Shown here: positions 1 through 64,000 of the stretch, in pieces | Numbering within the stretch: the stretch's first letter is position 1 | Layout of the letters: each line of letters opens with the position of its first letter | DNA from: Psychrobacter fulvigenes | GTDB taxonomy: Bacteria > Pseudomonadota > Gammaproteobacteria > Pseudomonadales > Moraxellaceae | DNA length: 64,000 nucleotides | Direction: 5' to 3' | Assembly (NCBI RefSeq): GCF_904846155.1 | Contig: NZ_CAJGZP010000001.1 | Coordinates: forward strand, 1,736,001 to 1,800,000 | Translations under genes and position numbers: made by a program | The notes under the pieces: generated by a model | The model's input: the letters and a program-made list of their open reading frames with translations, nothing else | What the model was told of the DNA's origin: nothing | Databases searched by the model: none

Positions 1-161
1 CAGTTGACACCATGGGTCGAGCGCACCACCTTGTCATACTGCCAGCGGCTGCGATAGGAGTTTTCCCACTCACGAGATTCATCACGCGTCTCGCCATGCC
101 CATCGGCGAACTCTCCTTTTTTGCGTTTAAAAAAGCGGAATTGGTCGAGTAAATGACTCAT
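1..161 (-). CDS. narG: Respiratory nitrate reductase alpha subunit, N-terminus (partial)
   Basis: Only the first 53 codons lie in the window; the gene runs off the left edge. The translation begins [18 protein letters not shown] and continues through a [13 protein letters not shown] segment to RSTHGVN, which matches the N-terminus of NarG, the molybdenum catalytic subunit of membrane-bound NarGHI. The ATG at 161 is preceded by an AGAGGA ribosome site. NarG reduces nitrate to nitrite on the cytoplasmic face using quinol electrons delivered by NarI and NarH. The next gene upstream, narK, has its own terminator, so narG probably starts from a promoter in 162-480, where a NarL-like site is seen. 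Identity is firm despite the short piece. Confidence 0.93.
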
Positions 162-354
162 TTTGCTATCCTCTATTTTGTGACCTAGGGTGTATTTAGA
201 GCTGGGCGTATAAAGACGAATACAGAGTCTCTACTGTGTGCCGAAAAGCTGTAAATATTGCTTTAATTAATGCTGCTTTGTTTAATACTGTTTCGATATC
301 ATCATTCTAAATAAGCGGCGATAGTCTTACTATCATCTAACATGAGCAGAGCAC

Positions 355-370
355 TACCCCCTAAGTAGTA
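355..370. promoter_or_regulatory. Candidate NarL 7-2-7 binding site upstream of narG
   Basis: TACCCCCTAAGTAGTA is an inverted pair of heptamers separated by 2 bp. It matches the NarL/NarP consensus TACYYMT-N2-AKRRGTA except at one position in each half. It lies about 195 bp upstream of the narG start, in the gap that separates narG from narK. The rest of this gap (162-568) holds the narK terminator and no gene. Confidence 0.5.
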
Positions 371-469
371 GTCAAAAATATACTTTTGGTAAAAACACTC
401 CAGTCAAAAACCCAACCAAATATATTGAAAACATCCAACAGCGCTCGTTTTTGATAGCTCAGCACCTCG

Positions 470-516
470 CAAACAAACAAAAAAAAGTGCGACTCACCTC
501 AGCAAGTAGCACTTTT
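470..516 (-). terminator. Rho-independent terminator of narK
   Basis: On the minus strand, downstream of the narK stop, AAAGTGC/GCACTTT arms enclose a short loop and are followed by a run of eight or more T. This separates narK transcription from narG. Confidence 0.65.
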
Positions 517-568
517 GAAACTTTTAAGCAGGATGTTTTGGACCATACCCTCTTTTAGAATAATGGAT

Positions 569-1948
569 TTAGCATGGAATCTCAGCGTTACCGCGGCTGT
601 AATACCACCAAGTCAAAACGATACAGAGAATATAAAAGACGATTAATGCGATGAACGTCCCATTCACCCCTAAGCCTGAGCCAAACATCTTCGGCACAAA
701 GAATGCACCATACGCAGCAATGGCAGCGGTAAAGCCAACCACAGCAGCAGACTCTTTTCGTATCTCGACAAACAGCTCTTCAGTACCAACCTTACTAGGC
801 TTAAGCCGCTCTAAAAAAGTCTTAAAAATAACAGGTATCATACTAAAGGTAGAGCCGTTACCAATGCCTGTGGTAATGAACAGCACCATAAAGGAGATGA
901 AATAACCACCAAAGCTGCCTGCATGGCTTTCACTAGGTAAGAAGTACATCACCGACATGACTGCTAATACCATGACGATATAGTTCCAAAAGGTCACTCT
1001 AGCGCCGCCTACTTTATCAGCGATCCAACCACCTAATGGACGAAACAACGCGCCTACTAACGGGCCTAAAAAGGCAAACTTCAGCGCATTGATTTCAGGA
1101 AAAGAGCTTTTGATCAGCATCGGAAATGCCGCTGAAAACCCAATAAACGAGCCAAAAGTAGCCATATAAAGGATACACATGATCCAGTTGTGCTTACGCT
1201 TAAAGATAACCGACTGGTCTTTAAAAGACGCTTTGGCAGATGAGATGTCATTCATCATGAACCATGCAGCGACAGATATAAACACAATAAACGGCACCCA
1301 AATAAAGCCAGCATTTTGCAGATAAAGCTCTTTTCCCGCTGCCGTTATTTGAGGCGCGCCGCCCAATGCACCAAATATGCCAAGGCCAATGACTACAGGC
1401 ACCACAAACTGCATGACTGACACGCCTAGGTTACCAAGTCCGGCGTTGAGACCAAGTGCTGTGCCTTGTTTGGCTTTAGGATAAAAGAAGGAGATGTTGG
1501 ACATCGACGATGAGAAGTTAGCGCCACCCAAGCCGCATAACAGCGCAATAATGGCAAAGACACTGAAGGGGGTTTCGGGGTTTTGTACCGCAAAACCCAT
1601 CCATAATGCTGGGATTAATAACGAGGCCGTAGATATCGCTGTCCAACGTCTGCCACCAAATATCGGCACCATAAAAGAGTAAAATATGCGCAGCGTCGCG
1701 CCTGTCAATCCAGGCAGCGCCGCTAGCCAAAACAGTTGACCATCATCAAACGCAAAGCCAATCTCTGGTAGGTTTACAATGACTGCACTCCATACCATCC
1801 ACACGGCAAAGGCAAGTAACAGTGCAGGTATCGAGACCCACAAGTTGCGATTGGCGACTTTGTTACCACCTCCTTCCCAAAACTCTTCTACTTCAGGCCG
1901 CCAATCAGTAATGAGCTTGCCGCCTTTTACATTGTATTTACTGCCCAT
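569..1948 (-). CDS. narK: NarK nitrate/nitrite transporter
   Basis: A major-facilitator membrane protein of about 459 residues with some twelve hydrophobic segments. It carries both nitrate-signature stretches of the NarK family: GLGGANFSSSM (about residue 140) and GIGNGSTFSMIP (about residue 365). It would exchange nitrite for nitrate, or co-import nitrate, across the inner membrane and so feed NarG. I chose the ATG at 1948 because GAGGA lies just upstream; a GTG four codons earlier is possible but has no ribosome site. The neighbours narG and narXL support the role. The transport mode cannot be settled from sequence alone. Confidence 0.93.
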   Translation of the reverse strand: MGSKYNVKGGKLITDWRPEVEEFWEGGGNKVANRNLWVSIPALLLAFAVWMVWSAVIVNLPEIGFAFDDGQLFWLAALPGLTGATLRIFYSFMVPIFGGRRWTAISTASLLIPALWMGFAVQNPETPFSVFAIIALLCGLGGANFSSSMSNISFFYPKAKQGTALGLNAGLGNLGVSVMQFVVPVVIGLGIFGALGGAPQITAAGKELYLQNAGFIWVPFIVFISVAAWFMMNDISSAKASFKDQSVIFKRKHNWIMCILYMATFGSFIGFSAAFPMLIKSSFPEINALKFAFLGPLVGALFRPLGGWIADKVGGARVTFWNYIVMVLAVMSVMYFLPSESHAGSFGGYFISFMVLFITTGIGNGSTFSMIPVIFKTFLERLKPSKVGTEELFVEIRKESAAVVGFTAAIAAYGAFFVPKMFGSGLGVNGTFIALIVFYILCIVLTWWYYSRGNAEIPC

Positions 1949-2050
1949 GTTATTCCTCACTTAGTATCGTCTATGCTTGGTTATGATTGGTATTTTTATA
2001 TCATCAACTTATCATGCTAAGCAGCTATAACAACGCAGTGACCATCGGGG

Positions 2051-2066
2051 GCTTATCCTGATAAGC
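2051..2066. promoter_or_regulatory. Perfect 7-2-7 palindrome between narK and narX
   Basis: GCTTATCCTGATAAGC is a perfect inverted repeat about 100 bp upstream of narK and 235 bp upstream of narX. Its spacing is like a NarL/NarP site and its core TTAT-N4-ATAA only weakly resembles an FNR/Anr box (TTGAT-N4-ATCAA). The regulator is unknown. Confidence 0.4.
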
Positions 2067-2183
2067 TACGTATTACGATTGCCTCTCTGCTTTATGACTC
2101 ATTGATGTCTTAGAGCAATGACTTACGGTACTTTGTTTTCATTATTATGAGTATTAATACATAGTGGTATACTGATGGCTTAA

Positions 2184-2222
2184 AGGGGTATATTGATGAC
2201 GGACTCCGCATCGATAGGAGTA
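2184..2222. promoter_or_regulatory. Two NarL-like heptamers upstream of narX
   Basis: AGGGGTA (2184-2190) and AGGAGTA (2216-2222) both match the NarL heptamer AKRRGTA and point the same way, 32 bp apart (about three helical turns). They sit in the narK-narX divergent region (1949-2299), which holds no gene. Heptamers are short, so chance occurrence is possible. Confidence 0.35.
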
Positions 2223-2299
2223 CATTTAAATTCATACTCTCAAGTACTGAAAGCTGTCGTCTCTCAAAACCCGTCCTATTGATAGGTGTATCTTAATTA

Positions 2300-4345
2300 A
2301 TGATGAACCGAATATTACGACACTCACTACCACTGCGTGCTTGGGCTGCGGTCTTTGCCATCTCTGCCTTGTGCCTGCTTTCGGCGTTGAGTAGTGGCAT
2401 GCTGGCATGGGTATCACAAGCAGATGCGCAAGCCATCAACAGCGCAGGCTCGATACGCATGGCGACGTATCGCATCAACTTTCAGCTGGCAAATGATTTT
2501 GATGATGACTATATTGCAGGTTTGGACATGGGTCTTGCAGCTGATGATAGCGCGAGTCGAAACCAAGGCTCCACTCAAGGTAATAATAACAATAGCGACC
2601 AAAGCAAGTCTGCCATCGTACTGTCTTTGGTTGAGGATATGGAAAACAGGCTGGCAAGCTTGCGTGAATATCAGTTAAATTATGCCAACCAACATGACGT
2701 CATCAATAACCAGTTTGAAAGGATTGAATCGCAGTGGCTAAGCAATTTAAAACCTGCTTTGTTGGCGCAAGATAAGCAAGGTTTTTATACTTTTTCCTCT
2801 CAATATATTGAAGATGTGGACAGCTTTGTCAGTGAGTTGCAGCATAGGAACGAGCAGCGCCAGACTTGGCAGCAGTCGCTGCAAGTCGCGTCGATCATCC
2901 TGACTATCATCATTTTGTTGATTGGTATGCATAAGCTGCGCAGAAATGTATTGATACCCGTACAACAGCTAATCCAAGCCAACCGTCAGTTTAGACAAGG
3001 TAAGCACGATACCAGAGTGTCTATCACAGGCTATGGAGAGTTCAATGCATTGGGGGAGTCTTTCAATGATATGGCTAGTACCATTGAGACTTATAAGCAC
3101 TCACTTAAGAGTGAGGTAAACACAAAAACTCAGCACTTAGTCAAAGCCAACGAAGTGCTATCGCTATTTTATGACTTCTCTAAGCATCTAACGACCAGCA
3201 AAGTAAGCCTACATAAGCTGGATAGCCTCATCACCGACTTCGGTAATATTTTTCCGCATTTAGACTTCACTTTATGTCTACAAAATAACGCCCTCCACAA
3301 TAAAGACTCTATCGCTCTCCACGATGACAAAATGAAAGAGCTATGTAGCAAGCTCAACTGTGACAACTGCTCAATCAAAGAAGACATCTACACTCAAACT
3401 TACCCGATCACTCATCTGAATGATGAGTTTGGCGAGTTAAAGGTGAGACCTAAGTCTATCTTGCTGATGAGCAGCTCTACGTCAGGTGTTAATAAGTCAA
3501 AGGATGATAAAAAGTCTGTATCGCCCTCACAGCGCATTAAAACCATAGAGATTGATAGTACTTATCTAGATACGGAGAATAGCGAGCTTATCGTCGCGCT
3601 CACTAACCTGATCAGCACCGCCCTATCTCTGCGTAAACAAAGACAGCAGGAGCATCAGCTCATTTTATTTGAAGAGCGTTCTACTATCGCAAGAGAGCTA
3701 CATGACTCTCTAGCGCAGTCGTTGTCTTATCTCAAGATTCAAGTCAGTGTCCTAGAAAGGCACCTAAGGAATGTCTCTGACCAAGAGTGCGCGACCAATA
3801 TCTCGCAGCATATCGAGCAAATAAAAGCAGGTCTTAATTCGGCTTATCAACAGCTAAGAGACCTGCTAGTCACTTTCCGTCTGACCATTGATAGTGATAA
3901 CTTCGATGACGCCCTGCACGAGGCTGCCAACGAGTTCGCTGCGAAGGGCAACTTTGAGGTTGTCGTCAATAACAAAGTGATGACGCTCAACTTAAATGCC
4001 AATGAGCAGGTGAACTTGATTCAAATCACACGAGAAGCGCTGTCAAATATCAGCAGACATGCTCAAGCCACAAACGTCGCCATCGAGCTGGGTTATGATG
4101 AGACAAACGAGCACATTGTTATGCAGATCATCGATGACGGCATTGGTATCTCAGGTAGCGTTGATCAGTCTCAGCATCATGGCTTAATGATTATGCAAGA
4201 GCGCGCCCGCCATTTAGGAGGGAATGTGACTTTATCGGACAACGAGCCTACTGGCACGATAGTCACTACCCTCTTTACCCCTAATTTTTTTAATGACTAC
4301 ACGACTCTACAAACCACTGGTAGTGCCAACAAAGAATCCATTTAA
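2300..4345 (+). CDS. narX: Nitrate/nitrite sensor histidine kinase NarX
   Basis: A 681-residue membrane sensor. Order of parts: TM1 (about 13-37); a periplasmic P-box INSAGSIRMATYRI (about 46-59), the nitrate-sensing helix of NarX/NarQ; TM2 (about 196-213); a HAMP linker; a central module with cysteines at 349, 354 and 357; a HisKA_3 dimerisation helix with ARELHDSLAQS, phospho-acceptor His468; and a C-terminal HATPase with an EALSNISRHA N-box. It would phosphorylate NarL, encoded 55 bp downstream. The periplasmic loop is longer than I would expect and carries a Ser/Asn-rich patch at about 84-100. The start has only a weak ribosome site; the second Met codon directly after is equally possible. 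Confidence 0.93.
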   Translation: MMNRILRHSLPLRAWAAVFAISALCLLSALSSGMLAWVSQADAQAINSAGSIRMATYRINFQLANDFDDDYIAGLDMGLAADDSASRNQGSTQGNNNNSDQSKSAIVLSLVEDMENRLASLREYQLNYANQHDVINNQFERIESQWLSNLKPALLAQDKQGFYTFSSQYIEDVDSFVSELQHRNEQRQTWQQSLQVASIILTIIILLIGMHKLRRNVLIPVQQLIQANRQFRQGKHDTRVSITGYGEFNALGESFNDMASTIETYKHSLKSEVNTKTQHLVKANEVLSLFYDFSKHLTTSKVSLHKLDSLITDFGNIFPHLDFTLCLQNNALHNKDSIALHDDKMKELCSKLNCDNCSIKEDIYTQTYPITHLNDEFGELKVRPKSILLMSSSTSGVNKSKDDKKSVSPSQRIKTIEIDSTYLDTENSELIVALTNLISTALSLRKQRQQEHQLILFEERSTIARELHDSLAQSLSYLKIQVSVLERHLRNVSDQECATNISQHIEQIKAGLNSAYQQLRDLLVTFRLTIDSDNFDDALHEAANEFAAKGNFEVVVNNKVMTLNLNANEQVNLIQITREALSNISRHAQATNVAIELGYDETNEHIVMQIIDDGIGISGSVDQSQHHGLMIMQERARHLGGNVTLSDNEPTGTIVTTLFTPNFFNDYTTLQTTGSANKESI

Positions 4346-4400
4346 AGGTTCAGAGATTGAAAGCACTTAATTTGTATGAGTTTTAATTTGTGAGTATTTT

Positions 4401-5060
4401 ATGAGTACTAAAGTTTATACCGCCACCTCTCCTGCCAAGCTTTTATTGGTAGACGACCATCCTATGCTACGCCGAGGTATTGCAGAGCTGTTGGGGCTGG
4501 AGAATGACGTAAAAGTCGTTGGTGAGGCAAATAACGGCATGGAAGCATTGGAATTTTTGGAAAACAATGACGTAGACCTGGTTATCCTCGATCATAAAAT
4601 GCCGATATTGACGGGACTAGAGACGCTCAGAGAAATCAAGGCCAGAGGCATCGATGTAAAAACTCTCTTATTTAATGTTTCTGATAGTGGGGAGGATGTA
4701 CAAGAGGCGCTCAAGCTAGGAGTAGATGGCTATCTATTAAAGGACATGGAGCCAGAGCTAATCATCGTCGATATCAGAAAGGTGCTACGAGGAGAGCTGG
4801 TCATCAGTCCAAATCTGGCATCGATACTGGCGCAAACCATGCGCAAGCCGAGCATTGATGATATCGCAGGCAATCTGACCGCCAGAGAGCTGCAAGTTAT
4901 CCAAATGATCGCTGAGGGTCTCAGCAACAAAATGATTGCCAATAAGCTCGATATCGCAGAGTCCACGGTAAAGGTACATGTCAAACATATCCTTAACAAA
5001 ACTGGACTGCGTACCCGCGTAGAAGCTGCGGTATGGACGGTAAATCATTTGTCTAAATAG
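4401..5060 (+). CDS. narL: Response regulator NarL
   Basis: A 219-residue regulator with an N-terminal receiver (acidic pair DD at 18-19, phospho-acceptor Asp64 in VILDHKMP, Lys114 in YLLKD) and a C-terminal LuxR/FixJ-type helix-turn-helix (about 155-215, with LTARELQVIQMIAEGLSNK). Partner of NarX immediately upstream. When phosphorylated it would bind TACYYMT-type heptamers at nitrate-respiration promoters; candidates are seen near narG, narX and the yeaR-like gene. A 221-bp repeat element now separates its stop codon from the terminator at 5328. Confidence 0.93.
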   Translation: MSTKVYTATSPAKLLLVDDHPMLRRGIAELLGLENDVKVVGEANNGMEALEFLENNDVDLVILDHKMPILTGLETLREIKARGIDVKTLLFNVSDSGEDVQEALKLGVDGYLLKDMEPELIIVDIRKVLRGELVISPNLASILAQTMRKPSIDDIAGNLTARELQVIQMIAEGLSNKMIANKLDIAESTVKVHVKHILNKTGLRTRVEAAVWTVNHLSK

Positions 5061-5085
5061 ATGCCTTAAAACATTGTGGCCGTTT

Positions 5086-5326
5086 GTATAAGTCACCCCA
5101 CTCTCAACTTAGCATGAACTATCGTAGGCTGTGGCTTTAGCCCAGCATAGTAACTTTGCAAAAGCAAGCTCTCGTAGGGTGGGTTAGTTTTATTAAATTC
5201 TCGTAGAGAACGAGGATGAAACGTAACCCGCCGATGTTATATTGGCGAATGTTATCTAAACTACTTGGCGGGTTACGCTGCCGCTAACCCACCCTACAAA
5301 ATAAGTTGAGAGTGGCGTATAAGTCA
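5086..5326. repeat. MITE-like element with direct-repeat flanks downstream of narL
   Basis: The termini CCACTCTCAACTTA (5098-5111) and TAAGTTGAGAGTGG (5302-5315) are perfect 14-bp inverted repeats. Internally, GTAGGGTGGGTTAG pairs with CTAACCCACCCTAC, and CGTAACCCGCC with GGCGGGTTACG, so the whole unit can fold into a long hairpin. GTATAAGTCA stands directly on the left (5086-5095) and on the right (5317-5326), as a 10-bp target duplication would. No coding capacity. The inserted unit is about 5096-5316. Confidence 0.75.
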
Positions 5327-5327
5327 T

Positions 5328-5366
5328 AAAAAACCACCCAGTTTATTCATCACTAGGTGGTTTTTT
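5328..5366 (+). terminator. Terminator of narXL, pushed away by the inserted repeat
   Basis: AAAAAACCACC and GGTGGTTTTTT arms enclose a loop of about 17 nt. The hairpin could work in both directions, ending narXL on the plus strand and the second narK-family gene on the minus strand. Confidence 0.75.
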
Positions 5367-5394
5367 ATATTTTAAATTAACGTCTCAAGTCCAA

Positions 5395-5484
5395 CTAGGA
5401 CGTGTCATCATTTAGATGGCGAGGCTTAAAATAAGATAAATTGCGGTCAAATATTTATAAGTGCTAATTGGTGACACGCCCTAG
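5395..5484. repeat. Short inverted-repeat element, TTAGGGCGTGT family, copy A
   Basis: CTAGGACGTGTCA at the left end is the inverse of TGACACGCCCTAG at the right end with one mismatch. The 90-bp unit ends 1 bp before the stop codon of the second narK-family gene. Related termini occur at 44895-44962 and 53661-53727. Confidence 0.6.
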
Positions 5485-5485
5485 A

Positions 5486-6967
5486 TTATCGAGCTTCTTC
5501 AGCCGCGATATGACGATCCACTGATGACATTTTGTATTCATCACCAAAGGCATCTTCAGGCTCTTCTAGCCAGAAGTAACAAACCAACCAAGCGATGAAA
5601 GCACCGACTGCGATAATCAAGAAGAACTGATTTGGCTCTACAAAGGTATAAATAAACAAGTAGAACACTGCGCCAACGTTGCCATAAGCACCCGCCATAC
5701 CAGATATCTGACCTGTCAGACGGCGCTTGATCGAAGGAATAATACCAAAGGTTGCGCCCTCAGCCCCTTGTACAAATACCGAGCACAAGATAGTGAACAC
5801 AACGGCGATAAATAGTGGCCACTGAGCATTGAGCAACCCCATTAGCCCAAACCCAATACCAATACCGAACATATATATGAGCATGACCAGACGGCGGTTG
5901 CCGACCTTGTCAGAGATATAGCCACCCAATGGACGCGCCCATAAGTTTACAAAGGCAAAGGTTGAGGCGACCAGTCCTGCTGCGGTAGGGTCAAGCTTCC
6001 ATGTCGCAGCAAAGAACATCGGCAGCATAGAGACCACCGCAAGCTCTGCGCCAAAGTTGGCAAAATAACTGACGTTGAGCGCAGCCACTGACTTAAAGGG
6101 ATACTTATCATCTTCAGGTATACCTGCTTTTAGCATTGGTACGTTGACACTAATCGCCTTATAAATCTGATACGCAACCACAGCAGCGATGACAATATAA
6201 AGTATCCAAGCCCCTGTCTCACTCAAAAATCCCATGTCTTGAGTACGATAGACCAAGACCCCTAATACGCCATATAAAGGAATGGTAAACAAACAATACA
6301 ACCATAGATCACGCCAGCTAGATACTTCTAAAGCCCCTGACTTACGTGATTTCTTACGAGTACCCTCTGTCGGACCATCTGTGATTAAAAACCAATAAGC
6401 AACGCCGTATAGCGCCATCAATAGCCCAGATAAGGCAATCGCCCAGCGCCACCCATCATCACCACCAAAGAACTGTAGCGCCACGGTCGGGATGGTAATC
6501 GCCGCAGCCGCAGAGCCAAAGTTTCCCCAGCCCGCATAGAAGCCTTCTGCAAAGCCAATATCTTTTGGCTTAAACCATAGCGCTGTCATATGGATACCGA
6601 CGACGAAACCTGCACCGACGATAGACATAAATAAGCGCGCAACAAACAGCTGCATGGCTGATGTACCAAAAGCGAAAAACCAGGTCGGTATCGCCATTAC
6701 CACCATCAATATCGAAAACACTCTTCTAGGTCCGAAACGATCCAATGCCATTCCCACCACCACACGACCTGGAATGGTCAAAGCCACGTTGGCAATTAAG
6801 AAAAGCTTGATATGATCTGGTGTCAAATAGCTCTCGGTCTGTAGCATAGACGTCGCAAGCGGCGCCATGTTGAACCAGACATAAAACGTCAGAAAAAAAG
6901 CGATCCACGTGTAGTGAAGCGCTCTTATCTCACGGCGTTCCAACTCAAGTAGCTCTTTTGCATGCAT
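5486..6967 (-). CDS. Second NarK-family nitrate/nitrite transporter
   Basis: A major-facilitator protein of about 493 residues, near the same size as the first NarK but clearly different in sequence. Nitrate-signature-like stretches GAGFVVGIHMTALWF and GAEGATFGIIPSI replace the NarK-type ones, placing it in a separate branch of the nitrate/nitrite porter family (NarK1/NrtP-like). I chose the ATG at 6967 because GGAGGA lies 8 bp upstream; the longer reading to 7036 has no ribosome site. It converges on narXL and is divergent from the yeaR-like gene, so it probably shares nitrate control. Two-porter arrangements, one symporter and one antiporter, are known in denitrifiers; the mode here is inference. 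Confidence 0.88.
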   Translation of the reverse strand: MHAKELLELERREIRALHYTWIAFFLTFYVWFNMAPLATSMLQTESYLTPDHIKLFLIANVALTIPGRVVVGMALDRFGPRRVFSILMVVMAIPTWFFAFGTSAMQLFVARLFMSIVGAGFVVGIHMTALWFKPKDIGFAEGFYAGWGNFGSAAAAITIPTVALQFFGGDDGWRWAIALSGLLMALYGVAYWFLITDGPTEGTRKKSRKSGALEVSSWRDLWLYCLFTIPLYGVLGVLVYRTQDMGFLSETGAWILYIVIAAVVAYQIYKAISVNVPMLKAGIPEDDKYPFKSVAALNVSYFANFGAELAVVSMLPMFFAATWKLDPTAAGLVASTFAFVNLWARPLGGYISDKVGNRRLVMLIYMFGIGIGFGLMGLLNAQWPLFIAVVFTILCSVFVQGAEGATFGIIPSIKRRLTGQISGMAGAYGNVGAVFYLFIYTFVEPNQFFLIIAVGAFIAWLVCYFWLEEPEDAFGDEYKMSSVDRHIAAEEAR

Positions 6968-7112
6968 AACAAATGTCCTCCAAAAAAACTTGATAGTCCT
7001 AATGGAGACAATGTAACAATAATGTATCCGCTTCACTATCGAGCAAAAGCGGTACGTACTCTACATTTAGTACTACTAAATGAGCATCAAAAGGTAATAC
7101 CAATTGGTGCTG

Positions 7113-7253
7113 TACCCATTAGCTAATCATGGGATGATAAAACAGTAAAAACACCTTAGCTCTATAGCACAAAAGGTGCTATACTTAGTAATGATTATCA
7201 TTATTATTTATATTACTTGCCAAATACGACATCAAGATGCTCAAAAGACATCT
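7113..7253. promoter_or_regulatory. Regulatory cluster between the second narK-family gene and the yeaR-like gene
   Basis: Three candidate sites lie here. TACCCAT at 7113-7119 is a perfect NarL heptamer. TAATGATTATCATTATTA at 7189-7206 matches 16 of 19 positions of the Fur-box consensus. AGATG-N9-CATCT at 7235-7253 recalls the NsrR operator, though with a shorter spacer than the E. coli site (9 against 11). A perfect palindrome ACCAATTGGT lies at 7099-7108. Fur-type control is the best supported by sequence; nitrate/NO control fits the gene function. Confidence 0.5.
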
Positions 7254-7278
7254 ATAACCAACACATCAAGGAGTTACC

Positions 7279-7665
7279 ATGAACCAACCAACCATCATCC
7301 CAAGTCACTGGAAAATAAAACGCTCTACGCACTTTTTTACCAAAGATAAAGTTCCCAAAGCCTTATTAACTCATCACAATACTGCAGAGGGCGTATTTGG
7401 CCAAATTTGTGTCATGCAAGGTGTTGTCACCTTTTACGGATTTGCCAACGAAGCCGCCACTGAACCTGAGCAAACCATAGTCATTCGAGCAGGACAGTTT
7501 GCTGTTAGTCCGCCGCAGTATTGGCATCGGGTAGAATTAAGCGATGACGCTCAATTTAATATTAACTTTTGGACAGAAGGCGATACAGGCAATAAGTCAC
7601 TGTTTAATAGCTCGACCATCCATAGCAAACCTATTGAGGCGCTATTTGACAAACCCGAAACTTAA
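7279..7665 (+). CDS. YeaR-like DUF1971 cupin protein
   Basis: 128 residues, start set by AAGGAG 7 bp upstream. It aligns by eye over its length with E. coli YeaR: RSTHFFTKDKVPKALLTHH, then VMQGVVTFYGFA, then EPEQTIVIRAGQFAVSPPQYWH and FNINFW. This small beta-barrel family is poorly characterised; E. coli yeaR belongs to the nitrate/nitrite and NO-responsive yeaR-yoaG operon (NarL, NsrR). Finding a homologue beside narK and narXL suggests a role in nitrosative stress during nitrate respiration. The function is inference; the family call is good. Confidence 0.8.
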   Translation: MNQPTIIPSHWKIKRSTHFFTKDKVPKALLTHHNTAEGVFGQICVMQGVVTFYGFANEAATEPEQTIVIRAGQFAVSPPQYWHRVELSDDAQFNINFWTEGDTGNKSLFNSSTIHSKPIEALFDKPET

Positions 7666-7774
7666 AGACGTATCACCTTTGCACATTAAACAAATGCACA
7701 TTAAACAAATACCTCAGATGGCTATTAGCTATCCGATTCATGAATGATTCCCAACGCACTAACTAGGTGAGCGG

Positions 7775-8545
7775 ATGATGACAAAACCTTTGTACCAAAA
7801 AGCAAAAAGTATCGAAGCATTGTCTGCAAACTTTGCTGATATCGAAAAACGCATTCAACAAGCCTGTCAACGTGCAAATAGAGAGACAGGCTCTGTACGT
7901 CTTTTACCAGTCACCAAGACAGTTGATGAAGACATCATAAGAATGGCGTTCACGCTTGGCTATGACTACTTTGGCGAAAACAAAGTACAAGAAGCTGTAG
8001 AAAAACAGGAGTCGATGAATGATTTACCTATTAATTGGTCTGTCATCGGTCACCTTCAAACCAACAAAATCAAGTATGTGGCTAGATTTGCCACAGAGTT
8101 TCAAGCACTTGATAGTTTAAAAGTGGCTAAAAGACTCAATGAGCGCTTACAGCTTGAAGATAGACACATGGAAGTACTGATACAAGTGAATACGTCAGAT
8201 GAAGCAAGCAAATACGGGCTACACCCTACTGAAGTTGCTGATTTTATTGAACAAATTAAGTCACTTGATAGATTAAGAGTTAAAGGGCTTATGACCTTGG
8301 CACTCTTGTCTAACAATGCAGAAAAAGTGAGAGACTGCTTTATCTTATTACGAAATATCAGAGATGGCCTGCTAGACACCCTACCCGCTAATATGAGTAT
8401 GCAAGAGCTCTCTATGGGTATGTCTGGTGACTTTGAAATAGCTATTGAAGAAGGGGCGACTATTGTTCGAGTAGGTCAAGCAATCTTTGGTGCTAGAGCC
8501 TTGCCAGACAGCCATTATTGGCCAGAAAACCATATAAACAATTAG
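7775..8545 (+). CDS. YggS-family pyridoxal-phosphate homeostasis protein
   Basis: 256 residues with the fold-type III PLP-binding pattern of YggS/PLPBP: LLPVTKTV, where Lys48 would hold PLP, FGENKVQEA, INWSVIGHLQTNKIKY, a QVNTSDEASKYGL strand, and SMGMSGDFEIAIEEGATIVRVGQAIFGAR near the C-terminus. It binds and buffers PLP and affects amino-acid homeostasis. Ribosome site TAGGTGAG precedes two Met codons. In many genomes yggS sits beside pilT or proC; here it stands alone after the yeaR-like gene, so it could be a second copy. Confidence 0.9.
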   Translation: MMTKPLYQKAKSIEALSANFADIEKRIQQACQRANRETGSVRLLPVTKTVDEDIIRMAFTLGYDYFGENKVQEAVEKQESMNDLPINWSVIGHLQTNKIKYVARFATEFQALDSLKVAKRLNERLQLEDRHMEVLIQVNTSDEASKYGLHPTEVADFIEQIKSLDRLRVKGLMTLALLSNNAEKVRDCFILLRNIRDGLLDTLPANMSMQELSMGMSGDFEIAIEEGATIVRVGQAIFGARALPDSHYWPENHINN

Positions 8546-8747
8546 ATCCTTTTGCAGTGCTTAATTTCCCCGATGAAGCTGATACAACCAGTGAACATAA
8601 GATACTGAAATAACCACCTCCTACTAGCGACAACCATACGCTCAAAGCCTATTTTTAAATAATCTTTCAAAGAGCCCGTCTAACAATTAACCTAGATTTA
8701 GCATGGATATTGACTTATCCCTTGCTTAAAGGGCGCTTTATAAATAA

Positions 8748-8767
8748 GATAGTAATTGATTACTATC
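8748..8767. promoter_or_regulatory. Palindromic operator before tetR, with candidate promoter
   Basis: GATAGTAAT-TG-ATTACTATC is a perfect 9-2-9 palindrome 14 bp upstream of the tetR start. TTGCTT (8722-8727) with TAAGAT (8745-8750) at 17 bp spacing could be the -35/-10 pair, so the operator would overlap the -10 box. This is the usual layout for an autorepressed TetR gene and its efflux operon. Confidence 0.65.
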
Positions 8768-8781
8768 TTTTAGGAGCGCCC

Positions 8782-9390
8782 GTGAGTCCTTATCCAAAGC
8801 ATCTACCTGCCGATGAACGTCGTGCCGTCACTGTCGAGTCCGTCGTAGAGCTCGCCAGCTTACAAAATCCTAGCAAAATTACGACTGCGGCTATCGCCAA
8901 ACACATGAACTTAACTCAGGGAGCACTGTTTCGGCACTTCCCAAACAAAGACGCCATTTGGCAAGCGGTTATGGAGTGGGTAGCAGAGCGCCTGCTCACC
9001 AAAATTGATCGATCCACCCAAGGAATCGAGTCGCCCTTAGCTGCCATGGAGGCGATGTTCATGAGTCATATCGAATTTGTGTCTGAGCATCCAGGAGTAC
9101 CAAGAATCATTTTTGGTGAGCTTCAACGTACCGAATCAACAACAGCCAAGCGCATGGTACAAACCTTGATTCAGCGCTATAGCGAACGTTTGTACCCTCT
9201 CATTGAAAAAGCTAAAGATAGTGGTGAGTTGCCACAATCCCTCGACAGCGAAGCAGCAGCGACACTGTTCATTGGCACGATTCAGGGTTTGGTGATGCAA
9301 TCGATGCTGGCAGACGATGTGAAACGCATGCAGCACGATGCACCGCGAGTTTTTGCGATTTATCGGCGCGGTATAAGGAGTACGCAATGA
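8782..9390 (+). CDS. TetR-family transcriptional regulator
   Basis: About 202 residues from the GTG at 8782, which has AGGAG 5 bp upstream; a longer reading to 8710 would run through the palindrome and lacks a ribosome site. The N-terminal helix-turn-helix reads ITTAAIAKHMNLTQGALFRHFPNKDAIWQAV, typical of TetR. The C-terminal ligand domain resembles the TetR_C regulators of RND/ABC exporters. Its stop overlaps the start of the membrane-fusion gene (ATGA), so it is the first gene of a four-gene operon and probably represses it through the palindrome just upstream. Confidence 0.88.
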   Translation: MSPYPKHLPADERRAVTVESVVELASLQNPSKITTAAIAKHMNLTQGALFRHFPNKDAIWQAVMEWVAERLLTKIDRSTQGIESPLAAMEAMFMSHIEFVSEHPGVPRIIFGELQRTESTTAKRMVQTLIQRYSERLYPLIEKAKDSGELPQSLDSEAAATLFIGTIQGLVMQSMLADDVKRMQHDAPRVFAIYRRGIRSTQ

Positions 9391-10538
9391 AGAAACTGCC
9401 CCTGCAAGGCCGTACTTTAGCACTGCTGGCTGTCATCATTCCGTTGCTGGCGCTCTTTATTTATGTCGGTCTACGCTCAGGACCTCTCGCCCCTGTCGCT
9501 GTAACAGTGGCAAAGGTGGAGTCAGGCGTTATCTCGCCTTCGCTGTTCGGCATCGGTACTGTGGAAGCACGCTACACCTACAAGATAGGGCCGACATTTG
9601 CGGGTCGCGTAAAAAGCTTGGATGTGCATGTAGGCGAACAAGTGCAGGCAGGACAAGTACTCGGTGAGATGGAGCCTATCGATCTCGATGATAGAATTCG
9701 CTCGCAGGAGTCTGTATTAAAACGGGCGGAGGCGGCATTGGTGGAGGCAGAAGCTCGGAAAGTCTTTGCAGAGCAACAACTACAGCGCTATGCGCAACTG
9801 CTTGACGTGCAAGCGGTCAGTGAGGAAAGCATCACTGTAAAACGACAGGACTTACAGGTCGCTGATGCAGCCTTATCCGTCGCCAAAGCCGACATTGCCC
9901 GAGCACGCTCTGACGGTGAAGGACTTATCGCGCAGAAAAGCAATCTGCGCTTAATCACCCCTGTTGCTGGTATCGTCGCTGTGCGTGATGCCGATCCTGG
10001 CACGACCATCGTTGCAGGGCAAGCTGTGGTAGAGGTAATTGACCCCAAAAGCTTATGGATCAATGTGCGTTTCGATCAAATCAGTGCCTCAGGTTTGGCA
10101 GAAGGTTTGCCAGCATATATCGCTCTGCGTTCACGCAGCGATCAGGTGTTGCAAGGAACAGTGCTGCGTGTGGAGCCGATAGCCGATGTGGTCACCGAAG
10201 AGATGCTGGCTAAAGTGACGTTTGATAATCAGCCACAACCTCTACCTTCATTGGGCGAGTTGGCCGAAGTGACGGTTGACTTGCCAGCGTTACCGACTAC
10301 TCCACTAATACCCAACGCTGCTGTGCAACGTGACGGCGATAAAGTTGGTGTGTGGCAGATTGTAGATGGTGATTTAAGTTTCGCGTCAGTCAAGTTCGGT
10401 ACATCCGATCTCAATGGCTTCGTGCAGGTGCTTGAGGGGCTCGCAGAGGGTGACCAAATCGTGGTTTATAGCCAAAAGCAACTAAAGGCGAACAGTCGTA
10501 TCAAGGTGGTCGACCAAATTCCAGGAGTGTCACCATGA
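9387..10538 (+). CDS. HlyD/RND-type periplasmic adaptor (membrane-fusion protein)
   Basis: 383 residues. One N-terminal membrane anchor (about 10-30), a lipoyl-like half motif (GRVKSLDVHVGEQVQAGQVLGEME, about 72-95), an alpha-helical coiled-coil hairpin (about 105-175, rich in Ala/Glu/Gln), the second lipoyl half (TPVAGIVAVRDADPGTTI), then beta-barrel and membrane-proximal domains. It would link the inner-membrane ABC pair encoded downstream to an outer-membrane channel, in the manner of DevB/MacA. Start overlaps the tetR stop by 4 bp and its own stop overlaps the permease start by 4 bp. No outer-membrane factor gene is nearby. Confidence 0.88.
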   Translation: MKKLPLQGRTLALLAVIIPLLALFIYVGLRSGPLAPVAVTVAKVESGVISPSLFGIGTVEARYTYKIGPTFAGRVKSLDVHVGEQVQAGQVLGEMEPIDLDDRIRSQESVLKRAEAALVEAEARKVFAEQQLQRYAQLLDVQAVSEESITVKRQDLQVADAALSVAKADIARARSDGEGLIAQKSNLRLITPVAGIVAVRDADPGTTIVAGQAVVEVIDPKSLWINVRFDQISASGLAEGLPAYIALRSRSDQVLQGTVLRVEPIADVVTEEMLAKVTFDNQPQPLPSLGELAEVTVDLPALPTTPLIPNAAVQRDGDKVGVWQIVDGDLSFASVKFGTSDLNGFVQVLEGLAEGDQIVVYSQKQLKANSRIKVVDQIPGVSP

Positions 10539-11737
10539 TAAGCTTAGCAGGCCGTGACATTCTCCATGCTTGGGGGAAGTTTGTCTTCACCGGCATCGGT
10601 CTAGGTTTGCTGATTGGTGTCACTCTCGTCATGGCCGGCGTGTACCGAGGCATGGTGGATGATGGCAAGGCCTTGCTCGATAATAGCGGCGCTGACCTCT
10701 GGGTAGTACAAAAAGATACGCTCGGGCCTTATGCAGAAGCGTCTAGCATCAATGATGATGTGTATCGCTCTATCCTTGGCATGCCGGGCGTCGCCCAAGC
10801 CGCGAATGTAACCTACCTGACCACCCAAGTACATAGAGGCGAAAGCGACGTACGTGCTATGGTGGTTGGCATCGCTCCTAGCGAGTCGGGCGCCACACCA
10901 GGATGGCCGCCCTATCTCGTCTCTGGTCGCCATATCACGCGCGGGCACTATGAGGCAGTGGCTGATATTGCCACTGGTTTTAAACTGGGAGATCGTATCT
11001 CTATTCGCCGCAATAACTACGCCGTCGTAGGGCTGACTCGGCGCATGGTCTCATCTAGCGGTGACCCGATGGTATTCATTCCACTCAAGGATGCTCAGGA
11101 AGCTCAATTCCTCAAAAATAACGACGCTATTTGGCAAAGCCGGCGGCGTACCGAAGCCAATCCTGCCTTCAATCGACCCGGCGTACCAGGCCTGCTAGAT
11201 GCCGTCATTGCCTCACAGAGCACCAATGCCTCCGTTAATGCCGTGCTAGTCACCCTAAAACCCGGCTATGCGCAGGACGAGGTAGCCGAAACTATCGAGC
11301 GCTGGAAACGTATGACCGTCTACACGCGAGCACAGATGGAAGAGATTCTCGTTGGTAAACTAATCGCCACCTCAGCCAAGCAAATCGGTATGTTTTTAGT
11401 CATTTTAGCCATCGTTAGCGCGGCGATTGTCGCCTTTATTATTTATTCACTGACGATGGATAAAATCCGCGAAATTGCAGTATTGAAGCTTATCGGTACC
11501 CGCAATCGAACGATTGCGGCGATGATCATGCAGCAAGCACTCGCCTTAGGCGTGATTGGCTTCGTGGTCGGTAAAATCACTGCCACCTTCGCCGCCCCCC
11601 TATTTCCCAAATATGTACTGCTCACGCCAATAGATTCTGTGATTGGGTTTTTTGCTGTACTCGTGATTTGCGTACTGGCCAGTATCATCGCCATTCGCAT
11701 GGCACTCAAGGTCGATCCGGCCGAAGCGATAGGATAA
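10535..11737 (+). CDS. ABC transporter permease, FtsX/MacB (DevC-like) type
   Basis: 400 residues. TM1 near residues 15-36, a large periplasmic MacB-type domain (about 40-270), then three membrane segments at about 280-310, 330-355 and 365-390, ending KVDPAEAIG. The FtsX-type C-terminal region contains REIAVLKLIGTRNRTI, the usual coupling segment. It pairs with the ATPase encoded 4 bp downstream and the adaptor encoded upstream to form a tripartite exporter. The substrate is unknown; such operons handle lipids, antibiotics or peptides. Confidence 0.88.
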   Translation: MISLAGRDILHAWGKFVFTGIGLGLLIGVTLVMAGVYRGMVDDGKALLDNSGADLWVVQKDTLGPYAEASSINDDVYRSILGMPGVAQAANVTYLTTQVHRGESDVRAMVVGIAPSESGATPGWPPYLVSGRHITRGHYEAVADIATGFKLGDRISIRRNNYAVVGLTRRMVSSSGDPMVFIPLKDAQEAQFLKNNDAIWQSRRRTEANPAFNRPGVPGLLDAVIASQSTNASVNAVLVTLKPGYAQDEVAETIERWKRMTVYTRAQMEEILVGKLIATSAKQIGMFLVILAIVSAAIVAFIIYSLTMDKIREIAVLKLIGTRNRTIAAMIMQQALALGVIGFVVGKITATFAAPLFPKYVLLTPIDSVIGFFAVLVICVLASIIAIRMALKVDPAEAIG

Positions 11738-11741
11738 TTTA

Positions 11742-12452
11742 ATGAGCAAAACAGGCATACATATAGAAGGCTTAAGCAAACGCTTTGGCAAAGGTGACAC
11801 CGCAGTCTACGCATTGAAGGATGTCAATATGCAGGTAGCGCCAGGTGAAGTGGTCGGATTAATTGGCCCTTCTGGCTCGGGCAAGAGCACGCTGCTCAAA
11901 TGCTTGGGCGCGGTTATTGATCCAAGCGCTGGACGCATGACGCTGGGCGATGAGTTAATCTACGACGATGGTTGGAAAGTTCGTGACTTGCGTGCCTTAC
12001 GACGCGACAAAATTGGTTTTATTTTTCAATCACCCTACCTGATTCCGTTTCTTGATGTCACCGACAATGTCGCTCTATTGCCGATGCTTGCAGGCGTCTC
12101 CAACTCTCAAGCACGAGCGAGGGCGTTAGAGTTGCTTACGGCACTTGATGTGCACCAACGAGCTCACGCCATGCCTGCACAGCTCTCGGGCGGCGAGCAG
12201 CAACGGGTTGCCATCGCGCGCGGATTGGTCAACCGACCACCAGTAATCCTAGCGGATGAACCCACTGCGGCTCTCGATGGGGTGCGCGCTATGGCTGTCA
12301 TTCGCATCATCAACGACATGGCTCGGCAGTTCGAGACTGCCATTATTGTGGTCACACATGATGAAAAGATCATTCCTACTTTCAAGCGTATCTATCACAT
12401 TCGTGACGGCGTCACCCATGAGGAGGTTGGTGAAGGAAGAGAGTTTGAATAA
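11742..12452 (+). CDS. ABC transporter ATP-binding protein (LolD/DevA/MacB-type)
   Basis: 236 residues with Walker A GPSGSGKST (about 44-52), Q-loop IFQSPYLIPFLDVTDNV, signature LSGGEQQRVAIARGL, Walker B PVILADEPTAALD and H-loop VVTHDE. All catalytic motifs are intact. It is the last gene of the tetR / adaptor / permease / ATPase operon. The decayed IS256-family element begins about 60 bp after its stop codon, and no terminator is visible in between. Confidence 0.92.
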   Translation: MSKTGIHIEGLSKRFGKGDTAVYALKDVNMQVAPGEVVGLIGPSGSGKSTLLKCLGAVIDPSAGRMTLGDELIYDDGWKVRDLRALRRDKIGFIFQSPYLIPFLDVTDNVALLPMLAGVSNSQARARALELLTALDVHQRAHAMPAQLSGGEQQRVAIARGLVNRPPVILADEPTAALDGVRAMAVIRIINDMARQFETAIIVVTHDEKIIPTFKRIYHIRDGVTHEEVGEGREFE

Positions 12453-12557
12453 AAGATACATTCAGTGAAAGCTTAAAGCGCACAGTAGATTTTAAAAAGA
12501 AAGGTTAAATAGACAAACTGTGTAACTGCTTATAATCCCCTAACAGGAGAATAAGCA

Positions 12558-13843
12558 ATGACTAACCAATCTGACATCAAGAAACTGGCCGAGCAAATGG
12601 CTGGTAGCATGAACAGCTTTGATGACATCAAAGACTTTCAAAAGCAGCTCATGCAGTCGTTTATCGACACTGCACTAGAAGCTGAGATGGAAGACCATCT
12701 CGGCTATCCTAAGCATGAGAAAGCAGACAAGCCTAATAAGCGCAATGGACACACTAAAAAGACCGTCTGTAGGTAGCGACACAGGCGATCTTGAGATATC
12801 AACCCCAAGAGACCGCGGTGGCAGCTTTGAGCCTGTACTCGTCAGTAAGCATCAAACCCGTATCTCAGGTCTTGACGATAAAATCATATTTAACTACAGG
12901 CACAGCCTTACGTCTTACGCTTCGGGCAACTGTCCCCCGGACACTTGATTCTCCTCGCTCATATGCCAAGGGTCAAACCACCACCGAGATTGTAGAGAGC
13001 ATTAAAGAGCTCTACGACGTCGACATCTCAAGCAGCTTGGTTTCCAGAGTCACTGACAACCTCTTGGATGACATCACCGCTTGGCAGAACCGGCCACTGA
13101 GCAGTGTTTATCCTATCGTCTACTTAGACTGCATTGTCGTCAAAGTTCGTCAGGACAAGCAGATCATCAACAAAGCTATCTATCTGGCCTTAGGCGTTGC
13201 TCTTGATAGTAAAAAAGAGCTGCTTGGTATGTGGCTATCAGAGAATGAGGGCGCTAAATTCTGGCTTGGTGTTCTCACTGAGCTACAAAACCTCGGGGTT
13301 CAAGATTTCCTCATTGCCTGTGTCGATGGTTTAAAAGGCTTCCCTGATGCCATTAACACCGTCTACCCCAACGCTCAGGTTCAGCTGTGTATCGTGCATA
13401 TGGTGCGCTATTCGATGAAGTTCGTACCTTGGACGGACAAGAAGGCCGTAGCAGCTGATTTAAAGGCCATCTACGGTGCTGATACGCTTGAGATGGCAGA
13501 GGCCAATCTTGAACACTTTGATGAAGTATGGGGCACAGAGTACCCGCATGTCATCAAGTCTTGGCGTAATAACTGGGAGGGCTTAACGGTGTTCTTTGAG
13601 TACCCGAAAGACATCAGAAAAGCCATCTATACCACCAATGCTATCGAGTCGCTAAACAGCGTGATTCGAACGGCGGTGAATAAGCGTAAAGTATTCCCCT
13701 CTGATCAGGCTGCATTCAAGGTAGTATATCTGGCAACCCAGCAGGCCTCTAAAAAGTGGTCAATGCCCATCCGTAACTGGACGTCTGCTTTAAATCGCTT
13801 TATGATTATGTTTGATGACCGTATTAGTAAGCATTTAATCTAA
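12558..13843 (+). pseudogene. IS256-family transposase, frameshifted and interrupted
   Basis: Three reading frames are needed. Frame one (12558-about 12770) gives the N-terminal part up to HTKKTV. A shift near 12770 moves to SDTGDLEISTPRDRGGSFEPVLVSKHQTRISGLDDKIIF (about 12777-12890). After a foreign stretch of about 70 bp, a third frame resumes at SYAKGQTTTEIVESIKELYDVD (about 12958) and continues to the end with the DDE-type core: VYLDCIVVKVR, IACVDGLKGFPDAI, IVHMVR and YTTNAIESLNSVIR. Unlikely to be active. Confidence 0.85.
12884..12964. other. Foreign insert inside the IS256 transposase
   Basis: TCATAT occurs at 12884-12889 and again at 12959-12964. Between them is a more GC-rich stretch unlike an IS256 transposase, containing the near-perfect dyad CAACTGTCC-CCC-GGACACTTG (12928-12948, one mismatched pair). 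No coding sense is seen. It may be a short mobile repeat or a rearrangement scar. Confidence 0.45.
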
Positions 13844-13899
13844 ATGGCAGTTACACAGAATCTGGGATGGGCTCGCGATAATGCCTTTTTAGCCGCTTC

Positions 13900-14328
13900 T
13901 TACCCCTTTAACTCAAAAATAGCTTGTCCATACTCCACGTTATCGCCACTTTTGACTAAAATATCGCTAATCGTACCAGACTTATCACTGACCACGGGTA
14001 ATAAGCGGCTTAACTCATCAATAAAACAAACGGTTTGACCTTGCTCCACCTGATCGCCCTTACTGACCAAATCATCGTTAGCACCGTCTTCACTTAAATA
14101 AATGCGACCAACGTAAGTGGCAGTGATTTGCGCCTTACTGCTATCACTACTTGCATCATTCTGCGTAGTACTTGTCTCTAAAGAATAAGTTTCCTCTACA
14201 GGGTTCATAGTATTATGATGTAAATTATTGACGACCCTAATTGACTGCCAACCTTCAACAATCGTTACCTCATGCAATTGACTGAGTTCAACCAATTCCA
14301 CTGCGCGTGCTATTTGCTTAATATCCAT
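13900..14328 (-). CDS. BCCP-like (biotinyl-domain) protein lacking the biotin lysine
   Basis: 142 residues, the last gene of the 5-oxoproline operon. It resembles a biotin carboxyl carrier protein: N-terminal helix MDIKQIARAVELVELSQLHEV, a variable linker, then a lipoyl/biotinyl-type domain (ATYVGRIYLSEDG, LVSKGDQVEQGQTVCFIDELS, ISDILVKSGDNVEYGQAIFEL). Where carriers have EAMKM, this protein has DELSR (about 104-108): the biotinylated Lys is replaced by Ser107. It therefore cannot carry biotin. A normal carrier is encoded at 19337-19936 in the same operon. It may be a structural or regulatory subunit. Confidence 0.75.
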   Translation of the reverse strand: MDIKQIARAVELVELSQLHEVTIVEGWQSIRVVNNLHHNTMNPVEETYSLETSTTQNDASSDSSKAQITATYVGRIYLSEDGANDDLVSKGDQVEQGQTVCFIDELSRLLPVVSDKSGTISDILVKSGDNVEYGQAIFELKG

Positions 14329-14363
14329 AAAAAAACCCCTTAACTGATTACTTTACTTATTTT

Positions 14364-15551
14364 CTAACCCATACCAAGATACTTAGCGATAGTCATCACA
14401 CTTAGAATACTCATAGCAATAGCGATTATCCAGCCAAATACCGCAATCCAAATAGGATGCTTATAACTGCCAACGATGTTCTTTCTATACGCGGCGATAA
14501 GTATGATTACCATGGCAATGGGCAACACTAAACCATTAAGCGTACCGACCAATACCAATACTTGTGCAGGTTTACCGATAGTAGCAAACACCAGTGTTGA
14601 GATTACAATAAAGCCAATAATGAAGTAGCGCTTGTGTGTCTCAATAAAGGGATGAAAATTGGTCATAAAAGATACGGAAGTATAAGCAGCTCCGATAACG
14701 GAGGTCACTGAGGCCGCCCAAATCACCATACCAAAAATGACTTTGCCAGTATTACCTAAGATAAACTGAAAAGGTGACATAGCTGGATTGGTTGGATCTA
14801 GCGCGAAACCTTGAGAGACTACGCCTAGCACGGCAAGGAATAAAAACACCCTAATAACAGAGGCAATCAAAATACCTGAGACCGAGCTTCTCGTGACCAA
14901 ATCTAGATTTTCTTCACCGCTCACACCAGCCTCGAGCAGTCGATGCGCACCAGAGAAGGTAATGTAACCACCGACCGTTCCGCCTACTAAGGTTACGATC
15001 GCTACCGCATCTATCTTATCAGGTATAATGGTTTTGGTAACTGCTTCTGCTAATGGTGGATCTGACTTAAACATCACATAGATAATTAATACAATTAAAA
15101 TAAAGCCCATTAGCTGAGCGAACTTATCCATAATAGGCCCAGTTTCTCGGCCTAAGAAAATAGCGACTGCGATGACACCGCTAATCAAGGCACCAGTAAT
15201 GGGAGAGATATTGAACATTGACTCCATACCAAGACCAGCGCCGCCAATATTACCAATGTTAAATGCCAGGCCTCCAGCAATGATTAAAAAAGCCAGCAGA
15301 TAACCCACCCCAGGAAACACTAAATTAGCAATTTCCTGCGCACGCTTTTTAGAGACAGCCACTATTCGCCAAACGTTGAGCTGGACACCAATATCCATAA
15401 TAATAGAGATTAAAATGACAAATCCGAAACTTGCCATCAGGCTTTCGGTGAAAGTGGCAGTTTGCGTTAAGAACCCTGGTCCTACTGCTGAGGTCGCCAT
15501 CAAAAAAGCTGCGCCCAAGATAGCAGTGTTATGTTTTTTTAGAGTACTCAT
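14364..15551 (-). CDS. Nramp-like (YcsG-type) membrane transporter
   Basis: About 395 residues and eleven hydrophobic segments, resembling the Nramp-related YcsG protein of Bacillus that is encoded with 5-oxoprolinase genes. The first segment reads SAVGPGFLTQT where metal-transporting Nramps have DPGN, so the metal-binding Asp is absent; the region corresponding to the MPH motif of TM6 reads FSGAHRL. Metal transport is therefore doubtful and uptake of 5-oxoproline or a related solute is an attractive inference. The ATG at 15551 is preferred over one two codons upstream because AGGA lies 5 bp before it. Confidence 0.75.
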   Translation of the reverse strand: MSTLKKHNTAILGAAFLMATSAVGPGFLTQTATFTESLMASFGFVILISIIMDIGVQLNVWRIVAVSKKRAQEIANLVFPGVGYLLAFLIIAGGLAFNIGNIGGAGLGMESMFNISPITGALISGVIAVAIFLGRETGPIMDKFAQLMGFILIVLIIYVMFKSDPPLAEAVTKTIIPDKIDAVAIVTLVGGTVGGYITFSGAHRLLEAGVSGEENLDLVTRSSVSGILIASVIRVFLFLAVLGVVSQGFALDPTNPAMSPFQFILGNTGKVIFGMVIWAASVTSVIGAAYTSVSFMTNFHPFIETHKRYFIIGFIVISTLVFATIGKPAQVLVLVGTLNGLVLPIAMVIILIAAYRKNIVGSYKHPIWIAVFGWIIAIAMSILSVMTIAKYLGMG

Positions 15552-15593
15552 AAACATCCTTGTTTAGTATAGAGCAGCTCATATGAGCTGATG

Positions 15594-16331
15594 TTATGCA
15601 GCAGATATTTCAATACCTTTAAGCTCTAATTGTTTTTTTATCTCTTTAGCAAATAAAATAGCATGTTCACCATCGCCATGTAGGCAGATACTTTGCGCCT
15701 CTACTGGCACCTTCTCGCCGCTAACACTGGTAACCACGCCTTCAGTAATCATCTGTAATACGTGCTTGGTAGCCTCATCAGTATCCGTTATTAGTGCGTT
15801 ATCTTTGCTGCGCGAAACCAGTGAGCCATCGTTTTCATAGTTCCTATCGGCAAATACCTCTGAGATCGCTTCTAGACCATGATTTTTAGCGGACTTAACC
15901 AAATAACCACCATACAAGCCCATCACTTTTAAACGAGGATCAAAAAGCTTGATTTCAGTAACTAAAATATCTGACAATGCTTCATCAACAGCCGCTTGGT
16001 TATACAAAGCACCATGCGGCTTTACGTACTCTAAAGTCACGCCGACCAAATCACAAAGCGCTTTGGTCGCACCTAATTGGTACCTCATTAAGGCACGATA
16101 GCCCTCTTCATCTAGAGCTTGATTGGTACGTCCAAAGTTCTCTCTATCATCTAGCCCTGGATGGGCGCCTACTCTGACATTATTTTTCTTTGCCAGCTGT
16201 AAAGTCACTAACATCTCAGCATAAGAACCTGCATGCAAGCCGCAGCAAACATTTGCAGAGCTGACTATGGTTAGTAATTGTTCGTCTTGTCCGCAGCCTT
16301 CGGCGGCGTCAGCATTTAGATCAACTTTCAT
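15594..16331 (-). CDS. pxpA: 5-oxoprolinase subunit PxpA (LamB/YcsF family)
   Basis: About 245 residues beginning MKVDLNADAAEGCGQDEQLL, the family N-terminus, followed by SANVCCGLHAGS, RVGAHPGLDDRENFGR, VKPHGALYN and ICLHGDGEHA. These His/Asp-rich segments are conserved in PxpA. With PxpB and PxpC it forms the bacterial ATP-dependent 5-oxoprolinase, which opens 5-oxo-L-proline to L-glutamate. The ATG at 16331 has AGGAG 8 bp upstream; a longer reading to 16397 would run well into pxpC. It overlaps pxpC by 11 bp. Confidence 0.93.
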   Translation of the reverse strand: MKVDLNADAAEGCGQDEQLLTIVSSANVCCGLHAGSYAEMLVTLQLAKKNNVRVGAHPGLDDRENFGRTNQALDEEGYRALMRYQLGATKALCDLVGVTLEYVKPHGALYNQAAVDEALSDILVTEIKLFDPRLKVMGLYGGYLVKSAKNHGLEAISEVFADRNYENDGSLVSRSKDNALITDTDEATKHVLQMITEGVVTSVSGEKVPVEAQSICLHGDGEHAILFAKEIKKQLELKGIEISAA

Positions 16332-17241
16332 GAGCGTACTCCTTGATTTGTTCAATATAACGTTGTCTTTGTTGCCTTTCATATAAGGCTTGCTCAATGT
16401 CTATCACGATGAATTGGCAGGTTTTACCAAAGCGAATTAGTGCCATCAGCCCTATATCAGCATCAATAACTGTGGCGATTTTTGGGTAGCCACCTGTCGT
16501 CTGTGCGTCTGCCATCAGCACTATCGGCTGTCCTTGCGGTGGCACTTGGATCATACCCATATCGACGCCATGTGAGCTCATTTGTAATGGTTCAATAAAT
16601 TCGAGTGCCTGGCCTCTTAGTCGATAACCCACACGGTTGCTACTGCTTTGTAATTGCCATTGTTGGGTCTCAAACGCTTGTTTGGAGGCAAGTGTAAAAT
16701 GGTCGTACTCACTATTCTTTACTACCCTAATAGTATTAGTTGGAGCAAGACGAGCCACACCTACTACCGCTAGATTTGAGGCGTTCTTTACCTTTAAGAT
16801 ATCATCTGCCTGAAGATATCTTCCTGCAAAGCCACCAAAGCCCGCTTTTAGATTAGTGCTGGCTGATTGCAATATTGGTTCAATAGCAAAACCACCGTGA
16901 ACGCATAGGTAGCCATACATACCCTGTAGTGGACGCAGAAGTTTGAGTACTTGTCCAGCGTGTGCATTGATACGCCAATAGCAAGGAATGCGCTTATTAT
17001 CAAGATAAGCTTCATACAGCGCACCTGTTAAGCAAAAGCTAACGTCTTTTTCAAACTCAATAGTCAGACCGCCTAAAGCCACTTCGATAGCTGGCTCGTT
17101 AAGATCGTTTTTGAGCAAGGCATTACCGGCTTGTAATGCCCAAAAGTCCATCACACCACTTCTATCCACACCCATACTACGATAGCCTAATCGGCCTGAG
17201 TCTTGGATGCTGGAAAGACCGTTTGCGCTTAAAATCTTCAT
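16321..17241 (-). CDS. pxpC: 5-oxoprolinase subunit PxpC (KipA-type)
   Basis: About 306 residues with the cyclophilin-like carboxyltransferase-2 fold: an N-terminal GLSSIQDSGRLGYRSMGVDRSGVMD segment and later SSNRVGYRLRGQALEF, SHGVDMGMIQVPPQGQPIVLMADAQTTGGYPKIATV, conserved in the urea amidolyase-related/KipA family. It is the partner of PxpB. The gene starts 26 bp after pxpB and overlaps pxpA. Two Met codons (17250 and 17241) are available; the ribosome site AGGGA suits the second slightly better. Confidence 0.92.
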   Translation of the reverse strand: MKILSANGLSSIQDSGRLGYRSMGVDRSGVMDFWALQAGNALLKNDLNEPAIEVALGGLTIEFEKDVSFCLTGALYEAYLDNKRIPCYWRINAHAGQVLKLLRPLQGMYGYLCVHGGFAIEPILQSASTNLKAGFGGFAGRYLQADDILKVKNASNLAVVGVARLAPTNTIRVVKNSEYDHFTLASKQAFETQQWQLQSSSNRVGYRLRGQALEFIEPLQMSSHGVDMGMIQVPPQGQPIVLMADAQTTGGYPKIATVIDADIGLMALIRFGKTCQFIVIDIEQALYERQQRQRYIEQIKEYAHES

Positions 17242-17267
17242 CAATATCATCCCTACATGTCTAGCGC

Positions 17268-17921
17268 TTATTCATGAATATCAACAGCTACAAATTTCAA
17301 AGTATCGCCAGCGCTAAGTAAAGTAGGAGACGCTTTGCTTAGATCAAATAGCCGTGTGTCTGTCTGACCAAGTAGCTGCCAACCACCAGGCGACTCAAAA
17401 GGATAGACGCCGGTTTGTTCGCCGCCAATACCGACCGAACCTGCCGGCACTTGGGTACGTGGGGTAGCATGTCTTGAAAAATATAAGGATTCTGCTAAGC
17501 CGCCAAGATAAGGGAATCCTGGCTGAAAGCCGATGAAGTAAACGGTATATGTCGTCTCAGTATGTCGCCTCACTACGTCTTCAACAGATAGACCTAATGC
17601 AGTCGCCATAGATTTGAGGTCAGGGCCATAGTTGCCACCATAATGCACGGGAATCTCCACGTGCTTGCCGTCGATGGTTTTTGAGGGGATATTATTAAGT
17701 AATGCGGAAAGTTTGTCTTTGAAGGCTTTAAGCTTAGGCCAAGTTAAGGATACTGTGAACACACTTAAAGTATTCATGCCAATAACCACTTCTAAAACTT
17801 CTGGCATCTTCTGTATGCTATCGGCAAGCGCCCAGCACTGCTGCTGCTTCTCGAGCGTTATGGGCTTAGAGAAAAACAACGCTAAATTAGTCTCGCTGCA
17901 CAGTTGCCATTGTAGCTCCAT
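17268..17921 (-). CDS. pxpB: 5-oxoprolinase subunit PxpB (KipI-type)
   Basis: About 217 residues. The C-terminal half carries the carboxyltransferase-1 domain signature: EIPVHYGGNYGPDLKSMA, YFIGFQPGFPYLGGL, PRTQVPAGSVGIGGEQTGVYPFESPGGWQLLG. In Bacillus the homologue KipI inhibits the sporulation kinase KinA, but enzymatically it belongs to the 5-oxoprolinase with PxpA and PxpC. A start at 17921 has GGAG 9 bp upstream; 17936 is the other option. Confidence 0.92.
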   Translation of the reverse strand: MELQWQLCSETNLALFFSKPITLEKQQQCWALADSIQKMPEVLEVVIGMNTLSVFTVSLTWPKLKAFKDKLSALLNNIPSKTIDGKHVEIPVHYGGNYGPDLKSMATALGLSVEDVVRRHTETTYTVYFIGFQPGFPYLGGLAESLYFSRHATPRTQVPAGSVGIGGEQTGVYPFESPGGWQLLGQTDTRLFDLSKASPTLLSAGDTLKFVAVDIHE

Positions 17922-18002
17922 AAGCCTATGCTCCATTTTTATTTACGTGACTCTTGCTTACACTTTATAATGTTTAAGTAGTGTCTGAGTATGGTCAAAC
18001 CG

Positions 18003-19355
18003 TTATTGCTCAATATTTTGTTTTATCCATTCGGTTAAATAATGGATATTTACTTGACCCTGACAAAACACTTCATCTTTGAACAGTCGTTGATGCAAAC
18101 CAATATTGGTATCGATACCAGTTATTTGTGCCTCTAATAAGGCAGCCTGCATTTTCTTAATCGCCGCTTCTCTTGTATGCTCATGCACGCATATCTTAGC
18201 GATTAAGCTGTCGTAAGAAGGTGGCACGGTATAGTTTGATTCAATATGAGTATCGACTCTAATACCTAGACCTGCTGGCATATGGCAATAATCTATGTGT
18301 CCTGCATTGGGTAAAAAGGTATTGGGGTTCTCAGCATTGATACGACACTCAAAAGCGTGACCTGTAATAGTGATATCGCTTTGTTTATACGTAAGCTCTA
18401 GTCCCGCGGCCACGCGGATTTGCTCTTGCACAATATCAACGCCAGTGACCATCTCACTAATCGTATGCTCAACTTGAATGCGCGTATTCATCTCGATAAA
18501 AAAGAACTTCCCATTCTCAAATAAAAACTCAAAGGTGCCAGCTCCTCTATATTGCATTTGCTGGCAGGCCGTTGCGCAAGCTTCGCCTATCTGCCGCCTT
18601 TGCTCATCAGTAATACCTAAAGCAGGTGCTTCTTCAATTATTTTTTGATGACGGCGCTGCATAGAGCAATCACGCTCACCTAAATAAATAGCATTACCAT
18701 AGGTATCAGACAGCACTTGTACTTCAATATGGCGCGGAGCTTGTAGATATTTTTCAAGATAAACAATCGCGCTACCAAAATTCGCTTTGGCTTCGGTCTG
18801 GGTCATGGAGATAGCGGTCAATAAATCAGCTTCCTTTTCAACCACGCGCATACCACGGCCACCGCCACCGCTTGCCGCTTTTATGATGACCGGATAGCCA
18901 ACATCATGGGCAATTTTAATAATCTGCTCACTCTCACTAGGCAGAGCACCTTCGGAGCCTGGCACACAAGGTACACTGGCGGCAAGCATTTGCTTTTTGG
19001 CCGCGACTTTATCGCCCATTCTTTGTATGTTCTTTGCCGTTGGCCCGATAAAGACTAGCCCTGACTTGTCGATTAAATCAGCAAAATCAGCATTTTCCGC
19101 CAAAAACCCATATCCCGGATGAATGGCTTCAGCACCAGTAATAACAGCAGCAGAGACAATCGCTCTTTGGTTAAGATAGCTCTTAGTGGCATTTGCAGGG
19201 CCAATACATATGCTTTCATCAGCTAGACGCACCGGCAACGAGTCTCTATCTGCTTCGGAGTGAGCAATCACAGATTGGATACCTAACTGCTTGCAAGCTC
19301 GAATAATACGAAGAGCAATCTCACCACGGTTGGCAATTAATATTTTTGAGAACAT
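18003..19355 (-). CDS. accC: Biotin carboxylase (AccC paralogue in the 5-oxoproline operon)
   Basis: 450 residues, full length for AccC. ATP-grasp enzyme with [22 protein letters not shown] at the N-terminus, the glycine-rich loop [11 protein letters not shown], the [13 protein letters not shown] motif, and the catalytic region [22 protein letters not shown]. It would carboxylate biotin on the BCCP encoded upstream. The chromosomal fatty-acid accBC is usually elsewhere, so this is probably a second set. No carboxyltransferase partner other than the PxpB/PxpC carboxyltransferase-like subunits is encoded nearby. Confidence 0.93.
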
Positions 19356-19936
19356 ATCGGTCTTCCTAACCTAAAAAGTACAATGCATAAGTAGTGCTGG
19401 CATATCAACCAGTCTTGGATAACTGCTTCAACCACAAACAGAGACTGTCCGTATTCTACAACGTCACCTTCTTCTATTAAGACTTCCTTGATAGTACAAG
19501 CATAATCGGCTTTAACTTCGTGCATCATCTTCATTGCTTCAACAATGCATAACGTCTGCCCTATGTCTATCTTATCACCTACTTTAACAAACTCGTCAGC
19601 GCTAGGTTCTGAGCGCCGATAAAAGGTACCGAGCATGGGCGCTGTTATTTGCATTGGCTGTTTGTCATCTTCGATAGTGGCTTCATCATCACTTACCTTA
19701 CGTATACCATTATCATTTTTATTACTATTAACATTCGTCGGTGTTTGTGGTTGTGAACTTGGATTGGAAATGCCAACATTAGACTTACTATTATCTCTAT
19801 TGGTAGTGACTTCATTGCCAGTAGGTTGGCAAACTATTGAGATACGCGCCTCACCATCAGTCACTTCCAATGACTTTATATCAGAGCGTTCCGCCAGCTT
19901 TATTAGCTTTTCTAGGTCAGTAAAATTAATATTCAT
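19337..19936 (-). CDS. accB: Biotin carboxyl carrier protein (AccB) with a C-terminal tail
   Basis: 199 residues. N-terminal helix [25 protein letters not shown], a low-complexity Asn/Ser/Thr/Pro linker (about 40-92), then the biotinyl domain with the intact motif EAMKMMHEV; Lys136 is the biotin site. A carrier of this kind normally ends near GQSLFVVE; here reading continues about 30 residues and overlaps the accC start by 19 bp. The tail may reflect loss of the native stop or a frameshift. It supplies the carrier for the downstream AccC. Confidence 0.9.
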
Positions 19937-20036
19937 ATGGTTTCACCGATTATGATATTTTAATAAGTTAGTATATCTCTTTAGTAAAAATTACTGCAAG
20001 GCTATATTGGTGTCAAACTCTTAATAGGTATTTTAT

Positions 20037-20828
20037 TTATAGCACCGCCAAATCTTCATCTTTAGGATCGCAGATAAACATATATCCTGGTGCATGGGTT
20101 ATCATCAGCTCAGGCTTACTAGTCATGGCTATGCTTTGAGGCGTTACGCCACAAGCCCAAAACATGGGAACTTCGCCTTCTTTTATGACAGATGAATCAC
20201 CAAAATCAGGTAGATTGATATCTTTAATACCTATGAGGCTGGGGTCTCCTATATGAATCGGTGCACCATGTACTTGCGGGAATCTAGACGTTGCTTGCAC
20301 GGCTCTGGTGACTAGCTGATAAGGTATCGGCCGCATACTTACCACCATTTTTCCATGAAACTTGCCAGCAGGTTCTGTCTCAATATTGGTGATATACATA
20401 GGCACATTATGATTGTCCTCGATATGCCTGATAGGAATAGACGCATTCAACATGGCTGTCTCAAAAGAGAAGCTACAGCCTAAAAGAAAGCCGACAAGAT
20501 CATCTCTCCAGTAGTTTTTCAAGTCTGAAACTTCTTCTACCAGTTCACCAAATTTATATATTCTATATTTTGCAATATCACGTCTTAAATCCGCTCCTTT
20601 TGCCATTAGTCTGGGCTCGGCACTACCCATATCTGTCACATCCAAAACAGGACAGGGTTTAGGATTTCTTTGCGCAAACAATAAAAAATCATAAGCCATA
20701 TCTTTTGGAACTATGACAAGGTTTGCCTGTACATGACCTTTGCACATGCCAGAAGTAGGCTTATCAATCTTATTTTTGCTGATTAACTCTCTGACTTCTT
20801 TTGGGCTCATGGTTGCTAAATCTAACAT
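20037..20828 (-). CDS. YcsI/DUF1445 family protein (D-glutamate cyclase-like)
   Basis: 263 residues, full length for DUF1445: PKEVRELISKNKIDKPTSGMCKGHVQANLVIVPKDMAYDF, later LLGCSFSFETAML, KMVVSMRPIP and MFWACGVTPQSIAM...ITHAPGYMFICD. The homologous domain of mammalian DGLUCY converts D-glutamate to 5-oxo-D-proline; the bacterial proteins are usually called putative hydro-lyases. First gene of the minus-strand 5-oxoproline operon, with GAGG 9 bp before its ATG. The gap 20829-21097 upstream should hold the operon promoter; I see no convincing operator in it. Confidence 0.85.
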   Translation of the reverse strand: MLDLATMSPKEVRELISKNKIDKPTSGMCKGHVQANLVIVPKDMAYDFLLFAQRNPKPCPVLDVTDMGSAEPRLMAKGADLRRDIAKYRIYKFGELVEEVSDLKNYWRDDLVGFLLGCSFSFETAMLNASIPIRHIEDNHNVPMYITNIETEPAGKFHGKMVVSMRPIPYQLVTRAVQATSRFPQVHGAPIHIGDPSLIGIKDINLPDFGDSSVIKEGEVPMFWACGVTPQSIAMTSKPELMITHAPGYMFICDPKDEDLAVL

Positions 20829-21097
20829 TGTCGATGCCTCGTTAAATAGATGGGTGGCGTATCAAAAAGTATGCTGATCAAAGAACGATCTATCTTGTCA
20901 TAGAGATATCTCACCACTCAATAGCCATTAGCTCGCACACATTGTTTAAAAATATAGCCTAATGCTATACTTGTTTAGATGACGTTCTCTGTGATTACTA
21001 TTAGTTATTGAGTTCTTTGCATTCGACGTTTTACTTAGGTGATGTTGTTAATATTGAGATTTGTGTTTAGACATAATCTCTTAACGAGAGTAGTAGT

Positions 21098-21300
21098 TTA
21101 CTCTGCAACAATTCCAGGCTGCAAGACAATGTGTTTGACCTCAATAAAGTCCTCTAACGTCGACTGACCACGTAGGCGACCTACGCCACTTTGCTTATAA
21201 CCGCCTTCCTCAAACTCATCGCGCATCACCACCCAGTCGTTAAACCATATAGTACCTGCTTCAACTTCGCGAGCCACGCGTAATGAACGCTGCAAATCCT
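21098..21300 (-). pseudogene. Aldehyde dehydrogenase C-terminal remnant
   Basis: About 66 codons beginning KDLQRSLRVAREVEAGTIWFNDW and ending EVKHIVLQPGIVAE, the end of a betaine-aldehyde-dehydrogenase-like protein (the usual segment is KDLxRAxRVAxxxxAGTxWxND, followed by a SGxGRxxG loop seen here as SGVGRLRG). The catalytic Cys region and everything before are missing. It is joined out of frame to the fumarylacetoacetase remnant at about 21290. Confidence 0.8.
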
Positions 21301-21486
21301 TTTTCCTCAAGCACAGAGAGATCTACAACGTGATCACCAATGGCAACACCAGCTCGGCGCTTGCCCTCAGCAGTGTCGCTAAAAATACCATAAGGTAGGT
21401 TATGAATAGAAAAGTCAGAATCGCTAGCGATATCGATAAATGATGTGAGATTTTTGTCAATCATTGACTTTGTCAATCATTGACAT
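21290..21486 (-). pseudogene. Fumarylacetoacetase N-terminal remnant
   Basis: LTSFIDIASDSDFSIHNLPYGIFSDTAEGKRRAGVAIGDHVVDLSVLEEKG matches the start of FAH, the last enzyme of tyrosine/homogentisate breakdown, but only about 60 residues remain. The original ATG at 21486 still has AAGGAG 7 bp upstream; the 16-bp tandem duplication at 21453-21484 puts it out of frame. The gap 21487-21777 beyond it shows no gene, only the edge of an IS3 remnant. Confidence 0.78.
21453..21484. repeat. Perfect 16-bp tandem duplication
   Basis: TTTGTCAATCATTGAC occurs twice head to tail, directly after the original start codon of the fumarylacetoacetase remnant. Sixteen bases cannot be read in frame, so this event alone would disrupt the gene. 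Confidence 0.9.
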
Positions 21487-21781
21487 AGATGGCTCCTTGC
21501 GGTGATGTTAGTTTATTTCTACCAGTGAGTTTACGTATAAGATAACGCATTTCTTATAATGTAATTTACATTTGTTCATTTTGCAAGTAGTTTCTATATT
21601 TTATGAGCAAGTAAGAGGTCTAATAACATCGAAGCATCTTTCCCCTAACTTGTATAGCTACTACTAGTGAAATGAATAACTGCTACTAGACTATATCGAT
21701 TTCTTGAGTTGACCACACTTAGTGTTAATAGGTAGTGACCCATGCTGTCAAATCCGTAGAACCAAACTTGGGAGATTTTAA

Positions 21782-21880
21782 TTACGCAGCCTGACGATAG
21801 TAGTCAAACCACACCTGTCTTGGCGCTCGATAGCCCAAGCCCTTTTGAATCCTAGTCTGATTATAATACTGACGTAGGAC
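21782..21880 (-). pseudogene. IS3-family transposase C-terminal remnant
   Basis: Reading on the minus strand gives YYNQTRIQKGLGYRAPRQ followed by VWFDYYRQAA and a stop, the C-terminal end of an IS3-type integrase-like transposase. Its upstream part is replaced by the carboxypeptidase stub. The outer end of the element may lie at about 21720-21780. Confidence 0.75.
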
Positions 21881-22062
21881 GCCTCCCCTGCATTAATAAT
21901 ATTGAGAATATACTGCTCGCCAACCTGACCTGTTAGACGAAAATTAAACCACTGGAAAAACGCTTCACCAACATCTGGACGAATAGCCAATTGAATGTCT
22001 TTTTTGTCTTCTAAACTGATAACATCAATATTACCTGCATCGAAATTAGCAGTGATATGCAT
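21868..22062 (-). pseudogene. M14 carboxypeptidase N-terminal stub
   Basis: About 65 codons, from MHITANFDAGNIDVISL through AFFQWFNFRLTGQ to INAGEASYV. This is the N-terminal domain of bacterial M14 (cytosolic-type) zinc carboxypeptidases. The catalytic domain is absent: the coding sequence runs straight into the IS3 remnant. An ATG with an AAGG-type ribosome site is intact, so a short peptide could still be made. Confidence 0.7.
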
Positions 22063-22175
22063 AACCTTTCCTTAATCGATTTTATGGTTGTATTTTTTTA
22101 AATTATGTCGAAATATAAGAAAATATAAGACTTATCTTACCTCAAAGTGGCCATACCGTATTTATGAACTCAGAA

Positions 22176-23528
22176 TCAATCATGGTGTGCATTCCAAGCA
22201 CTTATTCCTCCAAGATAGATATCTAGCTTGTCGAACCCTCGACTAGCGAGCCATCCTGCTGCCACGGTTGACCGTTCGCCACTAGCGCACATTAAAGTGT
22301 AGTGGCGGTTTTTGTCAAGTTCACGCCAGCGCTCATTAAGATGCCCGACATAGATATGCTGCGACTCTGCGATCGCATCAGATGCGCGCTCGTCGGTGTC
22401 ACGGACATCAAGTAATGTCCAATTGTCAGCATCGCCTGCGAGACGACTTTTAACCTCAGCCGTGTCAATCATTGGAATTTTTTGCATCTCCTCACCCTTT
22501 TTAGCAGCAGAGATTATCCCAACATAACCACCCTCGACATTATCGAAGGCGATTCTCACTAAGTGCTCCATAGCGGTAGCAAGCTGCTCTTCATCAGAGG
22601 CAATTAGCGCTAAGCTCTCCCCTTCATGGATATACCATCCAGCAAAAGCAGAAATCATATCGACAGGCAAGCTCATTGAGCTAGGCAGGTGACCGGAAGC
22701 ATAAGCCATCGGTTCACGGATATCAATGAGATGATCAGCGTTGCAGTTTTTGAGCTGTTGAAGCGATAGATTGCGCGGGCGAATAACAGATGGAGGCGCT
22801 TCACTGCCTTCCATATTGAGTCGCTCCATTAAGCGAAAGTATGGCGGCTGATAATGGTTTTCGCTGACTTTGAAATGAATAAATTCGTCGCGATCCATAA
22901 TCTGTAAGCGTGGGTTGTTCAACCTTTCGTGACCAACTGTAGAGAACTCACGTTCTGCCATGCCTGAGCCGCAAACAGAACCAGCACCGTGAGCAGGATA
23001 AATAATCGCCTGATCTCCCAAAGACAGTATTTTTTGTAGCGAGTCATAAAGCAGACCTGCGACCTCCTCGCGTCTGTCAGGATAAAAATCAGTACGGCCA
23101 ACATCACCAACGAACAAAGCATCACCGGTAAAAACCCCAACAGCTCCCTCTGGATAAGCAGTATCGAATAAAACATATGCTAAATGATCATCGGTATGCC
23201 CAGGCGTCTCTAACACGCGAATCTCAAGTTGACCGATGGTAAAGCAGTCGCCGTCATGCACTGTTTGTGCATAGACGATGGGCTGCTCTGGGTTTGGCCC
23301 ATGTAGTACGCTTGCTCCCGTCATCTCTGCCAATATCGGCGCACCAGAAACCAAGTCTTCGTTGCGATGCGTCTCAAAGATATGGGTAATTTCAAGCCCT
23401 GCCGCACGGGCTTTATCCACATAAATGGTACAGTCACGGCGTGGATCAATCACTGCTGCTTGCCCGCCTGACCCCACTATATAAGACAGGTGCGAAAGCC
23501 CAGGTGTTTTAATTTTCTCTAACAACAT
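22176..23528 (-). CDS. MBL-fold hydrolase with two rhodanese domains
   Basis: About 450 residues. Residues 1-250 form a metallo-beta-lactamase domain like persulfide dioxygenases (LETPGHTDDHLAYVLFD, VFTGDALFVGDVGRTDF, PAHGAGSVCGSG); two rhodanese domains follow (about 255-345 and 355-450). Only the second has a plausible active-site loop, CASGERS; the first has no Cys there. The usual THxHxDH motif reads THRNEDL (53-59), so two of its metal ligands are replaced. It may act in sulfide/persulfide handling. GGGAGA precedes the ATG at 23528; a longer reading to 23570 is unlikely. Confidence 0.85.
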   Translation of the reverse strand: MLLEKIKTPGLSHLSYIVGSGGQAAVIDPRRDCTIYVDKARAAGLEITHIFETHRNEDLVSGAPILAEMTGASVLHGPNPEQPIVYAQTVHDGDCFTIGQLEIRVLETPGHTDDHLAYVLFDTAYPEGAVGVFTGDALFVGDVGRTDFYPDRREEVAGLLYDSLQKILSLGDQAIIYPAHGAGSVCGSGMAEREFSTVGHERLNNPRLQIMDRDEFIHFKVSENHYQPPYFRLMERLNMEGSEAPPSVIRPRNLSLQQLKNCNADHLIDIREPMAYASGHLPSSMSLPVDMISAFAGWYIHEGESLALIASDEEQLATAMEHLVRIAFDNVEGGYVGIISAAKKGEEMQKIPMIDTAEVKSRLAGDADNWTLLDVRDTDERASDAIAESQHIYVGHLNERWRELDKNRHYTLMCASGERSTVAAGWLASRGFDKLDIYLGGISAWNAHHD

Positions 23529-23570
23529 AATCGTCTCCCTTCTTGGAATAATAATCGAGCGAATATTCAC

Positions 23571-24632
23571 AGCAGTAGCATGTTCACAGTTAACAAATTT
23601 TCGCAGTGCTATATTAATTTCTAAAAATTAGCATAGACCAGCAATGACTATCAATCGATAACAACATATATATACATAGCCGTTGTTAGATGGTTTCATT
23701 GCATTACTGGACTTCACTGACGATCAACTTATGAGCCACAGATACACTATTAGTAGTAGAAGAAGAATCTAGAAAAACAATAGACAATATGCTGAGATAA
23801 CCTATCAACATCCCTGCCTGTTAATAGTTTATCTTTCAACAACTTATCATCCGAAATTTACAAAGCATGAACAAAAAGCACACTGGCTTGCTAATGTAAA
23901 ATTGATATTGAATGCTAACATTCTGTTAAGAATTATTTACTAATATATAGCAACTATTGAAGCTGTTTTAAATATCTAATGTCCGCTATTATGAATAACT
24001 CTTGTGTCTCAACAACATTAGATCCCTTAAACCATTGTATTTTGGCTTACAAAGCCATGCTGCAAATGCGGTTATTTATGTAATTACGAGTAATGGACTC
24101 AGGCCGTTTGAGTCTAAACTTAAACTGGCTGACCGTATTTAGACGTGACCGCGCTTACCTCAGCACACCCTAGTCATAAGTAAGTAAAATAGAGAGTAAT
24201 ACTGAACATTTATGCTGTATTTGTAAAACCTATGATTTGATGAAAATAGATATTATTGGACAAAAGTTTTTAAATATTTAATTTTTTTATTATAAGCATT
24301 ATAGATTTACTACTATATACCTATAAAACCACCTTTTATCATTTGACCTAATACTCTAGTCAAAGTCATATCTAGCTATCTATGACCGTTCATTCATCAA
24401 TAGACACCTCTCTTCAGGTAGTAATAGTCCCATATTGCAATCAAATAACAGCAACACTACAATAGTGTAACATCATTACAATGCACATTTAAAAAACAAC
24501 ACTTTAAACCAAACTTCAGTTGTCTACTATTTATTGATGTGCTTATTAATCTATTCATGTGTGTAATGACAAAGTAAAAGCTAAAAACAAACCAAAGTTA
24601 TTACTTACATTAAGCAAAATAAGGTAAAAAAA
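23571..24632. other. Gene-free AT-rich stretch of about 1.06 kb
   Basis: No reading frame with recognisable protein similarity, tRNA, IS end or strong terminator was found on either strand. It lies between divergent genes and is unusually long for this densely packed window. It may hold the control region of the acyl-CoA-dehydrogenase-like gene at 24633, a small RNA, or the remains of lost genes. Confidence 0.5.
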
Positions 24633-25823
24633 ATGAGTTACATATCTTCAGTAAAAGTCAAAGACAGCCTACCCTTTGATTCAGCAAAAGAGATTTACGG
24701 ATTAGCAGATTTGTATAGAGGTGAAACAGAAAGTACTAGAAAAATTGCTTCAGCGGTTGTGGAAGGACTCATAGATCTAAAGTTATTTAGAATGGGATTA
24801 CCAAAATCGTTAGGCGGCTGGGAAGACAACCCTGTAGAGACCTTAAAAGTCTATGAGATATTGGCAAGCGCTGATGCTTCAGTCGCTTGGGTGGTTTGGA
24901 ATAATCACATGTCTTGTACGCTTGGCAGATATCTAGACGAGGATAGTATGAAAGAGGTCTATGGCAACCCCTCTCATGCGTACTCAAATTCAGCGCGTCC
25001 TGAAGGAGTCGCTACCATTGTTCCTGGAGGCTACAGCGTATCAGGTCAATGGACTATTGTATCTGGATGCGAGCTTGCTGACTGGTTTGTTTTACGATGT
25101 TTAATCAGCTCACCTGAGGCCCCTGTAACTCTTGACGACCTTGGCCCTGGAGCGAACTTAAAGCTGTTTTTTATTCCAAAAGAAGATGTCAAGATTGCTG
25201 ATACATGGAATGTCGGTGGATTAAACGGCACAGGAAGTCATGATGTAGTCATAAAAGAAGCATTTGTGAAGGAAGAGTATGCGGTAAACTTTGGTGATCC
25301 AGTAGGCATTGATAACGCCTATAGTCGCTTACCGATTGGTTGTATCAATGCTGCTGGTTGCGCTGCAATGGCTTTAGGTGTTTTGAGAGCAACCATGGAT
25401 GACTTAATTAAAATATGTCTCGAGAAGGTCACCCCAGGAAAAAACCCAGATATACGTGACCGTATTGTCGTGCAAGCGACTATTGCAAAAAGTAAAACGT
25501 TATTGGATTCTAGACGCTTACAGTTGCACAATAGTGTCACAGCACTGTGGGAGGTTGCACAGGATGACGGTACTTTCAGCGACGTGCAGCTGGCTGATAT
25601 ATGGGCCGCTTCTTGTGAAGCGGCAAGAGAAGCAAGAGCGATGACTTCTGAGCTTTATTCAGTTGCGGGTATCTCTTCTATATACAAAATTTTCAAGATT
25701 GAAAAAAGACACAGAGATATTCATGCAATCCTACAACATGGCATTATTCAGCCACACTGGCTAAGCCAAGCAGGTATGGCTTATGTTGGATTGAAACCAA
25801 CTGCTGCGATGTTTAGAACTTAA
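24633..25823 (+). CDS. Acyl-CoA-dehydrogenase-like flavin enzyme (DszC/HsaA-type)
   Basis: 396 residues. It has the three-part acyl-CoA dehydrogenase layout: N-terminal helices (LFRMGLPKSLGGWEDNPVETLKVYEILASADASVAWV), a middle beta domain (GGYSVSGQWTIVSGCELADWFVL, WNVGGLNGTGSHDVVI) and a C-terminal helical domain. The WVVWNN and W-GGLNGTGSHDV features are those of flavin-dependent monooxygenases such as DszC and HsaA, which use reduced flavin, rather than CoA-ester dehydrogenases. No flavin reductase or sulfur gene is next to it, so its substrate is unknown. AAGG lies about 10 bp before the ATG. Confidence 0.8.
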   Translation: MSYISSVKVKDSLPFDSAKEIYGLADLYRGETESTRKIASAVVEGLIDLKLFRMGLPKSLGGWEDNPVETLKVYEILASADASVAWVVWNNHMSCTLGRYLDEDSMKEVYGNPSHAYSNSARPEGVATIVPGGYSVSGQWTIVSGCELADWFVLRCLISSPEAPVTLDDLGPGANLKLFFIPKEDVKIADTWNVGGLNGTGSHDVVIKEAFVKEEYAVNFGDPVGIDNAYSRLPIGCINAAGCAAMALGVLRATMDDLIKICLEKVTPGKNPDIRDRIVVQATIAKSKTLLDSRRLQLHNSVTALWEVAQDDGTFSDVQLADIWAASCEAAREARAMTSELYSVAGISSIYKIFKIEKRHRDIHAILQHGIIQPHWLSQAGMAYVGLKPTAAMFRT

Positions 25824-26039
25824 AAACCTTTGAGTTAAGGTGTCATTATTGTTTCTAGCTTACACCTACTATGCTTATGAGACCTACCCTACGTCAAGAT
25901 ATTAGCTTAGGACGATTTTTATAGATATATTATAAGAATCTTCCTAGGCTTTCTTATGGGTTTTGAGATCAGGCGAAGTAGCATCATAGACTTAGCCAGT
26001 TGTCCAAGTCAGTCGCGACACTACTCTGACTCATAATTC

Positions 26040-27571
26040 TTAATGAACAGGCAACACCATCTTCACCACCAGCCCTTTTATACCATCTCGTCTATTATCG
26101 ACACTGATCTGACCCTTATGCGCCATGACCACCGCATGGACGATTGCTAGCCCCAGCCCATAGCCACCCGTTTCGCGATGACGCGCAGAATCAAGTCGCA
26201 CAAACGGCTGAAAAATACGCTCTAAATCCTTATCCATTATCCCGCCGCCTTCATCTGTTACACTAACCTGAATAGCAGGTCTGTCATTATCCATTTGTAC
26301 TTTTGTCATCTCTACCGCCACTTTTGAGTCAGCTGCCGTATGCATAAAGGCATTGCGAATGACGTTCTCAAGCGCACTATGCAACTGCTCTTGATTGCCT
26401 TGCACTGTCCAAAAAGTGTCTAAAGCAGTAGTTGATGAGCCTCCTGGGGAAGAGAGTGAAGCGTCAGGTGTCTGCCATTGCCAACGCACATTCTTATGTT
26501 GAAACTCAAAGCAGACGTCTTTGCCAATTTTACTAATGATCTCAGAAAGATCTACCGCTTCGCTTTCTAAGTTATCGATCGTGTATTGCTGCATTTGCAG
26601 GGATTGGATATGAATGATGTGTTCAATCAGCTCGTTCATCCGCGCAGATTCTTTGTCGATGCGATCTAAATAACGACTGGCATGCGGCGCAAAGTCTCGA
26701 GTCAGCTCAGTCGCAACGTCGAGACGAGCCAGTGGCGAGCGTAGCTCATGCGAGATATCACTTAACATCTGCTTACGTGCCAGCTCACTATCCGCCAGTC
26801 GTGTTGACAGCGTTGATACATCTTTTGCAAGCAACCCTAGCTCATCATCTCCAAGCTTGGATAGATTTGGATTGGTCTGATAGTTTCCATCGATCAATTG
26901 CCGCACGGTATGCTGCACATTACGCATACGCCCAGTCATCGTACGGCTCAGCAAAAGCTGACCAAAGTACTGAATAAAATGATCAGGATGAGCCGCACTA
27001 TAAAGTTACCGCGTTGCAGCGCGACAACTTCGGAAAATGGTAGGTTTGGACGTATTTGTAAAATAACGCTTGTGCTATCTGGCAACGTCACTACGGTATC
27101 CGCCAGTTCAGGACGATCATTGATATTAATAATCGTATTTGCCATGTCATTATTATTTATAACAGCCTCAGGACTAATCGGGGTTTGAGGTAGTCTAGTC
27201 GCTGCAGAAGGTATCGATGGCATTCTTTGTCTATGCTGTTGCATGCGACCATATCTGGGAAAAAGAACCACTCCTTGTTCATCATATATGCTTATCTGCT
27301 GCATAAAACGACGGTCGTGCTGGTACAACTGTCTAACCTGAGATATCTCACCGACTTCTAATGCGGCCACTAGTAACTCACGTTTAGCTAATAACTGCTC
27401 AACCTGCAATTCCATTCGAGCATTTAGCGCCCTCTCATTGAGCCAACGCTCGATTAAAACCGATGAGATAGCAGTAAATATTATCGTCAACAATAGGCTG
27501 AAAAACAGTCGCCAAAATAGCGTCATACGACCTTTAAACATACGTGGCTTTTTCATCGATGCGTCCATCAT
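26040..27571 (-). pseudogene. Two-component sensor kinase, frameshifted (CpxA/RstB-like)
   Basis: Two frames make one kinase. The first (27571 down to 26948) gives TM1 (about 17-40) and a periplasmic domain of about 130 residues, then enters TM2 and stops at LVSFC. The second resumes at FIQYFGQLLLSRTMTGRMRNV with HAMP, the phospho-acceptor motif SDISHELRSPLARLD, and the ATP-binding N, G1 and G2 boxes (ENVIRNAFMHT, DEGGGI, GGYGLGLAI). Adding one A to the A4 run at 26976-26979 restores one continuous frame of about 510 residues. Its start overlaps the response-regulator stop. Real inactivation and sequencing error are both possible. Confidence 0.85.
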
Positions 27572-28266
27572 TACAGTACCAGCTGATAGCCTTTACCACG
27601 AATCGCTTTGATAGGCTCATCATGAAAAGGTTGTAGTTTTTTGCGCAGGCGCGAGACATGCACGTCAAGGCTGCGATCAAATGGCTGCAACTCACGCTGC
27701 AAGACATTCTCTGACAACGACGACTTACTCACCACCTCCCCTTTTTGTCTTAATAAAGCCACTAACAAATCAAACTCGGTGCCGGTGACATGTAAATCTA
27801 TCCCATCTATCTGGCAGAGGCGCTGGGTTTGATCAAGGTGCAAGCGGCTATCTGGTAGTGGCGTATGCTCTGAGTGCACAGCGTTGGTACGTTTGATAAC
27901 GGCATTGATGCGTGCCAGCAGCTCGCGTGGGTTACAAGGCTTGGTAATATAATCATCCGCACCAAGCTCTAAGCCGATAATCCGATCAATCTCCTCGCCC
28001 TTTGCCGTCAGCATAATGACTGGAATATCACTGATGGTCGGCAGTTGCCGTAGCACACTTAATCCATCAATTTTTGGCATCATGATATCGAGCACCAATA
28101 AGTCATAAGCTGAACTGGCAGAAGCATCATTGCTCACCGCTTTGAGCTGCTGTAAGACTGCCTCTCCATCATGGACACAGTCGCATTGAACGCCATGATT
28201 GTGCAGATATTCTTGTAACAACTGAGCCAACTCTTCATCATCATCACCTAGCAATATCCTTGCCAT
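27571..28266 (-). CDS. OmpR-family response regulator (CpxR/RstA-like)
   Basis: About 231 residues from the ATG at 28266, which has GAGGAG 6 bp upstream. The receiver domain has LLGDDDEEL and phospho-acceptor Asp60 in LVLDIMMPKIDGLSVL, then a conserved Lys in MLTAKGEE. The C-terminal winged helix reads LTGTEFDLLVALL-like, SRLRKKLQP and IRGKGYQLV. Position next to the kinase and opposite a Spy/CpxP-type lipoprotein suggests an envelope-stress system of the Cpx type. Confidence 0.9.
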   Translation of the reverse strand: MARILLGDDDEELAQLLQEYLHNHGVQCDCVHDGEAVLQQLKAVSNDASASSAYDLLVLDIMMPKIDGLSVLRQLPTISDIPVIMLTAKGEEIDRIIGLELGADDYITKPCNPRELLARINAVIKRTNAVHSEHTPLPDSRLHLDQTQRLCQIDGIDLHVTGTEFDLLVALLRQKGEVVSKSSLSENVLQRELQPFDRSLDVHVSRLRKKLQPFHDEPIKAIRGKGYQLVL

Positions 28267-28539
28267 ACCCATCTCCTCACAGGTTAATAGTGTTATTACC
28301 CATGATATCAGGCAAGTACCTATCAATGCGCTATCTGAGCCACAAACGTTACCTTTCTTAATACTTCATAAATGTTCGCAACCTTTAAACTGTCGTAAGA
28401 TAGGTTCTATCAGCAGCAGGTGCTACGTTTAAGTTAAATACTATATTTGCGTAGTACTGGTCAGATTTACTCATGGCCCTGTCGAAACTAAAATTTTGAA
28501 AAAACCTATTCATTAACCAAGTCAAACAAAGGATTTATT

Positions 28540-29121
28540 ATGAAAAAATTATTAATGGGCTCAGCATTAGCACTCTCTAGCGTATTTGCCGTAAGCGCTT
28601 GTACCAGTGTCGGGGCAACGACGGATACGTCACCCACCACTAACATGCAAAAAAACTATAAAGCAGGTATGAAACAAGGCATGCACAAAGGCGACATGAA
28701 AAATCCAATGTCACAACTCAACCTGACAGCAGAACAGCAAACAAAAATAGCTGCTATTAGACAAAACAACCGTGGCGACCGTATGCAAAACCATAGCGCA
28801 GTTATGGAAGTATTAACTGCCGAGCAGCGCGCGCAGCTTGAAACATTAAAGTCGCAACGACAAGCCGAAGGGCGTCGTGGCTCAAATCAAAAAGGTGGTA
28901 AGAACAGCCCACTATCAGAGCTGAATCTAACAGCAGCGCAGCAGGCAAAAATACAAACCATCAGGCAAAGCAACTCTGGTAATCGTATGCAAAATCATAG
29001 TGCGATCATGGAAGTTCTAACGGCTGAGCAGCGCACCAAGCTTGAAGCGTTAAAAGCAGAAAGACAAGCAAAAGGACGCCAAGGATCTAACAAAGGTCAA
29101 GGTAAGTTCGTAAATCAATAA
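28540..29121 (+). CDS. Spy/CpxP-like LTxxQ lipoprotein with an internal duplication
   Basis: 193 residues. Signal peptide with a lipobox VSAC (Cys21) predicts a lipoprotein. Two near-identical halves (about 58-120 and 123-185) each carry LNLTAxQQxKI, then RMQNHSAxMEVLTAEQR, the LTxxQ motif of the Spy/CpxP periplasmic chaperone family. The protein is basic, rich in Gln, Lys and Gly, and has the family's duplicated helical motif in double. It is divergent from the CpxR-like regulator, its probable controller. Strong ribosome site AAAGGA before the ATG. The IS that follows has cut it off from its terminator. Confidence 0.85.
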   Translation: MKKLLMGSALALSSVFAVSACTSVGATTDTSPTTNMQKNYKAGMKQGMHKGDMKNPMSQLNLTAEQQTKIAAIRQNNRGDRMQNHSAVMEVLTAEQRAQLETLKSQRQAEGRRGSNQKGGKNSPLSELNLTAAQQAKIQTIRQSNSGNRMQNHSAIMEVLTAEQRTKLEALKAERQAKGRQGSNKGQGKFVNQ

Positions 29122-29162
29122 GACTAGCACTCAGTTAACTGTCAAATTGATACATATATCGC

Positions 29163-30225
29163 GGTGTAATGGACAAAATTCATGCTAAAAAGTAGAAGGT
29201 AGTCGCTAATGGACATAATTCATGCTATTTGCGTGACTTTGAGAGTAAAAAGTCTTTAATAAACCGTAACTTACGGTGCTCATTTAAGCCATGATGACTG
29301 TGTAATTGCCGCTTGAGCTTACTAAATAAACCTTCAAGCGTATTGGTTGTATTTGGTATATCTAAGTGCTCATATTCTTGATAAGTAAACAACCAATCAC
29401 TGTTGGTTCGCAGGCTACGATAAGCACTTCTAAGACGCTTATGCGTGTACCAAGTTCTACCCGTATCCTCATTGGTACTACGTTCACTGAGATAGGCTTC
29501 GTAAGTCAGGTACCAGTGATCTAAGCACTTTATGAACGCGGCTTTATCAAGCTGTGTTAGGGTCAAAGTAAGCTGCCTAAGCTCAATGCTAGCGATATTC
29601 TTAGGGCGACGAGTCAGGTAGCGAGTCACTATTTGTATCTGATGAAACTGGCACATCTGACAAGGAGTACTGGTAAATAGCGTTCTAAGTCCTCGTCTAC
29701 CACCACAGGTGATGCTTTGTATATCAATGCCTAGCACCTTTAAGTAATCAATCCCTTGCTTATAGGCACTATTGGTTTCATGACTGACTATAGCGTAATG
29801 GAGAACCATTCTAGTAGCGTTGTCCATAAATACCATGAGACCAAACCCACGGCCAAAATAGGTCGTGTCCATGATGATATTAGCACGCTTAGGTCGTTTG
29901 ATTTGGTACTCAATACTCACTTTGTCTAAGCGTCTTTGAATGGTTTTAAGACTACAGTGGTACTTGTCAGCCAGTTGTTTATACGTCTGTTTCCCTTGCG
30001 TATATTCAGTCCAAAGCATTTGGTTATTGAGTCTTGTGCCCCCTAAAAACTGCCGTTTGCAAGATAGGCATTGGTACTGTTGTTTGCCTAGTTTGCGTCC
30101 ATTCCTTTTAGTGTGTTTATCACTACAAAAAGGGCAGTTTTTTGATTCATAGCGTTGATTCCTTGCAAATATAGACAGTATATAGCGTTAGACCCTGTGT
30201 CAGCATGAATAATGTCCATTACACC
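29163..30225 (-). mobile_element. IS256/IS1249-like insertion sequence with 8-bp target duplication
   Basis: Ends are inverted repeats: GGTGTAATGGACA plus ATTCATGCT on the left (29163-29186) and the inverse on the right (30202-30225). TATATCGC flanks both sides (29155-29162 and 30226-30233), an exact 8-bp target duplication, so this is a recent and precisely bounded insertion of 1063 bp. A second partial copy of the left repeat lies inside at about 29207-29227. Confidence 0.93.
29225..30150 (-). pseudogene. IS1249-like (variant zinc-finger) transposase, N-terminal frame offset
   Basis: The main frame runs to about 30145 and encodes a zinc-ribbon NCPFC...YQCLSCKRQF, a helix-turn-helix KTIQRRLDKVS, and a DDE-type core from IMDTTYFGRGFGLMVFMDNATRMVLHYAI to NTLEGLFSKLKRQLH. 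The ATG at 30150 has AAGG about 11 bp upstream but lies one base out of frame; one more A in the A6 run (30138-30143 on the minus strand) would join them as MNQKNCPFC. Programmed -1 slippage, a mutation or a sequencing error could each explain this. Confidence 0.8.
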
Positions 30226-30251
30226 TATATCGCTCATCTAGATCTCAGCTA

Positions 30252-30286
30252 ATAAAAAAGCGCATCGAATAATCGGTGCGCTTTTT
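30252..30286. terminator. Bidirectional terminator between Spy-like gene and lipoprotein gene
   Basis: AAAAAGCGC...GCGCTTTTT arms enclose a short stem-loop centred on 30270, with A-run on one side and T-run on the other. It would serve the Spy-like gene (plus strand, now separated by the IS) and the lipoprotein at 30359 (minus strand). Confidence 0.8.
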
Positions 30287-30358
30287 CTTGCTTTCAATGA
30301 TAATTCAGTTTGATTTAGTTTGTTCTATCTCGCTTTAGGCAGTCTTTAGTCAGAGCTT

Positions 30359-32182
30359 CTAATCAATAGACCCTAGCTGATCTTTTGCTAGCGGCATGAC
30401 ACTAAACATCATCTTACCCATCGCAGTACCCTTGCCATCACGGTAGTACTGGATAAGCTCGCTACCATACTCACGTAAGTCAATACTATTACTCGCGTTC
30501 GGAATCTGCACATCGGCTGCTAAATTAGGGAATGCCATATCCTGCGTGCGCAAAGGCGAATACTGCTGCAGAATATCAATGACGATACCTTTATCTGACT
30601 TGTTGCGTACTGACTGAGTCTGGCTTGGAAACTCGCTACGTATATGCTGCCATTTAATCTGCCCACGTTTATCGAGACCGTACAGCTCTTGTATGGCTAA
30701 GTCCTCGCTTAGACTAGCTTTTGGAATGACATCTGTCGGGCTACTGCCGTTATCAATCATGCTTTTTATCAACGCTAGCGCCTGTTGTACCATGGCCTTA
30801 CTGGTAAATCCTCTATCTTCAGAATCAGTGATATTTTCTGCCTGCTCAAACATCTGATTGTCCTTTACCAGCTCAGGATACTGCTTGGTAATACGATCGT
30901 AAAAGAGGCGCATATAATCTTGATAAAACTGCTCATAATCCTCTGTACTTTGGACACGGCTGATCACTTGAGTACTTGCTAGCATTGTTGGCAGTTGATG
31001 CTGAGGCATTTTAGGAGTAAGCGAGGCTAAGGTGTTAGGCGCTACATAATTGAACTGGCTAACAGGGGCGCGCTCATAAGTACGATCTAACGCTTCAAAA
31101 TGGGCTTTTATCACCTCGCCACCAAAACCTTTGGGCAGCGTCCCATCATCCATGGCTATTTTTAGCCACTTATTTCTCCACTTAGTACCCAGCTTATCGT
31201 CTAACAGCTCTGAATTTAGCATAGCAAAGTTATCTGCCCATAGATAAATATTGCCATTTTTAAAATCGATATAGATAGGCTGATTGATACTGCTTTGATG
31301 ATTACGTGCTTGATATTGCACACTGGCGAGCATGGTAGCCTTGCCAGCCATTGGCTGATAAATCCCTTGCGCATTAATAGACAGTGGCTTTAGCAAATAA
31401 GCATCCAACAGCTGAGCTTTTTTGATATCTTGCGGCGTTGGTTTGTCGTCATAATTATCAAATAGCTGCTGATAGTATGGCGAAACAGTCTTTTCTTTGA
31501 CAACATTGTCATTACTGGCGTTACTCTTAATGGTTCTTGTCTCAACAAGACTATCTCCTTCACCTCCATATTCTTCCTCTATGGCAGTCAGCAATTTACG
31601 ATTACTATCTTCGTTAGCTTCGTTAGCATTATCGCTGTTTTGTGACGTATGATCAGAGCCGTAATTGTAATTAGAACTGTCATCATAGTCAGCGTTATAG
31701 CGACTATTGTACTGATTGTCTTCCCATGCTTGATAAGCGTCTGAACATGCTAGATAAGACTGTTTGATGGCGCTACGCTGAGCATCATACTCTGTCGCTA
31801 ATACTTCCTTATCTTGTGCTTCAGCTTGCTCTAATAATGCCGCGTATGCCTTGTCGTGAGTATCTTCACAGTGCGCTTCGACATAATCTGACACGGCCAG
31901 TTGCTGACTATCCACATCGGTGAATTGCTGATCATTACTGACTTCAAGATTGCTATGGTAGCTAAAAGACTGGCGGCGCTGTTTTTGTAATGCATTTGCC
32001 AATGCCGTTTTGGCAGCCGCTGGCGTTTGGTTTGTAGCCATCGTATTGCTTTGACCCAGACTGGTCGATTGGCAGCCAGTAGCTAATATAGCCCCAGACA
32101 AAACGCTACCAATCAATAAAACCTTATGTTTTGTAATCGTAAAATGCCAAGGTGACGTTACAGAGTGAGAGTCAGTTTTCAT
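30359..32182 (-). CDS. Large lipoprotein of unknown function, tandem member 2
   Basis: 607 residues with a lipobox ILATGC (Cys37), so probably a surface or periplasmic lipoprotein. I do not recognise a family. Residues about 150-200 form an acidic Asn/Tyr/Asp/Ser-rich linker; the C-terminal two thirds look globular, with a segment starting about residue 280 (MLASVQYQARNHQSSINQP, IYIDFKNGNIYLW) that resembles by eye a segment in the neighbouring lipoprotein. It follows that gene by 74 bp on the same strand and may be co-transcribed. Acidic overall. Confidence 0.75.
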   Translation of the reverse strand: MKTDSHSVTSPWHFTITKHKVLLIGSVLSGAILATGCQSTSLGQSNTMATNQTPAAAKTALANALQKQRRQSFSYHSNLEVSNDQQFTDVDSQQLAVSDYVEAHCEDTHDKAYAALLEQAEAQDKEVLATEYDAQRSAIKQSYLACSDAYQAWEDNQYNSRYNADYDDSSNYNYGSDHTSQNSDNANEANEDSNRKLLTAIEEEYGGEGDSLVETRTIKSNASNDNVVKEKTVSPYYQQLFDNYDDKPTPQDIKKAQLLDAYLLKPLSINAQGIYQPMAGKATMLASVQYQARNHQSSINQPIYIDFKNGNIYLWADNFAMLNSELLDDKLGTKWRNKWLKIAMDDGTLPKGFGGEVIKAHFEALDRTYERAPVSQFNYVAPNTLASLTPKMPQHQLPTMLASTQVISRVQSTEDYEQFYQDYMRLFYDRITKQYPELVKDNQMFEQAENITDSEDRGFTSKAMVQQALALIKSMIDNGSSPTDVIPKASLSEDLAIQELYGLDKRGQIKWQHIRSEFPSQTQSVRNKSDKGIVIDILQQYSPLRTQDMAFPNLAADVQIPNASNSIDLREYGSELIQYYRDGKGTAMGKMMFSVMPLAKDQLGSID

Positions 32183-32256
32183 GTTTATTCCTTAAAAATC
32201 ATTATCTTGAATGTGAACAAATAGAGTTATTCAATGCCGGGGTTGCTGCTTCGGCA

Positions 32257-34338
32257 TCAAAATTTATTTTCTTCAGCGACGTCATACTCAAGATCATCCT
32301 CAGCATCGGTAATATCATATGGTGTGTCGTAATCGCTCATGTAGCTGTCATCGTTATAATCATAGTCATAACGCGCATAACGTGCCGCTCTCAGTCTCTC
32401 TTTGTGTTGGCGTTGTTTTGCAATCCAAGCATTACCATCGATAGCAGGCGCAGCATTCGCGCCAAAAGACTCTGCTAATAAGGGGGTTAACGCATGTTTA
32501 TTAAAGCTGGCTTTATCGTAGCGTATTTGGTTCACGACTGTCGTTGTAGAGCCCATCAAATCCCCACCGATGTTCATGCGCTGCTGCTTGGCAAGGAGAC
32601 GATCTGAGCTGTCCAAGTAATAATAATTGATCTGGTTAAACGAGATAGGAGCAATGGCTTCGATGAGCTGTAATAGTGCGCCCACATCGGCACTTTGATA
32701 GCCTTTATTGTACAGCTGCAACTTATCGAGCGCAGTTTTAAGTTTTGCACCATCAGGATATTTCCCTGGATTGGCATCGACATACTCTTGTAAAGATTGC
32801 GTCATGTATTTGAGCACTTTGCCAATCATCTCACCGCTTTGCTGGCTACCAAAATATACCTTTACCGCTTTAGAAGCGCCTACCTGCTTGGCAAATTGAT
32901 CACCGCGTATGTCTACCGCGCTAAAGTGCTCTGGTGCCAACTCGGCCATACTATCCTGTATGGCGGCAATGGCGGCATCATAGATCACTGCTGATGGTAG
33001 CTGCGAGGCAATGCTCTCAGGTAAGCCAAAATTTACGGTATGCGAGGTCATCTGCGCAGGCAGTGGTGTATTATCAGGGTTGGCAAGCGCCACAATAGGC
33101 ATGATTGCCGAAGGGTCAACAGTGATGCTACTGTTAGCAAAATCAAAGGCCAAAGGTATCTGCACCGATGAGCTAATCGTCGGTGTGACATAGTCATAGC
33201 TATAGACACTTTGTAGTTGCTTTTGCTGAGGCTTGTATTGGCTGACACTGTTAAAAGTCAAATTTTGATACTGATAGGCATTCGACGCCGCTACCTGTTC
33301 TGGAGTGCGATGGATCATGCTAAGTAGTTGACCAACCATGCCTGCTGATGATGAAGGTGGAAACTCATTTTCTGCGCTAGCAGTCTCTTTTTGCTGCTTA
33401 GCCGTTTGCATGGCTTCGTAGTTTTTTAACAGTTTTCTGGGCTGTAGGCCTGACATTTTTGAGAGCAAACTATTATCTGCATCACGACTACAATCATCTT
33501 CTAGGCTATCTCCATACCGATCATAACCATACTCATCGTAGCCATCAGGATCATAACCTTCTTCGTCATAGCCGTACCAGTCATAGCCGTCTCTATCATA
33601 GCCATTCTGATCGAAACCGTCCTCATCATAGCCATATTCATCGTATTCTATAGCAGCCGATTCGTATGCTTCCTCTTCTACGACGACCACTTCATCCGCG
33701 GCATCAACATAAGCGTCATAGTCATAAGCTTCCTCTGCTTCTGCTGCGGCTTCTTCTACAGCATCATACTCGCCGTATTCATCATAGCCTTCATAGTCCG
33801 AGTCATATTCCGAATCATAGTCGTCTGAGGCTGCCTTTTTATAAGCATAGGTTTCAATAATCGTTCTGAGTAAACTGCTAGAGCCCGCATCGATACTGTC
33901 TGGATGAATAAAAGGCACCGCTTGATAATTGGCTTGTGCCACTGCCACATGCTCTGTGGCTAAGTGCTGACGAATAGCGGTCAGCAGGCGCAATTTGGCT
34001 TGATTTTCAGTATTGGGATATTGGCTTTGGTCAAATAACTGCGCGTAATGTTCGGACTTCGCATTTAAGCTTGCGTTAAACGCTCGACCCTGTGCTTGGT
34101 TTTGCGTAGTATTTGCGCTATTAAAATCAATTAAGGATCCTGACACGCCAGCAGACTGCGACACAGTCGGGCTTGATTGACAGCCTGCTAGCACCATAGT
34201 TGCACTACCTAGCAACAGCGCGCACCCTACTAAAGATGGCCATTTATGCCTATGGTTTGTATCATTTATAGATAAGCGATTAGATACTGAATGAGCGCTG
34301 TACTTTTGATCATGGTTGCTAACGTGGTGTGATGGCAT
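32257..34338 (-). CDS. Large acidic lipoprotein with Tyr/Asp/Gly repeats, tandem member 1
   Basis: About 693 residues with lipobox MVLAGC. After residue 165 comes a strongly acidic stretch (Asp/Glu/Tyr/Ala, about 165-225), then repeats of the form GYDxxGYD (GFDQNGYDRDGYDWYGYD and so on, about 235-275), recalling Asp-rich calcium-binding repeats. The C-terminal half (about 370-650) appears globular, with SVYSYDYVTPTISSSVQIPL in the position where the neighbour has its SVQYQ segment. The ATG at 34338 has GGGAT upstream; 34368 is the alternative. No known family recognised. Confidence 0.75.
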   Translation of the reverse strand: MPSHHVSNHDQKYSAHSVSNRLSINDTNHRHKWPSLVGCALLLGSATMVLAGCQSSPTVSQSAGVSGSLIDFNSANTTQNQAQGRAFNASLNAKSEHYAQLFDQSQYPNTENQAKLRLLTAIRQHLATEHVAVAQANYQAVPFIHPDSIDAGSSSLLRTIIETYAYKKAASDDYDSEYDSDYEGYDEYGEYDAVEEAAAEAEEAYDYDAYVDAADEVVVVEEEAYESAAIEYDEYGYDEDGFDQNGYDRDGYDWYGYDEEGYDPDGYDEYGYDRYGDSLEDDCSRDADNSLLSKMSGLQPRKLLKNYEAMQTAKQQKETASAENEFPPSSSAGMVGQLLSMIHRTPEQVAASNAYQYQNLTFNSVSQYKPQQKQLQSVYSYDYVTPTISSSVQIPLAFDFANSSITVDPSAIMPIVALANPDNTPLPAQMTSHTVNFGLPESIASQLPSAVIYDAAIAAIQDSMAELAPEHFSAVDIRGDQFAKQVGASKAVKVYFGSQQSGEMIGKVLKYMTQSLQEYVDANPGKYPDGAKLKTALDKLQLYNKGYQSADVGALLQLIEAIAPISFNQINYYYLDSSDRLLAKQQRMNIGGDLMGSTTTVVNQIRYDKASFNKHALTPLLAESFGANAAPAIDGNAWIAKQRQHKERLRAARYARYDYDYNDDSYMSDYDTPYDITDAEDDLEYDVAEENKF

Positions 34339-34516
34339 AAAGATCCCATTGTTTAGACGGATGGACATTTGTAGATAAGATATGGTTATTATTTATAACA
34401 CAAAACATTACAAATGAGTGAGTAATAAGTAGCCTCTAATTAAAATTCTGCTTTAATTAAGGTATGATAAGATTCATATTGCCTTTATAATCATTATCTG
34501 AGCTAAATTATTCGCC

Positions 34517-37387
34517 ATGTCCGTCTATCAATTAAAGACTCAATTTCAAGATAAGCTGCGCCCTATCAGTGACCAATTGGTAGATATGGGTGTGACTGCT
34601 AATCAAGTCACCATTAGTGCCATCGTACTAAGTGCTAGTACGGCTTATGTCATTGCGACGCTTGATACACAATCAAATACTGTTAATAACGCAACAGATA
34701 AGGATTTAAAAGAGTCAAACTCTGCAAAACCATCCATATATAAAAGCCAGAAACATAACAGCCATCAAGTTTGGTGGCTATTACCTATTTCTTTGTTTGT
34801 ACGCATGGCGTTAAATGCCATAGACGGCATGATGGCACGCGAGCACAAGCAAGCCTCTCGTCTTGGTGCTGTACTCAATGAAGTGGGTGATATCGCTTCA
34901 GATGGCCTTCTCATCGCTGGCTTAGCGCCACATCTGCCTACACAAAGTCGCCATGGCAGCCATCACCTAGGACTCATTATTGCTCTAAGTACGCTTACTG
35001 AACTGATAGCCATTGCCGCCAATATCACGACAAAACAACGCGCGAATCACGGACCTTTGGGTAAAAGTGACCGAGCATTAGAATTGGGTATTATCGGGGC
35101 ATTTATAGGCTCTGGCATTACGCAGCGTTATTCAAATAGCAGCTATATGTGCGCCATACGCCCATTATTGTGGCTCAATGGGCTACTACTATTAAAAACT
35201 ACTGCCAATCGCTTAACTTTTATTGCTAGCCATTATTTTGCACAATGGCATCCTGCACCAGCTCTAAAACCGGCTACCAATCAAAACTCCTTCATTATTG
35301 ACAGCCTAATAACAATACCAACATCTAACACCAAGCCTGATATAAAATCTCGTATGCCTATTAATATCAACAACACTCATAAAAACACCACTGCATCTGC
35401 TTTGCAACCGCATGGCTTACAAGGACGTATCAATATGCAACCATCCAACACCAAATCAAATGCTTATAAAAATACGAACATAACCAAATCAAACGCTAGT
35501 ACCACCTCTAAAACTTCGGCTAATGGTAAAGCCATGCCTATCATCGCTGAGCAAAGCTGCTTTAATGCTTATGATGGCACAGCGATTTATTATCGTTATT
35601 GGTTGACCCTGCCACTGGCAGATATTGCAGACCACGCCAAGCCAAATAAAAAGCGACAAGTCATCTTGTTGCACCGTGGTCATGAGCATTCAGGGCGCTT
35701 AACTGAGCTGGCTGAACGCTTTGTGCAAGCAGGCTATCAAGTATTTGCTTGGGATGCGCGCGGCAATGGACGCTCTGGCGGTATAAAAGACCACGCCGAT
35801 AGTGTCACCGAGCTTGAGCGTGACCTCAATGATTTTGTGAACTTAGTCATCATGCAGACGGGTATCGCTATTGAAGATACATTGATAGTCGCTAGCAGCA
35901 TCGGCGCAGTATTAGCCGCTGCTTGGGTACACGACTATGCGCCAACCATCCGCGGTATGATACTGGGCACGCCAGCACTGAGTATTCGCCTATATATACC
36001 CTTGGCAATACCTGCATTGAAGGTTGCCCGCAAGTTTGGCCTTATGTCACGCGTCTCAAGCTATGTCAAAGCCCAAGTGCTCACCCATGATAAAGAAGCA
36101 CAGGCCGCCTACAATGCCGATCCATTGATATCAGGTTCTATCTCTAGCGACTTATTGATAGATACCCATGCCACCGGTCAAAGGCTGTTAGATGATGCCA
36201 GCGTTATCACCACACCTACCTTTATACTGTGCGCAGGTAAAGACTACATCGTGGACAAGCAAGCTGAGCGCACCTTTTATGAGCAGCTGAGCTCGCAGAA
36301 TAAACGTTGGCAGCTGTATCCTGACAGTTTTCACGCCATTTTTCATGAGACCAATAAAGCGGATGTTTTTACGGATTGTATCGACTTTGCAGACAGTCTA
36401 TTTGCACAGCCTGTTACGACGCAAGACTTAACCCATGCGCATATGGGTAGCGCCAGTAAAGATAAAGTCGACCGCCTAGCGATCAAGCCATTCAATCCAA
36501 GCTTTGCCCTGACTCGTTTTGCCATGCAAAAATTCGGTCACGTCAGCGATGCTATTGCTACTGGGCTTGAACACGGATTTGACTCTGGCAGCTCTTTAGA
36601 CAAGGTTTATGCCAACACGCCTAAAGGTAAAAACGCCTTTGGTAAAGCCGTTGATAAGTTTTATCAGAGCAACATTGGCTGGCAAGGGATTCGTATTCGC
36701 CGTCAGCATATATTAGAGCTGACGCGCATGGCTATTCATAATAAGGAGAATAAAAAGCATCAGCAGCCAGCAACCGCAAAACTTGCTGCAAAGCCTATAC
36801 GAGTGCTAGATATCGCCAGTGGTAATGGTTATTACGTGTTTGACTTGCTTGCTGAGTTTGAGCAATTAAGCGCCGAGCTGAGAGATTATGATGCGCATAA
36901 TGTGCAAGTGCTCAGAGACAAGGCGCAAAGACTTGGCTTTGATGAGCGCGTTATCGCTGTGAAGAAAGATGCTTTTGACGCAGATAGTTATCGTGACAAT
37001 TATTTAAAAAATAGCGATTCAAAAAATAGCGATTCAAAAAATAGCGTTGAAAACAATAGCATCGAAAACAACAGCTTTGATATCGCCATTGCCTCTGGTA
37101 TTTTTGAGTTATTCTCAGATAATGCTTTAGTGAGTACTGCATTAAAGGGTATAAACGACAGTTTGGCATCGGGAGGTTATTTGCTTTATACCAACCAGCC
37201 TTGGCATCCTGAACAAGAATTCATCAGTAAAACCCTCAATAACCATCGTGGCAGCAGCTGGGTGATGCGCTGTCGCTCACAAGCAGAGATGGATCAACTG
37301 GTCATGCAAGCAGGCTTTAAAAAGCTAGACATGCGCATTGACCGCTTCGGTATTTTTACCGTCTCCCTCGCTATTAAAGCCAATTGA
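34517..37387 (+). CDS. YnbA-YnbC-like fusion: phosphatidyltransferase / alpha-beta hydrolase / methyltransferase
   Basis: 956 residues in three modules. Residues 1-235: a CDP-alcohol phosphatidyltransferase with the DGMMAR motif at Asp103; the following GxxxDxxxD pattern reads GAVLNEVGD, so one Asp is Asn. About 236-345: an Asn/Thr/Ser-rich linker. About 345-635: an alpha/beta hydrolase (HRGHEHSGR, WDARGNGRSGG, nucleophile Ser461 in ASSIG, Asp in KDYIVDKQ, His in FHAIFHE). About 690-956: a SAM methyltransferase (VLDIASGNGYYVFDL). E. coli encodes YnbA and the hydrolase/methyltransferase YnbC separately in ynbABCD. A short (KNSDS)n repeat lies in the last domain. Role in phospholipid modification is inferred. 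Confidence 0.85.
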   Translation: MSVYQLKTQFQDKLRPISDQLVDMGVTANQVTISAIVLSASTAYVIATLDTQSNTVNNATDKDLKESNSAKPSIYKSQKHNSHQVWWLLPISLFVRMALNAIDGMMAREHKQASRLGAVLNEVGDIASDGLLIAGLAPHLPTQSRHGSHHLGLIIALSTLTELIAIAANITTKQRANHGPLGKSDRALELGIIGAFIGSGITQRYSNSSYMCAIRPLLWLNGLLLLKTTANRLTFIASHYFAQWHPAPALKPATNQNSFIIDSLITIPTSNTKPDIKSRMPININNTHKNTTASALQPHGLQGRINMQPSNTKSNAYKNTNITKSNASTTSKTSANGKAMPIIAEQSCFNAYDGTAIYYRYWLTLPLADIADHAKPNKKRQVILLHRGHEHSGRLTELAERFVQAGYQVFAWDARGNGRSGGIKDHADSVTELERDLNDFVNLVIMQTGIAIEDTLIVASSIGAVLAAAWVHDYAPTIRGMILGTPALSIRLYIPLAIPALKVARKFGLMSRVSSYVKAQVLTHDKEAQAAYNADPLISGSISSDLLIDTHATGQRLLDDASVITTPTFILCAGKDYIVDKQAERTFYEQLSSQNKRWQLYPDSFHAIFHETNKADVFTDCIDFADSLFAQPVTTQDLTHAHMGSASKDKVDRLAIKPFNPSFALTRFAMQKFGHVSDAIATGLEHGFDSGSSLDKVYANTPKGKNAFGKAVDKFYQSNIGWQGIRIRRQHILELTRMAIHNKENKKHQQPATAKLAAKPIRVLDIASGNGYYVFDLLAEFEQLSAELRDYDAHNVQVLRDKAQRLGFDERVIAVKKDAFDADSYRDNYLKNSDSKNSDSKNSVENNSIENNSFDIAIASGIFELFSDNALVSTALKGINDSLASGGYLLYTNQPWHPEQEFISKTLNNHRGSSWVMRCRSQAEMDQLVMQAGFKKLDMRIDRFGIFTVSLAIKAN
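37005..37075 (+). repeat. In-frame 15-bp tandem repeat
   Basis: AAAAAATAGCGATTC is repeated twice perfectly and then degenerates into two or three further copies, giving KNSDSKNSDSKNSVENNS in the methyltransferase module. The unit is 15 bp, so copy-number change keeps the frame. Confidence 0.85.
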
Positions 37388-37406
37388 TAAAAAGCCACTT
37401 GATAAA

Positions 37407-38609
37407 ATGACAGACTCCTCTTTTCATCCTTATGCGCGCGTTCAGCTGTTTTCTGGTGGTGGCGCGCGCTTTGGTTACTACCTTGGTAGTTATGCGGCAT
37501 TATGCGCTCATGACTTAAAGCCTGACCTGATACTCGCGACCTGTGGTGGTAGTCTATCTGCGCTATTGATAGACATCAGCTCAGACCCACAGCAGCTTAA
37601 AACATTAGCAGAGAGTAAGACCTTATATCAGGTGGTGCAATCTATTCAGGCACGCCAACATTACCGCTCATCAGTAGATCTATTAACAAAGATCAGTAGT
37701 ACATCAAAACCGCGCTACTTTTACCATGCTTTAAAGCGTTGGGGTCTTATGCAAAGATCCGCGCTGCTCGGCAGCATCCACAGCCGTGAGACATCTGACG
37801 ATCTGTTATCAGAATTGAATCGCCTTGCTATGTTCGAAATCGATAATGATGACTATTGGCTTGATGAGCTTATCAAGCTAAAAGAGCCTTCAATCCCAAC
37901 TAACGCCCTTGCTAATTTCAAACCAACAGCACCAGATATCGCCATCGTTGCCAGCCGAATAGCGCAGAGCGATATCGACCTACAACCTAAACAGCAAGCC
38001 GTCGCTCGACTACAAGAGTTACTGTTCACCCCGCATAAGCTCACCTCTCACTTAGAGCAATTATCCTTACACTGCCCTACCCATCATTATGCACCGCAGC
38101 GCATTCTCAAAAACACTCATGTCGTTGACCATTGGGATATCAAGCAAGCTATCAGAGCCTCGAGGGGTGATATGTATTATCTGCGTCCAACCCATATTCC
38201 CACCTTAGGCTGGCGTCTCGGGGGCGTGATTAACTTGACACCCATTGAGCTGGCAGCGCAGTTTGGCAGCACTGTATTTGCTGAACACAAATCTCCTTAC
38301 GATAAGGTACTGGCCGCGCCAGCCATTAGACGTATCTTTGGTTTTGATCCAAATAGGCGCTTAGCAGAAACGCTGGCTTATCAAAGTAATTTATCTGGTA
38401 CTCCGCCTAACAATGAACGCATTCACTGGTTGCCTTTTGCTGACAATGGAAAGGCTTTATCAGGTCAGCATGTACGCAAGCGTCTGAACATCTTAAACGG
38501 GCGCATAGACTTGATTCATGCAGATTACGATGGCTTCGTACAACAAATGCAAGCGCAGTGGCAATACGGCTATGAGCGTACGCGTGATTATTTAAAAACC
38601 CAACAGTAG
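37407..38609 (+). CDS. Patatin-like phospholipase-family protein
   Basis: 400 residues from the ATG at 37407; a longer reading from 37338 overlaps the upstream gene and is unlikely. The N-terminus has the patatin oxyanion element SGGGARFGYYLGSYAAL and a nucleophile elbow CGGSLSAL, where the usual GxSxG ends in Ser rather than Gly (Ser49). The C-terminal part is helical and I cannot place the catalytic Asp with certainty. It starts 20 bp after the fusion gene, so the two are probably co-transcribed in a lipid-remodelling unit. Loss of activity is possible because of the altered elbow. Confidence 0.78.
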   Translation: MTDSSFHPYARVQLFSGGGARFGYYLGSYAALCAHDLKPDLILATCGGSLSALLIDISSDPQQLKTLAESKTLYQVVQSIQARQHYRSSVDLLTKISSTSKPRYFYHALKRWGLMQRSALLGSIHSRETSDDLLSELNRLAMFEIDNDDYWLDELIKLKEPSIPTNALANFKPTAPDIAIVASRIAQSDIDLQPKQQAVARLQELLFTPHKLTSHLEQLSLHCPTHHYAPQRILKNTHVVDHWDIKQAIRASRGDMYYLRPTHIPTLGWRLGGVINLTPIELAAQFGSTVFAEHKSPYDKVLAAPAIRRIFGFDPNRRLAETLAYQSNLSGTPPNNERIHWLPFADNGKALSGQHVRKRLNILNGRIDLIHADYDGFVQQMQAQWQYGYERTRDYLKTQQ

Positions 38610-38772
38610 GTTTTACCTCGATACTTACTAATCCTATATCCAACAAAGAAAAACAATTAAAGGGCAAAAGTTGATAAATAGCTTTCTACGATCTGTTATT
38701 TTCGTTACTATCTAACTTAACACTCTCTAAGACTCGCCTGCTCACTCTTTCACTCGTAAAAAGGAATTTGCG

Positions 38773-40806
38773 ATGCCATATCCATTTTTTCATAGTAATC
38801 ACGATGCTGCTCACTCTAATACCAAATCCTCCAAAGTCACCGCCCTAGTCATTAGCAGTATGCTATTGCTGTCCACCTCTGTTCATGCGCTTGAGTCAGG
38901 TGCGACTAGCACGCTTGCAAACAATACCATTAATAACAGCTCACTGAATCTGGAGGCGATAAACCTCGCTATCATGACTGATTCGCCCATGGTTTTGACT
39001 GAAAACCGGCGTGTGACCCTTGCAGCACCAAATAGTGCGCTTAGCCCGAGCGTTAGTACCGTTGCAAAAACTGATCAAGCCATTTACTCAGCTGATGCCA
39101 TTCATCACCCAGTCTGGGCAAAAAGTGGCATGGTCGCCTCTCAAGAAGCGCTAGCGTCAGATATTGGTTTGAAGATTCTAAAAGACGGTGGCAATGCCGT
39201 TGATGCTGGCGTCGCTGTTGGCTTTGCTTTGGCCGTGACCCTGCCGCGCGCGGGCAACATTGGTGGCGGCGGTTTTATGATGATTTATGATGCCAAGCAA
39301 GGCAAAACAGTGGCGCTTGATTATCGTGAAAAAGCGCCAAGCAGCGCCTCGCGTGATATGTATCTCGATGAGGAAGGCAATGCGGTAAGTGACTTATCTC
39401 GCTATCATGGCTTAGCTGTTGGTGTGCCAGGGACAGTCGCAGGGCTATTAAAAGCCTTAGAAGATCATGGCACCATGAGCCGCGGCCAAGTGATGGCACC
39501 AGCGATTGCACTGGCTGAAGACGGTATAGAAGTCACTGCTGGCTTGTCGGAGTCGCTAGAAGCCTTAAGCGATCGTTTGCAGAAATGGCCAAGTACCAAA
39601 AAGGTGTTTTTTAAACCTGACGGCAGTGCCTATCAGCCTGGTGAACGCTTAAAACAGACAGAACTTGCTCGCTCGTTAAAGCTCATTGCATCACAAGGTG
39701 CAGATGGGTTCTATAAAGGAGAAACGGCTCGTAAGCTTGTCAAAGCTGTCAATGAAGCTGGTGGTAGTATGAGCTTGCAGGATTTGGCTGACTATCAAGC
39801 CATCGCTCGCGAGCCAGTCAAAGGGGACTATCGTGGTTATGAGATTGTCTCTATGCCGCCGCCCTCTTCTGGCGGAATCCACATCGTGCAGATTTTAAAT
39901 ATCTTGGAAGGCTTTCCGCTGGGTGACTACGGGCAAAATAGCGCCCAAACCATTCACTTGATGGCGGAAGCCATGCAACTGGCTTATGCTGATCGTGCTG
40001 AGTATTTAGGGGATTCGGACTTTATCGATGTCCCTGCCAGCGGTCTTACCTCTCAAGCGTATGCAGATAAACTGCGCACCTTGATTAATCCAAACAAAGC
40101 CACGCCAGCGGCGACCATTAAAGCCAACAATCCACTACCTTACGAGAGCGACCAAACCACGCATTTCTCTATCGTTGATAAAGACGGTAATGCGATAGCC
40201 AATACTTATACGCTGAACTTCTCTTACGGCACGGGCCTTGTCGCTGAAGGTACGGGCATATTACTTAATAACGAGATGGATGACTTCTCTGCCAAGCCTG
40301 GCACAGCCAACGCCTATGGTTTAACTGGCGGTGAGGCAAATGCAGTAGAAGCAAATAAACGTCCGCTGTCCTCGATGAGTCCAACCTTAGTATTTAAAGA
40401 CAGCAAACCATATATCGTCACTGGCAGCCCCGGTGGTAGCCGTATTATCACTACCGTCACTCAAATTATCTCCAATGTCATCGACCATGATATGAATATC
40501 GCTGAGGCCACTCATGCGCCGCGTATCCATGACCAGTGGCTGCCTGATGAGATTCGCACTGAAAAGGCGTTAAATATTGATACGGTTAAAAAACTTGAAT
40601 CTATGGGGCATACGGTCAGTCCAAAAGCGACAATGGGCTCAACGCAGTCGATTATGATTACGCCAAACGGTGTCTATGGTTCTTCTGACCCGCGTATCGT
40701 TGATGCGGCGGTGGTTGGGTATTTAACCAGAAAGACTTCAATGCCGAAAACCATCACTCGCAAAAACCCTTCTATGCCTCAGCGTATAGAAGGGTTTTTG
40801 ACATAG
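38773..40806 (+). CDS. ggt: Gamma-glutamyltransferase
   Basis: 677 residues with an N-terminal signal segment (about 25-40). The N-terminal half has GGNAVDAGVAVGFALAVTLP and NIGGGGFMMIY; the autoprocessing site and catalytic nucleophile is Thr462 in DQTTHFSIVDKDGNAIANTYTLN, and GSPGGSRIITTVTQ closes the substrate site. It cleaves and transfers the gamma-glutamyl group of glutathione in the periplasm. The N-terminal extension of about 100 residues before the catalytic core is longer than in E. coli. Its terminator hairpin is encoded in the last codons. Confidence 0.93.
   Translation: MPYPFFHSNHDAAHSNTKSSKVTALVISSMLLLSTSVHALESGATSTLANNTINNSSLNLEAINLAIMTDSPMVLTENRRVTLAAPNSALSPSVSTVAKTDQAIYSADAIHHPVWAKSGMVASQEALASDIGLKILKDGGNAVDAGVAVGFALAVTLPRAGNIGGGGFMMIYDAKQGKTVALDYREKAPSSASRDMYLDEEGNAVSDLSRYHGLAVGVPGTVAGLLKALEDHGTMSRGQVMAPAIALAEDGIEVTAGLSESLEALSDRLQKWPSTKKVFFKPDGSAYQPGERLKQTELARSLKLIASQGADGFYKGETARKLVKAVNEAGGSMSLQDLADYQAIAREPVKGDYRGYEIVSMPPPSSGGIHIVQILNILEGFPLGDYGQNSAQTIHLMAEAMQLAYADRAEYLGDSDFIDVPASGLTSQAYADKLRTLINPNKATPAATIKANNPLPYESDQTTHFSIVDKDGNAIANTYTLNFSYGTGLVAEGTGILLNNEMDDFSAKPGTANAYGLTGGEANAVEANKRPLSSMSPTLVFKDSKPYIVTGSPGGSRIITTVTQIISNVIDHDMNIAEATHAPRIHDQWLPDEIRTEKALNIDTVKKLESMGHTVSPKATMGSTQSIMITPNGVYGSSDPRIVDAAVVGYLTRKTSMPKTITRKNPSMPQRIEGFLT
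40762..40799 (+). terminator. Terminator inside the 3' end of ggt
   Basis: AAAAACCCTTCTAT and ATAGAAGGGTTTTT form a perfect 14-bp stem with a 10-nt loop, ending in T5, and finish 4 nt before the stop codon. It encodes KNPSMPQRIEGF. Confidence 0.75.
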
Positions 40807-41044
40807 TTTTTATGAGTTTTTTATATCCCGCAAACAACTGATCTATCAGTCTCAAGGAGATTAAGCCAGACGAACCAGTGGCTGTCTGTGACAAACAATG
40901 CTATTATTAACGACCTAATTTAAAACGCCTAAATACGACCAACAACGTCTTATTTACCTCAAATCAGCAATCTAAATCATTGATAATAATAAATTATTTC
41001 TTAGTAGCTTATTCTCCCTTTGATCGTATCAGTAAGAGTCCTCT

Positions 41045-44000
41045 ATGGCATTTGTACACCTTGGCATCCACAGCGAATATTCAATCACCGATTCTATCGT
41101 GCGCATAAAGCCGTTAATTAAGGCGGCGGCAGCAGACAATCAACGTGCACTTGCGCTGACCGACCTATCCAACCTTTATGGCACCGTGAAGTTTTATCGT
41201 GCCTGCCTAGGCGCTGGTATCAAGCCGATTATCGGTAGCGAAGTCATCATGGATAATGAGGACACGCGTCTGGTGCTACTGGCGATGAACAATGAGGGCT
41301 ATCAAAACATCACCCGCATTGTCTCACTTGGCTACACTGAAGGACGGGCCGACCCTGACAATCATGGCACCCCAGTCGTCAAGCGCAGTCATATTCTTGA
41401 GCATGCCGCTGGTGTGATTGTCTTATTTACGGAAAAATCAGACGTCGGTCAATCCCTTGTCAGCTCTATGCCAGAAAAAGCCGATGAGCTTATTTTAGAG
41501 TGGCAAGCACAATTTGACGATCGCTTATACTTCGCCATCAAACGTACCAGTCGTTCTGGCGAAGATGCTTTTATCAAGGCTGCCATTCATGCAGGCGCTA
41601 AGCACAGTCTACCTATTATCGCGCACAATGATGTGCGTTTCTTAGAGCAAGAGGACTTTGACGCTCACGAAGCTAGGGTTTGTATCGCAGGGTCTTATGT
41701 ACTGGCTGACCCAAATCGTCCTCGTCTGTATTCTGATGAGCAATATCTAAAGACGCAAGCGCAAATGGAGCAACTGTTTGCTGATATTCCTCAGGTTGTT
41801 GACAATACTTTACGGCTCGCTACTCGCTGCAACGTGACGCTGACACTGGGTATCAACGTATTACCTGAATTCCCCGTACCTGAAGGTGAAACCATTGAGT
41901 CGTTTTTTCGAGCAGAATCTCAGTGCGGGCTAGACAATCGCTTAGACAAGCTATTTCCTGTGGAGGCGCGCGATGATAGTTGGAGCGACTTTCGCAAACA
42001 GTATGACGAACGCCTAGAGTATGAGCTTGAAGTGATCTTATCCATGGGTTTCCCTGGTTACTTCCTAATCGTTATGGATTTTATCCGCTGGGCAAAAGCC
42101 AATGGCGTGCCAGTTGGGCCAGGTCGTGGTTCTGGTGCGGGCTCGTTAGTCGCTTATGCGCTAAACATCACCGATCTAGACCCTATTCATTATGATCTCT
42201 TATTTGAGCGCTTCTTGAACCCTGAGCGTGTCTCCATGCCCGACTTTGATATTGACTTTTGTATTGAAGGTCGTGACCGAGTCATTGAGTATGTCGCGCA
42301 AACTTACGGCCGCGAAGCAGTGTCGCAGATTATTACCTTTGGTACCATGGCGGCAAAAGCGGTGGTACGAGATGTGGCACGGGTACAAAGCAAATCTTAC
42401 TTTTTGGCCAACAACCTCTCTAAACTGATTCCTAAAACCCCTGGTATCACTCTCAGTCAAGCGCTTGAACAAGAGCCGCAGCTCAAAGATTTGGTTTCGA
42501 ACCCTGACAACATGGACTATGAAGACGCCATTGAGATTTGGGAGATGGCGATTAAATTAGAGGGCGTGTGCCGAAACGTTGGTAAACACGCTGGTGGTGT
42601 ATTGATTGCTCCACATAGGATTACCGATTTTAGTGCTATTTATTGTGATGATGAAGGCCACCGAGTCAGTCAGTTCGATAAAGATGACGTCGAAGACGTG
42701 GGGCTGGTAAAATTTGACTTTTTGGGTCTACGTAATCTAACGGTTATTAATGCTGCCGTTGAAAACATCAATAAACGCCGCGCTAGAGAAGGCAAAGAGG
42801 CGCTAGTGCTAGAAGACCTGCCACTAGATGACAAAAACGCTTATAAACTACTGCAAGAAGCCAAGACCACCGCTGTCTTCCAGCTTGAAAGTACAGGCAT
42901 GAAAAAGTATCTGGCCAAATTACAACCAACCAATATCGAAGACGTCATCGCGATGTGTGCGCTGTATCGTCCAGGGCCGCTTGATGCTGGTATGGTAGAG
43001 ATGTATATCGATCGCAAACATGGCCGCGAAGAAGTCATTTATGACCACCCAAATCTTGAGCCTATTTTAGAAAACACCAACGGCGTTATTGTCTATCAAG
43101 AGCAGGTCATGCAAATATCACAGGTCATGGCAGGTTATAGCTTAGGCGGTGCTGACATGCTGCGCCGTGCAATGGGTAAAAAGAAACCCGAAGAGATGGC
43201 CAAGCAGCGTGATATCTTTGTGACTGGTGCCACCGCGCAAGGTATCGATGAAGCGACCTCTGGCGGCGTCTTTGATCTGATGGAAAAGTTCGCAGGTTAT
43301 GGTTTTAACAGATCGCACTCTGCCGCTTATGGAGTCTTGGCCTATCAAACTGCTTACCTAAAACAATACTACCCTGCTGAATTTATGGCGGCAGTACTCA
43401 CTTCTGACATGAACAACACCGACAACGTGGGGTTCTTTATCAATGACTGCCGTGAGAATTTTGACCTCACCGTTGTAAACCCTTCTGTTAACCGCAGTGA
43501 GTGGCATTTCGTTTCAGACACACCGACCAATATTATCTACGGGCTTGGCGCGATCAAAGGCGTGGGTGAAGGTGCTGTTGAATCCATCGTTTCAGCACGT
43601 CGCCGCGACGGACCTTTTATCGATCTTTACGACTTTTGTCGCCGTGTGGATATCAAAAAGGTCAATAAACGCACGCTTGAAGCCTTGGTCAGCGCAGGCT
43701 GTTTTGATGATTTTGCCGCTACCTTAAGACCTGACTTGCCAAGCGACGAAGCCTACGAGATACGTGGCGCGCTGATGAGTCAGCTACCCAGTGCCGTGCA
43801 AGCGGCAGAGCAAGACCGTCAGAACCGCGAGATCGGTATGATGGACTTATTTAGCGAAATGGACGGCGTAGTAGCGGCACCGCCATTGGTGATGACACCA
43901 GAGCTCATTTGGGGAGACAAACATCGCCTAAAAGCTGAAAAAAACACCTTGGGATTGTACTTAACTGGACATCCCATCGACGAATACCGTGATGAGCTGA

Positions 44001-44725
44001 AACGCTATACCTCAGGTGCGCGTCTTGATGGCTTAACAGATACTGGCTATAACGGCAGCTGTTACTTTGCTGGCCTTATCATTGATATGGCAAACTTTGG
44101 TAACCGTCACGTCATTACCTTAGATGATGGCACTTCACGACTGGAAGTCAGCTGCTATGCTGAGCGTTTTAACCGCGTAAAAGATCAGCTAAAAGTCGAT
44201 GAGGTGGTCATCATTAAAGGCAGTATTCGTGAACGTGATGGTCGTATCTTTGCACGTCTTGATAACGCAATGAGCATGGTTGACGCTCGCCTGCGCTGGC
44301 TAAAAAAAATCAGCGTCAAAGTCCATGGCAGTGATATCAACTTACTGACACATATGCAGCCATTACTCAAGTCAGCGCAAGCTCATCTGATACCGCCGCA
44401 GCGCCTGGCTTATGATAACGAGCAGGACGAGCAAGACACAGGTAGTAGCCATTCCTATGATCCAACCATGGGTGGCAACTTATATGATGAAGAAGGCAAT
44501 GACTTATTGGCACTAGACCAAGGTATGAGCTCTGACGCGGCATTTGTGAATTCAGAAGCTGTCATCAATGACAATTGCATCCCGCTTGGATTGAGCGTTT
44601 ACGAAGATTATGGTATTGCCAACGTAACCCTTTCTGAACACTGGCGTGTCTATCCCAATGACGATAACTTGCAACAGCTAAAGAGCATGATTGACGAAGA
44701 AGACCTATACTTTCATTATAGTTAG
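41045..44725 (+). CDS. dnaE: DNA polymerase III alpha subunit
   Basis: 1226 residues, somewhat longer than E. coli DnaE. Order: PHP domain (FVHLGIHSEYSITDSIVRI), polymerase core with PDFDIDF (Asp400, 402, 404) and VGPGRGSGAGSLVAYAL, thumb and fingers (RPGPLDAGMVEMYI, GADMLRRAMGKKK), helix-hairpin-helix region (GLGAIKGVGEGAVESI), OB fold (YFAGLIIDMANFGNRHVITLDDGT) and a C-terminal tail. The replicative polymerase that copies the chromosome with the beta clamp. No frameshift seen. A gap of about 240 bp (40807-41044) precedes it without other features. Confidence 0.96.
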   Translation: MAFVHLGIHSEYSITDSIVRIKPLIKAAAADNQRALALTDLSNLYGTVKFYRACLGAGIKPIIGSEVIMDNEDTRLVLLAMNNEGYQNITRIVSLGYTEGRADPDNHGTPVVKRSHILEHAAGVIVLFTEKSDVGQSLVSSMPEKADELILEWQAQFDDRLYFAIKRTSRSGEDAFIKAAIHAGAKHSLPIIAHNDVRFLEQEDFDAHEARVCIAGSYVLADPNRPRLYSDEQYLKTQAQMEQLFADIPQVVDNTLRLATRCNVTLTLGINVLPEFPVPEGETIESFFRAESQCGLDNRLDKLFPVEARDDSWSDFRKQYDERLEYELEVILSMGFPGYFLIVMDFIRWAKANGVPVGPGRGSGAGSLVAYALNITDLDPIHYDLLFERFLNPERVSMPDFDIDFCIEGRDRVIEYVAQTYGREAVSQIITFGTMAAKAVVRDVARVQSKSYFLANNLSKLIPKTPGITLSQALEQEPQLKDLVSNPDNMDYEDAIEIWEMAIKLEGVCRNVGKHAGGVLIAPHRITDFSAIYCDDEGHRVSQFDKDDVEDVGLVKFDFLGLRNLTVINAAVENINKRRAREGKEALVLEDLPLDDKNAYKLLQEAKTTAVFQLESTGMKKYLAKLQPTNIEDVIAMCALYRPGPLDAGMVEMYIDRKHGREEVIYDHPNLEPILENTNGVIVYQEQVMQISQVMAGYSLGGADMLRRAMGKKKPEEMAKQRDIFVTGATAQGIDEATSGGVFDLMEKFAGYGFNRSHSAAYGVLAYQTAYLKQYYPAEFMAAVLTSDMNNTDNVGFFINDCRENFDLTVVNPSVNRSEWHFVSDTPTNIIYGLGAIKGVGEGAVESIVSARRRDGPFIDLYDFCRRVDIKKVNKRTLEALVSAGCFDDFAATLRPDLPSDEAYEIRGALMSQLPSAVQAAEQDRQNREIGMMDLFSEMDGVVAAPPLVMTPELIWGDKHRLKAEKNTLGLYLTGHPIDEYRDELKRYTSGARLDGLTDTGYNGSCYFAGLIIDMANFGNRHVITLDDGTSRLEVSCYAERFNRVKDQLKVDEVVIIKGSIRERDGRIFARLDNAMSMVDARLRWLKKISVKVHGSDINLLTHMQPLLKSAQAHLIPPQRLAYDNEQDEQDTGSSHSYDPTMGGNLYDEEGNDLLALDQGMSSDAAFVNSEAVINDNCIPLGLSVYEDYGIANVTLSEHWRVYPNDDNLQQLKSMIDEEDLYFHYS

Positions 44726-44772
44726 TATCTATCTTTACGCTTTATTGATAGTGCAAAATTGATAATGCAAAC

Positions 44773-44881
44773 TTATACCATTTCCAAAAGTTAGAGTAAC
44801 GCGGAAAACTTGCGCAAGTACTACACATAGCAGGCTGAGCAAGTTTGACAAAGTGAATTGCACTTTTTGGGTTTGGTATTA
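44773..44881. repeat. 109-bp repeat, copy 1 (MITE-like)
   Basis: Begins TTATACCATTTCCAAAA and ends TTTTTGGGTTTGGTATTA; the outer 8 bp are inverted (TTATACCA against TGGTATTA, one mismatch). It is 97% identical (3 differences in 109) to the copy at 58386-58494. No coding potential. Lies just after dnaE. Confidence 0.88.
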
Positions 44882-44894
44882 CCTCACAATTAGC

Positions 44895-44962
44895 TTAGGG
44901 CGTGTCAGGCATCAAAGCATTTATAACTTTACTATTATAAACCAATAGATAACACGCCCTAA
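44895..44962. repeat. Short inverted-repeat element, TTAGGGCGTGT family, copy B
   Basis: TTAGGGCGTGTC at the left and AACACGCCCTAA at the right, inverted with one difference, enclosing an AT-rich core. 68 bp. It sits 18 bp before the Hpt-domain gene, so it could contain or displace that promoter. Confidence 0.65.
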
Positions 44963-44980
44963 ATTATCGGATACTCGATT

Positions 44981-45385
44981 ATGACCAAAGCTAGCGTTAA
45001 TGATAGTGACAACAACACTGTCAATAATAACAACCATACTGTCGATGGTGAAATCATCAACTCTGAGCAGTTTGAAGACATGCGTGACCTTCTCGAAGAA
45101 GACTTTATAGAATTGGTGCAGACTTACCTCACTGATAGTAAGCAGCGTATTATCACTTTACGTGCGGCTCAAGCGGCCAATGACAATGCCGTTGGGTTTG
45201 ATGCAGCTCACGGTCTCAAAGGTGCCAGTGCTAATTTAGGTGCGTCACAGCTGGTGGCCCTCAGTGATCAATTAGAATTCCACTGCCGTGCACAAACTAT
45301 CAGCCAACAAGCTGACCTTATAGAAAACCTATCAATGGCATTACAACGTGCCGAACAAGAGATTAATCAACGATTGAGTCAATAA
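44981..45385 (+). CDS. Hpt-domain phosphotransfer protein
   Basis: 134 residues. Low-complexity Asn/Asp N-terminus, then a four-helix Hpt domain: EQFEDMRDLLEEDFIELVQTYLTDSKQRI, the phospho-acceptor site FDAAHGLKGASANLGA (His77), and two further helices. It would pass a phosphoryl group between a hybrid kinase and a response regulator, neither of which is in the window. Its stop TAA shares a base with the ATG of trmJ, so the two are translationally coupled. Confidence 0.85.
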   Translation: MTKASVNDSDNNTVNNNNHTVDGEIINSEQFEDMRDLLEEDFIELVQTYLTDSKQRIITLRAAQAANDNAVGFDAAHGLKGASANLGASQLVALSDQLEFHCRAQTISQQADLIENLSMALQRAEQEINQRLSQ

Positions 45386-46239
45386 TGAGCACTTCTCCTT
45401 CATCTTCAGTACCTCCTCAAACCTCTCTATCAGCGCTCAACGTTGAGGACTATCTCACTTGCCTACAAGTTGTCATGGTTAACACTACCTTGCCTGCCAA
45501 TATTGGCTCAGCAGCACGGGCCATGCATACCATGGGCTTATCACGATTGACAGTAGTGGATCCCAAGCTACCGATTGATGACACCAGTGAGTCTCATGCG
45601 GCAGGTGGTATTGAGGTATTATCGTCAGCTACCATTACACCAACGTTAGAGGCTGCCATTGATGATTGTCAATTAGTCTTTGCGGCCAGTAGTCGCAGCC
45701 GTCACTTGCCGCGGCCTGTCGTTACGCCAACCCAAGCGGCAAAAATCATGTTTGACTTTATTGATGCTCAAAGCGCTCATCTCACAGGCCAGCCAAACAT
45801 CGCCATATTATTTGGTCGTGAGGATCGCGGTCTGACCAACGAAGAGCTCGCTTATGCTGACTACCATATTCAGATTGACGCCAATCCAGCTTACCCAGTA
45901 CTGAATGTGGCATCAGCCGTACAGGTGATTGCCAGCTTTATCTTTGCTTATGCTCAAGCACATTTAAAAGACTTTGATGACAATAATACAAATATAACCT
46001 CTCACCCTATATTGGATGTGCATTTGCGCCAGCAATGGGATGAGCCGGCTATCACTCATCAGCAGCTGCAACAACTGACCCAGCGTACGACTGAACTTAT
46101 GATTCAGCGCGGCTTAGCAGATAGCGATCATCTAAAATCATTGCCATCAAGATTGTCTCGACTTGGCTCTCGCGTGCAGCTTGATCAAAAAGAGTATCAG
46201 CTATTGAGCGCATTGATTGCAAAACTATTAAAAAGCTAA
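45385..46239 (+). CDS. trmJ: tRNA (cytidine/uridine-2'-O)-methyltransferase TrmJ
   Basis: 284 residues with the SpoU-type knotted core: LQVVMVNTTLPANIGSAARAMHTMGLSRLTVVDP (motif 1), ILFGREDRGLTNEELAYADYHIQIDANPAYPVLNVASAVQVI (motifs 2 and 3), then a helical C-terminal extension typical of TrmJ. It methylates the ribose of nucleotide 32 in tRNA using SAM. It follows the Hpt gene with overlapping stop and start codons. Confidence 0.9.
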   Translation: MSTSPSSSVPPQTSLSALNVEDYLTCLQVVMVNTTLPANIGSAARAMHTMGLSRLTVVDPKLPIDDTSESHAAGGIEVLSSATITPTLEAAIDDCQLVFAASSRSRHLPRPVVTPTQAAKIMFDFIDAQSAHLTGQPNIAILFGREDRGLTNEELAYADYHIQIDANPAYPVLNVASAVQVIASFIFAYAQAHLKDFDDNNTNITSHPILDVHLRQQWDEPAITHQQLQQLTQRTTELMIQRGLADSDHLKSLPSRLSRLGSRVQLDQKEYQLLSALIAKLLKS

Positions 46240-46246
46240 AGGTAAA

Positions 46247-46306
46247 CAAAAACCTCATCAATTAAAAACAAACCGACGTTGATTGGTGGTTTTTATGGGG
46301 TTTTAT
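46247..46306 (+). terminator. Probable terminator after trmJ
   Basis: AAAACCTCAT and ATGGGGTTTT arms (one mismatch) with an inner imperfect stem (CATCAAT / ATTGGTG), followed by a short T run. Weaker than the other hairpins in the window. Confidence 0.5.
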
Positions 46307-46457
46307 AGGCCAGCGCTATATTTTGTCACACAAAACTGTTATAACTTTAATAACACGGATGCAAAAATATACTGATAAGCTTGCTAGATAGATTTATCTT
46401 TTTATATTGACAAACTTTCACTGACGAAATTCTACTAAAGAATAGATAGGACTTTTT

Positions 46458-47348
46458 ATGTCATTGCCAACCACCTTATTCAAATCGATCGCCAATATCA
46501 AACAAGACCTGAAAGAAGATATTGAAGCGGTATTCAATCGTGATCCAGCAGCTCGCAACAGTCTGGAGGTGCTATTAACCTACCCTGGCATTCATGCTCT
46601 GATTCTGCATCGCGGCGCGCACTGTCTATGGAGGAATGACCAAAAGTTCGCCGCTCGTGCAATATCTTACGGCTCTCGAATCATGACAGGCATTGAGATT
46701 CATCCTGCTGCCAAGATTGGTAAGCGTTTCTTTATTGATCACGGTGTGGGTGTGGTGATTGGTGAGACGGCAGAGATTGGCAATGACGTGACCTTATATC
46801 ACGGTGTGACTCTTGGCGGCGTCTCCTGGAATAACGGCAAGCGCCATCCAACTCTAGAAGATGGCGTGATTGTAGGTGCGGGTGCAAAAGTTCTAGGCCC
46901 ATTCACGGTCGGTAAAAACGCCAAGATTGGTTCAAATGCTGTAGTCGTCAAACCTGTACCTGCCGGCGCGACGATGGTCGGTAGCGCAGCTCGCATGATT
47001 TCAGAGCATCACGATGAAAAAGGTAATCCAATTACTCCCAAAACAGAGGGCAGCAAGCAAAAGGATTCCGCTGCCGAAAAGCAAGCGCAAGACACTGTAC
47101 GCAGCGCCCGTGAGACAGCCTTTCAAGCTTATGGTATTGACCCCTCTTCACAAGACCCTGTCGCTGAAGCTTTTGCTAAAATGCTCGAGCATATTCAGCA
47201 GTCAGAAAATCGTTTGGATCAACTACAAGCTGCCATGTGCAAACTTGATCCTGATTTCTGCCGAAAGGAATATGACAAACTATGTCTAGAAGACTTAGAT
47301 GTGATTGATAGAGATGAATTGGATGTTGTAAGCACTGAGCAAAAGTAA
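46458..47348 (+). CDS. cysE: Serine O-acetyltransferase
   Basis: 296 residues. N-terminal helices, then hexapeptide-repeat beta-helix: [84 protein letters not shown]. Active-site His residues are in DHG and HGVTLGG. It transfers acetyl from acetyl-CoA to serine for cysteine synthesis. The C-terminal extension (about 195-296), rich in Lys, Glu and Gln, is longer than the usual short SAT tail and may affect feedback or partner binding. Confidence 0.92.
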
Positions 47349-47513
47349 GTGCTATTCGAGATATAGTAGAGTATATAAATTACAGTAGAGCGCGTGAGTA
47401 TTTCGATCGTGCCAATGAATGCTCTAATCTTATGCTTATCTCTAGCTAATAGCTATAATAGACATACAACACATCCTAAGCTAACAGCTCAATGAAGCGC
47501 ATTGGAGTTTTGG

Positions 47514-47960
47514 TTGATTACATTAAGCCCCATCAAACGTCGCTTGGTATATGTCTTTTTTTTCGAAATACTTGCCATCACTTTGACAACCTTTATTCTT
47601 ATAGTATTAAGCGGTAGCGACGCGCAAGAGTCTCTACCGCTCGCTATCATCATCGCTATCGTTGCTGTTGTTTGGAATTTCGTCTACAACACGCTCTTTG
47701 AGTACTGGGAGAGACGCCATCAAATCAAAGCTCGTACTTTTAAGATACGTAGTGTGCATGCGATATTCTTTGAAGGTGGACTTACTTTAGTCTGTTTACC
47801 GCTTTATATGTTGTGGTATGGGGTTGGAATATGGACAGCCTTGACGATGGAAGTTTCTCTTGTCATCGCTTTCTTAATATTTACTTTTATTTTTACGCTT
47901 ATTTTTGACCATATATTCACCCTACCACAGCAAACCAAAGCCGTTGATTGCCCTACTTAA
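47514..47960 (+). CDS. PACE-family (AceI-like) efflux protein
   Basis: About 148 residues and four hydrophobic segments in two repeats, each beginning with a conserved acidic/aromatic stretch: FFFEILAITLTTFI (Glu18) and FFEGGLTLVCLP, with WNFVYNTLFEYWERRH between. This matches bacterial transmembrane-pair (BTP/PACE) proteins, proton-coupled exporters of biocides such as chlorhexidine. The start is a TTG; the one at 47514 has GGAG 6 bp upstream, better than 47502. No linked regulator is seen. Confidence 0.8.
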   Translation: MITLSPIKRRLVYVFFFEILAITLTTFILIVLSGSDAQESLPLAIIIAIVAVVWNFVYNTLFEYWERRHQIKARTFKIRSVHAIFFEGGLTLVCLPLYMLWYGVGIWTALTMEVSLVIAFLIFTFIFTLIFDHIFTLPQQTKAVDCPT

Positions 47961-48126
47961 TAAAGTATACAGCCACTCTTCTAATGACTCGTTTTCAAAT
48001 ACACTTAATGAAATTACCTATCTAAGACAAGTCTTTAAGGTTCGCAACTGCAAGGCCCTTACTTATAAACTATACTTGTTGACTGATATAAAACCTCAAC
48101 CATAATTAAAATAATTAGGAGACATC

Positions 48127-48861
48127 ATGGCTCGTTTACAAGATAAAGTCATCATCATCACTGGCGCGGCTCAAGGTATGGGCGAAACTCATGCACGCTT
48201 GTGTCTGGCAGAAGGCGCTAAAATCGTATTGACTGATATCAATAGCGATAAAGGCGAAGCCTTGGCAAAAGAGCTTGGAGATAATGCCTTATTTATCAAG
48301 CATGATGTCACTAATGAGGACGACTGGGCGCAGGTAGTGCAGCAAACTGAAGGTAAGTTTGGTCAAATCGATGTGCTGGTCAATAATGCCGGTATTACCA
48401 CCCATAAATCAATCTTAGATACCTCAGTAGAGGATTACCGCAAGATTCTTGAGATTAATCAGGTCTCGGTCTTTTTGGGCATGAAAGCCGTTATTCCATC
48501 CATGAAAGGTGCCAAGCAAGGCTCTATCATCAATATCTCATCGATTAATGGCTTGGTTGGCGGTGCTATCGGTTATACCGATTCGAAATTTGCCGTGCGC
48601 GGTATGACCAAAGCGGCAGCGCTAGAGTGCGCCCCGTATGGCATTCGCGTCAACTCCATTCATCCCGGCGTTATTGCCACGCCCATGATTATGCAGGGCT
48701 ATACCAAAGATGCCGTTGAGGCTTTTGCTAAGAGTATTCCTATGAAACGTGTGGCACAGCCAGAAGAAGTCAGCGGCATGGTGCTATTCTTGGCATCAGA
48801 CGACTCTAGTTACTCAACGGGTTCAGAGTTTATCATTGATGGTGGCTTGACCGCGCAGTAA
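48127..48861 (+). CDS. Short-chain dehydrogenase/reductase
   Basis: 244 residues, classical SDR. Cofactor loop TGAAQGMGETHAR (about 12-24), Asp at the end of beta-2 (LTDIN), suggesting NAD preference, NNAG (87-90), and active-site Ser/Tyr/Lys in NISSINGLVGGAIGYTDSKFAV. C-terminal GSEFIIDGG. It resembles 3-alpha/20-beta-hydroxysteroid and sugar dehydrogenases; substrate not determined. AGGAG lies 6 bp before the ATG. Followed by a strong terminator. Confidence 0.88.
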   Translation: MARLQDKVIIITGAAQGMGETHARLCLAEGAKIVLTDINSDKGEALAKELGDNALFIKHDVTNEDDWAQVVQQTEGKFGQIDVLVNNAGITTHKSILDTSVEDYRKILEINQVSVFLGMKAVIPSMKGAKQGSIINISSINGLVGGAIGYTDSKFAVRGMTKAAALECAPYGIRVNSIHPGVIATPMIMQGYTKDAVEAFAKSIPMKRVAQPEEVSGMVLFLASDDSSYSTGSEFIIDGGLTAQ

Positions 48862-48890
48862 GACTTTGAGAGCGAAACCATTTGAGTTTG

Positions 48891-48922
48891 ATAAAAGCTG
48901 GGCATTTTTCCCAGCTTTTATT
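48891..48922. terminator. Terminator after the SDR gene
   Basis: AAAAGCTGGG and CCCAGCTTTT form a perfect 10-bp stem with a 7-nt loop. It is bidirectional, also suiting folK on the minus strand. Confidence 0.85.
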
Positions 48923-48988
48923 TTGTGATTTTTTTGATAAAAACTTCATTTTCGCTCACTCTTGATAACTTCCAACTACCTGCTCAAT

Positions 48989-49555
48989 TTAGTCTTTTAA
49001 AAACCCATTCAAAATTAACTCTTCAATCCCTGCTCTTTCATGGGCCTTAAATGGATATCGATCTGCCATGATAATCCATGTAGTCCGCGTAATATCTGGT
49101 GTTTTAAATGTCTTTTCTCTGCTTAGGCTATTTTTATCAAGAGCCGTCTTTATCAACAAAATATCGATATCCATCGTGACTTTTTTGCTTGTCGTCTGCG
49201 CTTCCGTTACACGCTGCCTGTTGCAATCACTTTCAAACTTTTTAAAGGTTTGTTGCAACTGCTGTAGTGTCATTGGTGACGTTAAAGCGATATAAACACA
49301 TTGATTGGTATAGTCAGGTTTTGGCTGCTCCAAAGTTGCGGTGAAGTCAGGGTTTTGAAAAGCAGTAGATAACTTAATCTGACCAAGCATAGCCAGACTA
49401 TCACGTACGCGCGGCAAGTAGTAATCCGCTTGATAATTACTGCCCAGAGCCAATAGCACGGCTGTCACTGGCTGTACTTGTAACATGTGAGGCGCACAGA
49501 CTGTTAACGTTTCAAGGTTCAAGTCCGTCAGCGCGTTATGCACCTTATGCATCAT
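48989..49555 (-). CDS. folK: 2-amino-4-hydroxy-6-hydroxymethyldihydropteridine pyrophosphokinase
   Basis: About 188 residues from the ATG at 49555. It contains LLALGSNYQADYYLPRVRDSLAMLG and QCVYIALTSPMTLQQLQQTFKKFESDCNR, followed by VTMDIDILLI, all HPPK features. It pyrophosphorylates the pterin precursor for folate synthesis. Start overlaps the end of folB by 11 bp. The sequence is divergent from E. coli FolK, but the LGSN, the catalytic DIDI and the linkage to folB make the call sound. A longer reading to 49624 would overlap folB more and is unlikely. Confidence 0.85.
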   Translation of the reverse strand: MMHKVHNALTDLNLETLTVCAPHMLQVQPVTAVLLALGSNYQADYYLPRVRDSLAMLGQIKLSTAFQNPDFTATLEQPKPDYTNQCVYIALTSPMTLQQLQQTFKKFESDCNRQRVTEAQTTSKKVTMDIDILLIKTALDKNSLSREKTFKTPDITRTTWIIMADRYPFKAHERAGIEELILNGFLKD

Positions 49556-49955
49556 CGCCCTTGTTTGCAACTGGCTTGTCACCAATGACCTTTGCATAAC
49601 GAGTGATTTGCACGCCAACGCCATCCGCTTGGGTAATAGCAGTCGGCTTGGCTATGCTTAATGTCACTTTATGACAAGCATAGTCGGTAAGCAGCATAGC
49701 AGCGACCTTCTCTGCTAAATGCTCAAGCAACTGCGCTTGCACTTCTTGGCACAAACGACTGACGTCATCACAGACCGCTTTGTAGTTCAGTGCATCATTC
49801 ACATCGTCTGAAGCAGCAGCACGGCTAATGTCTGTCTCAAGCGCAATATCAATCAGTAGCGGCTGAGTAATGGCGCGCTCCCACGCGTAAACCCCAATCA
49901 CTGCTTCTACTTTCAAGCCTTTTACAAATACCACATCAGATTCGGTATGAAACAT
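49545..49955 (-). CDS. folB: Dihydroneopterin aldolase
   Basis: 136 residues: VFVKGLKVEAVIGVYAWERAITQPLLIDIAL with the active-site region, ALNYKAVCDDVSRLCQ, LLEHLAEKVAAMLL (conserved Glu and Lys). Acts before FolK in folate synthesis. Overlap with folK indicates co-transcription. Confidence 0.92.
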   Translation of the reverse strand: MFHTESDVVFVKGLKVEAVIGVYAWERAITQPLLIDIALETDISRAAASDDVNDALNYKAVCDDVSRLCQEVQAQLLEHLAEKVAAMLLTDYACHKVTLSIAKPTAITQADGVGVQITRYAKVIGDKPVANKGDDA

Positions 49956-50005
49956 GTGCTCATCCTTGTTTGCTTAGTTTTTAATTTGGGTTTTTAGCTC
50001 AAGTT

Positions 50006-50968
50006 CTATTTAATTTGCTGCAAAGCCTCTTCACGCAGACGCGCCGCTTTTAGTACCTTACTTGGGCGATGGCGCCACAAGTCAATGCTGAATAATAACA
50101 GACCGAGCCAAATCAAACCAAATACGGCCAAACGGTTAATATCAAAAGGTTCTTTATAATAAAACACGGCTAAGAAGAAAATAAAGGTTGGGGTTAAATA
50201 ATTCATAAAACTTAGAATACTATAGGCAACCAGTTTTGTAGACTTATTAAACAATAATAAGGGAATCAGCGTAATAGGACCTGCCAACATTAATAGCCAG
50301 ATGTTTGATGTAAACCAAAAACCAATCTGGCTACTGACCACCTCTGCCTGCCAAAACCACCAAATACATATCGGTACCAACATCGTTGTTTCAACGAACA
50401 TCGCATCAACAGCGGTCAATGGCGTTTGTCGCTGTATGGTGCCATAAGTGCTAAAACTAAAGGCCAATATCAATGATATCCATGGCAAACTACCGAGCAT
50501 AACCACCTGAATCACCACAGATAAGAGCGCAAAACCAATCGCCACCCATTGCAGCGTCCGCAAGCGTTCTTTAAACAAAATCATCGATAGCGCCACACCG
50601 ACCAAGGGACCGATAAAATAGCCCAAACTGGCTTCTAGTATCTGGTCATGATTGACTGCCCAAACATAGGTGAGCCAATTGGTCGCGATGATCAATCCAG
50701 ATACAAAAGTCAATGCTATCCATTTAGGATGCTGTTTGAGCGTTGCAATCCATTGCCAGCGTTTGGTGACGACCAACACGACCAACAAACATAAAAACGT
50801 CCATATAATTCGGTGTCCAATGATTTCAGTCGCATCATAAGCAGCTAATTGCTTGAAATATAATGGAAAAGCGCCCCAAATCGAAAAAGCGATAAGCGCA
50901 GTGATGATACCGCGCCTGGTCGTTTGAATCGGAACAACTGGTTTTTTGAGAACATTTTGGGTAGTCAT
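50006..50968 (-). CDS. rarD: RarD-type EamA transporter
   Basis: About 320 residues, ten hydrophobic segments, EamA-type. The N-terminal stretch TTRRGIITALIAFSIWGAFPLYFKQL and motif EIIGHRIIWTFLCLLVVL are those of RarD (chloramphenicol-sensitive protein family). Substrate unknown. I chose the ATG at 50968; the reading can be extended to 51040 but without a better ribosome site. Confidence 0.85.
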   Translation of the reverse strand: MTTQNVLKKPVVPIQTTRRGIITALIAFSIWGAFPLYFKQLAAYDATEIIGHRIIWTFLCLLVVLVVTKRWQWIATLKQHPKWIALTFVSGLIIATNWLTYVWAVNHDQILEASLGYFIGPLVGVALSMILFKERLRTLQWVAIGFALLSVVIQVVMLGSLPWISLILAFSFSTYGTIQRQTPLTAVDAMFVETTMLVPICIWWFWQAEVVSSQIGFWFTSNIWLLMLAGPITLIPLLLFNKSTKLVAYSILSFMNYLTPTFIFFLAVFYYKEPFDINRLAVFGLIWLGLLLFSIDLWRHRPSKVLKAARLREEALQQIK

Positions 50969-51065
50969 AAGACAAAACAACTTAATTTGGAGCAAAGCGC
51001 GCGCCTGACTATTTTGATAAATACTGAAAACGATAGGCAAGAACGCAGGGTTACTAAATAGCGTA

Positions 51066-51116
51066 TAAAAACAAAAAGCAATGCGTTCATACCAAATGAG
51101 GTATCAACACATTGCT
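51066..51116 (-). terminator. Terminator of tyrA-aroA
   Basis: On the minus strand AGCAATGTGTTGATACC pairs with GGTATGAACGCATTGCT (two mismatches) around a 6-nt loop and is followed by TTTTTGTTTTT. Confidence 0.8.
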
Positions 51117-51218
51117 CACGATCACAACCTTTAGCAACAAGACTTTAAGGCTGGCAATGAATCGCGTTACACTTAAAAACCACTATTATTATGAATCAAG
51201 CTACTACTAAACTTCATA

Positions 51219-53633
51219 TTAAGCATCGCCCGTATCGACTTCGATAGACATGCCGATTTGATTGGCAAGCTCTGCGAAACCTGGGAAACTGGTATTGACT
51301 GTCTCAACACCTTCAATGATAATCTGCTCAGACGCTCTTAGGCTAGCAACTGCAAAGCTCATGGCAATACGATGATCATGATGTGAAGTAATATGACCGC
51401 CACCAAAGACAGGTTGGCTATTATTTACTGCACCGTTTTGACCTTCAGCGCCCTTGCCTTCAATAATCAAACCATCTTCGGTAACCGTACAATCAATGCC
51501 TAACGTTTGCAGACCATCTGCCATGACAGCAATGCGATCTGACTCTTTGACACGCAGCTCTTTTGCACCAGTTAACACTGTGCGTCCCTGCGCACAGCTG
51601 GCAGCAATGAACAAGACTGGGAATTCATCAATTGCTAGTGGCACGAGATACTCTGGAATTTCAATACCGACCAAGTTTGAGCCACGAATGGTAATGTCTG
51701 CGACTGGTTCGCCGCCAACGTGCGTTTCATTACTCAGGCTAATATCGGCTTGCATCAGCTTTAGAATATCGATGATCCCAGTACGGGTCGGGTTAATACC
51801 GACTTGCGTTAGGGTCAGCTCGCTACCTTGACTGATGGCAGCGGCGACCATAAAGAACGCCGCAGAGGAGATATCTGCAGGGACAGCAATATCACCACCT
51901 GTAAGCGTGCCGCCGCCTTCTACACTGATCCGATTACCCTCTACAGTGACTGGATATCCAAAGGCCGATAGCATACGCTCAGTATGGTCACGGCTAACCT
52001 CAGGCTGAATCACTGTCGTTGTCCCCTCTGCCCATAGCCCTGCTAATAGCAAGCAAGACTTGACCTGTGCAGACGCGACTGGCATATCATACTCCACACC
52101 TTGCAGTGGCTTACCGACAGAGCTACGGCCAGCGATACTAAGCGGCGCGGTACCGCTATGCCCTGTACTTTGAATAACGGCACCCATGGCGCGCAGTGGT
52201 GCCGCCACACGCTCCATTGGGCGCTTGTTTAAGCTGGTATCGCCTGTCAGCACACTATCAAACGTCTGTGCGGCTAAGATACCCGCTAGCAAGCGCATAC
52301 TGGTACCTGAGTTGCCCATATACAGCGGTGTTTTGCTTGGCTTTAAACCATTCATACCGACGCCGTGAATGGTTAATTCTCCATTATTGGGGCCTTCAAT
52401 GGTCACGCCCATATCACGGAACGCTTGCAAGGTTGCCAGCGCATCCTCACCTTCCAAAAACCCAGTGACATGGGTCACGCCTGTCGCAAGGCTACCAAGC
52501 ATGATACTGCGATGAGAAATGGATTTGTCACCAGGAATGGCAATGGTGCCTGTGACGGTGTTACTGGGAGAAATAAGGTAAGAAGCTGACATGGCAGAGG
52601 TATCCGTATAAGGGGTGCTGGCTAACATATGGCCAAAATGTCGCCGTGCGGCTTGCGCGCGGCCCAAAAGTCCCATCAGGGCGGTTGAATCTTTATCAAT
52701 GATAAGTTGGCGCATTTTTTGTAAATAGACGCTGTACTCATCAAGGGCGCTAACAATCGCGCTTTCGTTGGCAAAAAATATATCATGCCACATTTTAGGA
52801 TCGCTGGCAGCGATGCGGGTAAAGTCTCTAAACCCGCCGGCAGCGTAGCGAAACATATCTAAGTTATCATCATGGCTCGCTAACTGCTCAACCAAATTAA
52901 AAGCAAGCAAATGCGGCAAATGACTGGTATGCGCCAGTATGGCATCATGATGCTCAGCAGACATAGCCATCACCGACGCGCCTACCGACTCCCATAGCTG
53001 ACGTAAACTAACAATCGCAGTAGCGCTGGTCGTTGGTAACTCACAAATAATAACGCTGTGATTGACAAACAATTCGGCACGCCTGGCATGATACCCTGAA
53101 TTTTCGGCACCAGCAATCGGATGCGCAGGCACAAAACCTGTCGGCAGTGATTCGAAAACGGCCTTAGCAGCATCCACGATATTGACCTTGGTACTACAGA
53201 CATCAGTAATAATACAATCGCTGGCAAGCTGGCCGCTCTTCATGGCGTTCTTAATATCAGCAAACACCATTTTTGCCGCTTGTACTGGCACCGCAATGAC
53301 AATCAAATCACTGCCACTGACCACATCACTCAAGACTGAACTACCTGCATCCAGCAAGCCCTGCTGCATGGCCTCCGCTATGCTAGGTGCATGCCTGTCC
53401 ACTGCCACCAGTCGCGTAGTTAAACCTTTATCCTTAATCGCTTGCGCAAGGCTTGCACCGATTAGACCTAGACCAATGACACAAACTTGTCTAAAGATGA
53501 CCGACTCATTGGCTAAGGAAACAGGCTTATTTGCAGCTGTAAGTGGTTGTAGGGGTTTATTATTCTGGTTGTTTTTTTGAAGACTCACGGCTTTTCTCAT
53601 TGAACAAACCAGTCTTAACCTACTTAAAGGCAT
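51219..53633 (-). CDS. Fused prephenate dehydrogenase / 5-enolpyruvylshikimate-3-phosphate synthase
   Basis: 804 residues, two enzymes in one chain. N-terminal TyrA (about 45-335): nucleotide loop VIGLGLIGASLAQAIKDKG and PAHPIAGAENSGYHARRAELF, HTSHLPHLLAFNLV. C-terminal AroA (about 350-804): GDKSISHRSIMLGSLA, LYMGNSGTSMRLLAG, GGHITSHHDHRIAMSFAV. A tyrA-aroA fusion is known in Acinetobacter/Psychrobacter. It belongs to tyrosine and chorismate synthesis. The start may be 53600 (MRKAVSL) rather than 53633; neither has a clear ribosome site. Confidence 0.93.
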   Translation of the reverse strand: MPLSRLRLVCSMRKAVSLQKNNQNNKPLQPLTAANKPVSLANESVIFRQVCVIGLGLIGASLAQAIKDKGLTTRLVAVDRHAPSIAEAMQQGLLDAGSSVLSDVVSGSDLIVIAVPVQAAKMVFADIKNAMKSGQLASDCIITDVCSTKVNIVDAAKAVFESLPTGFVPAHPIAGAENSGYHARRAELFVNHSVIICELPTTSATAIVSLRQLWESVGASVMAMSAEHHDAILAHTSHLPHLLAFNLVEQLASHDDNLDMFRYAAGGFRDFTRIAASDPKMWHDIFFANESAIVSALDEYSVYLQKMRQLIIDKDSTALMGLLGRAQAARRHFGHMLASTPYTDTSAMSASYLISPSNTVTGTIAIPGDKSISHRSIMLGSLATGVTHVTGFLEGEDALATLQAFRDMGVTIEGPNNGELTIHGVGMNGLKPSKTPLYMGNSGTSMRLLAGILAAQTFDSVLTGDTSLNKRPMERVAAPLRAMGAVIQSTGHSGTAPLSIAGRSSVGKPLQGVEYDMPVASAQVKSCLLLAGLWAEGTTTVIQPEVSRDHTERMLSAFGYPVTVEGNRISVEGGGTLTGGDIAVPADISSAAFFMVAAAISQGSELTLTQVGINPTRTGIIDILKLMQADISLSNETHVGGEPVADITIRGSNLVGIEIPEYLVPLAIDEFPVLFIAASCAQGRTVLTGAKELRVKESDRIAVMADGLQTLGIDCTVTEDGLIIEGKGAEGQNGAVNNSQPVFGGGHITSHHDHRIAMSFAVASLRASEQIIIEGVETVNTSFPGFAELANQIGMSIEVDTGDA

Positions 53634-53660
53634 CTATAGGCTAAAACTGGTGTCAGGTGT

Positions 53661-53727
53661 ATTAGGGCGTGTTCTCAATTCAATTGATGGACATCTAAAT
53701 GAGCTAAAAATGAGGACACACCCTAAT
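53661..53727. repeat. Short inverted-repeat element, TTAGGGCGTGT family, copy C
   Basis: ATTAGGGCGTGTTCTCA and TGAGGACACACCCTAAT are inverted with two differences; 67 bp in the gap between hisC and tyrA-aroA. A co-transcribed message would carry it as a hairpin. Confidence 0.65.
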
Positions 53728-53753
53728 TAAAAAAAATATTTTTGATGGAGCAA

Positions 53754-54902
53754 CTATACTTGATCGTCTAGCAAAATGGAGCGTAAAGTATCTATCAAAC
53801 GCAGATTATCTTCTGCCACACCTACAGTGATACGTAGCCAGTTTTTTAGACCATAAGCGATTAGTGGACGCACGATAACGCCCTGCTCTAATAGCGCTTT
53901 ATTGACCGTAATGGCGCTCACATCTTCCATCTCAACTTCTATTTCTACCATAATAAAGTTGGCATGCGATTTTACAAAACCCAAGCCTAGCGCATCAAAC
54001 TGCTTTTCTAACCAGCGCATTTGTTCTTTATTTGACTCTCGAGAGTTTGCAATAAAGTCTTGATCGCCAAGGGCAGCCTCAGCAGCCGCGAGTCCAACAC
54101 GGCTAACATTAAAAGGCTGACGGATGCGATTCAGTAGCTCTGCGACTGGTGCCGAGCTCAGCGCATAACCAACACGCAAACCTGCCAGCCCATAGGCTTT
54201 AGAAAAAGTACGCACGATGACCACATTATCATACGTATCTAAAAGTGCACGGTTGTTGCTATCAGGGCTGTACTCTATATAGGCTTCATCCAAAACCACC
54301 AGTACTGAGGGCGGCAAACCAGCCACAAATTGATGCAATTCATCTTGCTTGAGCTGGGTACCAGTTGGGTTGTTTGGATTGGCAATAAAGACCATCTTGG
54401 TATTTGGATTATCCAGAACGGCCTGAGACATCGCTTTTAAATCATGCCCATAGCGCTGCGCTGGCACTTCTATGCCTGTCGCCCCTTGCATTTTAGCCAA
54501 CATAGAATACACCACAAAGGCATACTGGCTATAGACAATGGCGTCATCAGAGCCCAAAAAACTACGGGCTAAAATATCAAGAAAATCATTGGAGCCATTA
54601 CCCAAAGTAATACGCTCTATGTCTATATCATTAAAGTCTGCGAGTGCTTGCTTGAGGTAGTAGCCATTGCCGTCTGGATAGCGTGCCAACTGGCCCAACT
54701 GCTCAGTAATGGCCAGCGTCACTTGTGGTGAGCAGCCTAGCGGGTTTTCATTACTGGCAAGTTTGACCACATCAGAGATGCCATATTCGCGAGTCAACTC
54801 TTCAACCGGCTTCCCCGTTTGATAAGGTGCCAACTCTAAGATACTGTCATAGGCAGGCGCTAGCGGCAACAAACTCGACTCTGACGATTTGGTAGACTGC
54901 AT
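53754..54902 (-). CDS. hisC: Histidinol-phosphate aminotransferase
   Basis: 382 residues, class-II-type PLP aminotransferase: NENPLGCSPQV, ITLGNGSNDFLDILARSF, the FIANPNNPTGT motif, VLDEAYIEYSP, and the PLP-Lys loop RTFSKAYGLAGLRVGYALSS. It transaminates imidazole-acetol phosphate, and in this aromatic cluster may also serve phenylpyruvate and hydroxyphenylpyruvate. It lies between pheA and tyrA-aroA on the same strand. Confidence 0.93.
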   Translation of the reverse strand: MQSTKSSESSLLPLAPAYDSILELAPYQTGKPVEELTREYGISDVVKLASNENPLGCSPQVTLAITEQLGQLARYPDGNGYYLKQALADFNDIDIERITLGNGSNDFLDILARSFLGSDDAIVYSQYAFVVYSMLAKMQGATGIEVPAQRYGHDLKAMSQAVLDNPNTKMVFIANPNNPTGTQLKQDELHQFVAGLPPSVLVVLDEAYIEYSPDSNNRALLDTYDNVVIVRTFSKAYGLAGLRVGYALSSAPVAELLNRIRQPFNVSRVGLAAAEAALGDQDFIANSRESNKEQMRWLEKQFDALGLGFVKSHANFIMVEIEVEMEDVSAITVNKALLEQGVIVRPLIAYGLKNWLRITVGVAEDNLRLIDTLRSILLDDQV

Positions 54903-55091
54903 GGTTGATCCTTAGATGTGATGGCGCATTTATTATTTAGTAATATCCATAAGCGGTTTGGCGGGTAGCTTTACCAAGCCAGTGTTATATAGTCAGTTAA
55001 AAATAAAAGAGCGTCAAGGCAACCGAACGCAGATGCACTTGTAATACCTCAAGCGTGGTTAACGCTATCACTCCTTTATAGTGGATTTTTA

Positions 55092-56273
55092 CTATAGCAC
55101 TGCTTCTGGATATGAACCTAGTATACGCAAATCTTTCACCAACGGACGGATATCCGCAATAGCCGCACTCACATTTGGATCGTTGATATGACCATTCATA
55201 TCAATAAAGAATACATACGCCCCCTTATTGGGACGTTCAGGACGCGTCTCAATACTGGTCATCGATACGCCATGATAGGATAACGGCTTCAGAATTTCGA
55301 TAAGCGCCCCTGCTTTGTCGTGAGCTGACACCACGATAGAGGTTTTATCTTGACCTGATGGGGCAATCGCTTCATGACCAATGACCAAGAATCGCGTGGT
55401 ATTACTAGGGTTGTCTTCGATATTAGTATATAACTTATGCAGACCGTACTCTGCAGCGGCGACATCACCTGCAATGGCGGCTGAATGCCATTCATTTTTG
55501 AGACGACGAGCGGCTTCACCGTTGCTCGATACAGCCACACGCTCCACATTCGGGAAGTTTACATCAAGCCAATGGCGACACTGAGCCAGTGACTGCTGGT
55601 GCGAGTAAATACGGCTGAGTCCATCGACCTTGGTATGCTCAGCGACCAAGAAGTTTTGATGAATGGGTAGCTCAACTTCACCGATTATTTTTAATGTAGA
55701 AGATAAGAATCCATCCAACGTATGATTGACCACCCCTTCTGAAGAGTTCTCGACTGGCACCACACCATACATAGCCGTACCCGCCTCCACTTCACGGAAC
55801 ACATCAGTGATGGTAGTCAGTGGGACAGTATCCGCAGCTTTACCAAAGTGTTTGAGCGCAGCAGCATGCGTAAAGGTGCCGACAGGGCCCAAGAACGCGA
55901 TGCGTTGCGGCGCTTCTAGGTCCAAACAGACTGACATGATTTCACGGAACAGACGCGCCATTTTTTCATCAGCGATAGGCCCAGTATTACGTGCCATGAC
56001 GGCTTTTAGAACTTGCGCTTCACGCTCAGGACGATAAAAAATAGGATCGTGATCTGCAGCCTTATCACTCTTGGCGGCGTGGTCTTTTTTGACAACAGCC
56101 ACTTGCTGAGCCAGCTTGGCACGATTATTGATTAAGTTTTGAATCTCGCAATCCACTGCATCAATATTTTGACGCAAACGATTTAAAAACTCTTGGTCAG
56201 TTGAGATGTCATTGGCGTCTGCAGCCGCTGGGTTTAGATTATCCATATTTTTCTCTGATGACTGCTCACTCAT
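55092..56273 (-). CDS. pheA: Bifunctional chorismate mutase / prephenate dehydratase
   Basis: About 393 residues: chorismate mutase domain (about 25-115, LRQNIDAVDCEIQNLINNRAKLAQQVAVVK), prephenate dehydratase domain (about 120-310, IAFLGPVGTFTHAAALKHFG and NTTRFLVIG), then an ACT regulatory domain (GALIEILKPLSYHGVSMTSIETRP, YVFFIDMNGH). Gives phenylpyruvate for phenylalanine. ATG at 56273 has AAGGA 9 bp upstream. Head of the pheA-hisC-tyrA/aroA run. Confidence 0.94.
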   Translation of the reverse strand: MSEQSSEKNMDNLNPAAADANDISTDQEFLNRLRQNIDAVDCEIQNLINNRAKLAQQVAVVKKDHAAKSDKAADHDPIFYRPEREAQVLKAVMARNTGPIADEKMARLFREIMSVCLDLEAPQRIAFLGPVGTFTHAAALKHFGKAADTVPLTTITDVFREVEAGTAMYGVVPVENSSEGVVNHTLDGFLSSTLKIIGEVELPIHQNFLVAEHTKVDGLSRIYSHQQSLAQCRHWLDVNFPNVERVAVSSNGEAARRLKNEWHSAAIAGDVAAAEYGLHKLYTNIEDNPSNTTRFLVIGHEAIAPSGQDKTSIVVSAHDKAGALIEILKPLSYHGVSMTSIETRPERPNKGAYVFFIDMNGHINDPNVSAAIADIRPLVKDLRILGSYPEAVL

Positions 56274-56519
56274 TGCCACATATCCTTTTCAAACGTATTA
56301 TTTATTACTATGATGAGATTGACCGCTCATACTATAGCAAAAACTGCGTACAGTGCCCATGCGTAAACCAAGCTAATTGCAGCAAAATCTTTATATAGGG
56401 TATTCCTAATGATGATTAGGTGATGCTTTTAGAGGATATCCCGTTCCAAAAATCTTACTCAAACCTTGCCAATATTGACTATTAGATAGGTTTGACGTTT
56501 TCTTTCTGCTTCATTGTCA

Positions 56520-56760
56520 CGCGCTATTTCTCATTTGAGATTTAGACTGACCACGACTCCACAGACTTTTTTAATTGGCGATGGAACTCACCGTCCAATA
56601 AACAGGATTATGCAGCTGTTAAGATAACTGTTGCGTTATTTAAAATATTAATACTGGCGTTCAGGTCACGGTCATGAGAAACCTGACAGTTAGGGCACAA
56701 CCACTCACGCATTTTCAATGTTAGCTCATCTTTACCAAGGATATGATTGCAGTTTGAACA
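56520..56760 (-). ncRNA. Probable omega (guide-scaffold) RNA region of TnpB
   Basis: In TnpB systems the guide-scaffold RNA comes from the 3' end of tnpB and the DNA beyond it to the element edge. Here that is the last ~150 bp of tnpB plus about 90 bp downstream, ending near a TCTCA-AA-TGAGA hairpin (56527-56540 region). Position and edges are inferred from the family. Confidence 0.4.
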
Positions 56761-57762
56761 GGTTTTTGAGCTTGGGTAGAAGGGTCCGACTGATTTCACA
56801 ACCTTGCCTTGCTCAGTGGCTTTGTAGATAAGCTGTCGCTTAAACTCAAAGAAACCCAAGTCACTGATAGCTCTTGATAGCCGCCTGTTCTTAACCATAC
56901 CTTTGACGTTTAAATCCTCAATCGCAATCACATCGAACTCATTAACCAGACTTGTTGTGATTTGATGGAGAGAATCCTGCCTGATACACCTGATTTTGTA
57001 GTGCAAACGAGAGAGCTTGGTTTTCGCTTTTTCTCTGTTTTTACTGCCTTTTTTAGTGCGACTGAGCGCTTTGTTTAGCGTTCTTAGTTTTTTAAGGTTT
57101 GCTTGAAGTGGTTTTGGCGCTTTAATTTTAGTGCCGTCTGATAAAACCAGTAAGTCGGTAATACCAAGATCAACACCAACGCTTTTACCTGTCTTTTTAG
57201 TAGGAATTACAGCTTTTTGTATTTCAACAGCCACACTAACAAACCACTTACCGCCACGTTTAGAGATGGTGGCTGACATGATCTTGCCGTCAAAACGTAA
57301 AGCTTCTTTTAAGCGAACCCAGCCCAAGTTTGGGATACGAATGGATTTACCTTTAATGGCAAATTGGTCGTTGGATAAACTGAATCTATCGTCACGGCCT
57401 TTTTTACGAGCGGTTGGGTATTTCGCTAAGCCTTTAAAGAAGTTGTTATAAGCATCACCCAACTGCATGATTGCCGCCTGCGGAGCGCATTTGGTCACTT
57501 CCAGCATATAGGGGAATAATTCACGCTTAATGGCGTTCAATTCGCGTCTGAGCTTCGCCTGTGAGGGCTTGTTTAGATTTTTAGTATCAACCTCAACGCC
57601 TGCGGCCAAACACGCATCACGGTACGCTTTGTCAAGCGCATACTGCCGCTGCCACTCATGCAAAGCCCAGTTGTAGGCTTTTCTCGCCACGCCACAATCA
57701 CGAGCAAGGTGATTTGCCTGTACGTTGTTTGGCTTGAGTTCGATAATGTGTCCACGGATCAT
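56608..57762 (-). CDS. tnpB: TnpB, RNA-guided endonuclease of the transposon
   Basis: 384 residues, full length. RuvC residues are intact: Asp198 in GVDLG, Glu282 in IAIEDLNVKG, Asp366 in SHDRDLNAS. A four-Cys zinc site lies at 335, 338, 356 and 359 (CSNC ... CPNC). N-terminal Lys/Arg-rich wedge-like region matches IS605/IS607 TnpB (a Cas12 ancestor). It would cut DNA at sites matching the element's guide. Start overlaps the tnpA stop (ATGA), so it depends on tnpA translation. Confidence 0.92.
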   Translation of the reverse strand: MIRGHIIELKPNNVQANHLARDCGVARKAYNWALHEWQRQYALDKAYRDACLAAGVEVDTKNLNKPSQAKLRRELNAIKRELFPYMLEVTKCAPQAAIMQLGDAYNNFFKGLAKYPTARKKGRDDRFSLSNDQFAIKGKSIRIPNLGWVRLKEALRFDGKIMSATISKRGGKWFVSVAVEIQKAVIPTKKTGKSVGVDLGITDLLVLSDGTKIKAPKPLQANLKKLRTLNKALSRTKKGSKNREKAKTKLSRLHYKIRCIRQDSLHQITTSLVNEFDVIAIEDLNVKGMVKNRRLSRAISDLGFFEFKRQLIYKATEQGKVVKSVGPFYPSSKTCSNCNHILGKDELTLKMREWLCPNCQVSHDRDLNASINILNNATVILTAA

Positions 57763-58370
57763 AATGCTTTTTTAACCGCCTCTATTAATTGTTGGTTTTT
57801 CTTGCTGCAAGAGCCGTATAGCCTCGCTGAAAATACGGTGATAATCTCCAATACATCTTGGGCTAATTCTTGCTCAAAACTCAACTCTTCACCTTGATTG
57901 ATTATTACCACTTCAACGTCACGAGCCTCACACAACATGAAAACCAGTTCTGCACCAAATCGTAAAAGCCTGTCTTTATGGGTAATTACCAGCCGTTCAA
58001 CTTTATTGCTCAGTATGTCATCAAGCAGGTTTTTTAAGCCTTTCTTTTTATAATTCATTCCACTACCAAGATCGGTAATCGTCTCAAAAGTCCAGCCTTG
58101 CCTGGCACAATAAAGTTCCAAAACTTGAGACTGGCGAAGTAAGTCGTCTTTTTGATCACGACTCGACACACGAGCATAAGCAATGGTTTTTCGGTCTAAT
58201 TTAGGTGGTGTATTTAAGGAATGCGGTCTGATTTCACTTAAATCATATCGCCTATGCCCGTTTTCGGTTCGCTTGGCGACTAACGTACCATCCTCATCCC
58301 AACGTCTTAATGTGGATTGAGCAACCCCGAAATGTTTGGCAGCCTCCCCAATACTAACCAGTTTCCCCAT
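57759..58370 (-). CDS. tnpA: IS607-type serine recombinase TnpA
   Basis: 203 residues. N-terminal MerR-like helix-turn-helix (SIGEAAKHFGVAQSTLRRWDEDGTLVAKRTENGHRRY), then a serine recombinase catalytic domain with Ser69 in YARVSSRDQ and Arg residues in HKDRLLRFG. Order (DNA-binding first, catalytic second) is the IS607 arrangement. It would mobilise the element. The start lies 16 bp from the border of the 109-bp repeat. Confidence 0.92.
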   Translation of the reverse strand: MGKLVSIGEAAKHFGVAQSTLRRWDEDGTLVAKRTENGHRRYDLSEIRPHSLNTPPKLDRKTIAYARVSSRDQKDDLLRQSQVLELYCARQGWTFETITDLGSGMNYKKKGLKNLLDDILSNKVERLVITHKDRLLRFGAELVFMLCEARDVEVVIINQGEELSFEQELAQDVLEIITVFSARLYGSCSKKNQQLIEAVKKAL

Positions 58371-58385
58371 AACTTGCTCTCTATA

Positions 58386-58494
58386 TTATACCATTTCCAA
58401 AAATTAGAGTAACGCGGAAAACTTGCGCAAGTACTACACCTAGTAGGCTGAGCAAGTTTGACAAAGTGAATTGCACTTTTTGGGTTTGGTATTA
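58386..58494. repeat. 109-bp repeat, copy 2 (MITE-like)
   Basis: Same 109-bp unit as at 44773-44881, differing at three positions. It abuts the upstream side of tnpA, so the IS607 promoter region or its end must lie between or within it. The remaining sequence to the transaldolase gene (58495-58710) is AT-rich without a gene. Confidence 0.88.
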
Positions 58495-58710
58495 TAGATA
58501 TAATCTATCTATTATAGTAATAAATAGGTAGGTTTGTATATGTTTTATTTAACTGTTTGCAACCCTTAATATCGCCGCTCAAAGCCCACTACCCCCTAAA
58601 ACTAGCGACAAAATTATGTTAAAGTCCATTACTGGATAATAGATTGTTAAATACTAGCAGCATCGCTATCAGCGAATAGCCACCGTTAATTGTTTTCATA
58701 AGGATGTATG

Positions 58711-59649
58711 ATGAGCGCTTTACAACAGCTTCGCACCATGACCACCATTGTCGCCGATACTGGTGACCTTAGCGCCATCGCGCGCTTAAAACCGATTGAT
58801 GCGACCACCAACCCAAGCCTGATTACCAAAGCACTCGTCCATCCCGATAATCAGGCCATGCTGTCAGAGACCATGAGCCGCCACAAAGGTGATGTCGATG
58901 CCGTCATTGATGCGCTGACCATCCAAATCGGCTGTAACATTCTAGAGGTAATCGAAGGCCGCGTCTCAACCGAAGTTGATGCTAGGCTGTCTTATGATAC
59001 ACAGGCGACGATTGATAAAGCCTTGGAGTTTATGGAAGCTTATGAAAAAGCAGGGGTTGACCCAAAGCGGGTACTGATAAAAATCGCCGCAACTTGGCAA
59101 GGCATCGAAGCAGCACGCTATCTTGAAACCCAAGGTATTCATTGCAATTTGACCTTACTATTCGGTCAGCATCAAGCCATTGCCTGTGCTGATGCGGGTG
59201 TCACCCTAATCTCACCGTTTGTAGGTCGTATTTTAGATTGGCAAAAGCGTCAGCAGAGCCGTCAGAATGTACCTGCCTCTGATGATATGGGCGTACAATC
59301 CGTGAAGCTTATTTATCAATACTACAAACAGCATGGCTATGATACGCAAGTCATGGGCGCAAGCTTTCGCTCAACTGAGCAGATATTGGCGCTGGCAGGC
59401 TGTGATCTATTGACCATCGCACCAAACCTCATTGACGAGCTGGCAGCAATGGACAGTTCTGTCACCCATCAGCTGTCGGCTGATATGGCCATGCAAATGG
59501 ATAAGATGAATCGTGTGAGCTTAACCCGTGAGGAGTTTAATGACGCGTATCAGCAAGATAAGGTGACGCAAGACCTCCTTCCAAAAGGTATTGATGGCTT
59601 TATCCGTGCGCGTGAGGATTTAATCAAAGCTTTGGCAGAGATTCGCTAA
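58711..59649 (+). CDS. tal: Transaldolase
   Basis: 312 residues: DATTNPSLITKA near the N-terminus, IGCNILEVIEGRVSTEVDARLSYD, catalytic Lys124 in VLIKIAATWQGIEAA, GIHCNLTLLFGQHQA and VTLISPFVGRILDW. TalB-type enzyme of the pentose-phosphate pathway. Start at 58711 chosen for AGGA 6 bp upstream; the Met codon at 58708 is too close to it. Confidence 0.94.
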   Translation: MSALQQLRTMTTIVADTGDLSAIARLKPIDATTNPSLITKALVHPDNQAMLSETMSRHKGDVDAVIDALTIQIGCNILEVIEGRVSTEVDARLSYDTQATIDKALEFMEAYEKAGVDPKRVLIKIAATWQGIEAARYLETQGIHCNLTLLFGQHQAIACADAGVTLISPFVGRILDWQKRQQSRQNVPASDDMGVQSVKLIYQYYKQHGYDTQVMGASFRSTEQILALAGCDLLTIAPNLIDELAAMDSSVTHQLSADMAMQMDKMNRVSLTREEFNDAYQQDKVTQDLLPKGIDGFIRAREDLIKALAEIR

Positions 59650-59712
59650 AGTTAGCCATCAAATCTAGCACCGCGTTTCTCTCACTTCAGGCTTCTATCA
59701 ACTCACCACCTC

Positions 59713-59753
59713 ACAAAAAAGCGCCCTAACCAAATCGTTAGCGCGCTTTTTAT
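59713..59753. terminator. Terminator between tal and apt
   Basis: AAAAAAGCGC-C-CTAAC and GTTAG-C-GCGCTTTTT arms with a 6-nt loop; bidirectional. Confidence 0.85.
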
Positions 59754-59769
59754 TTTGTATGATTAACTT

Positions 59770-60363
59770 TTAAGCTCTTAACACGGTATAAACAGGCACA
59801 GGAAACTCACCATGTAGGCCAACCAAATCTAGTAATACTAAAGCGCCTACTACCGTATGCTCAGCGGATTTACACAGCTCATAAGCAGTGGTCAATGTAC
59901 CACCAGTCGCTAAGATATCATCCACCAGCAATACGCGCTCAGGGGGTAAATTATTTTGCATCTCAAGCGTGTCTTTACCGTATTCTAACGCGTAGGCTTT
60001 GTTAGCAACAGGTGGCGGCAGCTTGCCTGGCTTACGTAACAAAATCATACCTTTGCCCAGACGACCTGCCAGCAAGCTTGCAAAGACAAACCCACGTGCT
60101 TCAACTGCACCTAGGCAATCTACTTCATCCATCAAACCATCAGGCAACGCGGCTAATAGCGCATCGATGACGTCGTCGATATGACTGCGCAGTAATGGCG
60201 TAATATCATAAAAATCGATACCAGCTTTCGGAAAATCTGGTACGGTACGTATAATCTGCCAAAATGGATGGTCAGTATTGAGCGCGTTCAACGCTTCAGT
60301 TTCGATATTGGCTGGATTGGCATTGGTTGGATTGTCTGACGGTGTAGCGGCAATAGCGCTCAT
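59770..60363 (-). CDS. apt: Adenine phosphoribosyltransferase
   Basis: 197 residues. PRPP loop VLLVDDILATGGTL, FPKAGIDFYDITPLLR and GAVEARGFVFASLLAGRLGKGMILLRKPGKLP are Apt signatures. Salvages adenine to AMP. The first ~25 residues are extra and low in similarity to other Apt. The gap 60364-60646 has a minor GATAAG-N6-CTTATC dyad (60517-60534) and nothing else. Confidence 0.93.
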   Translation of the reverse strand: MSAIAATPSDNPTNANPANIETEALNALNTDHPFWQIIRTVPDFPKAGIDFYDITPLLRSHIDDVIDALLAALPDGLMDEVDCLGAVEARGFVFASLLAGRLGKGMILLRKPGKLPPPVANKAYALEYGKDTLEMQNNLPPERVLLVDDILATGGTLTTAYELCKSAEHTVVGALVLLDLVGLHGEFPVPVYTVLRA

Positions 60364-60646
60364 AATGACCCTTTACTAGATAATAATATAACAGCGATAA
60401 CCAAGGTAAATAATGCAGATATTAACGGCGTTATCATAGCATAAATGGCATTATCTGGGTGCATATAGCCATAAATACAGCGCACATTAATTATAATAAA
60501 CTTTTAATATTTACTTGATAAGCACTTACTTATCTCAATATACAAGTGTAAACTTAACGGCGTAAAGTATCGTTATATGATAAACTACGTGCGTTTTTGC
60601 AGGCTGCTAATGAGCGATAAAATTAGTAAAATTGATAGGACTATGT

Positions 60647-60811
60647 ATGAAACGTTATGAATGTATTGTTTGTGGCTGGATTTACGATGAAGAGCTTGGT
60701 TGCCCCGAAGAAGGCATCGCTCCTGGCACCAAATGGGATGATGTACCAGACGATTGGATTTGCCCTGAGTGCGGTGTGGGTAAATTAGATTTTGAGATGT
60801 TAGAGATCTAA
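60647..60811 (+). CDS. Rubredoxin
   Basis: 54 residues, MKRYECIVCGWIYDEELGCPE at the start and a DDWICPECGVGK site near the end. Iron ligands are Cys6, Cys9, Cys39 and Cys42, in the CxxCG and CPxCG pattern. A small electron carrier, often for alkane hydroxylases or oxidative-stress enzymes. Ribosome site ATAGGA 6 bp before the ATG. Its stop lies 13 bp before the alpha/beta hydrolase gene, so the two are probably one operon. Confidence 0.95.
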   Translation: MKRYECIVCGWIYDEELGCPEEGIAPGTKWDDVPDDWICPECGVGKLDFEMLEI

Positions 60812-60824
60812 TATAGGAGATCTC

Positions 60825-61874
60825 ATGAAAGATTCAAACGATCAACAGCCGTTAAGTCAGCCCAATCAGGCTGCTGACGGCGACCTACCTGAAGTAGCTA
60901 TTAATTACCCGACGCCTGAGTGGCATCAGTTCGGTGAGCACTACTGGCGTCAATCTGATTTGAGTGAGCACTTACATCAAGCCATGATCGATATCGGTGA
61001 TGGTATTGAATTGTGCGTTGAAGCCGGTGGCAACCCAAATAACCCGCCACTACTGATGGTCATGGGGCTGGGCTCACAGATGATATTTTGGCCAGATGAT
61101 TTTATTAAACGTCTGATTGATGCTGGGTTTTTTGTGATTCGCTTTGACAATCGTGATATTGGTCTGTCTTCTAAAGTACGCATCGACGGCCTACCACGTG
61201 TCAGTCAGCTAAAAATGATGCTACGCCTGCAGACAGGACTGTCTAATAAAGGTCAGCAGGTCGCTTACAATCTAACAGACATGGCTGAAGATACGGTACG
61301 GCTGATTAAAGCGCTGCACCTTGGCAGTACGCATTTACTTGGTGCTTCAATGGGCGGCATGATTGCCCAGATCGTGGCAGCACGTTACCCAAGCTTGGTA
61401 CAGCGCATGGCTTTGCTATTTACCACCACCAATCGCGGGTTTTTACGGCCACCAAAACCAAGGCAGCTATATACCCTAATCAACCGTCCCGAGAGCCATT
61501 CTGAGCGCGATATTGTGCGCCATAGTGTCTGGTTTATGAAGACGGTAGGCACACCTGGGCATGTCAACGTCCGTACAGTGCGTGAGATTGCCAAACTACG
61601 CTATCAGCGTAACTTTCATCCACTCGGTACGGTACAGCAGCTAAATGCTATTTTAGCATCAGGCTCTATCAGCCGCTTTGCTAAGCAAGTCAAAGCGCCA
61701 ACCATCGTGATTCATGGTAGTGCTGATGGATTACTGCCTCCATCACAGGGACGCGTGGTTGCAAAGACCATTCCTAATGCTAAGTTCCATCTTATTGAAG
61801 GGATGGCGCACGATATTCCTGCGTACTATCAGCCTTACTTGGTTGATTTGATTCGTAAGCACTTACTGGATTAA
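60825..61874 (+). CDS. Alpha/beta hydrolase
   Basis: 349 residues: oxyanion region LMVMGLGSQMIFWPDDFI, FDNRDIGLSSK, nucleophile elbow LLGASMGGMIAQIVAARYP (Ser), Asp in HGSADGLLPPSQGR and His in GMAHDIPAYY. It has the catalytic triad of the alpha/beta-hydrolase superfamily; substrate unknown. AGGAG is placed 6 bp before the ATG. Cotranscription with rubredoxin is likely. A strong terminator follows. Confidence 0.88.
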   Translation: MKDSNDQQPLSQPNQAADGDLPEVAINYPTPEWHQFGEHYWRQSDLSEHLHQAMIDIGDGIELCVEAGGNPNNPPLLMVMGLGSQMIFWPDDFIKRLIDAGFFVIRFDNRDIGLSSKVRIDGLPRVSQLKMMLRLQTGLSNKGQQVAYNLTDMAEDTVRLIKALHLGSTHLLGASMGGMIAQIVAARYPSLVQRMALLFTTTNRGFLRPPKPRQLYTLINRPESHSERDIVRHSVWFMKTVGTPGHVNVRTVREIAKLRYQRNFHPLGTVQQLNAILASGSISRFAKQVKAPTIVIHGSADGLLPPSQGRVVAKTIPNAKFHLIEGMAHDIPAYYQPYLVDLIRKHLLD

Positions 61875-61911
61875 GCCACCTTTAAAACCCACTGTTTTAA
61901 ATTTAGCCCAC

Positions 61912-61961
61912 CAAAAAGAGGTCGCAGCGCATAGATTGTATATGCACTGCGACCTCTTTTC
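61912..61961 (+). terminator. Terminator after the alpha/beta hydrolase
   Basis: AAAAGAGGTCGCAG and CTGCGACCTCTTTT form a 14-bp stem with internal GCATA/TATGC pairing in the loop. Confidence 0.85.
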
Positions 61962-61996
61962 TAATACTCGTCACAACTGACCTAATCACAAATGAT

Positions 61997-63024
61997 CTAG
62001 TCACAGCTCACGTTAGTGCCTTCTTTATTGATACAAAGCTTCCTGCCATTCTGTAGATTACCTACCCAAGCTTTGCCGTCTGTAAAGACAAATGAGGCTG
62101 CTCCATTATAGTTATCTTCAGCTTGTACACCACTGTTTTCAAAGCGGAAGGGAACAACCAACTCACCGCCTAAATTAACAAATCCCCACTTACTATCAAC
62201 ACGTACCCCAGCCATACCTTCAGAGAATGGCCGTACCTCATCGAATGAATAAGTAATCATGGTCACATTATTTTCATCAACAAAACCCCAACGTCCATCT
62301 TGCTGATGCGGTTGTAGAGTTGTAAATAGCGCAGGTCTGGCCGGTATCATGGACTCATTGTTTGGAGCTTGTAAGATGCCATCGTGGTCGTTTTTGCTAT
62401 TTGGATCAGTGGTCGGATTGCCACTTTTGTCCAGCCAGCTGACTGCTTTGTTTTTACGTACCCGCGCATACCGCCTTTATAGTCGTCAATGCCACTGATC
62501 GTCGAGGAGAATGAGACGATGGTTTGATTGCCTGTGTTGATAACCCCATAATTACCATTTCTTTTGACCACGATGCGCCCCTCGGATACTGGACGCGCCC
62601 AGCTCTGCCCTTCTTTGATCATATCGTACATTGTCGGCACGACTTCACGGCCTTGCATATTTAGGTAACCCACGCGCCCATTACGCAGTACAGGTAGCAA
62701 ACCCTCTGAGATTTTATTGGGATCCACTTGCTGGTAGCGTGATAAATCCACCACTCTTTTGCCTTTACTATCAATAATAGCGACAGGCGCACCAAAGTCT
62801 TTGATGGCCAAAAAGTGACCACGACTGGAGGTACAAGAGACGTTTTTATAATAGCTCTTTGGTATCTTACAACTGGCTGCCTGAGCGCTAGGCACTAAAA
62901 ACATCGTGCTTAATAAGACACCAACGGCGAGGTATAAGCGTTGATTGGTCAGTCGCTGTGGCTTTATGAGCTGCGACGTTGATAATTGCGACGTTGATAG
63001 TTGCGGCATAGATCGTTGAGACAT
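61997..63024 (-). pseudogene. WG-repeat exported protein, frameshifted
   Basis: Signal peptide (about 28-49, ending SAQAASC). WG repeats follow: GRVGYLNMQGREVVP, GNYGVINTGNQTIV, GRWGFVDENNVTMI, SKWGFVNLGGELVVP. The first frame ends in nonsense after GMRGYVKTKQ; the second continues as the natural sequence. Adding one base to the T5 run at 62453-62457 (plus strand) gives one frame of about 342 residues, GMRGYVKNKAVSWLDKSGNP. Real inactivation or sequencing error both fit. The N-terminus has STSQL repeats. Function of WG-repeat proteins is unknown. Confidence 0.85.
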
Positions 63025-63091
63025 AATCAGACCTGAATTATGGATATGAGTGTGATACTAAGGCGTGTTATTAGCATACTGCTTTTATTTT

Positions 63092-63142
63092 GAGCTGGCT
63101 ATAACATTTAGCTTTCTAATAGCTAAATGTTATAGCCAGCTC
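63092..63142. other. Perfect 22-bp inverted repeat
   Basis: Two arms of 22 bp (GAGCTGGCTATAACATTTAG and two more bases; its inverse ends at 63142) flank a 7-nt loop TTCTAAT. The arms match perfectly. There is no T run. It lies upstream of both neighbouring genes (63025-63284 gap), so it is not a terminator for either. Confidence 0.75.
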
Positions 63143-63284
63143 CTAACGTTTACAATTGTACCTTTTTATTATTTGCTGAGCTTCAATGGCTAGTGATAGC
63201 ATACTCCATAGACTATTGGCAGTCTTCTAGCAACTACTTTCCCTTTCTCTGTCATTGTACGTTTTATCGCGGTAAGGACATCTT

Positions 63285-64000
63285 ATGGCTATCGCATCTT
63301 CCCGTTCTGCTTTGATCGGTTTGATTATTGGTTGTATTATTTTTGGTTTGGGCAGTCTAATAGTGGCTCATGTCGATATTGGCGGTTGGGCGATGTCTTT
63401 TTGGCGACTGGCGATCTCAGGGGTAATATTTACCTTTCTGGCCAAGATGACAGGACAACGGATGCCGCGTGCTCGTCGCGCTATTGTCTACGGATTGCTA
63501 TCAGGTGTGTTTTTAGGTTTGGATCTGGCATTATGGCATGAGAGTATTTATGCTGTTGGCCCTGGCATTTCCACCTTACTAAACAGCTTGCAGATCTTCT
63601 TTTTAGCGGCGATTGGCTTTTTGATCTTTAATGAACGCCAGTCAATCCTGCAACTGATTAGCTTGTTTTTAGCGATGTTTGGCGTGGCAATGATTGGTAG
63701 TCCTGAGTTTGCGCATAACTCGGACGCCACTTGGGGTTTTATCGCTGGTATTGTCTCTGGGGGTATGCTGGCGGCTTCTATGACTTTTATCCGCAAAACT
63801 CATGATACTGAGCCAACGCCTATATTTGTATTGATGCAGCTGGTCAGTATCGGCGGTGGGCTTGCTATGGTAGTGCCAATGTTTATTTTTGACATGGGTA
63901 ATATACTGCCAAATACTTGGTCCGAGCTTGGTTGGGTGCTGGTATATGGGGCAGTGATGCAATGTCTGGCGTGGGGGTTAATCGCCTACTCTATTCCAAA
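63285..64000 (+). CDS. DMT/EamA-family transporter, N-terminal part (partial)
   Basis: The reading frame opens at ATG 63285 (GGTAAGGA upstream) and runs off the right edge after 238 codons. Translation is strongly hydrophobic: ALIGLIIGCIIFGLGSLIV, MSFWRLAISGVIFTFLA, GLLSGVFLGLDLALWHESI, LNSLQIFFLAAIGFLIFNE, then a second repeat half. EamA-type drug/metabolite transporters have ten such segments. Substrate unknown. Confidence 0.85.
   Translation, partial: MAIASSRSALIGLIIGCIIFGLGSLIVAHVDIGGWAMSFWRLAISGVIFTFLAKMTGQRMPRARRAIVYGLLSGVFLGLDLALWHESIYAVGPGISTLLNSLQIFFLAAIGFLIFNERQSILQLISLFLAMFGVAMIGSPEFAHNSDATWGFIAGIVSGGMLAASMTFIRKTHDTEPTPIFVLMQLVSIGGGLAMVVPMFIFDMGNILPNTWSELGWVLVYGAVMQCLAWGLIAYSIP

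Follow-up and report, generated by a model that had tools for sequence, protein, structure and literature searches.

A conserved YnbA-YnbC fusion in Psychrobacter and its probable relation to the arc1 cluster of Pseudomonas aeruginosa

The ynb and arc1 clusters

In E. coli K-12, ynbA, ynbB, ynbC and ynbD are separate genes of one operon, in which ynbB lies between ynbA and ynbC and for which neither a patatin nor a short-chain dehydrogenase (SDR) gene is annotated. For none of the YnbA or YnbC proteins did the literature yield a product, a substrate or an activity, nor did we find an assigned product for the E. coli operon as a whole. An older label of YnbA, diacylglycerol cholinephosphotransferase, has already been withdrawn from EcoCyc, as noted in a passage of PMC3781023.

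In P. aeruginosa, arc1A-F (PA2541-36) were introduced as antagonism resistance cluster 1, consisting of six genes of which five are lipid-related (PMC8926400). The cluster protects P. aeruginosa against lipase toxins, and full resistance to those of the T6SS depends on Arc1A (PMC8926400, PMC12663445); loss of arc1A sensitises cells to such toxins, and the later of the two studies tested arc1 in an auxiliary role (PMC12663445). A product of the arc1 pathway is stated neither in section 6 of PMC8926400 nor in the pertinent passages of PMC12663445. Since 'ynb' is likewise absent from the main texts of both papers, there seems to be no link between the ynb and the arc1 literature.

According to our comparison, YnbA is very probably Arc1A, because a cloning primer for PA2541 encodes MISVYQL, which is the start of three unfused YnbA proteins (group g259). 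This assignment is based on seven encoded residues, on gene number and theme, and in part on the annotation of PAO1. The PA2536 primer fragment was found in none of 293 genomes of the order, and all of seven primer fragments differed from the loci compared at three or more positions. Like the clusters of the order A-C-D-x-PlsC-B described below, arc1 comprises six genes. Psychrobacter differs from P. aeruginosa in that A and C are fused, a patatin-like gene and an SDR gene are present, and ynbD may be lacking. We consider it rather probable that the fusion corresponds to Arc1A-Arc1B of an accessory module for phospholipid synthesis or repair; the arc1 phenotypes come from P. aeruginosa, and the link to Psychrobacter is one of homology. 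Joining ynb to arc1 would provide three handles: a natural fusion, from which one can read what enzymes work along one substrate path, a catalytic signature with a conserved change, and, next to a phospholipid pathway, a patatin relative whose active site is probably lost. An anti-phage system was also considered and discarded, as there was no match in the PADLOC library.

Domains and signatures of the fused gene

The window, i.e. the whole stretch of 64,000 nucleotides of P. fulvigenes DNA that was analysed, contains a fusion gene of 956 codons, counted from its ATG (34517..37387, plus strand, as for all features below), which we recognized by its open reading frame, by Pfam domains and by its identity to E. 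coli proteins. A first, sequence-only reading had described it as a YnbA-like transferase, a hydrolase and a methyltransferase that in E. coli belong to two separate proteins. All three domains were indeed found, and the K-12 genes are separate. The YnbA-like CDP-alcohol phosphotransferase domain (residues 1-248; 34517..35260) shares 38% identity with YnbA of E. coli, and the model CDP-OH_P_transf (PF01066) matches residues 75-197 with 25.0 bits against a cut-off of 22. It is followed by a low-complexity linker with approximate limits (about residues 236-345; 35222..35551), by a lysophospholipase-like alpha/beta hydrolase (35645..36355; Hydrolase_4 at residues 377-613, E 4e-57) with the predicted triad S461-D576-H606, and by a SAM methyltransferase domain (36383..37375; Methyltransf_20, E 1.6e-85) with the motif D765-x-A767-x-G769-x-G771. 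The hydrolase elbow, ASSIG (residues 459-463), is as quoted in the first reading. Judged from its sequence, the gene thus encodes an Asn-substituted transferase-like domain, a linker, a hydrolase with a full triad and a methyltransferase.

Residues 375-954 have the domain order, triad and SAM motif of a YnbC and are 39% identical to that of E. coli, which shares both families, the Asn-substituted signature, the triad and the SAM motif with the window. Triad and SAM motif are kept in at least 97% of 130 sequences and in 11 of 11 members of a subset, ten of which are unfused. Among NCBIfam models, that of lysophospholipase L2 comes closest to the hydrolase, with an E value of 1.4e-12, although the match stays far under the model's cut-off.

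The CDP-alcohol phosphotransferase signature spans residues 100-125 (34814..34891) and scores six of eight positions. D2 and D4 are D103 and D125, whereas D1 and D3 are replaced by N100 (within NAIDG) and N121 (within GAVLNEVGD, residues 117-125). The Asn in GAVLNEVGD had been noticed before, as a substitution at one of the catalytic Asp positions; there are two. Asparagine occupies both positions also in all 29 unfused YnbA loci, in E. coli YnbA itself and in 114 of 120 database matches of the latter, so that it is no mark of this fusion. Nor is the observation in the fusion due to chance, as the same signature is kept in 118 of the 120 matches listed (872-974 aa; out of 1394 protein matches, the window's own protein being counted among the 120); in the remaining two, K replaces the R of AR. 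Because D1 and D3 are Asn across the listed fusions, the unfused loci and the E. coli YnbA matches, we file the domain, by its sequence, as a divergent CDP-alcohol phosphotransferase relative and not as a canonical member.

A profile built from 30 YnbA domains matched a phosphatidylinositol phosphate (PIP) synthase chain, 6h53, with an E value of 6.5e-10 in a comparison of sequences, and its alignment with MtPIPS covers profile positions 8-196 of 203. This near-full-length alignment to solved PIP synthases speaks against the concern that the first module might lack the transferase fold; hydropathy shows five peaks in the window's domain and six in E. coli YnbA, the family fold being a six-helix membrane one. 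D125 (D4), R186 and R232 correspond to D93, R155 and R195 of MtPIPS, the two arginines being those with which PIP synthases bind the phosphate of the acceptor. Across the 30 YnbA sequences D2, D4 and R186 are invariant, and R232 is present in at least 90%. With the bacterial enzymes MtPIPS and RsPIPS the domain also shares D2, G1, A and G2; it differs from them by the Asn residues at D1 and D3, and in some YnbA by K in place of the AR arginine. The NCBIfam model PIPSynth is missed (36.6 bits, cut-off 170).

With two of three metal-binding aspartates replaced by Asn, transferase activity of YnbA is not assured. YnbA might thus be a pseudoenzyme, acting as an anchor or sensor for CDP-diacylglycerol, while hydrolase and methyltransferase, after an attack by phospholipases, clear away lysolipids or fatty acids. 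This would agree with Asn at D1 and D3 in all motif-fitting YnbA examined except for one database match with D at D1, with lysophospholipase L2 as the best NCBIfam relative of the hydrolase, and with the lipase toxin sensitivity reported upon loss of arc1A (PMC12663445). We nevertheless regard it as unlikely, since an anchor would have no need of the invariant D2, D4 and R186 and the nearly invariant R232, and since a CdsA paralogue travels with YnbA (see below).

Linkage of the modules across genomes

The fusion is conserved in Psychrobacter: a single frame was found in 45 of 52 named loci, and the other seven are three broken genes and four Moraxella loci. In all 29 unfused loci, those of Moraxella among them, ynbA and ynbC are two genes that nevertheless share a locus, in two cases on opposite strands, which contradicts the idea that relatives might carry the modules unlinked. 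The same loci contain ynbB in 26 and ynbD in 26 cases, and a gene for a PlsC-like acyltransferase in 21, though in none of the three from Moraxella. These gene contents were counted with tblastn, as a listing of longest ORFs hides genes in GC-rich genomes.

One may ask if neighbours of unrelated roles simply lost their boundary and share no substrate. The Moraxella ynbA and ynbC genes overlap or lie close together, such that a single change could fuse them, and the linker is highly variable in length: measured as the distance between the fixed motifs GKSDR and HRGHEHS, it spans 141-271 residues over 46 fusions, with 207 in the window. Set against the wide retention of the fused frame, with only broken genes and Moraxella as exceptions, and the shared locus of all unfused pairs, such plain gene joining appears very unlikely to us. 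A candidate for a second, independent fusion, a frame of 823 residues in genome G428, was rejected, as YnbA is encoded there in another frame and does not form the N-terminal part of this one.

Of 36 Psychrobacter genomes, 23 carry the fusion, and these same 23 also have the patatin-like gene, the SDR gene and a second CdsA gene (ynbB). Together with the shared locus of ynbA and ynbC in the unfused cases, this supports that the three modules of the fusion belong together. On the tree, the four-gene set requires nine losses (Dollo) or nine changes (Fitch), also with weak nodes collapsed. By coordinates, the four genes are contiguous in 21 of the 23 carriers, and they are absent as one block in all eight non-carriers examined (of 13). 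Each joint loss may therefore have been one event, which weakens the distribution as evidence for a joint function. Two carriers retain all four genes at a distance: in the window's genome, about 760 kb separate fusion and patatin-like gene from ynbB-SDR, and in G034 ynbB is more than 1 Mb away from the other three. As far as sequence tells, ynbB and the dehydrogenase thus travel with the fusion while residing elsewhere in the window's genome. Its ynbB, a CdsA paralogue (G000:C1:2536900-2537850, E 6e-131), is present besides an ordinary CdsA copy (E 1.4e-22).

The patatin-like neighbour and a possible pathway

Patatins carry a catalytic dyad, with the serine in GxSxG and the aspartate in DG[GA]. 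The gene downstream of the fusion starts with an ATG at 37407, after a gap of 19 bp (20 bp in the first reading), and encodes a patatin-like protein of 400 aa (37407..38609; PF01734, 38.6 bits against a cut-off of 27.7). Its elbow is GGSLS, as first read (residues 47-51; 37545..37559). Leu271 (38217..38219) takes the position of the dyad aspartate according to the alignment with PlpD (5fqu), a weak match through which this column was located. The aspartate is missing in 128 of 128 patatin-like sequences, the column being L, F or M; the serine is present in 123, but replaced by Ala in all three from Moraxella. With the phospholipases PlpD and VipD the family shares a glycine-rich oxyanion loop and the elbow region; it lacks their DG[GA] aspartate and has GGSLS or GGSLA instead of GxSxG. 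We rejected an active dyad lipase on these grounds and predict a pseudoenzyme, probably devoid of lipase activity through loss of its active site. One carrier of the fusion, P. coccoides (G394), gave no patatin match.

The proposal that the neighbouring products act on one lipid is hence supported in so far as the modules of the fusion belong together, but not for acyl cleavage by the patatin-like protein. If acyl chains are cleaved at all, the hydrolase within the fusion, with its intact triad, would be the better candidate. In our working model, YnbB would make CDP-diacylglycerol, from which YnbA would move the phosphatidyl group to a phosphate-bearing acceptor; such an acceptor is suggested by the retained base aspartate and by the two arginines, whose counterparts in PIP synthases bind the acceptor phosphate. 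If present, the dual-specificity phosphatase YnbD would strip off that phosphate. The YnbC hydrolase might then remove acyl chains or act on lysolipids, and the methyltransferase might modify the product or the freed fatty acid at the cytosolic face, with the patatin-like protein as a catalytically dead accessory in binding or regulation. By homology to arc1, the likely benefit would be survival of lipid-cutting toxins of other bacteria. The sequence-only reading's remark that YnbA and YnbC have no defined product stays true, with a published phenotype for the P. aeruginosa relative. A more specific version, which we hold to be quite improbable, is that YnbA/Arc1A with a rebuilt metal site makes an undescribed lipid from CDP-diacylglycerol and a phosphorylated acceptor, possibly an MPIase-like pyrophosphate-linked sugar lipid, that fused YnbC trims and methylates it, that a dead, lysolipid-binding patatin handles it, and that the lipid confers resistance to phospholipase toxins.

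A dedicated route to the glycolipid MPIase, or to a related lipid whose sugar is attached through pyrophosphate, would have YnbB and YnbA couple diacylglycerol phosphate with a sugar phosphate, with trimming or capping by the fused hydrolase-methyltransferase. In the sections of the MPIase papers pertinent here, overproduction of YnbB in E. coli raises MPIase (PMC6362211), and membranes overproducing CdsA, given PA, CTP and GlcNAc-1-phosphate, form GlcNAc-PP-DAG, a step that the authors credit to YnbB too (PMC6362211, PMC7018664); the enzymes of later steps were not yet identified (PMC10881803), and the acceptor-phosphate arginines are kept in YnbA. On the other hand, MPIase is normal in a ynbB knockout (PMC6362211), the main text of that paper does not mention ynbA, and MPIase is reported to be essential in E. 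coli, yet the module is missing from 13 of 36 Psychrobacter genomes. We therefore give this route little credence.

For the dephosphorylation step of our working model, the distribution of ynbD is of relevance. A ynbD match was found in 15 of the 23 carriers, unlinked in several of them and not in the window's genome, and none of the 13 non-carriers has an intact copy (Fisher p 9e-5, uncorrected for relatedness). In G023, the interruption of the ynbD copy proved genuine. The ynbB matches at loci L129, L131 and L137 are intact frames of 301-303 aa, the stop codons lying outside the frames.

A YnbA-YnbC fusion conserved in Psychrobacter

The gene at 34517-37387 (+) forms one open frame of 956 residues, in which Pfam recognizes a CDP-alcohol transferase domain (CDP-OH_P_transf, residues 75-197), a hydrolase (Hydrolase_4, 377-613) and a methyltransferase (Methyltransf_20). 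It shares 38% identity with E. coli YnbA in its first domain and 39% with E. coli YnbC over residues 375-954, whereas in the ynbABCD operon of E. coli K-12 these counterparts are separate genes. A patatin-like gene (37407-38609, +; open frame of 400 residues, Pfam Patatin) follows after 19 bp. Domains and identities bear out the sequence-only reading, which had described fused YnbA- and YnbC-like domains with a patatin-like neighbour.

The fusion is real and conserved within Psychrobacter, as a survey of further genomes confirmed. Among 52 loci from a scan of named genome contigs, YnbA and YnbC motifs share one frame in 45, occupy two adjacent genes in four (all Moraxella) and lie in broken frames in three (Psychrobacter L080, L082 and L083). 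The fusion is carried by 23 of 36 Psychrobacter genomes, with a broken frame in two of them (G003 and G034); of the 13 genomes that lack it, one (G014) has a completeness of only 83%. All these broken frames may reflect either decay or sequencing error. Protein length ranges from 872 to 974 aa among 120 listed of 1394 matches, the window's own included.

Unfused relatives were sought with the YnbC methyltransferase model PF12147, which matched 27/398 genomes of the phylum sample, 8/274 of the class sample (seven above the cut-off) and 14/99 of the family sample. Gene content was determined by tblastn in a non-random set of 29 loci, consisting of four strong class matches, five from the family (three Moraxella, two from a different genus) and 20 out of 25 new ones from the phylum; one of the loci, L112, ends at a contig edge. 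No frame with both YnbA and YnbC motifs was seen in the 29 other loci read. In each of these unfused loci ynbC is accompanied by ynbA, with the two encoded on opposite strands in the case of L108 and L193, so that the ynb modules of relatives are linked and not scattered. ynbB and ynbD are each present in 26 of the 29, a PlsC-like acyltransferase (labelled from Pfam PF01553 matches in three loci) in 21. A small conserved protein, x, adjoins ynbD in 13, and the most frequent order is A-C-D-x-PlsC-B. Both examples of x that were tested, encoded beside ynbD (L107:5521-5985 and L111:5810-6235, both -), had no Pfam match.

Active sites of the encoded proteins

In the signature D1xxD2G1xxAR...G2xxxD3xxxD4 of CDP-alcohol transferases, eight residues are called absolutely conserved; the same paper assigns metal binding to D1-D3 and the role of likely base to D4, whose replacement by N leaves the M. 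tuberculosis PIP synthase (MtPIPS) nearly inactive (Clarke et al., PMC4634129). In the window's protein, D1 and D3 are N100 and N121, while D2 (D103) and D4 (D125) are retained. This N-D-N-D pattern recurs in 118 of 120 fusion matches listed (the two exceptions carry K for the R of AR), in 29/29 unfused YnbA genes and in 114/120 matches to E. coli YnbA. The six deviating matches comprise one with D at D1, one with G at D4 and four with a truncated or shortened motif or a replaced R. Over 30 diverse YnbA domains, N100, D103, E109, N121, E122, D125, D129 and the motif GPxGKSDRA are invariant.

A profile of these 30 domains finds chain 6h53 with E 6.5e-10, aligned over positions 8-196 of the profile's 203, as well as other PIP synthases, AF2299 and cholinephosphotransferases. 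We take 6h53 to be MtPIPS, since it has the signature given for M. tuberculosis in a table of PMC8727905 and its own numbering places D4 at 93. In MtPIPS, R155 and R195 are proposed to hold inositol phosphate by its phosphate group (PMC4634129); the residues aligned with them in the 30-sequence set are R186, which is invariant, and R232, kept in 90% or more. Since D4 and D2 are kept and the acceptor-phosphate arginines align, we infer an apparently functional YnbA site, whose metal shell is altered and whose acceptor would carry a phosphate.

For the YnbC part, 130 sequences were aligned (120 fusions, window included, and ten unfused proteins, E. coli included). The columns conserved at 97% or above over the whole set include the hydrolase triad S461, D576 and H606 as well as the SAM motif D765/A767/G769/G771, and both are kept in 11/11 of a reference subset. 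The nearest NCBIfam model to the hydrolase is lysophospholipase L2, with a score far under the cut-off.

The patatin-like protein was compared across 128 sequences (the window's, eight from loci and 119 of 120 listed of 341 matches). Here the glycine loop is intact throughout and 123 sequences keep the elbow Ser, which is replaced by Ala in the three Moraxella sequences and match P0135 and by Cys in match P0221. The aspartate column of DG[GA] holds L in 125 sequences, F in two and M in one. This column was placed via a weak alignment to the patatin-like phospholipase PlpD (5fqu; E 0.003 over the chain, 1.3 when the stretch in question is taken by itself), and its placement is backed by a conserved RAS...GGVI.LTP context. 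The replacement of the catalytic Asp in all 128 leads us to predict that the protein is probably a pseudoenzyme, which speaks against the acyl cleavage ascribed to it earlier. D255, invariant in all 128 sequences, could in principle serve another role.

Co-occurrence, loss and probable relocation of a four-gene unit

The fusion, the patatin-like gene, a short-chain dehydrogenase (SDR, PF00106) and ynbB (CTP_transf_1) occur in the identical 23 of 36 genomes and lie together by coordinates in 21 of these carriers. On a tree of 35 genomes, built from 2114 alignment columns of seven proteins encoded in the cdsA region (G014 omitted, cdsA unmatched), carriers are interleaved with non-carriers, with nine changes (Fitch) or nine losses (Dollo), a count that stays at nine when nodes under 0.8 support are collapsed. 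In all eight non-carriers examined (of 13), exactly this block is missing and the two flanking genes adjoin; each joint loss can therefore be one deletion.

Better evidence for joint function than a contiguous block is provided by unlinked cases. ynbD, which adjoins the unit in G034 and G035 and is unlinked to it in several carriers, is present in 15/23 carriers; among the 13 non-carriers it appears only as fragments in G019 and, in G023 (L124), as a copy disrupted by stop codons but still open in its C-terminal half (Fisher p 9e-5, relatedness ignored). In G034, ynbB is more than 1 Mb away from the other unit genes. In the window's genome, ynbB and the SDR gene (G000:C1:2536900-2538717) remain between the same flanking genes as the unit elsewhere, at the site it occupies in other Psychrobacter (L173; G000:C1:2534862-2539753), where only these two are left. 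Because the other two genes lie in the window, fusion and patatin have, most simply, moved from that site.

Strict dependence among the unit genes is argued against by P. coccoides (G394, L032), for which no patatin match was obtained although the fusion and a second CdsA are present. In a further 20 genomes, patatin was found in 8/9 Psychrobacter and Moraxella carriers and the second CdsA in 9/9. Two carriers of another genus gave no patatin match, and one of them, at a contig end, no match to the second CdsA. The nine non-carriers of this set showed no second CdsA and one very weak patatin match.

Probable relation to arc1, and neighbouring genes

The reading that fits best takes the unit as a Psychrobacter/Moraxella form of the ynb/arc1 lipid module. 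YnbA and YnbC, separate in the clusters elsewhere, are fused in Psychrobacter, and the variant differs further by the added SDR and the probably dead patatin; the three Moraxella clusters examined showed no PlsC. In P. aeruginosa PAO1, PA2541 is annotated as a CDP-alcohol transferase, PA2537 as an acyltransferase and PA2536 as a cytidylyltransferase. In agreement with this, the PA2541 cloning primer of PMC8926400 encodes M-I-S-V-Y-Q-L, the exact YnbA start in three unfused loci (L186, L188 and L189), and the PA2536 deletion primer begins M-N, like YnbB of the same loci. According to that study, arc1A-F (PA2541-36) are six Gac/Rsm-controlled genes, five of them lipid-related and four resembling enzymes of phosphatidylglycerol synthesis, which are needed under B. 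thailandensis attack (Ting et al., PMC8926400). Judged by its position, x would be arc1D. A later study found that lipase effectors from V. cholerae and A. baylyi are not fully resisted unless arc1A is present, its role being auxiliary (PMC12663445); a protein bearing the N-D-N-D signature thus probably works in vivo. The main texts of both arc1 papers do not mention ynb.

In the portions of the open-access literature searched, no biochemical function was found for YnbA or YnbC. YnbB overproduction is described there as raising the glycolipid MPIase, of which YnbB is, in the authors' view, able to make the first intermediate, and a ynbB knockout as unimpaired in MPIase (PMC6362211, PMC7018664). 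Insertion into ynbC led to higher polyphosphate in one E. coli background, deletion in the Keio background did not (PMC2435150), and BglJ-RcsB is reported to activate ynbA (PMC12871917). The core idea of the sequence-only reading, domains sharing one lipid pathway, is well supported.

Upstream of the fusion, two adjoining genes were labelled lipoprotein-like from their sequence (30359-32182, -, 607 aa; 32257-34368, -, 703 aa, containing a stretch of acidic, YD-rich repeats); Pfam gave nothing above the cut-off for either. Two transposase-like ORFs (29225-30019, -; 12791-13843, +) and an overlapping pair resembling an IS607-type resolvase and TnpB (56608-58370, -) are presumably insertion-sequence genes. 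At the corresponding position in L032 and L033 there are relatives of the lipoprotein-like genes.
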